From the IMG/VR virus record IMGVR_UViG_3300050821_000855, positions 1 to 43,148 of that record: DNA of 43,148 nucleotides, one strand, 5' to 3'. Below the pieces are notes generated by a model, which was not told the DNA's origin, did not search any database, and saw only the letters and a program-made list of their open reading frames with translations. Positions 1 to 43,148 of the stretch are shown here, piece after piece (the stretch's first letter is position 1; each line of letters starts with the position of its first letter). Source of the DNA: a virus. The position numbers and the translations under genes were made by a program.

Positions 1-60
1 ATCATCTCGCAAAATATCTGCAAGGCGCTCTGGGTAGGGCGAAAGCAGCAGAACCTTCAC
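1..60 (-). CDS. Possible formyltransferase-like protein, N-terminal fragment
   Basis: Only the first 20 codons are inside the window; the gene runs off the left edge. A GTG start at 60 overlaps the TGA stop of the upstream acetyltransferase gene (GTGA junction), so the two are probably translationally coupled. The visible peptide begins MKVLLLSPYPERL, a hydrophobic beta-strand followed by SPYPER. I associate this opening with formyltransferase-fold sugar or nucleotide-sugar enzymes, but 20 residues cannot prove it. A Rossmann-type opening of another enzyme is the main alternative. The pairing with a GNAT enzyme would suit amino-sugar acylation. Confidence 0.5.
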   Translation of the reverse strand, partial: MKVLLLSPYPERLADILRDD

Positions 61-575
61 TTGGTTTTCCCATAGTTAATGAGATCGCAGGGCTTACCTT
101 CGAATAGATAATGCTCAGGAATAACCCCTTCGACATTCATCTTGGCTTTGGTGGCAAGCAACCGCATCGGCTCATTAACGGCCATACATCCAGCCTCAAC
201 CTTGCGGATTCCATCTGCGAATAGAAACTCCATCACCGCTGACCATGCTGCCAAACCATGGCCATAGCCCTTCTCTTCCCCAAGCAAGATGCCCATATTG
301 GCAACTTTGTTGGGCTGGTCTATGTAGGCTGTGATGGTGCCGATGGCTCGCAGTTCCGGGACTGGCGGTGGGCCAAATTCAATGAGCCAGATGTGCGAGG
401 TCTTAGGAAAGGTCCAAAGGTATTCGCGCTGCGTCTCCATCGTATGCTTACGATGGCGCTGCTCGGAATACTTCATGAGTTCTTTATCATTGAGCCAATC
501 AACGTGTTGCTGACGCAGGAGGCGCTGCTGATATGGCATCAAGACCAGATTGAACGTACTTAACGGAGGGGTCAT
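57..575 (-). CDS. GNAT-family N-acetyltransferase (RimJ/PseH-like)
   Basis: The 172-residue protein has the GNAT layout. An N-terminal segment containing WLND is followed by a central strand near residues 75-85 (AIGTITAYID). An acetyl-CoA loop region with EKGYGHGLAAW lies near 100-110, and the C-terminal part contains KVEAGCMAVNEPM and EGVIPEHYLFEGK. The order and the C-terminal 'guidance' segment resemble RimJ-type and PseH-type enzymes, which acetylate protein N-termini or amino-sugar nucleotides. The ATG at 575 overlaps the upstream stop (ATGA), and a GGAGGG sequence sits just upstream. The gene is third in a leftward four-gene operon, followed by a possible formyltransferase. The substrate cannot be read from sequence; surface-sugar modification is an inference from context. 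Confidence 0.8.
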   Translation of the reverse strand: MTPPLSTFNLVLMPYQQRLLRQQHVDWLNDKELMKYSEQRHRKHTMETQREYLWTFPKTSHIWLIEFGPPPVPELRAIGTITAYIDQPNKVANMGILLGEEKGYGHGLAAWSAVMEFLFADGIRKVEAGCMAVNEPMRLLATKAKMNVEGVIPEHYLFEGKPCDLINYGKTK

Positions 576-793
576 TTTTTCTTCGGGCGTAGTTCGACTC
601 TGGCTCCCGCAAGATCGACTTCGGCTTCCTTGGATTTTGGCTCTTTATCCTTAAGGTGTCGTGTGAGTTCGTAAACCCATCGAATCAAGAGCAGAATAGT
701 AGCGGCATTAGCATCGAATCCACCGAGAGCGCGCCGCTTGGCGAATTCGTCCATGATCTTCTCTTCCAAATCATCGAGATCGCTTCGGTTCAT
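572..793 (-). CDS. Hypothetical small protein
   Basis: This is a 73-residue charged protein, not recognised. The N-terminal half is predicted helical (LDDLEEKIMDEFAKRR). A more hydrophobic helix follows (ATILLLIRWVYELTRHL, about residues 31-47), which is too polar at its end to be called a membrane segment. The tail is lysine-rich (ELRPKKK). Start and stop are both in ATGA overlaps, with the gene upstream (stop at 790-792) and the acetyltransferase downstream (start at 575), so it is clearly part of the leftward operon. It could be a small helical adaptor; no enzymatic motif is visible. Confidence 0.7.
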   Translation of the reverse strand: MNRSDLDDLEEKIMDEFAKRRALGGFDANAATILLLIRWVYELTRHLKDKEPKSKEAEVDLAGARVELRPKKK

Positions 794-1185
794 TTGAGTA
801 CCTTGCTGAGGGGGTTGTAGAGAGTTCTTTCGGGTACTTTCATCGCTTCTTTCCTGGGTGTGGTCCCCGTAGCGATATATTCAAAGCCCTGTCCGACCCC
901 ACGATGCCAATCGACCATGCCGCCATGAACGACTGGCGCCATGATGCGTCGCTGCGTAAGCCTCACGCGACCTTCCAGCATAAGCTGGTAGGCGAGATTG
1001 GCGATCTTATTGAGCGGACTCTCTGAAGGTTGCGGATCGCGTTCGGCATCCAAGAATCCCACGAAATAGATAATCTGTTCGCCCGGTTGGATATTCCAAA
1101 GCCGATTGTAGATGACGGTGTGTGAGGTCTTAGCATTCTCTTCCATTGTGATTCGGTATAAGCTGCCCCGGAAAGCGACAATCAT
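790..1185 (-). CDS. Hypothetical protein, first gene of the leftward operon
   Basis: This 131-residue protein is mixed alpha/beta and unrecognised. Readable segments include IIYFVGFLDAERDP and VDWHRGVGQGFEYIATG. I recall proteins of this type beside phage terminase genes, without a known function. The ATG at 1185 is chosen. A TTG at 1233 or GTG at 1203 would extend the gene into the divergent terminase reading frame. The ribosome-binding site is weak for every choice. Only 31 bases separate this start from the terminase start, so any promoters for the two directions must overlap each other or the coding regions. The stop overlaps the next gene (ATGA). Confidence 0.7.
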   Translation of the reverse strand: MIVAFRGSLYRITMEENAKTSHTVIYNRLWNIQPGEQIIYFVGFLDAERDPQPSESPLNKIANLAYQLMLEGRVRLTQRRIMAPVVHGGMVDWHRGVGQGFEYIATGTTPRKEAMKVPERTLYNPLSKVLK

Positions 1186-1193
1186 TGTTGTCG
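1176..1193. promoter_or_regulatory. Dyad symmetry in the divergent start region
   Basis: CGACAA (1176-1181) and TTGTCG (1188-1193) form a perfect 6-bp inverted repeat with a 6-base centre. It lies over the ATG of the leftward operon (1185) and 24 bases before the terminase ATG (1217). The position between divergent operons is typical of an operator, and a short RNA hairpin is also possible. A 6-bp dyad can arise by chance, so the call is tentative. Confidence 0.25.
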
Positions 1194-1216
1194 AGTTTTC
1201 CACCGCTGGATTTTTA

Positions 1217-2845
1217 ATGAGCGAACTGGTCAAGACCGCCTACCGGCAAATCGACAAGCTTCTGGTCAATCGCAAGTATGAAGGTAGCCTCATCGACTTT
1301 GCCGAGTACGTGTGGCCGGTGGTTGAGCCAGCGATCCCATTTATTCGGGGCTGGGCCATTGAAGCCATTGCCGATCACCTTCAGGCAGCGTCCGAGGGGC
1401 ACATCAAGCGCCTCCTTATTAATGTGCCGCCGGGTTTTACCAAGTCGCTGCTGACTGACGTGTTCTGGCCTGCCTGGATATGGGGGCCGCAGAACAAGCC
1501 GTGGACGCGATTCATGTGCGCCGCCTACTCTAACCATTTGACGGAACGCGATAATATGCGTTGCCGCAATATCGTGGTGAGCGAGCGCTACAGGCGCATG
1601 TGGGGCAACCGCTTTGGTATTTCCAATGAGCAATTCACCAAGATCAAGTTCGCTAACGACAAGACCGGCTGGAAGCTGGCTACCTCGGTCGGCGGCATCG
1701 GTACGGGGGAACGGGCCGACATTATCATCATTGACGACCCGAATAACCCATTTGATGTGGAATCGGAGCTAGTTCGAGAAACCACCAAGATGTGGTTTAC
1801 AGAAATCATGCCCGACCGCCTGAACAATCCCCAAGAGAGCATCATCGCTGTCATCCAGCAGCGCACCCACGAGGACGATGTTAGCGGAATCGCACTCAGC
1901 CGGGAGATGGGCTACACCCACCTCTGGATTCCCATGGAGTACATTCCCAAGGTGTATGTTAATGCCTATGCGCCTGATGGTAGTATTAAGACATTTGTTG
2001 GGGATGATGTGAAAGATGTGCAAGACAAGGATGTATTCTGGGAGGACCCTCGAATTACGGATTACGAGCTAGCTTGGCCCGAGCGATTCACCCAGGAAAT
2101 CTGCAAGGGCCTGGAGCGCGACAAAGGGCCTCACGCCTGGGCCGGACAGTACCAGCAGACCCCGGAACCGCGTGGTGGCTCAATTATTAAGCGCCATTTC
2201 TGGCAGATGTGGGAAAAGGGGAAGTACCCTGGATTCGAGTACATCCTCGCCTCCCTGGATACCGCCTACACCATCAAGCAGGAAAACGACGCCTCAGCCC
2301 TGACCATCTGGGGGGTGTTTCGCGATGTGGCCGGGAATCCCAAGGTTATGCTGATCTATGCTTGGCAGGAACGGTTGCAATTTTACGAGTTAGTTCAAAA
2401 GGTTATACAGACATGCACGATCAGTACGGTGACCACGGTTGAGGCCAGATTCCCGGTCGATAGGCTCTTGGTGGAATCAAAGGCCAGCGGCCTCTCGATT
2501 GGGCATGAACTTCACCGATTGCTACGTGGCACTGGCAAGCTGGGGGTGGAACTTCTGGACCCCACCAAGTACGGCGACAAGGTGGCCAGGGTCCACGCCA
2601 TCCAGCATCTCTTTGCCGATGAGATGATCTACGCCCCGGACAAGAGTTGGGCCGATATGGTCATAGATCAGTGTGCGCTTTTCCCGAAAGGTGCGCGGGA
2701 CGACTTGGTGGATTCCACATCGCAAGCGCTTCGTTACTTGCGAGAGTCGGGTTTTGCTTTGCGCCGTGAGGAACAGTCAATGGCTTCTGCGGACGAACTA
2801 GCTTATAGTTCTCCATCGGCAACAGCCGCCCTCTATCCCTTCTGA
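1217..2845 (+). CDS. terL: Terminase large subunit
   Basis: The 542-residue packaging motor has an N-terminal ATPase and a C-terminal RNase H-like nuclease. The Walker A equivalent is NVPPGFTKS (residues 69-77), a variant of the usual PPRHGKS type. Walker B is IIIIDD (169-174), and a coupling-type segment IIAVIQQRTHEDD lies near 209-221. WAGQYQQTPEPRGG (308-321) is a familiar linker in this family. Nuclease acidic positions include SLDTAY (D348), a later LLVESKASG and the C-terminal ARDDLVDSTSQALRY. The start at 1217 is preferred over an upstream ATG at 1112 because the extra 35 residues look non-native and overlap the divergent gene. No small terminase subunit is recognised nearby. Confidence 0.95.
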   Translation: MSELVKTAYRQIDKLLVNRKYEGSLIDFAEYVWPVVEPAIPFIRGWAIEAIADHLQAASEGHIKRLLINVPPGFTKSLLTDVFWPAWIWGPQNKPWTRFMCAAYSNHLTERDNMRCRNIVVSERYRRMWGNRFGISNEQFTKIKFANDKTGWKLATSVGGIGTGERADIIIIDDPNNPFDVESELVRETTKMWFTEIMPDRLNNPQESIIAVIQQRTHEDDVSGIALSREMGYTHLWIPMEYIPKVYVNAYAPDGSIKTFVGDDVKDVQDKDVFWEDPRITDYELAWPERFTQEICKGLERDKGPHAWAGQYQQTPEPRGGSIIKRHFWQMWEKGKYPGFEYILASLDTAYTIKQENDASALTIWGVFRDVAGNPKVMLIYAWQERLQFYELVQKVIQTCTISTVTTVEARFPVDRLLVESKASGLSIGHELHRLLRGTGKLGVELLDPTKYGDKVARVHAIQHLFADEMIYAPDKSWADMVIDQCALFPKGARDDLVDSTSQALRYLRESGFALRREEQSMASADELAYSSPSATAALYPF

Positions 2846-2852
2846 GGAATAA

Positions 2853-5360
2853 GTGGCTCTATCTAATAGCAGGCGCCTAAGCGATCCTTACCCACGGTTA
2901 ATCCCGCCCGCTCCTTTATCTATTGTTGGTTCTGCTAAGGGACCCAAAGAGGATGTGAAAGTCGATACCAAGTCTGTCGAGGATGGTGTTCTCAAGATCG
3001 AGCATCCCGATGGTTCCGTTACCATCGACTTCAATACCGACAGGATCAAAGACGACGCCCCAGAAGATAAAGGCTTTGGCCGCAATCTGGCCAAGGAAAT
3101 GCAGGATTCCGAACTCGATAGTCTTGCCACCAATCTTCTTGAAGGCATCATGCGCGACGAGGAATCGCGCAAGGAGTGGATCGAAACCCGCACGTTGGGT
3201 ATCTCGCTCTTAGGACTTAAGCTTGAGAAGCCACGATCCGATGCCGGAAGTAGCTCAGCCCCATTGGAGGGTATGTCCACCATCCGGCACCCCCTACTGC
3301 TAGAGGCTACTGTATCATTTCAGGCTACAGCGAGAGCCGAACTGTTGCCTGCTTCTGGGCCAGTCAAAGTCCGTAACGATTCGACTACGCCACCTCCTAA
3401 TATACAGGACCCACCGCAAGAAGAGATCGCCGCCACTGATGAATTAGCCAATGCCCTTGAGAAGGATATGAACTTCTATCTCACCGGCATTGCTACGGAA
3501 TACGTTCCCGATACTGACCGAATGCTGTTCTATGTTGGCTTTGGAGGCGATGGCTTCAAGAAAGTTTACAACTGTCCGCTTCGGCGCCGCCCCGTATCGG
3601 AGAGCATTGATGCGGAAGATTTGATTATCTCCAATGCGGCGACCGATATTAAGAATTGTGGTCGTGTTACCCACCGCATTCACATGCGGCAATCCATTCT
3701 GCGCCGGATGCAGATTCTCGGCGCCTATCGCGATATAGACCTTGGCCTTCCTGGCACGCCAAACCCAACTACGCTTGATAAGAAAAAGGAAGAAGTCGCT
3801 GGTGTTCGTTCTACGAACATGCGTCCCGAGGACCGGGACTATGAGGTTTACGAGACCTACTGCGAGCTAGACCTCGATGACTACGCACCGAAAGAATTTA
3901 AGGGCAAAGGACTGCCGCTTCCCTATCGCGTTACTATTGAGAAGGAGAGCCGCAAGATTCTCGATATACGAAGAAACTGGGAAGAGGATGACGATCAGTG
4001 CTTGTCTAAGCAATATTTTGTCCAGTTTCCTCTTATACGCGGCCTTGGTTTTTATGGGCTTGGCTATATTCATCTCCTTGGTAACACTACGAACACATTG
4101 ACGGCCGTTTGGCGCGAGATGGTTGACGCTGGGATGTTCGCCAACTTTCCTGGCTTTCTCTATGCCAAGGGCGCGGGACGACAGAATACCAATCAGTTTC
4201 GTGTGCCTCCTGGCGGCGGTGTTGGCTTGGATATTGGCGCTCAGCAGAATATCCGCGATGCCATCATGCCGCTTCCATACAAGGAAGTCGGGCAGTCGTT
4301 CAGTGCTTTTGCCACGCATGTTGAGGATGTTGGCAGGAGACTTGCTTCTACAGCCAACATCCAAGTTGGCGAAGGCAAGCAAGATGCTCCGGTCGGCACC
4401 ACCCTCGCTCTCATCGAACAGGCTTCTAAGGTTATGGACTCTGCGCATAAGCGCCTACACGCGGCGCAAGCGGAAGAGTTCAAGCTTCTCAAAGAACGCT
4501 TCAAAGAGGACCCAGAAGCCTTCTGGCGTCATAACCGACGCCCCACTGTCGAATGGAAGAAAGAACAGTTTATTGAAGCTCTGAACAAGTATGAGCTTGT
4601 TCCGGTAGCCGATCCGAACAACCCGACTTCACTGCATCGCATTGCTAAGGCTATGGCGATCAAGACGCTGCAACAGGCATCCCCGCAGCTTTACAATGCA
4701 ATGAATGTGGATCGCCGCATCATGCGGATTGTGGATATTGATCCAGAGGGCTTGTTTAACGAGACACCGACCCCGCCGCCACCTGACCCACGTATGGTAG
4801 CCATCCAGGCCAAGGCACAGACGGAAGGCCAGCAAAACCAGATTCAACTGCAAGAAACGCAGCTTAAGGCGCAAACGCAGCAGCAATCCATTGCCGATAA
4901 GGCGGCTGATCGGGCCTCGCGGGAGAAGGTTGAGCAAGCCAAGATCGAGCTTCAGAAGATCAAGCTCCAGCAGGAAAGCATCATCCACGCGCATGATGCG
5001 CAGCGCGATGCTGCAATGGCCCAGCATCAGATGGGCTTAAAGCAGGCCGAGACTGTCCACGGTATGCATATGGATGCCGCCTCCAAAGCTCAGGAGTTGC
5101 TTCACCAACATGCACAGAACCAGCAAGACATACAAACAAGTGCTGCTCAGCAAGCCCACGAATTACAGGGCGGTCGTATCGAGAGCGCCGATAACATCAG
5201 GAATGCCCGCGCCGAGCATGATGCCGAGATGGCTCGCGCCCGCGAGGAGCACGAAACCAAGATGCAACATATCCGTGAGATGCATCAGGCTAAGCTTGAA
5301 CAGGCTAGAGCATTGGCAAAAGTTCAGAAATCCGCTAAACCAGCGAAGAAGGACAAGTAA
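2853..5360 (+). CDS. Portal protein (P22-type, large)
   Basis: The 835-residue protein directly follows the terminase and starts at GTG 2853 with a GAGGA ribosome-binding site. The N-terminal 600 residues are mixed alpha/beta and contain segments typical of podovirus portals: NIQVGEGKQDAPVGTTLALI, then SKVMDSAHKRLHAAQAEEFK. The last 200 residues (about 625-825) are almost pure Gln/Ala/Glu/His/Lys helix, consistent with the long C-terminal barrel or coiled coil seen in P22-like portals. The portal forms the dodecameric DNA channel at one head vertex and docks the terminase. The histidine-rich tail (repeated HxxE/HxxQ) is unusual. Assignment rests on position, size and these motifs. Confidence 0.88.
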   Translation: MALSNSRRLSDPYPRLIPPAPLSIVGSAKGPKEDVKVDTKSVEDGVLKIEHPDGSVTIDFNTDRIKDDAPEDKGFGRNLAKEMQDSELDSLATNLLEGIMRDEESRKEWIETRTLGISLLGLKLEKPRSDAGSSSAPLEGMSTIRHPLLLEATVSFQATARAELLPASGPVKVRNDSTTPPPNIQDPPQEEIAATDELANALEKDMNFYLTGIATEYVPDTDRMLFYVGFGGDGFKKVYNCPLRRRPVSESIDAEDLIISNAATDIKNCGRVTHRIHMRQSILRRMQILGAYRDIDLGLPGTPNPTTLDKKKEEVAGVRSTNMRPEDRDYEVYETYCELDLDDYAPKEFKGKGLPLPYRVTIEKESRKILDIRRNWEEDDDQCLSKQYFVQFPLIRGLGFYGLGYIHLLGNTTNTLTAVWREMVDAGMFANFPGFLYAKGAGRQNTNQFRVPPGGGVGLDIGAQQNIRDAIMPLPYKEVGQSFSAFATHVEDVGRRLASTANIQVGEGKQDAPVGTTLALIEQASKVMDSAHKRLHAAQAEEFKLLKERFKEDPEAFWRHNRRPTVEWKKEQFIEALNKYELVPVADPNNPTSLHRIAKAMAIKTLQQASPQLYNAMNVDRRIMRIVDIDPEGLFNETPTPPPPDPRMVAIQAKAQTEGQQNQIQLQETQLKAQTQQQSIADKAADRASREKVEQAKIELQKIKLQQESIIHAHDAQRDAAMAQHQMGLKQAETVHGMHMDAASKAQELLHQHAQNQQDIQTSAAQQAHELQGGRIESADNIRNARAEHDAEMARAREEHETKMQHIREMHQAKLEQARALAKVQKSAKPAKKDK

Positions 5361-5362
5361 TC

Positions 5363-5689
5363 ATGGCTGAACATAAATCGACTGAGAACTGGGGCCGTTC
5401 CGTTGCCAAGACGCGCTATGGTGGTGGCGACCAGAAAGCTGGTGGGGTTCGCCAGGATGGATTGCCACAGGAATCGAGTGGTGGAACCAAGGCTGGTGGC
5501 CTCGTTGATGCACCGAACATTGATGAGATGAGCCGCAAGATGCAGGCGCCACAGGCGCCAATCGACCGCCACGGCCCTGGTTACGATAATGACGCCGCAG
5601 ATAATAGTTGGGTTCGCGGTATGGGCGGAGTTCCCTATCCCCATTTTGATGCGGGGCCATCTGGCCATCGCTACGGAGGCAAGAAATAA
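5363..5689 (+). CDS. Hypothetical Gly-rich head-region protein
   Basis: This 108-residue hydrophilic protein is probably disordered, rich in Gly, Asp and Lys, and has no recognised domain. It contains several short GG-bearing segments (KAGGVRQDGLP, TKAGGLVDAP, HRYGGKK) that recall the GG motif found in other proteins of this phage. It begins 2 bases after the portal stop, with AAGGA upstream, and ends 2 bases before the next gene, so it belongs to the head operon. It could be an internal head or minor structural protein; function unknown. Confidence 0.7.
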   Translation: MAEHKSTENWGRSVAKTRYGGGDQKAGGVRQDGLPQESSGGTKAGGLVDAPNIDEMSRKMQAPQAPIDRHGPGYDNDAADNSWVRGMGGVPYPHFDAGPSGHRYGGKK

Positions 5690-5691
5690 TC

Positions 5692-6249
5692 ATGGCCCAT
5701 CCCTATGAAGCCCACAAAGAAGTCCACGCTGGGCGTAAACGCGCCCATGAGATGAAGCATTTCAAGCGTGGTGGCGCTGCTCATGGTGACGAAAAGGAAG
5801 ATCGGCATCTGATTAAGAAGATGCTGAAGAAGCACGATGAGATGAAAGCTCCTGGCCATAAGGCTGGAGGCAGGGTGGATAAGTTCGCTCGCGGGGGTGC
5901 GGCTAAGGGTAAAAAGGGTACGCACATCAATATCATGGTTGCACCTCACGGTGGCCATGCGGTTGGTGGTGCTCCTGGTGGACCGCCTATGCCACCTCCG
6001 GGTGCTGGTGGACCGCCACCGATGCCTCCGCCCGGTATGGGCGCTCCGCCTCCTGGTATGCCGCCCCCTGGGATGGGTGGCCCTCCGGGCATGGGTGGGC
6101 CGCCTCCAGGCGGTATGCCGATGCGTAAGCTTGGCGGCCCGGTTTATAAACGCGGTGGAAAAGTCGGTATGTCTGCTGGCTCTTTCAGCGGCGAGGGGCG
6201 ACTACAGAAATCAAGAAAATATGGCGGCAAGCCTCTCCCTGGGAGCTAA
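5692..6249 (+). CDS. Pro/Gly/Met-rich low-complexity protein with GG motif
   Basis: The 185-residue basic protein has two parts. Residues 1-75 are His/Lys/Gly-rich and contain GGRVDKFARGGAA (59-71). That 13-residue peptide is shared exactly with the gene at 12899 although most codons differ. Residues about 85-145 are a collagen- or elastin-like run of PPPGM, GGPP and GMGG units. The C-terminus has a second GG segment (GGPVYKRGGKVGM). No enzyme fold is expected. The gene is tightly spaced between head genes. A minor virion protein is plausible; the proline-rich run could be a flexible linker or binding surface. Confidence 0.75.
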   Translation: MAHPYEAHKEVHAGRKRAHEMKHFKRGGAAHGDEKEDRHLIKKMLKKHDEMKAPGHKAGGRVDKFARGGAAKGKKGTHINIMVAPHGGHAVGGAPGGPPMPPPGAGGPPPMPPPGMGAPPPGMPPPGMGGPPGMGGPPPGGMPMRKLGGPVYKRGGKVGMSAGSFSGEGRLQKSRKYGGKPLPGS

Positions 6250-6441
6250 ATGGCCAACAAGACTCACTTCCATTCTTTATTGGAGAGGGACATTAAGACC
6301 GCGATGGCAGATCGCAGCGAATCTGTCCTTCGTGGATTCTGTGTCGATTACGTGGCCTACAAGTATCAGGTTGGGTATTTGGATGGCTTAAACGATGCTC
6401 TCAAGATAGCTGAAGCCATCGCAGATCAAAGGGAAGAGTAA
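6250..6441 (+). CDS. Hypothetical small helical protein
   Basis: This 63-residue protein starts directly after the preceding stop (TAAATG). Its own stop overlaps the next ATG (TAATG), so it is translated with its neighbours. It looks helical throughout. The central YQVGYLDGLNDALKIAEAI resembles a short helical segment found in small phage proteins between portal and scaffold genes. No catalytic residues stand out. The role is unknown; its position suggests involvement in head assembly. Confidence 0.65.
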   Translation: MANKTHFHSLLERDIKTAMADRSESVLRGFCVDYVAYKYQVGYLDGLNDALKIAEAIADQREE

Positions 6442-6860
6442 TGGGTGTAGTCATTCCTCATAGGGCAATTAAGGCGGTTTCCAGTTCGCGTGATTCCAAA
6501 AGCGCTATTCTAGATTTCCTGGGCGACCTTTCCGAAGTCGAGATTCTCCTTAACCGGGTTCTTGTGGCTACCCATATTCGTTATGAAAAGACAGCCGGTG
6601 GCATTTTTCGCCCGGATGATAATGTTGGTGAAGATGTGTGGCAGGGTAAATGTGGGCTTATACTTAAGTGTGGCCCGGATGCCTTTAAGGATGACGAGGA
6701 ATATACTTGGGGAGCATCCAAGCTCGATATTGGGGACTGGGGTGTGTATAAAGTGGGAGATGGTTGGAGTGTGACTATTAAGGATTACCCATGCCGTATT
6801 GTGAGGGACTCTAGCTTCATGATGCGCGTACAAGACCCAAATCTCATAGATACCCTGTAG
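6441..6860 (+). CDS. Putative GroES-like co-chaperonin fold protein
   Basis: The 139-residue protein has the spacing of a Cpn10 beta-barrel. NRVLVATHIRYEKTAGGIF (residues 38-56) is in the place of the first strands and mobile loop, where GroES reads VLVKR...SAGGIV. A charged turn and GLILKCGPDAF (72-82) follow. DIGDWGVYK (96-104) sits where GroES has VGDIVIF, and CRIVRDSSFMM (118-128) sits where GroES has the last strands. The N-terminal 30 residues are extra. T4 gp31 is the precedent for a phage GroES-like protein needed for capsid folding, and this gene lies just before the scaffold. The similarity is read by eye and is remote; a small beta-barrel structural protein is the alternative. Confidence 0.5.
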   Translation: MGVVIPHRAIKAVSSSRDSKSAILDFLGDLSEVEILLNRVLVATHIRYEKTAGGIFRPDDNVGEDVWQGKCGLILKCGPDAFKDDEEYTWGASKLDIGDWGVYKVGDGWSVTIKDYPCRIVRDSSFMMRVQDPNLIDTL

Positions 6861-6870
6861 GACCAATCAG

Positions 6871-7878
6871 ATGGCCAAATCCCGTTCTGCTACTGCACAG
6901 CTTGCCAAGCAGCCTCCTGTCGAAAAGACTACTCCGGCTGGAGAACAAACCGAGGACAAAGGTTTCGAGTCCAAGGAAGCACCTGGGCCATTCGAGGCTG
7001 AAGATGACCAGACTCCTCCCCCTAAGCAGGCGTCCGAAGATGAGGCTACCAAGCTTCTAAAGAAGCAGATCGAGGATTTAAGGCGCTCTGAAGAGGCCGA
7101 ACGGCAGCGTGCCGACCAAGCTGCTAGGGATCGCGAGGCGGCTGTTCGTGAGGCTCAGGCGAGTAAGGCCGAGGCTCTCAAGTTCCAAAACGCTGCCACG
7201 CAGAACCAATACGATGCCATCACTAGCGGTCTTGCGGCTGCCCAAGCCGAGATCGAGCGCGCCAAGGGCGATATTAAGACTGCGATTCAGGCAGGCGATG
7301 CCGATCTTCAGACCGATGCCTACGGGCGCCTCGCTGAGGCGGCAGCTAATGCGAAGATTCTTCAGGACGGTAAACTAGAGCTTGAAGAAAAGGCTAAGGC
7401 CCTTAAGGAAGCTCCGGTCAAGACTGAGCAACCCCAGCAACAGGGCGACCAGCTTGATCGTTCTGGCCTGCCGGATACCGCCAAGAACTGGCTACGGAAG
7501 CACCCCGAATATCTCACCGACCAGCGCAAGAATAGTAAGATTCAGGCGCTCCATTGGGACGTGATTGACGAGGGCCACAAGGCTTTCTCACCGGAATACT
7601 ACGAATCCATGGAGGTGCATCTTGGGATGCGCGAGGCTTCGAAGGTGGAAGAGGACGATGAGCCACCGCAGCAACAGCAAAGGACTTCAATCGTGAGCGC
7701 ACCAGTCAGCCGGGAAGTACCGGGCGGTTCGGCGCCGCGTAAGAACGGTCAGGTCAAGCTTACCGCTGAGCAGCGCGAGTTTGCCAGAATCTCAGGTGTG
7801 ACCGAGGCTGAATATGCCAAACAACTTGAGAAGATCAATACGATGAAGGCCAATGGCACTTATGGAGACGGACGATGA
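6871..7878 (+). CDS. Probable capsid scaffolding protein
   Basis: The 335-residue, highly charged protein has a disordered Pro/Glu/Lys N-terminus (1-60). A long Ala/Glu/Lys/Arg coiled coil follows (about 60-180; for example RRSEEAERQRADQAARDREA), then a Gln-rich linker. The C-terminal segment contains LTAEQREFARISGVTEAEYAKQL, typical of the end of phage scaffolds. Scaffolding proteins fill the procapsid and direct coat assembly. The position between portal and decoration/coat genes and the acidic coiled-coil composition support this. There is no protease motif, so it is not a protease-scaffold fusion. Stop and next start overlap (ATGA). Confidence 0.75.
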   Translation: MAKSRSATAQLAKQPPVEKTTPAGEQTEDKGFESKEAPGPFEAEDDQTPPPKQASEDEATKLLKKQIEDLRRSEEAERQRADQAARDREAAVREAQASKAEALKFQNAATQNQYDAITSGLAAAQAEIERAKGDIKTAIQAGDADLQTDAYGRLAEAAANAKILQDGKLELEEKAKALKEAPVKTEQPQQQGDQLDRSGLPDTAKNWLRKHPEYLTDQRKNSKIQALHWDVIDEGHKAFSPEYYESMEVHLGMREASKVEEDDEPPQQQQRTSIVSAPVSREVPGGSAPRKNGQVKLTAEQREFARISGVTEAEYAKQLEKINTMKANGTYGDGR

Positions 7879-8456
7879 CCGAAACAGTAGCCACCCCTCA
7901 GAAACGCCGTCCTGGCCGTCCACGTAAGGTCGTTGTCGAGCGCGAGGCGCTTCGTGGCGAGACTGCGACGCCCAAGTACAAGATGCGGGCTAAGCCGAAT
8001 TGGGAAGAGATTGATCCCAATGCCCAAGACACCCCTGATCGCCTGCATATTGCCTCCGAATTAATCCCGGAAGGCATGGCGGCTTTGTGGGTTACGGACA
8101 GTGTTTATGGTCAGCCGGTGCCGCAGCATCGCGCTGAATTTGAGCGGAAAGGCTGGACGCCGGTTCACCAGGACGACTTTTCTGGCCAGTTTGACGGCAT
8201 GTTCATGCCGAAGGGCGCTCCTGGAGAGATTAAGGCGGATGGTTTGGTACTGATGATGCGGCCAGCCGAATTGAGCGTTAAGTCCATCCGTGAAGATAAG
8301 CTCAGGGCTATCGAGCAGGTTCAGATCAAGGAAGCGGCGATGCGCAGTGGCGACTTGCCGATCTCGCTTGATGCCCGCCACAGTTCCGCGCTGGCCACCA
8401 ATCGAATCACTAAAACCCTGGATGGGGCGTTTATTCCCGGCGACAAGAAAGCATAG
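7875..8456 (+). CDS. Head-region protein with AT-hook-like N-terminus
   Basis: The 193-residue protein begins with KRRPGRPRK (residues 10-18). This matches the AT-hook core GRP flanked by basic residues, which can insert into the minor groove of AT-rich DNA. The rest (about 40-190) is a mixed fold without a recognised family, containing PEGMAALWVTDSVYG and a hydrophilic C-terminus. It is translated from an ATGA overlap with the scaffold gene and lies 2 bases before the next gene. It may bind DNA inside the head or belong to the head vertex. The AT-hook is seen directly; its function here is inference. Confidence 0.65.
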   Translation: MTETVATPQKRRPGRPRKVVVEREALRGETATPKYKMRAKPNWEEIDPNAQDTPDRLHIASELIPEGMAALWVTDSVYGQPVPQHRAEFERKGWTPVHQDDFSGQFDGMFMPKGAPGEIKADGLVLMMRPAELSVKSIREDKLRAIEQVQIKEAAMRSGDLPISLDARHSSALATNRITKTLDGAFIPGDKKA

Positions 8457-8458
8457 CC

Positions 8459-8770
8459 ATGGCGCTCAAGTCATATCCGAATGTAACAATCAACACTACT
8501 ACGGCATTGGTATTGGATGGCCGCAATAATAACGTAGTACTTACAAGTACTTTGAGTTCCTCGGTTATTATTCAAATATCTCCAATCTGCCCTGCCGGAA
8601 CCCAAGTCTATGTTGTTCAATACGGGACCGGCGCGGTCGGCGTTACTGCGCTTAGCGGCGCTACCGCTAACAATGTTACTGGCGCCACAGGCACGTCGGG
8701 ACAGTATGCGAGAATGCATATTATTCTAGTCACTGACGGCAATGCTATATTCAGCGGCGATGTATCTTGA
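8459..8770 (+). CDS. Beta-rich small structural protein
   Basis: The 103-residue protein is almost entirely Thr/Ser/Val/Gly/Asn. It has alternating beta-strand patterns (NTTTALVLDGRNNNVVLT, SSSVIIQISP, TQVYVVQYG) and lacks charged helices. Its make-up is like small decoration, fibre-tip or stabilising domains of virions, and it lies in the head gene block. It resembles the C-terminal domain type seen in the fibre at 17756-19036 (strand-turn-strand with AGTQVYV and VGVTAL). No specific family can be named. The TGA stop at 8768-8770 lies within a possible TTGACG promoter element. Confidence 0.65.
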   Translation: MALKSYPNVTINTTTALVLDGRNNNVVLTSTLSSSVIIQISPICPAGTQVYVVQYGTGAVGVTALSGATANNVTGATGTSGQYARMHIILVTDGNAIFSGDVS

Positions 8771-8879
8771 CGTAAAATATTAATTATGTAATTCCTTGGT
8801 AAATCCTACCCGTCACGCGCCGTGATGGTTCACCTGACTCAAGCTGCGACGCTCGTAGCAACAGTCGATGGAGCCATAC
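8771..8879. other. Intergenic gap with hairpin, upstream of HNH gene 1
   Basis: The 109-base gap starts AT-rich (8773-8800). It then holds a compact stem-loop at 8811-8827: a 7-bp stem (one G-T wobble) closing a CGC triloop. There is no T-run after it, so it is not a standard intrinsic terminator. TTGACG at 8767 with AT-rich sequence 16-17 bases downstream could be a weak promoter for the homing endonuclease. Such gaps around free-standing homing endonucleases often mark the inserted segment. Confidence 0.3.
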
Positions 8880-9371
8880 ATGGCCAATCGAAACGTAGAT
8901 AAGGAGAGGGCATTGAGCCAAGAGGCTCTGCGCTCCTATTTGTGTTACGATGCGGAAACCGGCGAGTTTATTCGTCTTACTAGCTTCCATCAAAGTCCTA
9001 TCGGGTCTGTGGCCGGTACTGTGTTGGCTACAGGTTATAGGGTGATTCGCGCTTGCGGTTCTCGATTCTTGGCTCATCGTCTCGCGTGGTTTTACGTTTA
9101 TGGCGAATGGCCAATCGAACTAGATCACATCAATCGAGACAAAGACGATAATCGCCTTATTAATCTACGGGAGGTTTCTCGTAGCGGCAATATGGTGAAC
9201 TCTGGCGGCTGGTCTAACAGTACGCTGGGTATCAAAAATATCAGTCGAAAACGCAAGAGTTTTCACGTCCAAGTTTTTAGGGACGGTGAAACAATCTATC
9301 GTGAGACATTCGCCTGCTTAGGTCAGGCTGTGAAAGCTAGAGACGCCGCAACAGGAGGCAACATTGTCTAA
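8880..9371 (+). CDS. HNH homing endonuclease 1 with AP2-like DNA-binding tail
   Basis: The 163-residue protein has an HNH nuclease core: AHRLAWFYVYGEWP (65-78), then LDHINRDKDDNRLINLREVS (81-100), giving H66, D82-H83 and N91/N95. The C-terminal 50 residues (TLGIKNISRKRKSFHVQVF, then ACLGQAVKARDAA) match an AP2/ERF-like DNA-binding domain, a common partner of phage HNH enzymes. The ATG at 8880 is preferred to 8868 because GGAG lies 6 bases upstream of it. The last codons contain the AGGAGG ribosome-binding site of the following virion gene, and the two overlap by 8 bases. It probably cleaves a nearby head gene of related phages lacking the insertion. Confidence 0.9.
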   Translation: MANRNVDKERALSQEALRSYLCYDAETGEFIRLTSFHQSPIGSVAGTVLATGYRVIRACGSRFLAHRLAWFYVYGEWPIELDHINRDKDDNRLINLREVSRSGNMVNSGGWSNSTLGIKNISRKRKSFHVQVFRDGETIYRETFACLGQAVKARDAATGGNIV

Positions 9372-10008
9372 CACATTCAGTCCTTTCGGTTTCCGGCCCT
9401 TTGGCCAGCAAGAGGGGACTGCCCCGACCGGGGGCATGAGCCGCTACTTCATCGCATCGAGCGATACCAATTCCTACTACACTGGCGACGTGGTTTTGCT
9501 GAGTTCGGCGCAAGCCTTCGGCACCAACCCGAACACCATCTCGCCGCTAGTCGCTTCGAGTGGCTATGTCATTGCTGGAGTATTCGTTGGTTGCGAATAC
9601 TACAACGGATCGGTTGGCCGCACCGTCTGGAACAGCTACTTCCCGGCCTCGGTCGGTTCCAGTTCACCATGCAATGCCTACGTCATCGACAATCCCCAGC
9701 AACTCTTTATCGCCCAAGTCTCAACTACGACCGCGACTCTGATCGGTTCATCGAATATTGGATGGGGCATCGCGATTGCCTCGTCCGTTGCGGGCAACAC
9801 CACGACTGGCCAATCCGGTCAGTGTCTCGCTTCTTCGGTGGCGCCCACGATTCAGTCGGCCACCTCTCCGTTCCGCGTCGTTGACGTTTACGCCAACTTC
9901 GCGCCTCCGGGCGTCAATGGCACGTCGAGCGGTTCCGAGGGTGCGAATATTCTCGTTGTTCGTCCCAATCTGTGGGCGCGCAACTCTCTCAACGCGGCTT
10001 CTACTTAG
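9364..10008 (+). CDS. Head decoration/stabilisation-like virion protein
   Basis: The 214-residue beta-rich protein opens with SNTFSPFGFRPFGQQEG. I recognise this opening from virion proteins found just before major capsid genes in many podovirus-like phages. The remainder is Ser/Thr/Gly-rich with few charges, as expected for an externally bound head protein. It uses a TTG start with a strong AGGAGG at 9353-9358, which lies inside the end of the HNH gene. In an ancestor without the HNH gene it would follow the gene ending at 8770. A minor head or neck protein is the alternative role. Confidence 0.75.
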   Translation: MSNTFSPFGFRPFGQQEGTAPTGGMSRYFIASSDTNSYYTGDVVLLSSAQAFGTNPNTISPLVASSGYVIAGVFVGCEYYNGSVGRTVWNSYFPASVGSSSPCNAYVIDNPQQLFIAQVSTTTATLIGSSNIGWGIAIASSVAGNTTTGQSGQCLASSVAPTIQSATSPFRVVDVYANFAPPGVNGTSSGSEGANILVVRPNLWARNSLNAAST

Positions 10009-10038
10009 TAAGGATCGCAAGTGTTCTTTATTATTCCG

Positions 10039-10797
10039 TCATTTCTTCAGCGGCTTTCTTCTTCTCGGGAGAGAGGACAGGATTTCGGCTGGGGTTTTGC
10101 CGGAAGCGTGGGCCAAGGCTATTCGTTCGATGGTGTGGGGCGTTATCACGACGCGCCTTCTGTCAAACCAATCGCCAATGTTTTTCTCTGCCGTAGCCCA
10201 CTCCAGATTCTCAACTCGATTGTTCGTTCTATCTTCATCCTTGTGATGGACGATAGGAAGATTGAGGGGGTTGGGAATGAAAGCTGTCGCGACAAGTCGG
10301 TGGATGGAAACCGTCCTGATTCTCCCCTTAATCGCAAGTTCCACTTTGGGGTAGCCGTTGGACCCGATGCCAACGATCCTGATGCGGGGCCTCGCGTAGC
10401 GTCTTTTGGCGCCTCTGTTAACGTACCATCCCACGCTCTTGATTCGACCAATACTACTAACCTCGTACAGGCCCTCGTATCCGCTAATAGGGCGCCATTC
10501 CTCTCCCGGCTCACTAATATCTTGAATCTTTGGAAGGGTGCCCGGAAAAAGCTTTTCAACGGCGGCTTCAATATAGAACTTTTTGGCTCTCTTTCGGTGT
10601 CCAGGCCGACAGAGATAAACCACCAAGTAGCCGTTGTTGTTCGAGACCGAGAGCAATCTTGCAGCAAGGACTCTCTTGAATCCCTCCATGCCGTGTTCCG
10701 CCATCCTCGCAAGGCGCCTTACACGAAACTGATTCGATACTTCGTATTGTCCTTCGTAGCCGGGGATCGGAAGCCATTCTTCAGTCGTCTCGTCCAC
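10039..10797 (-). CDS. HNH homing endonuclease 2 with two NUMOD4 motifs
   Basis: This 252-residue protein is encoded opposite to all surrounding virion genes. Two NUMOD4 repeats are visible: EEWLPIPGYEGQYEVSN (6-22) and EEWRPISGYEGLYEVSS (99-115). The HNH core follows: SIHRLVATAFIPNP (164-177), then VHHKDEDRTNNRVENLEWAT (183-202). A helix-turn-helix-like tail covers 220-248 (IERIALAHASGKTPAEILSS). It starts at GTG 10797 with AGGAG 7 bases upstream and has its own likely promoter (10841-10869). Lying between the decoration and major capsid genes, it fits intronless homing into conserved capsid loci. A plus-strand open frame of 300 codons over the same region is its shadow. Confidence 0.9.
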   Translation of the reverse strand: MDETTEEWLPIPGYEGQYEVSNQFRVRRLARMAEHGMEGFKRVLAARLLSVSNNNGYLVVYLCRPGHRKRAKKFYIEAAVEKLFPGTLPKIQDISEPGEEWRPISGYEGLYEVSSIGRIKSVGWYVNRGAKRRYARPRIRIVGIGSNGYPKVELAIKGRIRTVSIHRLVATAFIPNPLNLPIVHHKDEDRTNNRVENLEWATAEKNIGDWFDRRRVVITPHTIERIALAHASGKTPAEILSSLPRRRKPLKK

Positions 10798-10840
10798 CGT
10801 ATCTCTCCTGTGATTTGGTTGCTACCCAAAAACATGGGAA

Positions 10841-10869
10841 GATATATGGTCAACTACGTGTCTTGTCAA
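10841..10869 (-). promoter_or_regulatory. Sigma70-like promoter for HNH endonuclease 2
   Basis: On the minus strand a perfect TTGACA (-35, bases 10869-10864) is followed after 17 bases by TATATC (-10, bases 10846-10841). The predicted start is near 10834, leaving a leader of roughly 37 bases with AGGAG before the GTG at 10797. Spacing is ideal, and four of six -10 positions match consensus. The antisense endonuclease can therefore be expressed independently of the late operon. Confidence 0.6.
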
Positions 10870-10886
10870 CTTGAAAAATTGACAAG
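10862..10886. repeat. Inverted repeat before the major capsid gene
   Basis: CTTGTCAA (10862-10869) and TTGACAAG (10879-10886) form an 8-bp perfect stem with a 9-base A-rich loop. Each arm contains TTGACA pointing outwards; the minus-strand copy serves the endonuclease promoter. The plus-strand copy has no good -10 before the capsid ATG at 10908. In RNA the hairpin would sit 7 bases ahead of the capsid ribosome-binding site (AAAGGA, 10894-10899). It may act in mRNA stability or processing, or as a regulator site. Confidence 0.5.
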
Positions 10887-10907
10887 CAATTTCAAAGGAT
10901 TACTACC

Positions 10908-11822
10908 ATGCCAGTCGCGTTAAGTCAGATACGCGATTTGTTGCTGCCGGGCCTTTGGGGCATCTCGGGCAAGTACAGTATGATAGAACGCCAATGGCCG
11001 AAGATTTTCCGGCAGACCGATTCCAGCATGGCGCTCGAACGGCGTGCTGCGGTTCGCTACCTCGGCTTTGCGATGTTGAAGCAGGAAGGTGCGCCTACCT
11101 CCTTCGACAACTCGGCGGGTCAGCGCTTCGTCTATAACGCCGAGCATTTCGAGATTGGCCTTGGCTACGCGATCACTCGCAAGGCGATTGACGACAACCT
11201 TTACAAGGCAGAGTTCGGACCATCGAACGATGGTCTGATGGAATCCTTCAAGGAAACCGAAGAAATCTATGCTGCGAACGTGTTCAATACGGGCACGACC
11301 TTCAATACGGCGGTGCAGGGCGACGGTGTTTCTCTGTTCAGTACTGCTCATCCCATCGACCAAGCGACGATTGCCAACCAGCCATCGCCGGACGTGGACC
11401 TTAATGAGACTTCACTCCTGAACGCTCTCATTACCATCCGCTCCACTTGGAAGGACAACGCGGGCCTGAAGATTCATGCGCGTGGCCGCAAGGTACTTGT
11501 GCCTCCGAATCTTGAGCCGATTGCGTTACGCCTGTTCCGCTCCGAGCTTCGTCCCGGCACGGCACAGAACGATATCAACGCGATTCTGGGCATGAACGAC
11601 TCGCTCAAGGAAGGCTTTATGGTCTGGGATTACCTGACCTCTTCCTATGCGTGGTTCATCCTCACCAATCACGATGGGCTTATCTTCTTCAACCGTAAAG
11701 CCTTCGAGATGGATATGTCGGTGGAGTTCACCACGGACAACCTCTTGGTCAAGGGCTACCAGCGCTATGTGCCCACTTACTACGACTGGCGTTCGGTCTA
11801 TGGGACGTTCCCCACGCAGTAA
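10908..11822 (+). CDS. Major capsid protein
   Basis: The 304-residue coat protein of the presumed HK97 fold forms the head shell. The N-terminal part (LLPGLWGISGKYSMIERQWPKIF) and the middle (EHFEIGLGYAITRKAIDDNLY, about 78-98) match coat proteins seen in several podo- and siphophages. A domain near 120-165 contains LFSTAHPIDQ. The C-terminal half has KVLVPPNLEPIALRLFRSE and ends with a strand pair around DNLLVKGYQRYVPTYYDWR. It has AAAGGA 8 bases before the ATG and an upstream hairpin. Position after scaffold and decoration genes and length fit. No N-terminal delta domain of HK97 type is obvious, in line with a separate scaffold. Confidence 0.88.
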   Translation: MPVALSQIRDLLLPGLWGISGKYSMIERQWPKIFRQTDSSMALERRAAVRYLGFAMLKQEGAPTSFDNSAGQRFVYNAEHFEIGLGYAITRKAIDDNLYKAEFGPSNDGLMESFKETEEIYAANVFNTGTTFNTAVQGDGVSLFSTAHPIDQATIANQPSPDVDLNETSLLNALITIRSTWKDNAGLKIHARGRKVLVPPNLEPIALRLFRSELRPGTAQNDINAILGMNDSLKEGFMVWDYLTSSYAWFILTNHDGLIFFNRKAFEMDMSVEFTTDNLLVKGYQRYVPTYYDWRSVYGTFPTQ

Positions 11823-11834
11823 GGGACCTGACAG

Positions 11835-12884
11835 ATGACTATTGATGCAATGGCAGGTCCGGCTATTACTTACGGCATCACCGTAAGTGCTAGCGGCGGC
11901 CAGGGTGAATACAACGAGCATCGCGGTCCTTCCCTGAACGATCTTGGTTCGGGGATGCTCGACCCGCGAGCGCAGTACGGCTATGGTTACCAGCCTGGGC
12001 AGTCGGCAACGCAGCCGACCTTCGGGTTCTGGGGTCAGACGGCTATCGTTGATTATATCCCCGGCACGATCTCGTCCAACAACATCGCTACCACGCAGGT
12101 CCCAACGAACGGAACCGCGCTGACACTGACGGCCAGTGGGGTGACTGTTACGGCGGTATCGTGCATTATCGCCCCTGAGACTGGCAAGCTCATCACCGGC
12201 ACGCTGCTTTGTATTGATACGCCATGTGGCGGCTCTACGGCGGCTGGTATCTCATTTGGCAGCGCCAACTCCATCCAGATTTGGAATCCGGCTTCGGTCT
12301 GTGGCCGCTGTATTTCCATTGCTGGCTCGTCCCAGAACGATGGTGGCATCAACTGGTCGATTGCCGGGCGGGATGTTTACGGGTTCAAGGTTACGGAAAC
12401 GGTTGCCGGTACAACGGGTGGCTCGACTACTGCTGGCGCTACCGGCGGCGTTCCCGTTATCAGCAAGAAAGCCTATAAATACATCACGTCCATTACGCCG
12501 GTTAACTCCACAGGGACCCTGGCCAGCACCAATGTCGTGGTCGGCACGGCGGATACTTATGGATTCCCGTTCCTGCTTCAGCATCCTGGCTACGTCACCA
12601 TCTGGACTGGCGCCACGAGTTCGGCTGCATTGGTTACGTTGAGCAGCGGTGCTCATGTGTACGGCTCATCGCTGCCAACGGCTACCTCAACTAATGGTGA
12701 CGTTCGCGGCACTTATGTCTCGTCGGTGGCCTCTAGCACCTCGGGTGGGATGCGAATCCTGATGATCCAGAATCCGATGATCGGTGTTGCCGATGCGGCA
12801 CTGTCATCTTACAGTGGCTTCAACAATATCAGCCCGACCAACAACTACAATCTCTTTGGAGCCGCGCAATTTAGCTCGGTGTAA
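11835..12884 (+). CDS. Virion structural protein, beta-rich
   Basis: The 349-residue protein follows the capsid gene by 12 bases. It is dominated by Thr/Gly/Ser/Val strand patterns with few charged residues. An N-terminal segment (SLNDLGSGMLDPRAQYGYGY) is followed by long repeating beta segments, such as GTALTLTASGVTVTAV and STNVVVGTADTYGFPF. The six cysteines are all in the middle (about residues 100-165) and could form disulphides. I have no family name. The location suggests a head fibre, a second decoration protein or part of the neck. Its stop overlaps an ATG (TAATG), but the next gene more probably starts at 12899. Confidence 0.7.
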   Translation: MTIDAMAGPAITYGITVSASGGQGEYNEHRGPSLNDLGSGMLDPRAQYGYGYQPGQSATQPTFGFWGQTAIVDYIPGTISSNNIATTQVPTNGTALTLTASGVTVTAVSCIIAPETGKLITGTLLCIDTPCGGSTAAGISFGSANSIQIWNPASVCGRCISIAGSSQNDGGINWSIAGRDVYGFKVTETVAGTTGGSTTAGATGGVPVISKKAYKYITSITPVNSTGTLASTNVVVGTADTYGFPFLLQHPGYVTIWTGATSSAALVTLSSGAHVYGSSLPTATSTNGDVRGTYVSSVASSTSGGMRILMIQNPMIGVADAALSSYSGFNNISPTNNYNLFGAAQFSSV

Positions 12885-12898
12885 TGAAGGACAGGACA

Positions 12899-13201
12899 AT
12901 GGCAGCACGTCATAAAAGAGCGCACGGCGGTAAGGTTATGGACGCCTATGGTAATCCTAATGTTGAGAAGGAAGCCAAGGAAAAGAAGGACAAGCCGGGC
13001 GCGATTCAGAAGAAGGCTGGTGGTGCTGTTCCTGGCCGTAAGTCAGGTGGCCGGGTGGACAAGTTTGCCCGTGGCGGTGCCGCTGGCACGCATACGCACC
13101 TGAGTTCGTCCAAGACTGGCAGCGACCACAGCCCGTTCTCCAGCGCCCACGTCAAGGCTGTTGTGGCAGGTGGCAATCCGCCTCCGCACTCGGGAAAATA
13201 G
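12899..13201 (+). CDS. Small basic protein with GGRVDKFARGG motif
   Basis: The 100-residue, Lys/Gly/His-rich, probably disordered protein has no known domain. Residues 50-62 (GGRVDKFARGGAA) are identical to residues 59-71 of the protein at 5692 although 9 of the 13 codons differ, so selection acts on the peptide. HKRAHGGKVMDAYG at the N-terminus also resembles the other protein's His/Gly-rich start. ATG 12899 is chosen because AAGGA lies 7 bases upstream; an ATG at 12884, overlapping the preceding stop, would add five residues. It is likely a minor or internal virion protein. Confidence 0.7.
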   Translation: MAARHKRAHGGKVMDAYGNPNVEKEAKEKKDKPGAIQKKAGGAVPGRKSGGRVDKFARGGAAGTHTHLSSSKTGSDHSPFSSAHVKAVVAGGNPPPHSGK

Positions 13202-13245
13202 ACGGTCCTGATGGTTATGCATCCGGCGGCAGGACCGGAGGATGG

Positions 13246-13407
13246 ATGGCCACAGCCGTAAAACATAAAGGCGCCTTACGGCAGGCCGCTCATCGGGCAG
13301 GCGAATCGACAATGGAGTTTGCGCATAAGCACCGCGATGCGCCCGGAACTTTAGGACGAAGGGCAAGGTTGGCGATTACATTTGCGAAATACCGCCCAGG
13401 AAAATAG
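13246..13407 (+). CDS. Small basic protein, 53 residues
   Basis: A short gene fills the gap after the preceding stop. It reads ATG GCC ACA GCC ... to TAG at 13405-13407, three bases before the next ATG. GGAGG at 13237-13241 precedes the start by 4 bases. The peptide is basic and helical, with VKHKGALRQAAHRAGESTM and an ending LAITFAKYRPGK. I recall small phage proteins with a KHxGALR-type opening near virion genes, of unknown function. Codon pattern and exact packing between neighbours support a real gene. Confidence 0.6.
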   Translation: MATAVKHKGALRQAAHRAGESTMEFAHKHRDAPGTLGRRARLAITFAKYRPGK

Positions 13408-13410
13408 CCA

Positions 13411-13851
13411 ATGCCCTACGCTTTCGTCACAGTCTCAGCTTCCTCCGGTGCGGTAACTTCCAAGCCGATTGCGCTTGATTGGCGTGGTGGCAAGCCTGTT
13501 CTGTGGCGGCTCACGACAAGCTCCAGCCTCGCGACCGGGGATTATACCATCCAGTATAGTCTGGATGACATTATGCTTTCTGCCTACTCGACTACCTATC
13601 CGCCCACTGGTGTTGTTACTGGCCTGCCATCCTCGATAGGTATTTGGTCTGGTATCAGCAGCTATCCCTACACGGGTGTTATAGGCAGCAGCACGGCTGG
13701 CGCCCCCGCGCTTCACTTTACATCCAGCAACATTTTCCCTGATGGGATTTCTGGGGTCTTTTCGCCGCCACCCGCAGCACTGCGCCTTTCCAGCACCAAC
13801 AGTAGCAGCAACGTAACCACGCTAACGATCCTTCAAGGAGAAGGAGGCTAG
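13411..13851 (+). CDS. Beta-rich virion protein
   Basis: The 146-residue protein consists mostly of Ser/Thr/Gly/Pro beta segments, for example DYTIQYSLDDIM and RLSSTNSSSNVTTLTIL. It has a single short basic stretch (LDWRGGKPVLWRL, 23-35). It resembles small phage structural proteins that report no enzymatic function. The mid-region SSIGIWSGISSYPYTGV is aromatic-poor and loop-like. The gene follows the 53-residue gene by 3 bases and is separated from the next by a strong GGAGG-containing leader. A decoration or fibre-associated role is the best guess. Confidence 0.65.
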   Translation: MPYAFVTVSASSGAVTSKPIALDWRGGKPVLWRLTTSSSLATGDYTIQYSLDDIMLSAYSTTYPPTGVVTGLPSSIGIWSGISSYPYTGVIGSSTAGAPALHFTSSNIFPDGISGVFSPPPAALRLSSTNSSSNVTTLTILQGEGG

Positions 13852-13858
13852 CGTTGTT

Positions 13859-14242
13859 ATGCCCGTAAACTATAGTCAAACCGCCATTACAGATCGCTTG
13901 AATGGAGTTATCACGGCCATTGACGATGCGGGCAATGGCACTCTTCAGTTGTTAGCTGGTGGTACGATACTATCCACTATTGCATTGGCCAATCCATGTG
14001 GAACGGCTAATGCCGGAGTGCTGACCTTTATTGGGACGTTGCTTGATCCTTCGGCTGCTAATACTGGGTCGGCCACGGCCGGAGTAATAAAAGACGGTGC
14101 CGGTAACGTCATGATTAGTGGACTTACTGTAGGAATTCCTTTATCAGGAGCGGACATAATCTTGTCCAATGGGCTGAATTCTACGCTCATTACGGCAGGA
14201 CAGACGGTACAGCTTCTTAGCGCGCAGATAACGGGGTCATGA
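13859..14242 (+). CDS. Hypothetical beta-rich structural protein
   Basis: This 127-residue protein lacks Cys and Trp and is low in charge. Its strand-turn repeats (GNGTLQLLAGGTILSTIAL, TFIGTLLDPSAAN, ADIILSNG, AGQTVQLLSAQ) suggest a compact beta-sandwich. AAGGAGG at 13840-13846 precedes the ATG by 12 bases. The stop overlaps the next start (ATGA). No family is recognised. It sits between other small virion-type genes and is probably a structural or decoration protein. Confidence 0.6.
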   Translation: MPVNYSQTAITDRLNGVITAIDDAGNGTLQLLAGGTILSTIALANPCGTANAGVLTFIGTLLDPSAANTGSATAGVIKDGAGNVMISGLTVGIPLSGADIILSNGLNSTLITAGQTVQLLSAQITGS

Positions 14243-15171
14243 TGCAGCCTAAGCTTACGCCCACCACGAACGACCAGCTTAATGGCAACGGGCATGTGGC
14301 CGGGCAACCCACGCCGCTGTTCCCGATTCCCATGAAGGTCACGGAAGCCCACGAGCCGATTAAGGAGCCGGGTGAGCCGCCGTGGCGCTTTGTTACTGCT
14401 ACGGGAGGCGGTCCTGAATTGCCTCAAGTCATCAATGTAGTTCCCGCTGCCGAACCGCTTCCTCTTAAAGTCGCTCTTATTGGTACAGCGCCAAGCTCGC
14501 GACTGTTGGCTCCCTTCAAAGACCACTCTTGGAAAATCTGGGCTTGTTCTCCTGGCAACATGGTTGGGCTAGAGCGCATTGATGCTTGGTTCGAGATTCA
14601 CGCCAACATGATGTGGCCCGAGAACGCTCATTACGGCGCCCCCTATCTGGAATGGCTCAATAAGCAAACCTTTCCGATCTACATGCAGAGCCAAGAGTTT
14701 GTTCCCAACGCGATTCCGTTTCCGATGAAGGAAGCAGTAAAGGAATTCGGTCCATATTTCTTCACCTCGTCTTTTTCTTGGATGATGGCCTTTGCGATGA
14801 TGCAGGGTGCGAAAGAGATCGCGCTGTACGGCATCGACATGGCCTCACGCGATGAGTACATCCTCCAGCGCCCTGGTGCCTATTATTTCTTCACGGAAGC
14901 ACAGAAGCGCGGCGTTAAGATCACCGCACCCTACGAATCCGACATTATGCAGCCTCCGGCGCTCTATGGTTATTCGGAGGTGACGATGTTGGGTCGCAAG
15001 CTTCTGGCTCGCAAGAAAGAGATTCAGGATCGCATCATGTCGCTGCGGCAGCAACGCGATAGTACAGCGCAACAGGTTACCTACCTTGAGGGCGCCCTTG
15101 AGGACAACGACTACGTTATTTCGATCTTCGGTGGGGCACAAAGTCATAACCTACCGGGCAGCCAAGGATAG
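14239..15171 (+). CDS. Rossmann-like DUF115/MptE-type protein, possible glycosyltransferase-related
   Basis: The 310-residue protein has a proline-rich leader (1-75), then an alpha/beta core. KVALIGTAPSSRLL (77-90) is a strand followed by a nucleotide-loop-like turn. IWACSPGN and IDAWFEIH follow, then YFFTSSFSWMMAFAMMQG (173-190), then KEIALYGIDMASRDEY (192-207). The order recalls the DUF115/MptE-like and Maf-type families, linked to sugar-nucleotide or pterin chemistry. The last 50 residues form a coiled coil (LARKKEIQDRIMSLRQQRD). Proteins of this sort do occur inside phage structural blocks. If active it could glycosylate virion or host surface components. The assignment is by pattern only; catalysis is unproven. 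Confidence 0.5.
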   Translation: MMQPKLTPTTNDQLNGNGHVAGQPTPLFPIPMKVTEAHEPIKEPGEPPWRFVTATGGGPELPQVINVVPAAEPLPLKVALIGTAPSSRLLAPFKDHSWKIWACSPGNMVGLERIDAWFEIHANMMWPENAHYGAPYLEWLNKQTFPIYMQSQEFVPNAIPFPMKEAVKEFGPYFFTSSFSWMMAFAMMQGAKEIALYGIDMASRDEYILQRPGAYYFFTEAQKRGVKITAPYESDIMQPPALYGYSEVTMLGRKLLARKKEIQDRIMSLRQQRDSTAQQVTYLEGALEDNDYVISIFGGAQSHNLPGSQG

Positions 15172-15182
15172 GAACCCAAGCC

Positions 15183-15743
15183 ATGGCGCAATACGGCGTT
15201 ACCAATTCAACGATTCCGGCAGGAATAGCTCAGGTCACCCTGTCCACCACCTACACTCCGCTGCTGGCGGTGATTGCCTCTACGGGAGGCAGCGTTCAGA
15301 CCGTAGCCAACCCGCAAGCTCTCAAACGCAGCAAAATCTACGATATTCTTATCGGCACCAATGGTACTCCTGCTGACAATTTTATCGAGTGGGATTGCGC
15401 TCGCGTTACGGCCAGCACGACTGGGGTGTGGCTTGGTGCCGTATCCAGCGTCTCAAGCTCCTACATGCTCGATCAAGCCGATGCTGGTTTCGGCTCTCTT
15501 GTGGTGATGAACGCATCAGCGGGGTCCTCTGTGGCTGCTGGCGGCATGGGTGTGCCGAAACAGGAAGTCTGGTATGTTGGTGTTAACCAACGCGCTTCTT
15601 ATCGCTGGGTTGCGGCTCCTGGTTCCGAGCTTGTGGTTCCGGCCAACTCGTCCGGCACAGGCTTCAATGGCGTAGCACTGAACGCTCGCTCGGCTGCCTA
15701 TACTGGCACCGCAACTGGAACTGTTCTGGTTAGTGAACTCTAA
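15183..15743 (+). CDS. Virion structural protein
   Basis: The 186-residue beta-rich protein has ATSTG-like low-charge composition, with segments VTLSTTYTPLLAVIAS, IYDILIGTNGTPADNFIEWD and SYRWVAAPGSELVVPAN. The last matches the pattern of a jelly-roll closing strand (GSELVVP). Proteins of this size and style occur near phage head-tail junction genes, and the gene follows a possible sugar-modifying gene by 11 bases with an AGGA site. The neighbours suggest a head-surface or connector-associated role. Not recognised beyond that. Confidence 0.65.
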   Translation: MAQYGVTNSTIPAGIAQVTLSTTYTPLLAVIASTGGSVQTVANPQALKRSKIYDILIGTNGTPADNFIEWDCARVTASTTGVWLGAVSSVSSSYMLDQADAGFGSLVVMNASAGSSVAAGGMGVPKQEVWYVGVNQRASYRWVAAPGSELVVPANSSGTGFNGVALNARSAAYTGTATGTVLVSEL

Positions 15744-15745
15744 TA

Positions 15746-16057
15746 ATGCTGCGCGCTGGGGGCTACGCAACGATTATATCTCCCGAACCGCAACGTATCA
15801 GCTTTGGGCTGCACTGCGAGGAAATTCAGGCTGGATTAACAGAGCGCGATACCTATTCGTGCTTTCACTGCAATTCCATAGTTCATACGCCTGTAAGACC
15901 TGGACCTAACGACATAGGATTCTGTCGCAACTGTATGCAGCGCATTTGTCAGCGCTGCTGCAATTTACCATGCCGTCCATTTGAGAAGTGGCTTGAGCAA
16001 ACAGAGCGCGGCATTAAGAATGCTTTAGAGCGCGCCCGGACCTATGAGCATGTATAA
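15746..16057 (+). CDS. Zinc-ribbon-type small protein
   Basis: The 103-residue protein contains nine cysteines, several in CxxC knuckles: YSCFHCN (C39, C42), FCRNCMQRICQRCCNLPC (C60, C63, C68, C71, C72, C76), plus C24. The pairs C39/C42 and C60/C63 are well spaced for one treble-clef or zinc-ribbon site, and the later cluster could bind a second zinc. The C-terminal segment is a charged helix (PFEKWLEQTERGIKNALERA). Small zinc proteins like this are common in phage late operons, but their roles are unknown. A structural zinc protein binding a virion partner or nucleic acid is plausible. Confidence 0.7.
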   Translation: MLRAGGYATIISPEPQRISFGLHCEEIQAGLTERDTYSCFHCNSIVHTPVRPGPNDIGFCRNCMQRICQRCCNLPCRPFEKWLEQTERGIKNALERARTYEHV

Positions 16058-16059
16058 TC

Positions 16060-16848
16060 ATGGTCAAGGTTATTCTCACAAGTGTCGGGATTAATACCTG
16101 GGTTGTTCCATCGGATTGGAACAGCAGCAACAACATCATTGAATGCGTCGGCGCCGGTTCTAGCGGCCTTACCTCTGGCGTTGGCGGCGGCGCCGGTTCT
16201 TACGCGAAAGCTACGAACGTAAGTTCTCTGACTCCAGGGCTAAGTATAACTTATGTTGTAGGGACCTCTACAGGCACCACTGGTACTGCGCTTGGTTCGG
16301 CGGGGGTGGCGGCAAGTATTTGTGGTGCAAGAGGAACTGGTCCCGGCCTTCAGGCCGGGGGCACTTCCTCTAATAGTGTTGGTGGTGTCGGTGGCAGCAT
16401 TACCAATCCAGGTTCTTCTTTTGCTTTTGCAGGAGGGAGTGGTGGGAGCCTTGGCACCGATGGCGGCGGCGGGGGTGGCGCTGGTGGGCCGAATGGCGCT
16501 GGCAATAGCGGAGCTACGGGAGGGGCTGCTCTTGGTGGTAACGGCGGTTCTGGCGATGCTGGTTTTGGCGGCGCCGGAGGCGCAGGCGGGACAACTGGAA
16601 CCGGAGGTGCCGGGTCCCCAGGAACGGAATGGGTAACTGCTGGCTCTGGAGGCGGTGGTGGGGGGGTCGCGATTGGAACTGGTGGAGCGGGTGGTAATTA
16701 CGGTGGTGGCGGAGGGGGCTGTCTTACGGGCGGCACCGCTGGGGTTGGGATTCAGGGGGTCATAGTCATTACTTATTCTGGGCTTCCTCCTGTGGTTCAA
16801 GAATTTCCAGATTTCTCTCCGAGGAAGATAGGCTATGTTGCCTATTAA
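16060..16848 (+). CDS. Glycine-rich fibre-like protein
   Basis: The 262-residue protein starts with a beta segment (VKVILTSVGINTWVVPSDW), then becomes extremely Gly-rich from about 40 to 235 (runs of GGGG, GGAGG, GTGG). It ends with a strand GIQGVIVITYSG, typical of phage glycine-rich tail-fibre domains. Polyglycine-rich lattices of this type are known in some phage adhesins, where they form receptor-binding tips. The central GC-rich repeats make it prone to recombination and length change. The end overlaps the start of the following gene by 14 bases. Host recognition or fibre tip is the inferred role. Confidence 0.75.
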   Translation: MVKVILTSVGINTWVVPSDWNSSNNIIECVGAGSSGLTSGVGGGAGSYAKATNVSSLTPGLSITYVVGTSTGTTGTALGSAGVAASICGARGTGPGLQAGGTSSNSVGGVGGSITNPGSSFAFAGGSGGSLGTDGGGGGGAGGPNGAGNSGATGGAALGGNGGSGDAGFGGAGGAGGTTGTGGAGSPGTEWVTAGSGGGGGGVAIGTGGAGGNYGGGGGGCLTGGTAGVGIQGVIVITYSGLPPVVQEFPDFSPRKIGYVAY

Positions 16849-17755
16849 CTTCCAGTATCAAGCCAAGACTGAGGGGTTCTCTAACGCTATTGAGCCGGGC
16901 AAGACCTATGAAAGCCCCTGGCATCAACCTTGGTCTGAGCCTGTAAGGCAGAAGATTCTTCCGGCTCTCGCGGTTGCTCTCATTGCGTCCGGTCTCTTTA
17001 GTCCAGTCCTCACCCCCAATATCGAACCCGGTAAGACCTACGAAAGTCCATGGCATCAGGCTTGGTCCGAGCCGGTTCGCGTCAGACCGAGATTGCTGGA
17101 AGCTTTACAGCAATCCTACGCATCTGGGTTTTTTGCGAAAATAGAACCTGGATCAACGAATGCGGCGCCATGGATTTATCCATGGTCTGAGCCAGTAAGA
17201 ATCAAGCCACATTTCCCGATTGGCACTGAGCCGCACCTAGCGTGGCCTGCACAACCGCCTATCGTTAGCTTCGCCTACTATAATTGGCTCACGGAGCCAG
17301 TTCGACAGAAGCTAGGACTAGGCGCCCAGCTTCAACAATTTATCTCGCTTGCGACTCCGGTTGAGCCATCACCAAGGGTGGAATTGGAGGGCTGGTATAA
17401 TTGGTTTAGTGAACCAACGCGATCATTAGCTGGCCTCCAAGCGCGCTATCAGCAAGCGCTAGCGCAGCCGCCACGATTGCTGCCCACACCGCAAGTAACG
17501 GGGATTCTGAATGCAGTAGAAAGCAACAAGGACATTGCTGAATTCAGCATTGTTCTTTACGGTAAACCAGTCTCCGCGCGAGTATCCATGGTACAGATTC
17601 CTGCCGTACGAGGTGGTAACATCTCACTCGTACAAATGCCGAGCATTCCTGTGCCACCTCCGCCGGTGACCCCACTGAATGCTTACGTCGCGGAGGATGG
17701 AGTTACCTATTACGTCGCTGAAGATGGCACTACTTACTATGTGCAGGAGACATAG
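16835..17755 (+). CDS. WSEPVR-repeat virion protein, long paralogue
   Basis: The 306-residue protein carries five imperfect repeats centred on WSEPVR: W33-R38, W78-R83, W117-R122, then degenerate forms near 151-156 (LTEPVR) and 190-196 (FSEPTR), spaced 34-45 residues apart. Each repeat begins with an aromatic/proline pattern (SPWHQPW or APWIYPW). The C-terminus has VTGILNAVESNKDIAEFS, two NISLVQMP-type strands and a twofold YVAEDG(V/T)TYYV. The short paralogue at 20907 shares the N-terminus, one repeat and the C-terminal part. No family is recognised. It sits at the left boundary of the receptor-binding cassette, so a tail-attachment or adaptor role is inferred. Confidence 0.75.
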   Translation: MLPINFQYQAKTEGFSNAIEPGKTYESPWHQPWSEPVRQKILPALAVALIASGLFSPVLTPNIEPGKTYESPWHQAWSEPVRVRPRLLEALQQSYASGFFAKIEPGSTNAAPWIYPWSEPVRIKPHFPIGTEPHLAWPAQPPIVSFAYYNWLTEPVRQKLGLGAQLQQFISLATPVEPSPRVELEGWYNWFSEPTRSLAGLQARYQQALAQPPRLLPTPQVTGILNAVESNKDIAEFSIVLYGKPVSARVSMVQIPAVRGGNISLVQMPSIPVPPPPVTPLNAYVAEDGVTYYVAEDGTTYYVQET

Positions 17756-19036
17756 ATGGTTGCTGTCAAAGAATTTAAGAACATCGCCGCTGGAACAGCG
17801 CCAGCCTTAACCGATACCGCCATTGGCGTCCAAAGCGGTACAACCGATGTTCAATATACATTTGCGCAGATTCAGTCATCTATTGTTCCTCCTATCCGCA
17901 CCGTCCTCACCGGCAACCTCTCCCTCTTCGTCAACGGCTCTACCGGCAGCGACAGCAATAATGGGTCGATAGGAGCGCCGTGGGCGACGTTGCAGCACGC
18001 GGTCAGCGTTATTGCCTTGACAATAGATATCGCCGGATTTCTTATTACGATTAATGTGGCAGCGGGTACTTATGTCGGCTTTGGCGCCAAGGCGATGGTC
18101 GGCGGCGGCAATATCTTTATTAAGGGCGCCGGGACAGCTTCAACAACAATAGCATCTGGCCCCAACGACGGACTATTCAATTTCAGCGAATGCGCCTCTT
18201 GGTACACGGAGGGTACGGGAACGCAATGGTGGATGGGGGGCGTCGATTTTGACGGCACCGGCCTTACTGGCTCTGCTGGCGGGAACGTGTATGTCCAGCA
18301 ATATAACATCGTAATTCTTGCCGACCCGACCGACCTTGGCACTCCGGTTGATATTTCTTCGACGGCTATTGCCGGCAAGTTTCATTTTCAGAACGACGTG
18401 TTTGGATATTTTCAAGACGGCTTTAACGCCGGGGCCAATATTACCATTTCGGGAAATTGCGCCGGAGCTATTCAAGGGCTTGCACAAAGTCAGTCTCTCA
18501 TCTCCGGAAACTATACGTTGTCCGGGGCGCAGGCATACTCGGTGGGATTCTATTCTGGCGATGACGCCAGCTTGGGAATTCTGGTCCCAACAATTGTTTC
18601 TGGCACTGCGACGGGTCCGCAGTTTGCGTTTACCAATGGCGCTGTTGGATTAGGGATTGATCCTACAACGCTGCCCGGTGACACGGCCGGCTCAATAGAT
18701 GGCAGTTCGTCCTATAATGGAGCAGGTGGCGGACCCACAATAAATACTCAAACGGCGTCATATCAGCTTGTGTTTTCCGACGCCGGCAACGTCATTGAAA
18801 TGAACGCCGCTGGCGCCAACAATTTAACCATCCCCGCAAATGCGACGACACCATTTCCGATCAATACGCGCATCGACATCACGCAACTCGGGGCCGGTAC
18901 TACCACGGTCGTCGCCGCTGGAGGGGTGACCCTGTTATCTGCGAGCGGGAAGGTCAATATCGCTGGGCAATACAGCGGCGCAACGATCTATCAACGCGCG
19001 AAGGATGTGTGGGTTCTCATCGGAGAACTCGCATGA
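17756..19036 (+). CDS. Tail fibre or tailspike with right-handed beta-helix
   Basis: The 426-residue protein has an N-terminal head (1-50). It then shows LFVNGSTGSDSNNGSIGAPW followed by ATLQHAV, the usual entry into a pectate-lyase-like right-handed beta-helix in phage tailspikes. Repeated strand-turn rungs run to about 320. Residues about 335-426 form a separate beta domain (SYQLVFSDAGNVIEMN, then NTRIDITQLGAGTTTVVAAGGV, ending VLIGELA), a C-terminal module shared by many fibres. Such proteins bind or degrade surface polysaccharide. No active-site residues can be assigned. It starts directly after the previous stop and overlaps the next gene (ATGA). Confidence 0.8.
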   Translation: MVAVKEFKNIAAGTAPALTDTAIGVQSGTTDVQYTFAQIQSSIVPPIRTVLTGNLSLFVNGSTGSDSNNGSIGAPWATLQHAVSVIALTIDIAGFLITINVAAGTYVGFGAKAMVGGGNIFIKGAGTASTTIASGPNDGLFNFSECASWYTEGTGTQWWMGGVDFDGTGLTGSAGGNVYVQQYNIVILADPTDLGTPVDISSTAIAGKFHFQNDVFGYFQDGFNAGANITISGNCAGAIQGLAQSQSLISGNYTLSGAQAYSVGFYSGDDASLGILVPTIVSGTATGPQFAFTNGAVGLGIDPTTLPGDTAGSIDGSSSYNGAGGGPTINTQTASYQLVFSDAGNVIEMNAAGANNLTIPANATTPFPINTRIDITQLGAGTTTVVAAGGVTLLSASGKVNIAGQYSGATIYQRAKDVWVLIGELA

Positions 19037-19806
19037 GGGTTGGCTTTGGATTTAGAGCGGGAGTTTCAGGCAACACTCCGCAAGTGCAGCAGTTTTTCAA
19101 TCGTCTGGCGATGCTGCCGTCTAGTTCGGACCAGACGGCTTACGCGACGTTCATCAATTCGCTGGTTCCAGATAATACCTGGTCGGACTCTGACGCTATC
19201 GTTGTGACCGCCGCGCCCGATAGTGGAACGTCTTTGACGGAAATAACCTCCGGAACCTTTACGCCAATAGTAGATGGCAGCCTTCCTACCTTCACGGCCT
19301 ATCGAGGGTGGAGCGGATTTGCGGCACCGACAGTTAATGACATAAATTCCAATTTCAATCCGTCCACCGCAGGGGGACACTACACACAGAACGCTGCCAC
19401 TATCGGTGCATGGAATTTGTCTACCACGCAAATCAATGCAACGCTATGGGTCGATCACAGTGACACCGACATTGAGTGCTGGCCGTTCTATTCAAACAAC
19501 AACATCTACACGCAAATGAACGACGGCACCGAGATTGGCAACCCGCCGGGGGCCGATAGCTCTGGCTGGTATTCCGTAAATCGCACCGCCTCGAATCTCT
19601 ACACGGTCAAACGCAACAATACGACGCTCGCAAGCCCAACAACCGTTTCGAGAGCGTTGGTTAATTCAAGCATCTACTTCGGCCACGGTACGGGTGGCAA
19701 CAGCCAGATTTTGGCGGCCTTCGCTATCGGCGCGCTTACATCGTCGCAAGAAACGACGCTTTTCAATGCGCTTCACACGCTGCTTCACACGTTCGGTGCT
19801 GTATGA
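19033..19806 (+). CDS. Receptor-binding protein, lectin-like (concanavalin A-like) fold
   Basis: The 257-residue protein starts at an ATGA overlap at 19033; a start at 19009 would add eight unlikely residues. After a helical N-terminus with FFNRLAMLP, the middle and C-terminal parts have a jelly-roll pattern: YRGWSGFAAPTVNDINSNFN, NAATIGAWNLST, then IECWPFYSNNN, and an ending SIYFGHGTGGNSQILAAFAIG. This order (a 'fresh object' sentence, then strand pairs) is what I know from LamG/ConA-like adhesion domains in phage tails. It is placed between the beta-helix fibre and the esterase, so it probably belongs to the same receptor-recognition apparatus. Confidence 0.65.
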   Translation: MRVGFGFRAGVSGNTPQVQQFFNRLAMLPSSSDQTAYATFINSLVPDNTWSDSDAIVVTAAPDSGTSLTEITSGTFTPIVDGSLPTFTAYRGWSGFAAPTVNDINSNFNPSTAGGHYTQNAATIGAWNLSTTQINATLWVDHSDTDIECWPFYSNNNIYTQMNDGTEIGNPPGADSSGWYSVNRTASNLYTVKRNNTTLASPTTVSRALVNSSIYFGHGTGGNSQILAAFAIGALTSSQETTLFNALHTLLHTFGAV

Positions 19807-20522
19807 GCAAGCTCGTCATTCTTGGCATTGGCGGCGACAGCATCACTGGATGTGATAGCGTAGGAACATGTTACCCCTATCAATATTTGAGCGTGAATGC
19901 TGTTGGAGATTGCGGAGCGGCATTTAGCCAGTCGTGGCCCCAATATTATGCGACCGTCAGTAGTGTTCCTGTCATTGCGAAGAACCTTGGGATTTCTGGA
20001 TCAAAGCTAGATGGCGGCTCGCCTAGCATGACAGCTATGGCGACGACCTACGGCGACCCGATGGTCACGGCATCTGGTAGCGCAGTTGCTGGCGGCGGCA
20101 GTTCTCCAATCCCACAGCGCCGATATGTCTATTCGGTCTTTCCGGGATCGAACGACGGGTGTATCGACGGCACGGTGGCGCAGTTTGTTGCCGATGTGGT
20201 TGCTTTCTGTGCTGCTCGAAAAACCGCAGGATGGAACAAAGTCATCATCGGCACCGTCCTGCCGCGCACCGATGCTGGCGGTCCAATGGTGGATGCCAAC
20301 CGCGTGGCCTACAACTCAACAATCACCGCGTCGGGCTGGGCCGCAGCAAACGGCATCGACGGCATATTTGACTTCGCCTCGGACTCGATCATGGGCAATA
20401 TCGCAAACACCACCAACGCTACGTATTACAATAGCGACCAAATCCACCCGACGACAGCGGGACATGCTAGGCTCGCGCCGATTTGGGGAGCAACCCTTAG
20501 CGCCGTTATAGCCACCCTATGA
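19803..20522 (+). CDS. SGNH/GDSL hydrolase, likely tail-associated esterase
   Basis: The 239-residue protein shows the four SGNH blocks: GGDSIT (nucleophile S13), NLGISGSKL (G65), FPGSND (N117) and DQIHPTTAGHARL (D212, H215). The catalytic dyad/triad is therefore complete. Enzymes of this family hydrolyse O-acetyl or other acyl esters; in phage tails they deacetylate host surface polysaccharide. The gene is linked by ATGA overlap to the lectin-like gene upstream. Five cysteines occur (C17, C23, C37, C120 and C136). There is no signal peptide, consistent with assembly into a virion rather than secretion. Substrate is unknown. Confidence 0.88.
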   Translation: MSKLVILGIGGDSITGCDSVGTCYPYQYLSVNAVGDCGAAFSQSWPQYYATVSSVPVIAKNLGISGSKLDGGSPSMTAMATTYGDPMVTASGSAVAGGGSSPIPQRRYVYSVFPGSNDGCIDGTVAQFVADVVAFCAARKTAGWNKVIIGTVLPRTDAGGPMVDANRVAYNSTITASGWAAANGIDGIFDFASDSIMGNIANTTNATYYNSDQIHPTTAGHARLAPIWGATLSAVIATL

Positions 20523-20605
20523 CCGAGCAATCCATCCTCGCCAACATCGGCAAGACCGTCACAATGCAGAGTGATGTGGAGAGGGCTTTTAGAGACTCGA
20601 AATGA
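20519..20605 (+). CDS. Tiny coupled open frame, 28 residues
   Basis: ATG 20519 overlaps the esterase stop (ATGA), and the TGA at 20603-20605 overlaps the next start at 20602 (again ATGA). The peptide is TEQSILANIGKTVTMQSDVER-like, helical and hydrophilic. Exact overlap at both ends and filling of the gap suggest a translated coupling peptide. Its size makes an independent function uncertain, and it may simply carry ribosomes to the next gene. Confidence 0.4.
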   Translation: MTEQSILANIGKTVTMQSDVERAFRDSK

Positions 20606-20880
20606 TCTGGCTCTACGACTATCCGCCACCAGCTATTTATGACCATCCAAGTTTGGCAGGTGTGATAATCCAGCCTTTAAAGCAAGCTCAAAGGACTTGC
20701 TATACTTTGGGTGTTCGCCTGCCTCATGGGGTACTTTATGGTTGCTCTTGGCGAGGCCCGGCTGGCTGTACGATAGTAATTCCAGAGGTGGATGCAGACA
20801 TTTCTCAAGCTGACCAGGATATGGTTCACAGAGTCGAGGACGCTAATTGCAATGGGTGGCCAAAGGAAAACCGAAAATGA
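20602..20880 (+). CDS. Hypothetical protein, 92 residues
   Basis: The small protein has an aromatic, proline-rich N-terminus (WLYDYPPPAIYDHPS). A beta-rich centre with three cysteines follows (C33, C48, C56; for example GVLYGCSWRGPAGCTIVIPEVD), then a charged helical C-terminus. No family is recognised. Its start overlaps the preceding tiny frame. After it comes a 26-base gap with no good ribosome-binding site before the WSEPVR paralogue. It lies at the right end of the receptor-binding cassette, so it may be an assembly factor or accessory to the fibres. Confidence 0.55.
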   Translation: MIWLYDYPPPAIYDHPSLAGVIIQPLKQAQRTCYTLGVRLPHGVLYGCSWRGPAGCTIVIPEVDADISQADQDMVHRVEDANCNGWPKENRK

Positions 20881-20906
20881 GCCAAGTTAGCTATATAAGA
20901 TGATGC

Positions 20907-21257
20907 ATGACCATCGCATTGTCGTTCCAATATCAGGGCAAAACAGAGGCGCCTCCAGCATTTATCAAGGTTATACCTCAGTTTGAGAGCGCATGGCACC
21001 AACCATGGTCTGAACCAGTTCGATTTAGAATCCTCCATTCGTCGCTTCAGCACTTCTTTGAGGCGCCAACGCGATTATTGCCAAAACCTAATATTACCGG
21101 AACGATGAGTGCGAGGTCGGTGGAAACGAACGATAGCGCCGAATTCGGCGTACAGGTATATACTCCAGAACCAACACCACCATCGCTCCAGGGGGCCAAT
21201 GTGTCGATCTACGAAGTCCCAGCCATAGCTGGCGGCAATGTGTCGATAAAGGACTGA
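20907..21257 (+). CDS. WSEPVR-repeat protein, short paralogue
   Basis: This 116-residue protein is paralogous to the 306-residue protein at 16835. The N-termini align (SFQYQGKTE against NFQYQAKTE), and one full repeat is kept (SAWHQPWSEPVR, residues 28-39). The C-termini align (ITGTMSARSVETNDSAEFGV against VTGILNAVESNKDIAEFSIV), as do the closing NVSIYEVPAIAGGN strands. The four extra repeats of the long form are missing. The two genes flank the fibre, lectin and esterase block, suggesting duplication followed by repeat expansion, or cassette insertion between them. Confidence 0.7.
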   Translation: MTIALSFQYQGKTEAPPAFIKVIPQFESAWHQPWSEPVRFRILHSSLQHFFEAPTRLLPKPNITGTMSARSVETNDSAEFGVQVYTPEPTPPSLQGANVSIYEVPAIAGGNVSIKD

Positions 21258-21260
21258 TCC

Positions 21261-21563
21261 GTGACGCAAGTGCAGTTTGGCCCAGTAAACATCAGCCAGA
21301 ACAACTCGGCGCAATTTGTCGTGGAGTACCTGGATTCCAATGGTAATCTTACGGTGCCTAGCTCGGGATATATCACCGTAACCTATACGAATACGTCAGC
21401 GGCAACGCAGGCCGATACGGTGTCGCTAAGTCAGGTAAACAGCTTTTTCACCGGCACTTGGTCCAGTACCTCTGCGGCGCTAGGAATCGCTACTTGGGTT
21501 CTGTCGGTAACTGGCAGTACGAACATAGAACAAACCGGCCTTATAAGAATATTGGAGCCATAA
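21261..21563 (+). CDS. Small Ig-like beta structural protein
   Basis: The 100-residue protein has a GTG start at 21261 and a TAATG overlap with the next gene. The pattern of strands (FGPVNISQNNSAQFVVEYLD, SGYITVTYTNTSA, TWVLSVTGS) is that of an immunoglobulin-like or fibronectin-like beta-sandwich, a fold often appended to phage virion proteins to bind carbohydrate or cell surfaces. No cysteines are present. It precedes the head-tail adaptor gene and may be a tail accessory domain expressed as a separate protein. Confidence 0.65.
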   Translation: MTQVQFGPVNISQNNSAQFVVEYLDSNGNLTVPSSGYITVTYTNTSAATQADTVSLSQVNSFFTGTWSSTSAALGIATWVLSVTGSTNIEQTGLIRILEP

Positions 21564-22258
21564 TGTTTACCCCCGCACAACAAACGAGTGGGCAATTCCA
21601 GTTCTCACCTACTGGCGCTGAGTTTGTCTTGGCTGCCTTTGGGCGCATCCAAGTGCGCCCATCGGAGCTAACTCAGACGCACATGCTGAACGCTCGTATG
21701 GCGTTAAACTTTATTCTCTCTGAGTGGTCGAACTCAACTCCTATGTTGTGGCAGGTAAACTTACAATCTCTACCACTTACCCAAGGAATCGCGACTTATG
21801 CGGTCCCGGCGCCCACGGTGATGATCCTGGATTGCTATGTAAACTGGGGCGGTGTGGATCATTACATCTACCCGATCAGCCGCACAGAATATGCCTCCTA
21901 CGCCGTCAAGACCACGCAAGCTCCACCCAATGTATTCTGGTACGACCGTCTCATCTCTCAGACAGTGACGTTCTATCCCGTTCCTGACGGTAATGGACCA
22001 TATGTAGCCAATCTCTATACCGTAAGGCAGACTCAGGATGCCGATGTGCAAAATGGGTACAATGTGGAAATACCTTATAGATTCTACGAAGCTTACTGTG
22101 CGGGTTTAGCGTGGAAGCTAGCTGAGACCTATGCACCTCAACTAGAGGACAAGATGTTCATTCGGTATCAACGGGCCTTCCAGATTGCCACAACCCAAGA
22201 CACGGAAAACGTCCCAATGTATATCAGTCCGGGAATCGGTGGGTATTGGCAGCAATGA
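21563..22258 (+). CDS. Head-to-tail adaptor (P22 gp4-like)
   Basis: The 231-residue protein starts at ATG 21563 in a TAATG overlap; an upstream in-frame ATG at 21458 lies inside the previous gene and is rejected. It shows the adaptor pattern. An N-terminal helix with HMLNARMALNFILSEW (about 40-55) is followed by a beta section with QGIATYAVPAPTVMILDCYV. A segment containing YDRLISQTVTFYPVPDG follows, then RFYEAYCAGLAWKLAETYAP (about 175-194). Adaptors of this type form the ring under the portal and start the short tail. The next gene overlaps the stop (ATGA). Confidence 0.75.
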   Translation: MFTPAQQTSGQFQFSPTGAEFVLAAFGRIQVRPSELTQTHMLNARMALNFILSEWSNSTPMLWQVNLQSLPLTQGIATYAVPAPTVMILDCYVNWGGVDHYIYPISRTEYASYAVKTTQAPPNVFWYDRLISQTVTFYPVPDGNGPYVANLYTVRQTQDADVQNGYNVEIPYRFYEAYCAGLAWKLAETYAPQLEDKMFIRYQRAFQIATTQDTENVPMYISPGIGGYWQQ

Positions 22259-23028
22259 GGCCCCACGGACGATATGATGTAGATGCAACCCGTCCTCGCG
22301 CGAGAGCGACCTGCGACCGATGTGGTGCGATTTATAACCATGACCAACTGCGTTGGCAGTACGACTGGCGCGGCCCTCGGCTTCAGAATCTCAGGCTTTT
22401 AGTTTGTGAGCCATGCCAAGACCAGTACCAACAAAATGGCCAACGCACAATCCTGATCCCTCCCGATCCCGTTCCTATCCAGAACGCGCGCCCAGAATAC
22501 TACGTTGGCGATGATAATCCACTTTCGGCCATTGGCGTTGGCGCCAACTGGTTTAACCAAACCGAAGGCAATCGTATCGGCAACATGACACAGAACGGCA
22601 ACATAAATGCTGCTTTCGATGGTAATCCATACAAGCCGCCGTTTCTTTGTGCCACCATATCTGTGTCTAATTCTAGCTTCAATAATTACGTGGGCATTAA
22701 TTGGACAGGCAACCAGACTGTACTGAATGCTCCATCGAGTCTCCAGTCTCCAGTCATTACTCACACCGTAACGAGCTTTACTATCAACGCCCCGATGGGT
22801 GGTACGTTTGGATCAACAGCTTACGCGATTCAAGGCTCCGTGACTGGCTCTCCCGCGTGGGGCGCCTGGAATACGATTGCTTCAGGTAACACCGCTGGCG
22901 CTATTGGCGAAGCCATCAGCGGCGCTACTACGGGAGGAAAGTTCGGCTTTCATCGCGCTGCTTTCTATGGCACTGGCACCGCTATCTCGGTAGCTCAGGT
23001 TATCTTCAACGTGGGCGAAACCAGATGA
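22255..23028 (+). CDS. Zinc-knuckle N-terminal virion protein
   Basis: The 257-residue protein starts at the ATG in the ATGA overlap at 22255; a TTG at 22246 is less likely. Residues 15-60 carry two CxxC pairs (ATCDRCG, C20/C23; LVCEPCQ, C51/C54), a four-cysteine zinc site. The rest is Asn/Thr/Gly-rich beta structure with repeated strand-turn units, for example NMTQNGNINAAFDGNP and SVSNSSFNNYVGINWTGN. The zinc-knuckle plus beta body is familiar to me from phage tail-region genes of unknown role. Being between two adaptor-type genes, it is probably part of the neck or tail. Confidence 0.65.
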   Translation: MRPHGRYDVDATRPRARATCDRCGAIYNHDQLRWQYDWRGPRLQNLRLLVCEPCQDQYQQNGQRTILIPPDPVPIQNARPEYYVGDDNPLSAIGVGANWFNQTEGNRIGNMTQNGNINAAFDGNPYKPPFLCATISVSNSSFNNYVGINWTGNQTVLNAPSSLQSPVITHTVTSFTINAPMGGTFGSTAYAIQGSVTGSPAWGAWNTIASGNTAGAIGEAISGATTGGKFGFHRAAFYGTGTAISVAQVIFNVGETR

Positions 23029-23738
23029 TAAATTATACGAGTTATACCAGTCAGATTGCCAACATTACTGCTATCAGCAGCGCCGATCCGAATTTCCAGA
23101 CTATGGAACCCGGCATGATTGATTACGCTGAACAACGACTGTACAGAGAACTCGATCTCTTGGCCACTCGCGTAGTGGATACTACCGGCTCTCTTACCAC
23201 CAACAGCAAGTCATTCATCCTACCTACTTCAATCGGGACATTTTTGGTTGTTGAGCAAGTATTGATAACCACACCAGCGAGCGCCCTGTCGCCATTAGGC
23301 AATCGTGTATCGTTGGTGAATGTCAGCCGAGACTTTCTGGATGTAACTTGTCCGTCTAACTCTGTTGGACAAGGCGTTCCTGAGTTTTTTGCTATGGCAA
23401 CGAATGCGCAGATTCTTGTAGGGCCGACTCCGAATTCTTCATACCAGTGTATCATCATTGGAACACAACGTCCAACTCCACTTTCGTCTGGTAATTCATC
23501 CACTATTCTGACGCAGATGTTGCCTGACTTATTCGTGGCTGCGAGCATGGTCTTTGCGGCTGGTTATATGCGGGACTTTGGTGCCCAATCAGATAATCCG
23601 CAAATGGCTCAATCGTGGGAAGCTCAATATGGTAAGTTGATTCAGTCGGCTAACGTCGAGGAGCTTCGCAAGAAGTACCAGAGCCAAGCTTGGACTAACC
23701 AGATTCCCGATCCTCTTGTTCAGCCGCCCAGGGTGTAA
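23025..23738 (+). CDS. Second head-tail connector or tail adaptor protein
   Basis: The 237-residue protein starts at ATGATAA overlapping the preceding stop. It has MIDYAEQRLYRELDLLATR (31-49), a helix typical of small phage connector proteins, then beta strands (SFILPTSIGTFLVVEQVLI). A helical C-terminal region follows (DLFVAASMVFAAGYMRDFG, about 168-186, then SWEAQYGKLIQSANVEELRKK). The architecture (helix, beta core, helical end) resembles adaptors that stack on the portal ring. It lies directly before the gp10-like tail gene, as expected for a neck protein. Specific family not certain. Confidence 0.7.
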   Translation: MINYTSYTSQIANITAISSADPNFQTMEPGMIDYAEQRLYRELDLLATRVVDTTGSLTTNSKSFILPTSIGTFLVVEQVLITTPASALSPLGNRVSLVNVSRDFLDVTCPSNSVGQGVPEFFAMATNAQILVGPTPNSSYQCIIIGTQRPTPLSSGNSSTILTQMLPDLFVAASMVFAAGYMRDFGAQSDNPQMAQSWEAQYGKLIQSANVEELRKKYQSQAWTNQIPDPLVQPPRV

Positions 23739-23740
23739 TC

Positions 23741-25783
23741 ATGGCACCAATGGGGGCTGTGCAGTTAAAGCCGGGGGTAGATACTCAACAAACGGCCACA
23801 TTGAACTCTGCTGGTGTCTCTCAATCTCAGCTTATCCGCTACAAAGAAGGCTTAATTCAGACCTATGGCGGCTGGCAGTTATTCAATAACACTGCAATAG
23901 GCTCTACGATTCGAGAGCTTCATGCCTGGGTCGATTCCAATTTCAATGATTGGTTGGCAGTGGCAGCCACCAAGAATCTTGTCGTTATCAAGAACGGCTC
24001 TATCAGAGACATTACACCGCAGACTTTCATCTCTACATTTGCGCCTAACTTTTCCATCTCAAGCTCTACGGGAAGTGGTGCCAATTTCGTGGTCACGGTT
24101 ACCGATGAGAACCTCACGGCATCCATTTACGATACGGTGTACTTCAACACCCCAGTTGCTATCGGCAATCTCTTCATCAATGGCGCCTATCCGATTGCTA
24201 CTGTGCCGAGCAGCGGACAATATACCATCATATCCAGCGTCGCTGCTACAACGACTATAACCAGCAGCGGACTGCTTCTTACTTTTACCACCTCAGCTAA
24301 CTCCGGCGTTGTTGTTGGCGCCATCCCTAACAACAATTACGTTTCCATTGTGGGGTTGTATGAGCAGTTTATTGCACCAACATCTGTCGGCGGTTTAACG
24401 ATTCAGGGACGCTACTATATCAACAGCATCCTCGATTCGACTACCTTCACCATTACTGCTGCCAATCCAGCAACCACTACCGCTGCATCGACTATGAATG
24501 GCGGTAACGTACAAGCAGTTTACTACATCACGCCGGGTCCTCAGGTACAGGGTGGTGGGTTTGGAACGGGACCGTTTGGCATTGGTGGGTTTGGCACTGG
24601 CAGCACTGGTACGGGTCCTACGGCTGGTACTCCGATTACGGCTACCGACTGGACACTGGATAATTGGGGCGAGATTCTTTTGGCGTGCCCCTATGGCGGA
24701 GCGGTTTATGCGTGGTCCGTTGATGGTGGGCCATTTAATGCTCAGGTCGTTCCGCAAGCACCATTCTTCAATAATGGAATATTCATCTCCCAACCGCAAC
24801 AGATTCTCGTTTGCTATGGGTCTGTTCAATCGACTGGCGTTCAGGACCAACTGATTGTGCGCTGGAGCGATAGCGCCGACTATACCAACTGGGCAGTCAC
24901 GTCGGCTACCGCCGCTGGCAGCTTTCATCTGCCTACTGGGTCCAAGATCATCGGCGGATTACAAGCTCCCACCTACGGACTGATCTCGACTGATGTTGAT
25001 GTTTGGATCATGCAGTATGTAGGTGGCACGGTCATCTTTAACTTCACTCGCGTTGGCGCCGGTTGCGGTTGGATAGGCCCTCATGCCTGCGCAATCATGG
25101 CTGGTAATCCCTATTGGTGCGGAACTAATAACTTCTACACTGTTGGCCCCAATGGTGTTGTGCCGATTCCATGTTCGGTGTGGGACGCGATCTTCCAGAA
25201 CATCAGCGCCGCTAACCAAACAAAGGTTTGCTGTGCGATCAATTCGGCCTTTAGCGAGGTCACTTGGTTCTATCCATCGGCAATGAGTGCCGGAGAGAAC
25301 GATTCCTATGTGAAGGTTCACATCGAGGGCAATGAGTTTGAGTGGGATTTCGGTTCTCTTGCTCGTACAGCCTGGATAGATATTTCCCCGCTGGGAATGC
25401 CTATTGGCTGTGATAATAATGGTTATCTCTATCAGCACGAAACCGGAGTACAGATTACCGGCGTAACTCTGCCAAGCTTTAGAAGCGGCTGGTGGGCGCT
25501 GACCGAGGGGCAGGATTTGGCCTTCGTGGACTGGATTCTGCCGGACTTCATCTGGGGGACTTACGGCACCGATACCGCCAGTGTGAATGTGACTTTCTAT
25601 AGCGCTGACTATCCCGGCGATACACCTCGGCAGTACGGGCCTTATACCGTGACTCAGGCTACAGAATACATTAATCTGCGGCTGCGTGCCCGATTAATGT
25701 CGGTCCAGGTCCAGAGTAATAATCAGGCGTTTTGGCGATTGGGCCGCATTCGATTCCGGTACGCGGTGTCAGGAAGGCGCTAA
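23741..25783 (+). CDS. Tail nozzle/hub protein (P22 gp10-like)
   Basis: The 680-residue protein has the opening PGVDTQQTATLNSAGVSQSQ followed by LIRYKEGLIQTYGGW. I recognise this as the start of P22 gp10-like tail hub or DNA-stabilisation proteins, which form the hexameric nozzle of the short tail. The rest is beta-rich, consistent with propeller-like blades, and includes ELHAWVDSNFNDWLAVAATKN, WGEILLACPYGGAVYAWS and the C-terminal FWRLGRIRFRYAVSGRR. A Gly/Thr/Phe-rich insert (GGGFGTGPFGIGGFGTGS, about 268-285) is an odd low-complexity loop. The protein connects adaptor ring to fibres. Confidence 0.8.
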   Translation: MAPMGAVQLKPGVDTQQTATLNSAGVSQSQLIRYKEGLIQTYGGWQLFNNTAIGSTIRELHAWVDSNFNDWLAVAATKNLVVIKNGSIRDITPQTFISTFAPNFSISSSTGSGANFVVTVTDENLTASIYDTVYFNTPVAIGNLFINGAYPIATVPSSGQYTIISSVAATTTITSSGLLLTFTTSANSGVVVGAIPNNNYVSIVGLYEQFIAPTSVGGLTIQGRYYINSILDSTTFTITAANPATTTAASTMNGGNVQAVYYITPGPQVQGGGFGTGPFGIGGFGTGSTGTGPTAGTPITATDWTLDNWGEILLACPYGGAVYAWSVDGGPFNAQVVPQAPFFNNGIFISQPQQILVCYGSVQSTGVQDQLIVRWSDSADYTNWAVTSATAAGSFHLPTGSKIIGGLQAPTYGLISTDVDVWIMQYVGGTVIFNFTRVGAGCGWIGPHACAIMAGNPYWCGTNNFYTVGPNGVVPIPCSVWDAIFQNISAANQTKVCCAINSAFSEVTWFYPSAMSAGENDSYVKVHIEGNEFEWDFGSLARTAWIDISPLGMPIGCDNNGYLYQHETGVQITGVTLPSFRSGWWALTEGQDLAFVDWILPDFIWGTYGTDTASVNVTFYSADYPGDTPRQYGPYTVTQATEYINLRLRARLMSVQVQSNNQAFWRLGRIRFRYAVSGRR

Positions 25784-25786
25784 GCA

Positions 25787-26683
25787 ATGGTTACCTTTAC
25801 CACCAATAAGGCCCTGACGCTTCCGGCGAATAGCTCCTTTGTGGGCACTTGGGACGTGCCTGTAAATGGCAATATGAGCATCCTAGATGCGGCTCTCGGT
25901 GGCTTTACCACGCTTACCCTTAATAACGGCGTCACGGTTCTTAGCACCGCCCAGTCTCAGAACGTCTTTCTTACTCTTCAAAGCACACTAACAGGAAGTT
26001 GCATTATTGAGTTTCCAGTTGGTGTCAGTGGTTTTTATACCGTTCAGAATCTCTGTACTGGATCATCCCAGTTTATCGTTCAGCTTACTGTGGGGGCTGG
26101 TGTAGGACAGACTATAGCGTGCCCCCCGTATGAACCCTTTGATATTCTTGTTGATGGTACGAACGTCAAGTTTCGCAATTTTGGTCGGATTGGAACGTAC
26201 TGGGAATATGCCGGATCGTCTGTTCCGGCTTGGGTAACTGGATGCTCGATTAACCCTTACCTGAATTGCGACGGTACGACTTTTAGTTCGGCTACCTATC
26301 CAGCACTGGCTAATCTTATTGGCACGACGCTCCCAGATTCACGGGGGCGAACTCGATTTAATCTTAGTCAAGGTACAGGTCGTATTACCTCGACTGGAGG
26401 TATTGATGGAACAACGCTATTCGCTGCGGGCGGCTCGCAGAGTGTTGCGCTCACTAGCCAAAATATGCCGCCAGTTCCCATTACCGACCCTGGGCATTCT
26501 CACACTTTGAATCAGAGTGGTTTACAGGGAGGACCGAATACGGCCGCTACTGGCGGCGGCGCCGGTACTGGCTTCACTGGGACTGCCGTTACTAATATCA
26601 CAGCAGGCAGTTCATCTCCTACACCGGCCCCAGTATTGCCCCCTGGCTACGTTGGCGGGATAACGCTTGTGCGCGCAGGTTAA
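25787..26683 (+). CDS. Tail fibre with tail-collar/Mdp-like domain
   Basis: The 298-residue protein has a beta-rich N-terminal half. A C-terminal half follows with the collar-type signature NCDGTTFSSATYPALANLIG (about 163-182), then LPDSRGRTRF and a His-containing DPGHSHTLNQSG. These are the features of the phage tail-collar or microcystin-dependent-protein domain. A Gly/Thr/Ala-rich low-complexity stretch and a terminal strand GYVGGITLVRAG follow. The HxH in the loop may bind metal, as in long tail-fibre tips. The 3' end overlaps the antisense HNH gene by 4 bases. Confidence 0.75.
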   Translation: MVTFTTNKALTLPANSSFVGTWDVPVNGNMSILDAALGGFTTLTLNNGVTVLSTAQSQNVFLTLQSTLTGSCIIEFPVGVSGFYTVQNLCTGSSQFIVQLTVGAGVGQTIACPPYEPFDILVDGTNVKFRNFGRIGTYWEYAGSSVPAWVTGCSINPYLNCDGTTFSSATYPALANLIGTTLPDSRGRTRFNLSQGTGRITSTGGIDGTTLFAAGGSQSVALTSQNMPPVPITDPGHSHTLNQSGLQGGPNTAATGGGAGTGFTGTAVTNITAGSSSPTPAPVLPPGYVGGITLVRAG

Positions 26684-27231
26684 AGATGTTTCCAAGTCAA
26701 CCTTTTGCAAATCATCATAATAGGGCATCGGCTGCTATTAAAAGATCGTGCCAGGGACCTCATGCTTTCTCCCGCATCGAATCTACGTCTGATTTCAAGA
26801 ACATCGTCATTAGTAAATCGGCTATTCGGATTGCTTTCTCCAACAGACATTCGACCATTAATCATAGCGTGATTGCTGTTCTGTTGATATGTAACCCACT
26901 CAAGATTCTCGGCTCTGTTATCGGACTTTATAGAGTTTTTATGGTTAATGGCTATCTTCCCGCGTCCATATTGACCGGGAGGCGGCTCAAGAAAGGCAAA
27001 CGCGACAAGTTTGTGAACTACGATGACCTTGGATTTCCTACCGTGCTGACTTACCCACCTCAGTCCAAGCTGCTTGTACCCAGCACGGTGCGTATGTTGG
27101 CTCATTATCATAAGTGGCCATGTGTGACCGCCGCCGTCTGGTCCAGGCAGCCGTCTTACTTGGCCTTGATTGGAGACTTCATAAGGCAGAATCTCTCTAT
27201 TCAGAATTACACGCCGCCACGACTCTCTCAT
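26680..27231 (-). CDS. HNH homing endonuclease 3 with NUMOD4 and helix-turn-helix tail
   Basis: The 183-residue protein is encoded against the late operon. A NUMOD4-like start (SWRRVI...LPYEVSNQGQVRRL, 4-28) is followed by the HNH core VVHKLVAFAF (71-80) and NHKNSIKSDNRAENLEWVTY (96-115). A helix-turn-helix-like tail covers 137-178 (SRFTNDDVLEIRRRFDAGES, then SLARSFNSS). The gene sits between a tail-fibre gene and a small virion gene. No Shine-Dalgarno sequence is visible before ATG 27231. Upstream on the minus strand, TTGACT and CATACT are 17 bases apart but end only 6 bases from the ATG, which would give an almost leaderless message. Confidence 0.88.
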   Translation of the reverse strand: MRESWRRVILNREILPYEVSNQGQVRRLPGPDGGGHTWPLMIMSQHTHRAGYKQLGLRWVSQHGRKSKVIVVHKLVAFAFLEPPPGQYGRGKIAINHKNSIKSDNRAENLEWVTYQQNSNHAMINGRMSVGESNPNSRFTNDDVLEIRRRFDAGESMRSLARSFNSSRCPIMMICKRLTWKHL

Positions 27232-27247
27232 ACTAGAAGTATGCGAT

Positions 27248-27273
27248 GGCGGCCTAACGCAGTCAAGGCCGCC
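27248..27273. repeat. GC-rich inverted repeat between HNH gene 3 and the next virion gene
   Basis: GGCGGCC (27248-27254) and GGCCGCC (27267-27273) can form a 7-bp all-GC stem with a 12-base loop. It ends two bases before the ATG at 27276, where that gene lacks a ribosome-binding site. In plus-strand RNA it would occupy the usual site of ribosome entry. On the minus strand it overlaps the weak -35/spacer region of HNH gene 3. There is no T-run, so it is not a standard terminator. Confidence 0.4.
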
Positions 27274-27275
27274 TA

Positions 27276-27500
27276 ATGGCTACCAGCCTTGCAGACATTC
27301 TCGCTGCTCTCCAAAACGGCGTGACAGCGATTCAAACGCTAACGCAGCAGATTTCTGTTACGTTTCCGCAGGCTACTGGAGTCTCAACAACGGCGCCATC
27401 CTCTGTTGGGAGCATTACGTTTACTAGCTCAGAGGCATCAGCATTTTTAACGGTCACTACCAGTTCCGGGCATCTCTACCACATCGCTTTATACCCGTAG
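27276..27500 (+). CDS. Small virion-region protein
   Basis: The 74-residue protein has a helical N-terminus (SLADILAALQNGVTAIQTLTQQI, about 4-26) and a Thr/Ser-rich beta C-terminus ending SGHLYHIALYP. No family is named with confidence; proteins with the same helix-plus-strand plan are seen before large phage structural genes. There is no Shine-Dalgarno sequence; a hairpin ends two bases before the ATG. Its original upstream neighbour was probably the tail-fibre gene before the homing endonuclease came between them. Confidence 0.6.
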   Translation: MATSLADILAALQNGVTAIQTLTQQISVTFPQATGVSTTAPSSVGSITFTSSEASAFLTVTTSSGHLYHIALYP

Positions 27501-27507
27501 GTGAGCG

Positions 27508-30500
27508 ATGCCCTTAATTAAGTCAGGCTCGCGTCAGGCAATTTCCACTAACATTCGCGAGATGATGCACGCTGGGCATCCTCAAAAACAAGCCATCGCT
27601 GCTGCATATCGCACTGCCCGTGAGTACGGCAAGAAATACGGCGGCAGAGCCAAGCGTGCTGACGGAGGCGGAATGGATACATCCGATTTCCGTCCCTCGA
27701 CTAATGTTGAAGATGATCGAGTTAAGCCGCTTTGGCAGAGAGCCTTCGAGAATACGTTTCAGATGGGACCACCAGAATTCGGTAGGATGTTGCAGCATCC
27801 ACTAACACCTTATCGACAACTTCAAGAATTACCACCAGCGCCACACGCTGAAGCTGATGCTACTGATTTCGGATTATCAAATACAGCCGCCGCGCTAGCT
27901 ATTCTTCGCGCAAATCCGCCCAAGTCTAGTGGTCCTACAGCAGATGAATTGGATGTAAGACTACATCAGGATCAATCATATCCACTGGTCTCTAATCGAC
28001 GGGGCGGCGCTATTAAGAAATACGCCGAAGGTGGCACCGACGATGAGGATGAATCGAAGGCGTGGGGGGCGCTACCAAGCCCGAATGGCGTTCCACGTAT
28101 AACCATTCCTGCGCCACCAGTTGATCTCGGTGATCGGCCCGTACCCAAACAGCAGGGCGTGCCGCAGGTTGGACCGATTCCAGCACCAGCAGCACCAGCG
28201 CAGTACCAGCCTGCGGCGCCAGTCGATCTTGGCAATCAAGCCGTTCCCAAGCCAGGAGAGACAATCCAGCCGGTTAACCCGTATCCGGATGTTGCCGATC
28301 CGAAACGCTCGGCGCAACGCATTGCCGACATGGCTGGGATTGGTGATGTATCTCGCATCGGCGAGATGACTCCTGAGGAACAGGCTGCTTTCGCTACATC
28401 AGCTATGTTCATGCTCCCAATGCCGGGAGAGGGGATGGCTGCAAGGGAAGCAGCGCCAGCGGCGAAAGCGGCGGCCAAGTTCTTTGATCTCGATCCTAAT
28501 CTCGTTAAGAACTTTACCAAGGTTGGCAAGCAGGAGGGTAGCAATCCTGGCGGCTGGTACGAGGACTTGGACAGCGGCGACCGCTACTACATCAAGACAC
28601 CGCCAACGCTTGAACACGCCAAGAATGAGAAGCTTGCCGCTGAGCTTTACAAGGCTGCCGGAGTGCCAACGCCAGAGATTTATCTCACGCAGCTTAACGG
28701 TAAGCCCGCGATAGCAAGTAAGCAGATTGAAGGTAATTTACTACCTGATTACCATCCTAGTGAATATAATAACATATACGATCTTCAGTCTCACTTTCCT
28801 GTCGATGCGTGGCTCGCTAATTGGGATGTAGTGGGGCTAAATAACGATAACATCATTGTCGATAAGACCGCAGGCGCCAATCGCATAGACATGGGTGGTG
28901 CGCTGCGTTACCGCGCGCAGGGCGCTCTCAAGAATCCCGGTGCCTTCGGGCCTGAAGTCACCGAGCTTCAGACTATGGCAGACCCCAATAAGAATGCTAG
29001 TTCTGCCGCAGTGTTTGGTGGAATGCCTAAGGGCAAGATGATGGAGTCTGCCGGGCGCATTGGAGCTATTTCCAACGAGCAAATTGGGGACCTCGTTAAC
29101 CAGTACGGCCCATCGAATATCGGTGAAGCCACCAAGCTTTATAACACTCTCGTTGCTCGCCGCGACAGCGTGGTTAACCAGATTCTTCCAAAGGAGAATG
29201 ATCCTACTCAGATTGCTAAGCAGATAGCTGATGCGGTTATTGAAAAGCATGGTTGGAACGCGCAGCCAATTAATCAATATCTCAAGCAGATAGAAGTTAT
29301 CTATGGCGATAACGGTCCCGCCATGTCCAACAGCATATTCTCTCACCTACCTCAACAGGTGCAGCGCGATATTCTTGGCTTAAACACTAAGGAGGCGCTG
29401 CATACTCTGGAGCCATGGCGCGGTCCTGAGCCGGGTGAAGAGTGGAAGCCTGATGAGCCGGGCAACGAGTGGTGGCAGTCCGGCGACAACGCTCATGCTC
29501 AGGAAGATGACCATTTTCCGATACCTGAGCCTCCGCCCGTTAAGACTCCCAATCAAACGATTCTGGCGGAGATGCAAGCTAAGGCGACAGCCAAGCTGTG
29601 GGGTGGTCAACAATATCTCGATAAGATTGCTGCTGGCACCTTAAGTAAATGGGACGCTAAGCAGGCCGCCAAAAGTCTATGGGAGAATGCTCAAACACCA
29701 CTCCATGCTGCTGCGGAGCTATGGCACGTAGCCGATGAGATAAATCCACATACTGCTGAGCAGCTTTACCGTAGCCTCCCGGACGCTGCTCAGCAGCCTA
29801 TTGGTTCCAATATCGAGCTTCTAAAGAAACTCACAGGTAGCTCTCCGTTTGACAAACTACCCGATACTGAAGGCAAGTACCTTGCGACCCATACCGATAC
29901 CTACAAGGCGGCAGCACCAACTCATTATCTGTCAGATCAAAAATTGTTCTATAAGAACGTAATGAGCGTCCTGGAGAATATGGAACCGCATGTTTCTAAT
30001 GGAGACGACTTTAATGCTGCCCAAAAGCAGATTAGTGACAATCTTATAGAGCTTTATAAGAAAGGTGAGGATGTAAAACCCAAGCCACCTGAAGGTGGTG
30101 GCGCTACTGGATACTCTCAGTCTCAAAAAGATCAATTCGTGAAGAATGCTATCGAGCCAATTCCGAAGTGGTCAGAATATGAACCAGAACACGTTGATCC
30201 CAGTCCAGAGGTAGAACTTCCCAACATTACTCATGTTAGCAATCCCAAAGAGTGGGCTAAACAGAACAACTGGAATCTTAAGATTCCTCTCTACAAGACT
30301 GGCATCTCTTCTCCGAAGGGAGGCTATCCTGGCGAACTGCCGGACCCAAATTATAAGGGCTATGAACCGGGATGGTTTGCCGCTGACCACCCTGAGATTG
30401 CCAAGGGTTACTCAGGCCCTCTTGGTGGTACTTACATTAGCAAGGCTGATAATCCAGCACAGTTAGATTGGAGAAAGGTCAGTACCGCAGGCCATTATAC

Positions 30501-31473
30501 TGGCCAAACGATGGACCGCGCGATCCGTATGGCCAAAGAACGCGGCCACGACCTCCTTGTGGTTCATCATATCCGAGATAATGGTAGTGATAGCCCATTT
30601 TACCAAGCTGAAACAGGTGGACCAGATCAATCTCAGTACATTTTCTTGAATACGAAAGGTACGCTTCGTAGCCCTAAAGCTAAGTTCGCGCCAGAACATC
30701 TCCACAACCCCTGGCCGCTGGCGGGCGTCATGGGTACGGCTGGCGCCGGAAGCGCTCTCTATCAACTCGATGAAAACCAGAATCCTTCTAGGCAAGAAGG
30801 TGGTAGGATAGGCACCATGTCCAAGGCAGATACGGCTACCCAAACCCTTCGGCGTTACGGTCCTGGCGGCGCCCCAAGCGCACCTGGGATCAAGCCTAAG
30901 CTGAACGAGTTTAGCCAACGATTCTATCGATCCAGCATTGGCCACCCTCCAGGTGGAGGAATGCCTGGAGTTGGTAATATCAAGACCCCGCATGTCGGCA
31001 TGATTCATTCCTCGATTCCTGGCCGAACCGACAAGATCAATATGGGGGTCAAGGGCGGCTCCTACATACTGCCCGCAGATGTAGTTTCTGGGGTTGGACA
31101 AGGTAACTCGATGGCTGGGTCAGCCATCATCAATAAGATGTTCAGCATGGGGCCTTACGGTTCAGCCGACAAGGCGCTCCCCACACCCAAGGTTAACTAT
31201 GGTCGCGCCGCTCAGAGCAGCCTACGGATGCCTAGGTTAAACCTGCGTGGCACTCCTGGGATCATGGCCGCTGGCGGCGTTCATGAGGACAATCACAATA
31301 CCGTACCTATCGTCGCCGCAGGCGGAGAAACCGTAATTCCACCCGAGGTGGTATTGCGAATTGGGCATGGCGATATGAAACATGGCCACGAGATTCTCGA
31401 CCACATGGTATTACATGTTCGCAAGAAGCTTATTCAAGACCTCAAGAAGCTCCCTGGACCTAAGAAGAGATGA
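27508..31473 (+). CDS. Giant polyvalent-type virion protein with kinase-like and ART-like regions
   Basis: The 1321-residue protein starts with a phage module I know as a small separate protein elsewhere (SRQAISTNIREMMHAGHPQK, 7-26). A GG motif follows (GGAIKKYAEGG, 166-176). Residues about 330-490 look like a kinase fold: GDRYYIKTPP (K363), helix with E374/E379, AWLANWDVVGLNNDN (D440, N445, N448) and RIDMGGALRYR (D461). Residues about 925-1055 look like an ADP-ribosyltransferase of the polyvalent-protein type: PLYKTG, WFAADHPEIAKGYSG (956-970), LDWRKV, then AKERGHDLLVVHHI and QYIFLNTK. The C-terminus (GGETVIPPEVVLRIGHGDMK then a basic helix) is another common phage module. It is probably packaged and injected; activities are inferred. 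Confidence 0.8.
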   Translation: MPLIKSGSRQAISTNIREMMHAGHPQKQAIAAAYRTAREYGKKYGGRAKRADGGGMDTSDFRPSTNVEDDRVKPLWQRAFENTFQMGPPEFGRMLQHPLTPYRQLQELPPAPHAEADATDFGLSNTAAALAILRANPPKSSGPTADELDVRLHQDQSYPLVSNRRGGAIKKYAEGGTDDEDESKAWGALPSPNGVPRITIPAPPVDLGDRPVPKQQGVPQVGPIPAPAAPAQYQPAAPVDLGNQAVPKPGETIQPVNPYPDVADPKRSAQRIADMAGIGDVSRIGEMTPEEQAAFATSAMFMLPMPGEGMAAREAAPAAKAAAKFFDLDPNLVKNFTKVGKQEGSNPGGWYEDLDSGDRYYIKTPPTLEHAKNEKLAAELYKAAGVPTPEIYLTQLNGKPAIASKQIEGNLLPDYHPSEYNNIYDLQSHFPVDAWLANWDVVGLNNDNIIVDKTAGANRIDMGGALRYRAQGALKNPGAFGPEVTELQTMADPNKNASSAAVFGGMPKGKMMESAGRIGAISNEQIGDLVNQYGPSNIGEATKLYNTLVARRDSVVNQILPKENDPTQIAKQIADAVIEKHGWNAQPINQYLKQIEVIYGDNGPAMSNSIFSHLPQQVQRDILGLNTKEALHTLEPWRGPEPGEEWKPDEPGNEWWQSGDNAHAQEDDHFPIPEPPPVKTPNQTILAEMQAKATAKLWGGQQYLDKIAAGTLSKWDAKQAAKSLWENAQTPLHAAAELWHVADEINPHTAEQLYRSLPDAAQQPIGSNIELLKKLTGSSPFDKLPDTEGKYLATHTDTYKAAAPTHYLSDQKLFYKNVMSVLENMEPHVSNGDDFNAAQKQISDNLIELYKKGEDVKPKPPEGGGATGYSQSQKDQFVKNAIEPIPKWSEYEPEHVDPSPEVELPNITHVSNPKEWAKQNNWNLKIPLYKTGISSPKGGYPGELPDPNYKGYEPGWFAADHPEIAKGYSGPLGGTYISKADNPAQLDWRKVSTAGHYTGQTMDRAIRMAKERGHDLLVVHHIRDNGSDSPFYQAETGGPDQSQYIFLNTKGTLRSPKAKFAPEHLHNPWPLAGVMGTAGAGSALYQLDENQNPSRQEGGRIGTMSKADTATQTLRRYGPGGAPSAPGIKPKLNEFSQRFYRSSIGHPPGGGMPGVGNIKTPHVGMIHSSIPGRTDKINMGVKGGSYILPADVVSGVGQGNSMAGSAIINKMFSMGPYGSADKALPTPKVNYGRAAQSSLRMPRLNLRGTPGIMAAGGVHEDNHNTVPIVAAGGETVIPPEVVLRIGHGDMKHGHEILDHMVLHVRKKLIQDLKKLPGPKKR

Positions 31474-31976
31474 GTTGCGCCTCGATTGTACGCCGCGCTG
31501 GACCGGAAGATAGGGATGGGGTTTGGAAGCTATTTGATCTGCTGTACGACGAGAATGCGATGTTTCAGCGCTCGGAGCGCAAGATTGATTACTTACTTGA
31601 TCGCATTCTTGATTACGACCGGATTGATCCTACTGACGGTGGGCTACGCGGGTTTATGGGTGTTATTGGTCCGGTTGGAGAGCTAGAGGGTTTTATACTT
31701 CTGGTCCTAAGTTCCTACTGGTATTCCGAAGATATAATGCTTGAGGAATACGCTAACTTCGTCCATCCAGACCATCGCAAATCCAACCACGCTAAGACCC
31801 TGATAGGTTACGCGCGCAATCTTGCGGATCGTGTTAATGTCCCGCTGAGTATTGGGATAGTATCCAACGTCAGAACAGCGGCCAAAATACGTCTCTATAG
31901 ACGGCATTTACCTGAGGCTGGCAGCTTCTTCTTGTATAATGCAATGCCTCCAAAATTGAACGGCAGGAATCACTAG
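31470..31976 (+). CDS. GNAT-family N-acetyltransferase 2
   Basis: The 168-residue protein has the classical GNAT order. An N-terminal IVRRAGPEDRDGVWKLFDLL precedes strands near 70-80 (ELEGFILLVLSS). FVHPDHRKSNHAKTLIGYAR (98-117) is the acetyl-CoA-binding strand-loop-helix (motif A, with R/K-x-x-x-A in place of QxxGxG). A final strand and helix contain SIGIVSNVRTAAKIRLYRR. Such enzymes often follow the large C-terminal module of the preceding protein in related phages, so the pair may act together. It starts by ATGA overlap. The substrate is unknown; a virion protein or a host defence target is possible. Confidence 0.85.
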   Translation: MSCASIVRRAGPEDRDGVWKLFDLLYDENAMFQRSERKIDYLLDRILDYDRIDPTDGGLRGFMGVIGPVGELEGFILLVLSSYWYSEDIMLEEYANFVHPDHRKSNHAKTLIGYARNLADRVNVPLSIGIVSNVRTAAKIRLYRRHLPEAGSFFLYNAMPPKLNGRNH

Positions 31977-34900
31977 ATGGGTACAGGGAAGGGCGGGGCG
32001 CCCACTCAGGTCCAGCAACAGACCAATCAGAACGTCGCCTATACACCGACTGGGCTTCAGGGCTTTCAAAACATCTACAATCAGGCGTCCAACGTCGCCA
32101 ACACGCCCTATCAACCTTATACTGGAGAGCTTGTCGCTGGCGTAAATCCTACTGAGCAGGCTGGTATTGCGCAGACTCAAGCGGTCGGCTCTCAGCCATT
32201 AACCAGCGGCCAGATTCAGCAGTACATGAATCCCTATCAGTCGCAGGTTATCAATGCGACGATGGGCAATATTGAGCAGGTTAATGCCGCACAGCAACAA
32301 CAGGTTACCGGACAGCTTAATCAAGCAGCAGGGGGTGTGGGCGCTGATCGTGTTGCGGTTGGTCAATCGCAACTGGCCTATCAACAGGGCCTAGCGGCCA
32401 ATCAAACGCTGGCTGGCTTGAACGCGCAGAACTATGCGCAGGGGCTTGGCGCTGCGCAACAGCAACAGCAATTCGGGCTTCAGGGCGCCGGAGCGCAGAT
32501 TCAAGCGGGTGGGTTGCAACAGCAGACCCAACAGGCCCAAGATACAGCGCAGTATCAGCAGTACCTTCAGCAGTTGGCGTTTCCGTATCAACAAGCGCAG
32601 TTCTTGGCTGGTATCGGCTTACCTGCATTGGGTGGCATGGGTGGTTATCAGACCCAGATCGGTCAAACCGGCGAGACAATCACGCCTCCTGGCCTGACAT
32701 GGCCACAAGCTATCGTTGGTGGCGGCTTGATTGCTGGCGGTCTTGGCAATGCGCTTGGATCAAATGCAGCGCAAGCGCCAGGATCAGTTACGGGCTTTGC
32801 TAATAATACCGTTGGGGCTGGTCAGACAGGAACAGGTGCTACTGGTGGCCGCATTAATCCTTACGCTGTAGGTGGTCATATTGGCCACTACGCGATTGGT
32901 GGCAGCGATCCTGGCATTGGCAGCCAATCCGGCAGCCCCGACGATATGCCGTGGGATGCTAATGCAGTTAACATTACTGGCGGCGGCAGTTCTCCGGGGC
33001 AGTCTATTCAGGTTCCTGGCTCGCAGATCAAGGCGATGCCGCAACCGAATATCCAAATCCCACAAGCTGCCAATAGTAATACCCAATCGAATCCGCTTAC
33101 TGGCGCCGCTACTGCGGCTCAGCTTGGCTCAGCTTTCAAGGGGCTGGGCAATCTTTATACGACCGCCCAGAACGCCCTCGTGCCAAGCCCGAGCTACGGT
33201 GGTGGCACATCGCTTACCGATGCTTATGGCGGAAGTGCCGCAAACCCGCTGCCGGGCCTTGATGCCAGCGACTACAGCGGAACGGCTGCCTCAGTAACAG
33301 CCGATGCTCCAGCTTATTCACTGGCTAGCGCAGGCATTGATCCGGCCCTAAGCGCAAGTGGCGCTGCTGCCGATGCAGGAATTGGCATAGCTAGCGATGT
33401 TGGAGCAGCGGCCGATGTTGGCCTTGGTATTGATGCTGCGGCCGGAGCGGCTGACGTTGGCGCTGCGGCAGCAACCGATGCGGGAGCCGCAAGCATCGCG
33501 GATATTCTGCCGTTCCTGGCGCTGGCCAAGCGCGGTGGCGCTGTCCGTGGTTACGATACTGGTGGCTCGCCTTATCCGATCATTCCGCAAGGTGTGATGG
33601 GCATGGCTGGCGCCGCCGATCCTGGCGAAGCGGCTACTGCACAAGACGATTACCTCCAAACGATGCATCAAATGCAGACCGCGCCACGCGCTCAAGCAGC
33701 CGGTGGGCGATTGCACTTTGATGATGGCGGCCCAACCCCGGATGCTTATGGCTATTCATCGAATCCTTATGCATTGAATCGCGTGAGAGGCCGCGTGCCG
33801 TTGCAGCGCGATGCCAACGGTAATCCGATGATCCAGCCCGGCAAGCCGAACTTTGGCACACTGATGATGCCGCCAAGATTGCTACCCGCCCAAACACCTA
33901 ATCCAGAACAGGGCAGTAATTATCTGGAGCAGATGGGCCAGATGATGGAATTGGCCAACAACCAAAAGATTCGTCAGGCATTCGGCCAAAAGCGCGGGGG
34001 TGGCATTCAGCACTTCGATGAAGGCGGCGCTGATGACACACTGCCTGATGTGGCGAGTCCTGACTATGTTGGAGTGAGCGACAGCCCTGGTTTGGCCTTT
34101 ATCAAAGCCCATCCTGGACTTATGCAACCGGCTCAACTAGCTCCGGCTGCTGCCGCTCCCGCGACTCCGGCACCTGCTGAAGCTGGGGCGCCCAAGGGCG
34201 CTTATCCAACACCGGATGTTCCGGCGCCTCCGGCTGCACAGCCGACTGTTGGAACGGCGCCACCAACGATGCCGCGAGTGCGGCCACCTGTAACAACGCC
34301 TCCTGCTCCACAAGACCCTGGCTTGGCGCGTACTGGCCTAGGAACACGAGATCAGGACGTTCTCAATCTGCGTAACTACCAGAGCAGCGTGCCGCAGAAT
34401 CCTGGCATCATATCCAAGTTCCAGGACCCGGCTACGCGATCCGATGCGCTGTTCCGTATGGGCGCCAATATCCTCGCTGCACCTCCAGGCGACAGGCTTG
34501 GTATTCGTGGTATTGGCCAAGGCATAGCGGCCACCGAACAGAACTTCGACAAGCAATGGGATTCTACCATGTCAGCGGCCGAGAAGGGCCGCGATCTTGG
34601 TGAGAAGATGATGGAGGACTCGCGCAGGCAGGCTCTTGAAGCCAGCAAGCTCGATGTTGAGCGGGCGCGACTTGAGCAAGGCAAGTTCTCGGCCACTAAC
34701 TACATCGGCGCTGATGGGCAATACCATGTTGGCATCTTCGATCCGAAGCATGGCCAGATTCTCGATCCCGACACGCACCAGCCGATAGCAGTAGGTAGAC
34801 TTGCTGGCCGCAATGCTGGGATTGAGACGCCTAATAGCATTGCCTCACAGGCTGCCGCTGCGGCCAAGAACGATGCTGCGGCTTACCAAGCCGATCCTAT

Positions 34901-35099
34901 CGGGACCACCAACAAGTACCGGCTACAAGCTGGCTTGCCGCCGCTAGCCCCGGCTAATGCACCACAGGGAGCGGGTGCAGCACCTACACCTACGCAATCC
35001 TCGCCCACCAAGCCGCTTCCGTTACAGGATGGCCAGAAGCCGGTTCATGGAGAATATTACCAGACACCGAACGGCGTTAGACAATATCTGGGTCCGTAA
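31977..35099 (+). CDS. Large internal virion (ejection-type) protein, Gln/Ala-rich
   Basis: The 1040-residue protein has a Gln/Ala-rich N-terminal third (about 1-240, for example QQQQVTGQLNQAAGG), typical of podovirus ejection proteins. Gly/Ala stretches with hydrophobic runs follow, near 245-265 and 440-515. Four full copies of the GG motif plus one short form occur (290-300, 299-309, 520-530, 576-585, 674-684). A Pro/Ala-rich linker lies at 720-800, and the C-terminal domain is charged and helical (EKGRDLGEKMMEDSRRQALE). It lies between the GNAT gene and the 1193-residue protein, as ejection proteins usually do. No lytic transglycosylase motif is seen. TAATG overlaps the next gene. Confidence 0.75.
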   Translation: MGTGKGGAPTQVQQQTNQNVAYTPTGLQGFQNIYNQASNVANTPYQPYTGELVAGVNPTEQAGIAQTQAVGSQPLTSGQIQQYMNPYQSQVINATMGNIEQVNAAQQQQVTGQLNQAAGGVGADRVAVGQSQLAYQQGLAANQTLAGLNAQNYAQGLGAAQQQQQFGLQGAGAQIQAGGLQQQTQQAQDTAQYQQYLQQLAFPYQQAQFLAGIGLPALGGMGGYQTQIGQTGETITPPGLTWPQAIVGGGLIAGGLGNALGSNAAQAPGSVTGFANNTVGAGQTGTGATGGRINPYAVGGHIGHYAIGGSDPGIGSQSGSPDDMPWDANAVNITGGGSSPGQSIQVPGSQIKAMPQPNIQIPQAANSNTQSNPLTGAATAAQLGSAFKGLGNLYTTAQNALVPSPSYGGGTSLTDAYGGSAANPLPGLDASDYSGTAASVTADAPAYSLASAGIDPALSASGAAADAGIGIASDVGAAADVGLGIDAAAGAADVGAAAATDAGAASIADILPFLALAKRGGAVRGYDTGGSPYPIIPQGVMGMAGAADPGEAATAQDDYLQTMHQMQTAPRAQAAGGRLHFDDGGPTPDAYGYSSNPYALNRVRGRVPLQRDANGNPMIQPGKPNFGTLMMPPRLLPAQTPNPEQGSNYLEQMGQMMELANNQKIRQAFGQKRGGGIQHFDEGGADDTLPDVASPDYVGVSDSPGLAFIKAHPGLMQPAQLAPAAAAPATPAPAEAGAPKGAYPTPDVPAPPAAQPTVGTAPPTMPRVRPPVTTPPAPQDPGLARTGLGTRDQDVLNLRNYQSSVPQNPGIISKFQDPATRSDALFRMGANILAAPPGDRLGIRGIGQGIAATEQNFDKQWDSTMSAAEKGRDLGEKMMEDSRRQALEASKLDVERARLEQGKFSATNYIGADGQYHVGIFDPKHGQILDPDTHQPIAVGRLAGRNAGIETPNSIASQAAAAAKNDAAAYQADPIGTTNKYRLQAGLPPLAPANAPQGAGAAPTPTQSSPTKPLPLQDGQKPVHGEYYQTPNGVRQYLGP

Positions 35100-38000
35100 T
35101 GGCTGATACCGACTGGGGACCTGTTGTAGCCCCATCTCCGCCCCCTCCGATCCCGCCCCCACAGAATGACTCTCTTTGGGGGCCAGCCATATCTACGGCC
35201 CAAGCTGAGCCTGCACCTGACCCTAACTGGGGACCTCCCGTTAAGCCTCCTGAGCAACCTGAGAATCCTATGCCAGGGGTATTAGAGGCTACATACCAAG
35301 GTATAGGGGCTGGGCTGACCGGCCTTAAACAGACCGGCCAAGCTGTCTCTGGCACCACTCCTGACCCCAACAAACCCACCTCTCCCGCCGCTGATCCGTT
35401 GGCCTGGAAAGACGTTGCCGAGCCTTGGGGCAGGCTAGCCCCCAAGCTTGGCTATATGTTGGGGTCCGCAGCCCCTTCCATGGCTACTGGTATGGCTGGG
35501 GCTGGATTAGGCACTGCCGCTGCTGGGCCTGCTGGCGGCCTCGTGGGAGGCGCTACGGGCATGGCCATAGGTGCTGCTGCCCAAACCTTGGGGCCGGTCT
35601 TTGCCGAGGAACTTAGAAAGGACCCCCACGATCCGAACGGGGCCTGGGAACGGGCCATGCATGAGGCGGAGATTTCGGGGGCGTTCTCCGGTGCTGCCTG
35701 GGCTGCGTTCCCGCTTAAAGCTTTTGAGGCGCCGCTTAAGAATCTCGTGTTCCAAGCCCTTGGTGTCCAAGCCCCGATTTCGGTAGCCGAGCAGGCTACC
35801 CGCAACATGGTGCAGGGTAAGCCGGTTACGGACAGTCTCCAGCAAGCCTATGCCCAGGGCAGCGTGGGCACGATAGTCCCGGCACTGGCGCATGGACTTA
35901 TAGCAGGGGGCTTAGGAGGGCCGCGTGCCGATACGTCAGGCCGGGAACTCACTCCACCACAACAAGCTGCCCAAGCCAAGCTGCAAGCTGCTAGCCAACA
36001 GGCCGAAACGCTTGAGCAGCAAGCCCATGCGATGGTGTTGCCCGATCAATCCACACCGCAAGGTCAAGCGGCGGCTAAATCCATAGTCGATCAGCGCAAC
36101 GATCTCTTCAAGCAAGCCAACGATATTCGGGATGCGGCGCTGCATGAAAGCTGGTTGGCCAATCTGCCGCCTGATGTGACAGCGAAAGGAGTGGTGGCCA
36201 AAAGCTGGACGCAGAACTTCATGCCGGAGTTGACCAGCGACAAGGCACTCCAGATTGACCCGATCTTTGCCAAGTTCAAATCCGGCGTCGCTCAGATGCG
36301 CGATGCCATCATTAGCCGCGCCGAGGATTCCTACTATCGGTGGAATAAGGTTCCCGCTGAAGATGCCACACGGTTTATGACCAGCTATGAAGAAGGCAAG
36401 CTGCCACAGGATTTAACCGACAAGTACCCGTGGATGCAGGAACGGGCTGAAGCTTACAAGAAATACCTCGATATTGCCAACCGTAACGAAGCCGCAGCAG
36501 GTTCACCTTACGACTTTATCACCAATTACTTTCCGCACATCTGGAAAGACCCCGTAGTAGCCAGGAATGTATTTAAGAACTACGCCGACACGTCACCGGA
36601 AGTGATGGGGTCTAACTGGTTCAGCAAAGGCCGTTACTACGATTTGATCCAGAAAGGCTTGGATCGCGGGCTGGAGCTTAAGTCCAACAATCCTGAAGAA
36701 CTCGTCACTATGCGCCTTATGTCTAGCGCTGACATGGTGAACAAAACAAACCTCCTGCGCGAGCTTTATTCGCAAGGCGTAGCGGTGCCGAAGGATAATG
36801 CGCCGGGGCCGATTATGAATCCGATGCGCAATGATCCGCATCCGTGGCAAGAGATCGTGGCGCCGAATGGCAAGTCCTGGATGATTGCCCCCGATGCCCA
36901 ACCAATGTGGGAAAATGCTGTCGTGGCCAAGGGGCTATGGGCCAACGAGGGCTTGCCTGGAACACTGTTCCAGAAATGGATGAGCCTTAAGAATGCGTGG
37001 GTACCGATCAAGCTTGGCTTGAGCTTGTTCCATCCGATACACGTCATGGGTATTTCGCTATCCAACAACCTATCGAGGGCTTGGAATGAAGCAGTTGGGC
37101 GAGGTGAACAAAGCATCGGCAGACGATTTGCTGCCATACCAGAGGCGCTTGCGCAGTCGATTACAGATACAGCAATGGCTCTCCCGATTGGAACGCCATT
37201 TGTCGGTAAAACCTGGAAAGAAGCCTGGAAAACGCCGGGCGATGACCAAAACAATCTCCAGAAAGGCATCACCAAGATAGCCAACGAAGCTGGCATGAGC
37301 CTTCAGCTATCGGAACAGATGCGGATTAGGGCTAAGAGGGACTTCAGCGACGCCTGGAACAATAATCAGTATCTTAAATCGGTTCTACCGGGAATGCGGC
37401 TTGGCGTTGAAAAACTCACGGGTTGGATATTCGAGCAATGGATTCCCAATCTTAAGGCCGCTGCCTTGGCCAGGGAATCTGCTGCGTTGTTTCGGCGCCG
37501 CCCTGACCTGCTGGATGACCAAGCCAATCGTCAGGTCGCATTACGCGCCATAGGCAGGCAGATCGACAACCGCTTTGGTGAGATGTTCTATGGCAGCTTA
37601 TTCTGGAATAGGACGCTGAAAGATGCCGCGATTGGGTCTTTTCTATCGCTGGGCTGGAATCTAGGCTTTGCCAGAGAGTTTGTCGGAGGTGCTTTGGAAC
37701 CCGCCGCTCGGCGTCTTATGTCGGCGCCAACGCCTACACGGCAGCTTATTCGCGACACCACGACCAAATCCACGAATCTGTTTTTCTACGCGATGACTTC
37801 GATGATTGCCAATGCGCTATTGAACAAGGCATTCAGCGATGATTGGCCACAGGAGGCAATGGACTACATCTTTCCGCGCATGGGTGGGCTGAATACCGAT
37901 GGCTCGCCGCGTCGCATGTCCAATCCATTCTACACCCGAGAAATCCCGATGGTGGAGAAGAATATCGAGGATCAGCAATCCCCGCTGTATGGATTGCTGC

Positions 38001-38680
38001 AAACTGCCTATCACAAGATGATGTACGCCCCGGTTGCTGAGATGCTGGCTAACCGCGACTACTTTGGCTACCAGATTTATGATGAGAATGCGCCAGCGTT
38101 TCAGCGCGCTTGGCAGATGGGCAAGTCGATTCTCAACGAGGACCTGAATCCCATGTCCATCGTGGGAGCAAGGCGGTCTTTGCAACTGTCCGGTAAACCT
38201 TATGGCCCAACCGACATTATGAAGCAGATCACCGATCCCGATGTATATATGCCAATGCTTGGCTTTGGCCCGGCGCCTGCTTATGCAAGTCGCTCAAACA
38301 TTGAGAACCATATTGTTAATCTCTATAGCCGCCATGTGGCGCCGGTAGAAAAGCCGTTTGCCGAGTCCGAGAACGCTCAGCAACGGGCCGACGCGAGGAC
38401 CGAATATCTCGGTGCCATGCAGCGCAAAGATACAGCGGCTACCTCTGCTGCGGCCAAGAAACTGGCCGATTTAGGTGTAAAGAGTGCAACGATCCGAAAG
38501 CTCCAACCTGGAGGTGGGATGGTGTATATGTTCTCGCGGCTTCCGGCCTCGGACCAGATCAATACGCTGGAGAACATGCAGCCTGTCGACTTCAAGAAAT
38601 ACTATGCGAAGGCCAGCAAGAACACACGGGACGATCAAACCATTCGAGCCTTGGCTCAGAAATACTACGGTGTGCAATGA
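35099..38680 (+). CDS. Large internal virion protein, likely ejected channel component
   Basis: The 1193-residue protein starts with three copies of D-x-x-WGP (DTDWGPVV, DSLWGPAI, DPNWGPPV; about 3-48). A glycine/alanine-rich hydrophobic segment covers about 115-175 (for example APSMATGMAGAGLGTAAAGP), which could insert into membrane. Long helical regions follow, with an Ala/Gln/His coiled coil (about 280-345). C-terminal motifs include SYEEGKLPQDLTDKYPWMQ and YFPHIWKDP. It resembles the very large internal proteins of podoviruses that leave the head with the DNA and form the envelope-spanning conduit, some classed as large polyvalent proteins. No catalytic site is visible. It ends by overlapping the endolysin start (ATGA). 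Confidence 0.75.
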   Translation: MADTDWGPVVAPSPPPPIPPPQNDSLWGPAISTAQAEPAPDPNWGPPVKPPEQPENPMPGVLEATYQGIGAGLTGLKQTGQAVSGTTPDPNKPTSPAADPLAWKDVAEPWGRLAPKLGYMLGSAAPSMATGMAGAGLGTAAAGPAGGLVGGATGMAIGAAAQTLGPVFAEELRKDPHDPNGAWERAMHEAEISGAFSGAAWAAFPLKAFEAPLKNLVFQALGVQAPISVAEQATRNMVQGKPVTDSLQQAYAQGSVGTIVPALAHGLIAGGLGGPRADTSGRELTPPQQAAQAKLQAASQQAETLEQQAHAMVLPDQSTPQGQAAAKSIVDQRNDLFKQANDIRDAALHESWLANLPPDVTAKGVVAKSWTQNFMPELTSDKALQIDPIFAKFKSGVAQMRDAIISRAEDSYYRWNKVPAEDATRFMTSYEEGKLPQDLTDKYPWMQERAEAYKKYLDIANRNEAAAGSPYDFITNYFPHIWKDPVVARNVFKNYADTSPEVMGSNWFSKGRYYDLIQKGLDRGLELKSNNPEELVTMRLMSSADMVNKTNLLRELYSQGVAVPKDNAPGPIMNPMRNDPHPWQEIVAPNGKSWMIAPDAQPMWENAVVAKGLWANEGLPGTLFQKWMSLKNAWVPIKLGLSLFHPIHVMGISLSNNLSRAWNEAVGRGEQSIGRRFAAIPEALAQSITDTAMALPIGTPFVGKTWKEAWKTPGDDQNNLQKGITKIANEAGMSLQLSEQMRIRAKRDFSDAWNNNQYLKSVLPGMRLGVEKLTGWIFEQWIPNLKAAALARESAALFRRRPDLLDDQANRQVALRAIGRQIDNRFGEMFYGSLFWNRTLKDAAIGSFLSLGWNLGFAREFVGGALEPAARRLMSAPTPTRQLIRDTTTKSTNLFFYAMTSMIANALLNKAFSDDWPQEAMDYIFPRMGGLNTDGSPRRMSNPFYTREIPMVEKNIEDQQSPLYGLLQTAYHKMMYAPVAEMLANRDYFGYQIYDENAPAFQRAWQMGKSILNEDLNPMSIVGARRSLQLSGKPYGPTDIMKQITDPDVYMPMLGFGPAPAYASRSNIENHIVNLYSRHVAPVEKPFAESENAQQRADARTEYLGAMQRKDTAATSAAAKKLADLGVKSATIRKLQPGGGMVYMFSRLPASDQINTLENMQPVDFKKYYAKASKNTRDDQTIRALAQKYYGVQ

Positions 38681-39246
38681 ACTTCGATCAGCTAAAATCC
38701 GAATATATGGCCGATTTAGCTAATGCTCAACCAACGCGATCCAGTGAGGCTGTTGCGGTTGCCAAGACCCTTTTAGTTAATCGTGAGCGATTCCTGGCAA
38801 TGCAGAAGCTTTGCGGTGTACCGGCGCTGTGGGTTATGCCGGTGTTTGAGCGGGAAAATCCATCTTTTAATTCTTACCTTGGTAATGGCGACCCGCTTAG
38901 TCACCCGACCATCCATGTACCGAAAGGACGCGGGCCTTTTGCCTCTTGGGAGGTTGGCGCCGCCGATGCTTTGACTCTTGATGAAATTACCAAGGTCGCA
39001 ACCTGGACTTGGCCCATGGCCTGCTACGAATGGGAGCTATGGAACGGGTTCGGCCCACGCAACCATGGACGCCCTTCTGGCTATGTCTGGTCAGGCACCT
39101 CGATTTACCAAGGCGGTAAATACGTTGCTGATGGGGTATGGTCCCCCGGTACTTTCGATACCCAGTTGGGTTGCGTGGAATTAGCGCGAGCCATAGCCGG
39201 ACTAGACTCGGAAATAGGAAGCGGATTCGCAAATGCATTGGTTTGA
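38677..39246 (+). CDS. Endolysin, lysozyme-like muramidase
   Basis: The 189-residue protein contains the phage lysozyme-like family core VFERENPSFNSYLGNGDPL (56-74), with E60 as the likely catalytic glutamate. HVPKGRGPFASWEVGAADAL follows (80-99), then a helical C-terminal part with WPMACYEWELWNGFG. The YLGNGDPL and VPKGRGPF segments are characteristic of this family, which I recall especially from phages and prophages of alphaproteobacteria. There is no signal peptide or N-terminal anchor, so release needs a holin; small membrane proteins follow directly. It starts by ATGA overlap with the ejection protein gene, so lysis genes are read with the late operon. Confidence 0.82.
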   Translation: MNFDQLKSEYMADLANAQPTRSSEAVAVAKTLLVNRERFLAMQKLCGVPALWVMPVFERENPSFNSYLGNGDPLSHPTIHVPKGRGPFASWEVGAADALTLDEITKVATWTWPMACYEWELWNGFGPRNHGRPSGYVWSGTSIYQGGKYVADGVWSPGTFDTQLGCVELARAIAGLDSEIGSGFANALV

Positions 39247-39379
39247 TGATTTAGCCGAGATCGTGTGGTTTGGAGTGGCCGGTACTTTAGTCTTGGGACT
39301 AGGGGTAGCGGGCTACATGGCTCTACACACTATATTTGTCGCAATCTTTGGTGTAGCATCCTCCGTGACTGGGCAATAA
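39233..39379 (+). CDS. Small membrane protein, holin candidate
   Basis: The 48-residue peptide starts at ATG 39233 inside the last codons of the endolysin gene and ends TAA at 39377-39379. After MHWFDDLAEIVW it is almost wholly hydrophobic for about 33 residues (FGVAGTLVLGLGVAGYMA, then LHTIFVAIFGVASSV), enough for one long or two short membrane helices. Overlap with the endolysin gene and size fit a small class II/III-like holin or antiholin. The ribosome-binding site (AGGA) is somewhat far, about 13 bases. Confidence 0.6.
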   Translation: MHWFDDLAEIVWFGVAGTLVLGLGVAGYMALHTIFVAIFGVASSVTGQ

Positions 39380-39390
39380 AGGGGTAGCTC

Positions 39391-39627
39391 ATGGATACGA
39401 TTAACGTACAAATCAAAACGGCCTGGATGTCCAAGATTAATTGGACTCAGGCGATTTCTGGCGCTGCCATGCTCGTGACGTTTCTTACTGGGGGCAAGCT
39501 CAATATCACGCCAGAACAGCAAGTCGATATTGTGGTCACCATTGGCGTTGTGACCAACATCGTCACTTGGGTCATAAAGACTTGGTTTACTCCCACCGTA
39601 ACCCCATCCTCTCTTCCTGCAAAATAG
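39391..39627 (+). CDS. Holin-like membrane protein
   Basis: The 78-residue protein has two predicted membrane segments, AISGAAMLVTFLTGG (about 21-35) and DIVVTIGVVTNIVTWVI (about 46-62), joined by a short polar turn (NITPEQQ). The C-terminus is short and positively charged at first (KTWFTPTVTPSS). This is the arrangement of class II holins, and it directly follows the endolysin and a 48-residue membrane protein. The gene starts 11 bases after the preceding stop. One of the two small genes is probably the holin and the other its partner. Confidence 0.65.
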   Translation: MDTINVQIKTAWMSKINWTQAISGAAMLVTFLTGGKLNITPEQQVDIVVTIGVVTNIVTWVIKTWFTPTVTPSSLPAK

Positions 39628-39638
39628 GAGCTACCACT

Positions 39639-40013
39639 ATGGGTGAAAATATCTTCGCTGCTCTTTCCGGCCTCTCAGGGCTTCTCACTTCGGCGCCCAG
39701 CATCGGCATTCCGATTCTCAATGCCCTCGGACAGCATATGCAGGGCAATACGAATACCAATGCCAGCCTTAATACGCTGTTGGAGCAAATGCAGAGCAAT
39801 CCGGTCAATGCTGCAACCTATGCGGCGCTGATCGCCTCTCTGCCCAACGTGCCTCCGGGCGTGCTTAACGAGGTGAATGGCGCCGTTGCTCTGGCCTCGA
39901 ATCCGACCGCTTATATCCAAGCGATCATCGCAGCCAAGGCCGAGCTTAACAATGCCACATCGAACAGCGCCATCGGTGGCATTCTTGCTGGTCTGACACT
40001 ACCGGCTGCCTAA
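39639..40013 (+). CDS. Hypothetical protein, Ala/Asn-rich
   Basis: The 124-residue protein has AGGAG at 39626-39630, 8 bases before ATG 39639; a longer in-frame extension back to 39441 overlaps the holin-like gene and lacks sense. It is uncharged and rich in Ala, Asn, Ile and Leu, with helical, weakly hydrophobic segments (APSIGIPILNALGQHM, NPTAYIQAIIAAKAELN, GGILAGLTLPAA). No known family. It lies in the lysis block and could associate with membranes. The stop overlaps the next start (TAATG). Confidence 0.6.
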   Translation: MGENIFAALSGLSGLLTSAPSIGIPILNALGQHMQGNTNTNASLNTLLEQMQSNPVNAATYAALIASLPNVPPGVLNEVNGAVALASNPTAYIQAIIAAKAELNNATSNSAIGGILAGLTLPAA

Positions 40014-40321
40014 TGATCCTGCTGTCGATGATAATGGCTCTAGTGGGTGGCCAGTCTCTTGTGGCCATCCTTGGCGGCTTTACTGCTGTCCAATGGGTAA
40101 GCTTGGCCAGCACGTTACTGGGTGCGGAGCCTGACGTTCTCAAGGCATTCCTGGCGTTGCACCCGGTACTGGCCTCTCTCGCTGGCGCCTTTGAACAGCG
40201 ACTTAAGGCCCAGGAGATTGCTAATCTGGCGATTACGAATTTCGAGCAGTGGGCTGCTGCGAATCCGGGGGTTGATTACTATAAGCCAGATGGCAGTGTG
40301 GGTGTAACTGGGCGCAGTTAA
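40013..40321 (+). CDS. Membrane-anchored lysis-region protein
   Basis: The 102-residue protein begins with a hydrophobic stretch (LLSMIMALVGGQSLVAILGGF, about 3-23) and a second moderately hydrophobic helix (VQWVSLASTLLGAEP, 26-40). It then becomes polar and helical (LKAFLALHPVLASLAGAFEQ, RLKAQEIANLAITNFEQW). A short anchor plus helical outer part suits a membrane-associated lysis factor or a peptidoglycan-facing accessory protein. It is coupled to the gene upstream by TAATG overlap. No enzymatic motif is visible; specific role unknown. Confidence 0.6.
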   Translation: MILLSMIMALVGGQSLVAILGGFTAVQWVSLASTLLGAEPDVLKAFLALHPVLASLAGAFEQRLKAQEIANLAITNFEQWAAANPGVDYYKPDGSVGVTGRS

Positions 40322-40327
40322 GATGCG

Positions 40328-40663
40328 ATGGCCACTAAGAGAAAAAAACTCGCTGTGGCGCCAGTTTGGAACGCCGGGACAATCGTTAATGTCCTTTTAA
40401 TTCCCTTTATTACTGTTGTTTTTATGGCTGGCGGATTCTATGCCGTTAGCACATTCAAGTTCACCACCTACGATAAGGCAGCTTCAGATGTAGCCGCGAT
40501 CTTGCTCCACAATGCTGCACAAGACGTAGAAGTAAAAGGGCTGGAAGTCTCATTGGATAAGATTAGCGGCCAGCTTGATGCGTTGCGCCGGGCTGCGCCG
40601 ATTTCGGGGCCGGGATCGGGTGGCGGGTCCGCAGTCGGTGGTGGGTTTCAGACAAAGCATTAG
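40328..40663 (+). CDS. Single-span membrane protein, possible inner-membrane spanin
   Basis: The 111-residue protein has a basic start (MATKRKKLAVAP). One clear membrane helix follows (VNVLLIPFITVVFMAGGFYAV, about 20-40), then a helical periplasmic part with heptad-like pattern (AASDVAAILLHNAAQDVEVKG, then LEVSLDKISGQLDALRRA). The C-terminus is Gly/Ser/Pro-rich. N-in topology with a periplasmic coiled coil is what i-spanins of Gram-negative phages look like, and the position after holin-like genes agrees. No lipoprotein partner (o-spanin) is recognised in or beside it. Confidence 0.6.
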   Translation: MATKRKKLAVAPVWNAGTIVNVLLIPFITVVFMAGGFYAVSTFKFTTYDKAASDVAAILLHNAAQDVEVKGLEVSLDKISGQLDALRRAAPISGPGSGGGSAVGGGFQTKH

Positions 40664-40671
40664 GCTACGCC

Positions 40672-40878
40672 ATGATTCAAGAGGCATCAGAAGTTATCAC
40701 AGCCCTTGCTGCTATAGGAGCGGTCCTCGTTTCCTATCTGAATAATCGCAAGCTTCAATCCGTGCATGTCGATCTTAATAGCCGCTTGAGTGAATTACTT
40801 GCGGCAAGTGCCCATGCCGCTAGAGCAGATGGCATCGCTCAAGGTCGAAAGGATGCCAATAACGAAGCCGGACGTTGA
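40672..40878 (+). CDS. Small membrane-anchored protein
   Basis: The 68-residue protein has one N-terminal hydrophobic helix (VITALAAIGAVLVSYL, about 8-23). A polar helical tail with NSRLSELLAASAHAARADGI and a charged end follow. This plan (anchor plus NSRLxxLL helix) is common among small phage proteins near lysis genes; holin or antiholin is often assigned without proof. Its stop codon TGA (40876-40878) lies inside the TTGACA of the following promoter. Confidence 0.6.
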   Translation: MIQEASEVITALAAIGAVLVSYLNNRKLQSVHVDLNSRLSELLAASAHAARADGIAQGRKDANNEAGR

Positions 40879-40902
40879 CATATAAGCGTCATCGGGTATC
40901 CT
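40875..40902 (+). promoter_or_regulatory. Sigma70-like promoter for the secreted papain-like gene
   Basis: A perfect TTGACA (40875-40880) is followed after 16 bases by TATCCT (40897-40902), matching four of six -10 positions. The predicted start is near 40909. TTGAGGA at 40920-40926 gives a ribosome-binding site 8 bases before ATG 40935. This is the only visible good promoter within the late operon on the plus strand, and it comes directly after a stop codon. It suggests separate expression of the two genes downstream. Confidence 0.55.
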
Positions 40903-40934
40903 CCCGCCATCCCCAACAACTTGAGGATTTTACG

Positions 40935-41540
40935 ATGAAAAGCGGCATCTTTCTCATCGCTGCCTTACTTGTTGCTCTCACTACTCAAGCGGACGCCCAC
41001 CACTACAGGCATCACCAAGGCCAGCAAAACCCGGTAGCTCGCGGGCTTGGATTGGGGCTTATCCATATGCTCCGTGCTAGTCGCAATCAGGACATGGATA
41101 CCGGAAAGCCGCAATGGGGCTGGACCGAGAATCGCGAGAAGTACCATCGCCCTGCATGGTCTTGGCCAAACCTCGTAGATGTGCCGCCAAAAGGCTGGCC
41201 GTTTCGGAAGATGAACCAGACTCGCATCAGTCGCTTTGCCAACCTCGATTCCTCGTGCCGTAGCGCAGCGCGTCAAGGCGGCCCTTGCGGCTGTTGGGCA
41301 CAGGAGCATTTCTTTGGCAGTGCTGCGCGGATATTCCACGGCATGAATCTATGGCTGGCCAGGGAATGGCTCAGATTCCCCCATACCAGCCCCGCTGCTG
41401 GAACCGCTGCGGTATGGCCAGGAGGCCGCCATGTGGCACCAGTGGTCGGTGTCAATGGCGATGGCACCATTACTGTGGCCGATTCTTGGGGCACTCATGC
41501 GGTAAGGATGGCGAGGCTTACCTTCGTCAATCCACATTGA
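40935..41540 (+). CDS. Secreted CHAP/papain-like cysteine hydrolase
   Basis: The 201-residue protein begins with a signal peptide: MKSGIFLIAALLVALT then TQADAHH, with cleavage likely after ADA (residue 21). The mature part is basic and Trp-rich (NREKYHRPAWSWPNL). Its core has GPCGCWAQEHFFG (C118/C120), then GTAAVWPGGRHVAPVVGV (H166) and TITVADSWGTHAV (D183). The Cys-His-Asp order is that of CHAP/NlpC-type papain-fold peptidoglycan enzymes. I recall related proteins in rhizobial genomes, so transfer between host and phage is plausible. ATG 40935 has TTGAGGA upstream and its own promoter. Confidence 0.7.
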   Translation: MKSGIFLIAALLVALTTQADAHHYRHHQGQQNPVARGLGLGLIHMLRASRNQDMDTGKPQWGWTENREKYHRPAWSWPNLVDVPPKGWPFRKMNQTRISRFANLDSSCRSAARQGGPCGCWAQEHFFGSAARIFHGMNLWLAREWLRFPHTSPAAGTAAVWPGGRHVAPVVGVNGDGTITVADSWGTHAVRMARLTFVNPH

Positions 41541-41977
41541 GCGTCGGGCATCGCCACAAGTACGTCCACTCCCTCGTTACCCAACGAGAAACTCGACGCT
41601 TGTTGGCCACGCCAGAGATTAAGGAGTTTCTGGCGAAGCCATTCAGAGTTGATTACTCCCATACGATACCATTGACTGGTGGTAGTAACAGGAATGGAAG
41701 AACGTACTATGAAGATCGCGATGTTCCTGTTGGTTTACGAAAATTTATTCTTTGGCACGAAAGAACAGAAAAGGCTTTTAGGTCCGTTTTAGGGATGAAT
41801 TACAGCCGCGCGCATACGTTAGCAACATGCGCAGAGAGAGTTTTAGTCGAAGCCGCCGGTAGGAACTGGGAGCAGTACAAGCGGGAGGTCGCCCAAGTAG
41901 TTCGACATAACGAAATCGAACCAAAGGTCGGCCTCCCACCTGACTTAGACAGAGTTCCAATGAAGGAATCTGGCTAG
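41537..41977 (+). CDS. HExxE-motif protein, possible metallopeptidase-like family
   Basis: The 146-residue protein starts by TTG overlapping the previous stop (TTGA); longer in-frame starts lie inside the upstream gene. The core reads TYYEDRDVPVGLRKFILWHERTEKAF, with H74-E75-x-x-E78, then NYSRAHTLATCAERV (89-103) and, near the end, PPDLDRVP. I know this order (DRD-P, HExxE, Y-x-x-AH-x-x-A, E) from a small family in phages and alphaproteobacteria without proven function. The HExxE and AH positions are consistent with a metal site as in minigluzincin-type peptidases. Its TAG stop is formed by the first unit of the pentanucleotide tract. Confidence 0.65.
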   Translation: MSVGHRHKYVHSLVTQRETRRLLATPEIKEFLAKPFRVDYSHTIPLTGGSNRNGRTYYEDRDVPVGLRKFILWHERTEKAFRSVLGMNYSRAHTLATCAERVLVEAAGRNWEQYKREVAQVVRHNEIEPKVGLPPDLDRVPMKESG

Positions 41978-42258
41978 GCTACGCTCGGCTTCGCCGCACT
42001 CGACTGTGCTGCACTAAACTTCGCTTGGCTGCACTCGGCTGCGCTTAGCTCTGCCTGCATTGCTAAGCTTCGCTCAACTATACTAGACTTTCTAAGCTAG
42101 GCTGGGCCTGCTTCGCTCAACTTTGCTAGTCTACACTACGCTGGACAGCGCCGAACTGGGCACCGCTGGGCTACGCCTGCTTTGCTTCGCTTCACCACGC
42201 TGAACTATGCTCTACTCCGCTTGGCTGTACTCCGCTTAGCCTGCTACGCTGTCGCTCC
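41973..42258. repeat. Degenerate pentanucleotide tract, (R)CTNN x 58
   Basis: From 41973 the plus strand reads GCT-AG, GCT-AC, GCT-CG, GCT-TC and so on. By hand count it contains 58 units over 286 bases. Every unit has C at position 2. Forty units begin G, 16 A and 2 T, and 48 have T at position 3, while positions 4-5 vary freely. Spacing is exactly 5 bases except five 4-base units, four of them GCCT, and one 6-base unit near the right end. It lies between convergent genes, and both TAG stops (41975-41977 plus; 42246-42244 minus) fall on its units. It has no good open frame and is not a simple microsatellite. Confidence 0.9.
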
Positions 42259-42699
42259 TGCATCGTCTCCTCTGTCTGAACGACGATTCCTTTTCTTGGT
42301 TTTGATGCCAACCTTATCAACCTCCTCCCAGACTCTCGCCAGTTCAGTAAGCACGCTGAATCTCAGTTTCAGTCGATTCAATTCAGCCAAAGCATCGGCC
42401 AATAGAACCTCCCGCAATTCCTTTGTACTCATGACTGACTTAAGATTCCGATAGCCGCCGCCGGTAGCGCGGTCGATGCTAAGCGACACTTCCTGCCTAA
42501 CATCCTCTTCATTCACGATAGAAAGGAGTACGTTTCTTACCTGCCAAATACGGTACTGATGGCCTGCTTTCTTATCGTCCCATTCGAGGTGGGCATACAG
42601 AGCAGATTTGGGGTGTTTTGCTGCCCACTCCACGGCCTCTTCGGCGTGAATGAGGCCATCATCGCCCCGAAGGGCTTCTAGCTCACTCTGAATCGTCAT
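42244..42699 (-). CDS. Hypothetical phage protein, helical
   Basis: The 151-residue protein starts at ATG 42699 with AGGAG 7 bases upstream. The N-terminal part (HAEEAVEWAAKHPKSALYAH then LEWDDKKAGHQYRIWQVRN) is a conserved-looking pattern that I recall from unannotated phage early proteins. The C-terminal half is charged and helical (KELREVLLADALAELNRLKL) with a basic tail (KTKKRNRRSDRGDD). It is probably a regulator or DNA/RNA-associated protein, but there is no recognisable domain. It converges on the late operon, and its TAG stop lies inside the pentanucleotide tract. Confidence 0.7.
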   Translation of the reverse strand: MTIQSELEALRGDDGLIHAEEAVEWAAKHPKSALYAHLEWDDKKAGHQYRIWQVRNVLLSIVNEEDVRQEVSLSIDRATGGGYRNLKSVMSTKELREVLLADALAELNRLKLRFSVLTELARVWEEVDKVGIKTKKRNRRSDRGDDAGATA

Positions 42700-42714
42700 T
42701 ATGCTTCTCCTGTT

Positions 42715-42936
42715 TCAGTAATCCACTTGGATGGTGTAGTTAGATGGTACTTTATCAACAAGTTTGACTTCTGGCGGCAGAGATAGGTATCCCTCGCATC
42801 TTTTACCTGGATGTACCCAGCAAAGATCAACGATGTAATTGCCGTGCTTGTCATAGCCTGCGAGTGGGCGCCACTTGCCCCATGTGGAAGGATGATTCAC
42901 ATATTCAGGAAACGCCCTCCTTTTCCATGTCCACAA
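42715..42936 (-). CDS. Hypothetical small protein with uncertain start
   Basis: The 73-residue protein is rich in Trp, Tyr, Gly and Pro (STWGKWRPLAGYDKHGNYIV, DLCWVHPGKRCEGYLSLPPE), with two cysteines 8 residues apart. It may be a small beta protein. The TTG at 42936 overlaps the upstream 23-residue frame. A GTG at 42900 would give 61 residues but lies far (about 14 bases) from the strong AAGGAGG on this strand at about 42922-42916. The gene is followed after 15 bases by the 151-residue gene. Function unknown. Confidence 0.55.
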   Translation of the reverse strand: MWTWKRRAFPEYVNHPSTWGKWRPLAGYDKHGNYIVDLCWVHPGKRCEGYLSLPPEVKLVDKVPSNYTIQVDY

Positions 42937-42976
42937 AGTTGATGTGGTCGCCTTTCCATTTCGCAGTTCTGGCCAT
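42905..42976 (-). CDS. Possible 23-residue peptide gene
   Basis: On the minus strand GAGGA is followed after 6 bases by ATG (42976). The frame encodes MARTAKWKGDHINF and a charged end, stopping at TGA 42907-42905. It contains the AAGGAGG that may serve the following gene. A competing 62-codon frame over 42897-43085 has unnatural composition. The reading is supported by ribosome-binding site and composition only. Confidence 0.35.
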   Translation of the reverse strand: MARTAKWKGDHINFVDMEKEGVS

Positions 42977-43088
42977 AGCCATTCCTCGACTGAGGAATAG
43001 TCACAGGTATGCTTTGTTGGTCCGGGGTGGGTTCGATAGTGGCTAGAAGCGGCAAAAGCTGGGAAGGTGAGATATGGCGATACATTGG

Positions 43089-43148
43089 TAGGAATTACCC
43101 TTACTGGGGTAGGAATTACCCTTACTGGGGTAGGAATTACCCTTACTG
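43089..43148. repeat. 21-bp tandem repeat, 2.9 copies, at the right edge
   Basis: The unit TAGGAATTACCCTTACTGGGG occurs at 43089-43109 and 43110-43130, then in part at 43131-43148, where the window ends. Copies are identical. The unit has GGTA...TACC symmetry around GGAAT when the preceding G is counted. A 21-bp period is two DNA turns, as in iterons and arrays of regulator sites. The number of copies beyond the edge is unknown. A collapsed or truncated assembly at the repeat is also possible. Confidence 0.85.

Follow-up and report, generated by a model that had tools for sequence, protein, structure and literature searches.

A pentanucleotide tract beside an accessory gene in a viral contig is very probably an AGY-type VIPR guide array

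A periodic tract near the right end of a viral contig is very probably a VIPR guide array accompanied by its accessory gene, of an AGY type with staggered layout and four or five putative vrRNAs on the minus strand, as judged by sequence comparison with related loci. The contig (IMG/VR record IMGVR_UViG_3300050821_000855, positions 1 to 43,148) was analyzed over its full length of 43,148 nucleotides and is referred to as the window. VIPR (Viral Interference Programmable Repeat) is described in a bioRxiv 2026 preprint (PMC13142463), in the parts cited here, as a phage system composed of the RAMP protein Vipr, accessory vap genes (vap1–6) and vrRNAs, and is proposed there as an ancestor of CRISPR RAMP systems. 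According to the same parts of this source, vrRNAs consist of 9–16 pentamers in which GGY “or a related consensus” alternates with a variable dinucleotide (NN), and the NNs base-pair with DNA such that a single base between them stays unpaired, usually the third base of a codon. The types studied there are those of Escherichia phage SUSP1 and of a Pseudomonas fulva prophage, an invariable 3′ tail after the repeats being described for both clades; staggered arrays exist, and array architecture differs by type (PMC13142463). The window contains the following features:

41972–42256, minus strand: putative vrRNA-type guide array, ~58 AGYNN units cut into blocks by 4-nt units; same layout in loci L034, L085, L123, L028 and L102
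42246–42256, minus strand: remnant or start of a first block, overlapping the vap 3′ end
42178–42241, minus strand: predicted guide A, GGC + 12 NN (TA GG AC CA GG AG AT TC GT GA GA AA) + AGCA
42109–42177, minus strand: predicted guide B, 13 NN (GT CC GG CC TC GC CC GT GT CT AA TG GA) + AGCA
42056–42108, minus strand: predicted guide C, with an internal short unit AGAA, ending in TGCA
41972–42055, minus strand: predicted guide D, 16 NN (AG TA GC CG GC CA GA TT GC AC CG GC GA CG GT CT), without closing junction
42239–42245, minus strand: junction AGCA-GGC
42175–42181, minus strand: junction AGCA-GGC
42106–42112, minus strand: junction AGCA-GGC
42053–42059, minus strand: junction TGCA-GGC
42244–42699, minus strand: putative vap-type VIPR accessory gene, 151 aa, phrog_15946 family, TAG stop inside the array
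41546–41977, plus strand: convergent gene, start uncertain (ORF from 41285), HExxEK...Y..AH..AT.AE family
41798–41845, plus strand: guide D match site in the convergent gene, 24/32 bases by 1-nt skip, the skipped base being the third codon base

The sequence-only reading had located a periodic tract of ~58 units here, and both its position and its units were confirmed by autocorrelation and by a dynamic-programming parse. At lags 5, 10 and 15, the autocorrelation of positions 41972–42256 amounts to 0.49, 0.49 and 0.44, compared with 0.267 ± 0.03 in 2000 dinucleotide shuffles (z = 7.4, 7.2 and 5.9), so that the lag-5 comparison proposed by that reading comes out clearly above shuffled sequence. 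The tract is unique in the 43 kb window, where the best 200-base stretch elsewhere reaches 0.355, and it holds 13 overlapping matches to (RCTNN)x5 with 0.01 expected. The periodicity recognized in the plus-strand RCTNN units thus stands; the informative strand, overlooked at the time, is the minus strand, on which the same units read AGYNN. In this orientation, pentamer position 2 is G in 55 of 56 units, position 1 is A in 46 and position 3 is C or T in 52, with free NNs. Ten distinct NNs were counted among 13 units and again 10 among 17 units, which does not conform to the near-identical units of a simple microsatellite. Both convergent ORFs indeed take their TAG stops from the tract (41975–41977 on the plus and 42244–42246 on the minus strand), as had been pointed out. 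A functional RNA was among the roles suggested earlier, yet the tract is not a stable structured RNA, because neither strand folds better than shuffled sequence (z = +0.67 and −0.85). An Rfam search returned only a sub-threshold U6 match, and no sigma-70 promoter was found.

The 4-base units noted earlier as GCCT on the plus strand are present, but their role as regularly placed block boundaries had escaped attention: on the minus strand they form junctions of the type [AT]GCA-GGC, four of which were found with 0.075 expected from mononucleotide shuffles. These junctions, the sole constant element between blocks, delimit blocks of 12, 13, about 9–10 and 16–17 pentamers, roughly fitting the 9–16 repeats of a guide. 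Neither an invariable 3′ tail of the SUSP1 vrRNA type nor CRISPR-type identical repeats with unique spacers were seen in the window array. Because guide C contains an irregular unit and guide D lacks a closing junction, some of the array may be in decay.

The gene directly upstream of the array on the minus strand links the tract to VIPR. Its predicted protein shares 54% identity with that encoded at L034:2633–3055 and 47% with that of the L085 gene, both of which adjoin vipr and AGY arrays. The accessory family corresponds to phrog_15946, Vipr to phrog_4652 and SUSP1 Vap1 to phrog_5926. When viral contigs were searched with the accessory protein family alone, ignoring repeats, a vipr homologue was found nearby in 55 of 57 viral loci, the two exceptions (L144 and L166) showing no vipr within the fetched stretch. 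The Vipr profile of this vap-linked group, built with SUSP1 left out, matches PDB entry 36pp, “SUSP1 Vipr protein” (E = 8.4e-17). Two vap homologues (L160:5902–6960 and L165:5902–6957) carry a C-terminal Trans_reg_C DNA-binding (winged-helix) domain, and these fusions are in line with a DNA-binding accessory protein. An alignment of the vap family yielded no match in genome_contigs, and a PDB fold search with the vap structure model (pLDDT 93.6) gave no significant match.

No vipr was identified in the window by HMM search at maximum sensitivity, at any threshold tried, with a model that does detect vipr in the relatives; a search of the window with the phrog model was also negative, the genomes searched containing no positive control. 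Upstream of vap, the contig extends for another 449 bp and ends within a 21-bp repeat present in three perfect copies (43087–43148). This triplicate is probably the point at which assembly stopped, and vipr is presumably located immediately outside the contig. The window genome is probably incomplete, because its annotatable genes are mostly those for packaging, structure and lysis. Between vap and the edge, a tryptophan-rich ORF (42724–43148, minus strand) stays open to the contig end, and no relatives of it were found in viral contigs. Elsewhere, the window holds a GNAT acetyltransferase-like gene at its left end (57–575, minus strand) and, among the head genes, an HNH homing-endonuclease-like gene (8868–9371, plus strand) with 37% identity to a phage SUSP1 gene.

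In the viral contigs scanned, (AGYNN)x9 occurs in at least 119 stretches, some uniform and others with varied NNs. Among the matches listed, vipr is present at 37 of 52 varied-NN loci vs 2 of 67 uniform loci (Fisher 2.6e-16), which supports the earlier proposal that the pattern is selected rather than a slipped microsatellite. Clustering of neighboring proteins by blastp gave, among the matches listed, one family spread over 35 loci that includes a SUSP1 gene, identified as vipr by its position between GGYNN tracts. In the AGY arrays of the five loci listed above with the same layout, blocks close with AGCA before the next GGC, and in the L101 array with AACT. The GGY arrays of L125, L129, L130, L142 and L151 share the GGC-start/4-nt-end layout with GGCA as closing unit, and that of L140 combines a GGCA end with GTT starts. 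The phrog_15946 family thus accompanies both AGY and GGY arrays, the window belonging to the AGY kind. Its closest relatives by accessory gene, L034 (IMG/VR 3300005618_000121) and L085/L122 (L122 being 3300043358_000015), resemble it in vap (54% and 47% identity), AGY units and AGCAAAGCAGGC junctions. Unlike the window, they contain vipr, and their array lies between vipr and vap or flanks vap on both sides. The convergent gene layout noted by the sequence-only reading is not what is conserved; the conserved arrangement is an array on the same strand as the accessory gene and directly next to it, and normally to vipr. An assembly error, which that reading had named as a way to overturn it, is unlikely, because the same architecture occurs in independent metagenome contigs.

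Other array forms were encountered in the same material. Very long unbroken AGYNN tracts with varied NNs, of up to 58 units (L032:8740–9029, L091, L070, L055 and L086), may represent another array layout, one that lacks 4-nt junctions; a vipr-family match is present in the fetched DNA of L032, L070, L086 and L091, and none in that of L055. Six loci (L014, L045, L079, L036, L053 and L097) harbor AGYNN guide arrays that adjoin vipr and Vap1 and have a period of ~110–125 nt; this suggests that their guides, in contrast to those of staggered arrays, have a tail. Homologues of vipr are also annotated as hypothetical in BK059895.1 (31490–32086) and in ~30 Mycobacterium and Gordonia phage records, with identities of 56% in Cyanophage Cy-LDV1 and ~32% in mycobacteriophages.

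Guide D could be decoded. Aligned to the neighboring convergent gene in codon phase, it matches 24 of 32 bases when one nucleotide is skipped between dinucleotides, compared with 19, 19 and 20 for skips of 0, 2 and 3; of 2000 order-shuffled versions of guide D, 1 attains 24 somewhere in the window. Members of the family to which this gene belongs (HExxEK...Y..AH..AT.AE) are carried by Mesorhizobium plasmids and phages. Across 24 distinct genes, guide D scores a mean of 18.3/32 at the homologous codons vs 9.1 ± 1.9 for shuffled order (0/5000 shuffles as high), and omission of the site in the window leaves a mean of 18.1/32 for the 23 other homologues, again with 0/5000. In 13 of the 24 loci, no other place exceeds the guide D score of the homologous site. 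For the 24 viral contigs with homologues, the search patterns lay outside the guide D site, and the sequence of the window itself served as confirmation; the query that found the four plasmid homologues contained the decoded residues. The decoded peptide reads [SR]YARA[HQ][DE][FL]ATRA[DE]RVL, and an Arg in it is also Arg in several relatives, and Cys in the phage's own copy. No exact guide D target was found in viral_contigs. Collectively, these sequence matches indicate that guide D is apparently aimed at relatives of the neighboring gene in rival phages or plasmids.

Searches with the remaining guides gave no target, by collection scans for guides A and B and within the fetched DNA for guide C. 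Exact-pattern scans with 8–9 dinucleotides, using guides A, B and D in viral_contigs and guide A in genome_contigs, returned 3, 11, 8, 17 and 1 matches, none spanning a whole guide, and the best guide A match (20/24 in L200) is at chance level for that search size. Guide B or D matches that read GPSAPVVL or ATRA[DE]RVL were rejected, the ORFs being unrelated or doubtful. In a target test of all guides across the fetched loci, skip 1 showed no more than a slight excess, and likewise upon repetition with junction-parsed guides. In other loci, an L071 guide matches an ORF of L009 (22/24) and an L036 guide matches the vipr gene of L087 (19/22), both in frame by 1-nt skip; these pairs are possible VIPR-against-VIPR targets.

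How far the window array is still functional bears on an unlikely alternative, in which it is orphaned or decaying, vipr having been lost or Vipr being supplied by a co-infecting phage or prophage, with guides inactive or active only in trans. Such an array would fit the lack of vipr in the window, the irregular unit of guide C, the absent last junction and the truncated first block. Against this, the contig breaks off 449 bp upstream of vap, on the side that usually holds vipr, inside a 21-bp triplicate of the kind expected at an assembly break; vap itself is intact and conserved; and guide D still fits its target family far above chance.

Two further explanations dispense with guides altogether. 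A DNA element, either an array of protein-binding sites or a terminator acting in both directions between the converging operons, had been proposed together with a packaging or replication start, and no sign of any of these was found. The position of the tract between convergent genes with both stops inside speaks for such an element, which we nevertheless regard as very improbable: the NNs are free and vary from locus to locus, whereas next to vipr and vap genes the AGY/GGY frame and the junctions persist, neither strand folds beyond shuffles, and the NNs of guide D decode a conserved protein motif, unexpected of a binding-site array. That the tract is a degenerate microsatellite, grown by slippage and blurred by drift, is hardly credible. 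About half of the AGYNN stretches among the viral-contig matches listed are near-uniform, a point in its favor, but the NN entropy of the window tract is 3.1–3.2 bits, and vipr goes with the varied tracts and not the uniform ones among these matches.

Returning to the VIPR guide array as the favored explanation, the window shares with the system of PMC13142463, as far as the cited parts describe it, tandem pentanucleotides that are encoded by a phage, combine a fixed trinucleotide with a variable NN and form blocks of roughly 9–16 units, as well as a 1-nt-skip code that fits guide D, the sole guide with a target; in relatives of the window, Vipr (phrog_4652) and an accessory gene are likewise encoded next to the array. 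It differs from the SUSP1 and P. fulva types presented there in its frame, which is AGY instead of GGY. Compared with SUSP1, its blocks abut via a 4-nt unit, no separate tail being visible, its accessory protein belongs to phrog_15946 rather than to phrog_5926 (SUSP1 Vap1), and vipr is absent from its contig. Class 1 CRISPR arrays are likewise guide arrays read by RAMP proteins, whereas the window array has neither identical long repeats nor contiguous spacers, and no cas genes were seen in the window.

In the proposed mechanism, a minus-strand transcript, probably shared with the upstream vap (42244–42699), would carry the array. Each predicted guide starts with GGC, continues with about 10–16 NNs in the AGY frame and finishes with a 4-nt end (AGCA or TGCA) abutting the next guide. 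By analogy with the types covered in the cited parts of PMC13142463, Vipr, a RAMP protein, would coat the guide RNA and present the NNs, base pairing of these with DNA would leave a single base unpaired between successive dinucleotides, and the Vipr-guide complex would silence the matched gene. In rival phages or plasmids, guide D would thereby silence homologues of the neighboring HExxEK-family gene.

The phage's own gene differs from guide D at 6 of 16 dinucleotides, two of the differences being synonymous first-base changes (Arg CGN to AGA and Leu CTN to TTA). This divergence may protect the own copy; the differences may reflect escape from self-targeting, or plain divergence from a distant target. 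We put forward only tentatively, though as a serious candidate, that the array targets relatives of its own adjacent gene as an RNA-guided weapon in the AGY frame, the own copy escaping through first and second codon bases that serve as a self/non-self mark. If true, a first- or second-base change would be the only silent escape from a code that ignores the wobble base. More broadly, the window array, recognized in raw sequence with no prior reference to VIPR, lends independent support at the sequence level to the 1-nt-skip code beyond the GGY clades studied by experiment, adds AGY as a second fixed frame inside one accessory-gene family, and supplies a simple junction rule for splitting staggered arrays into guides. 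With one guide decoded and its target family identified, both the code and self-avoidance become directly testable.
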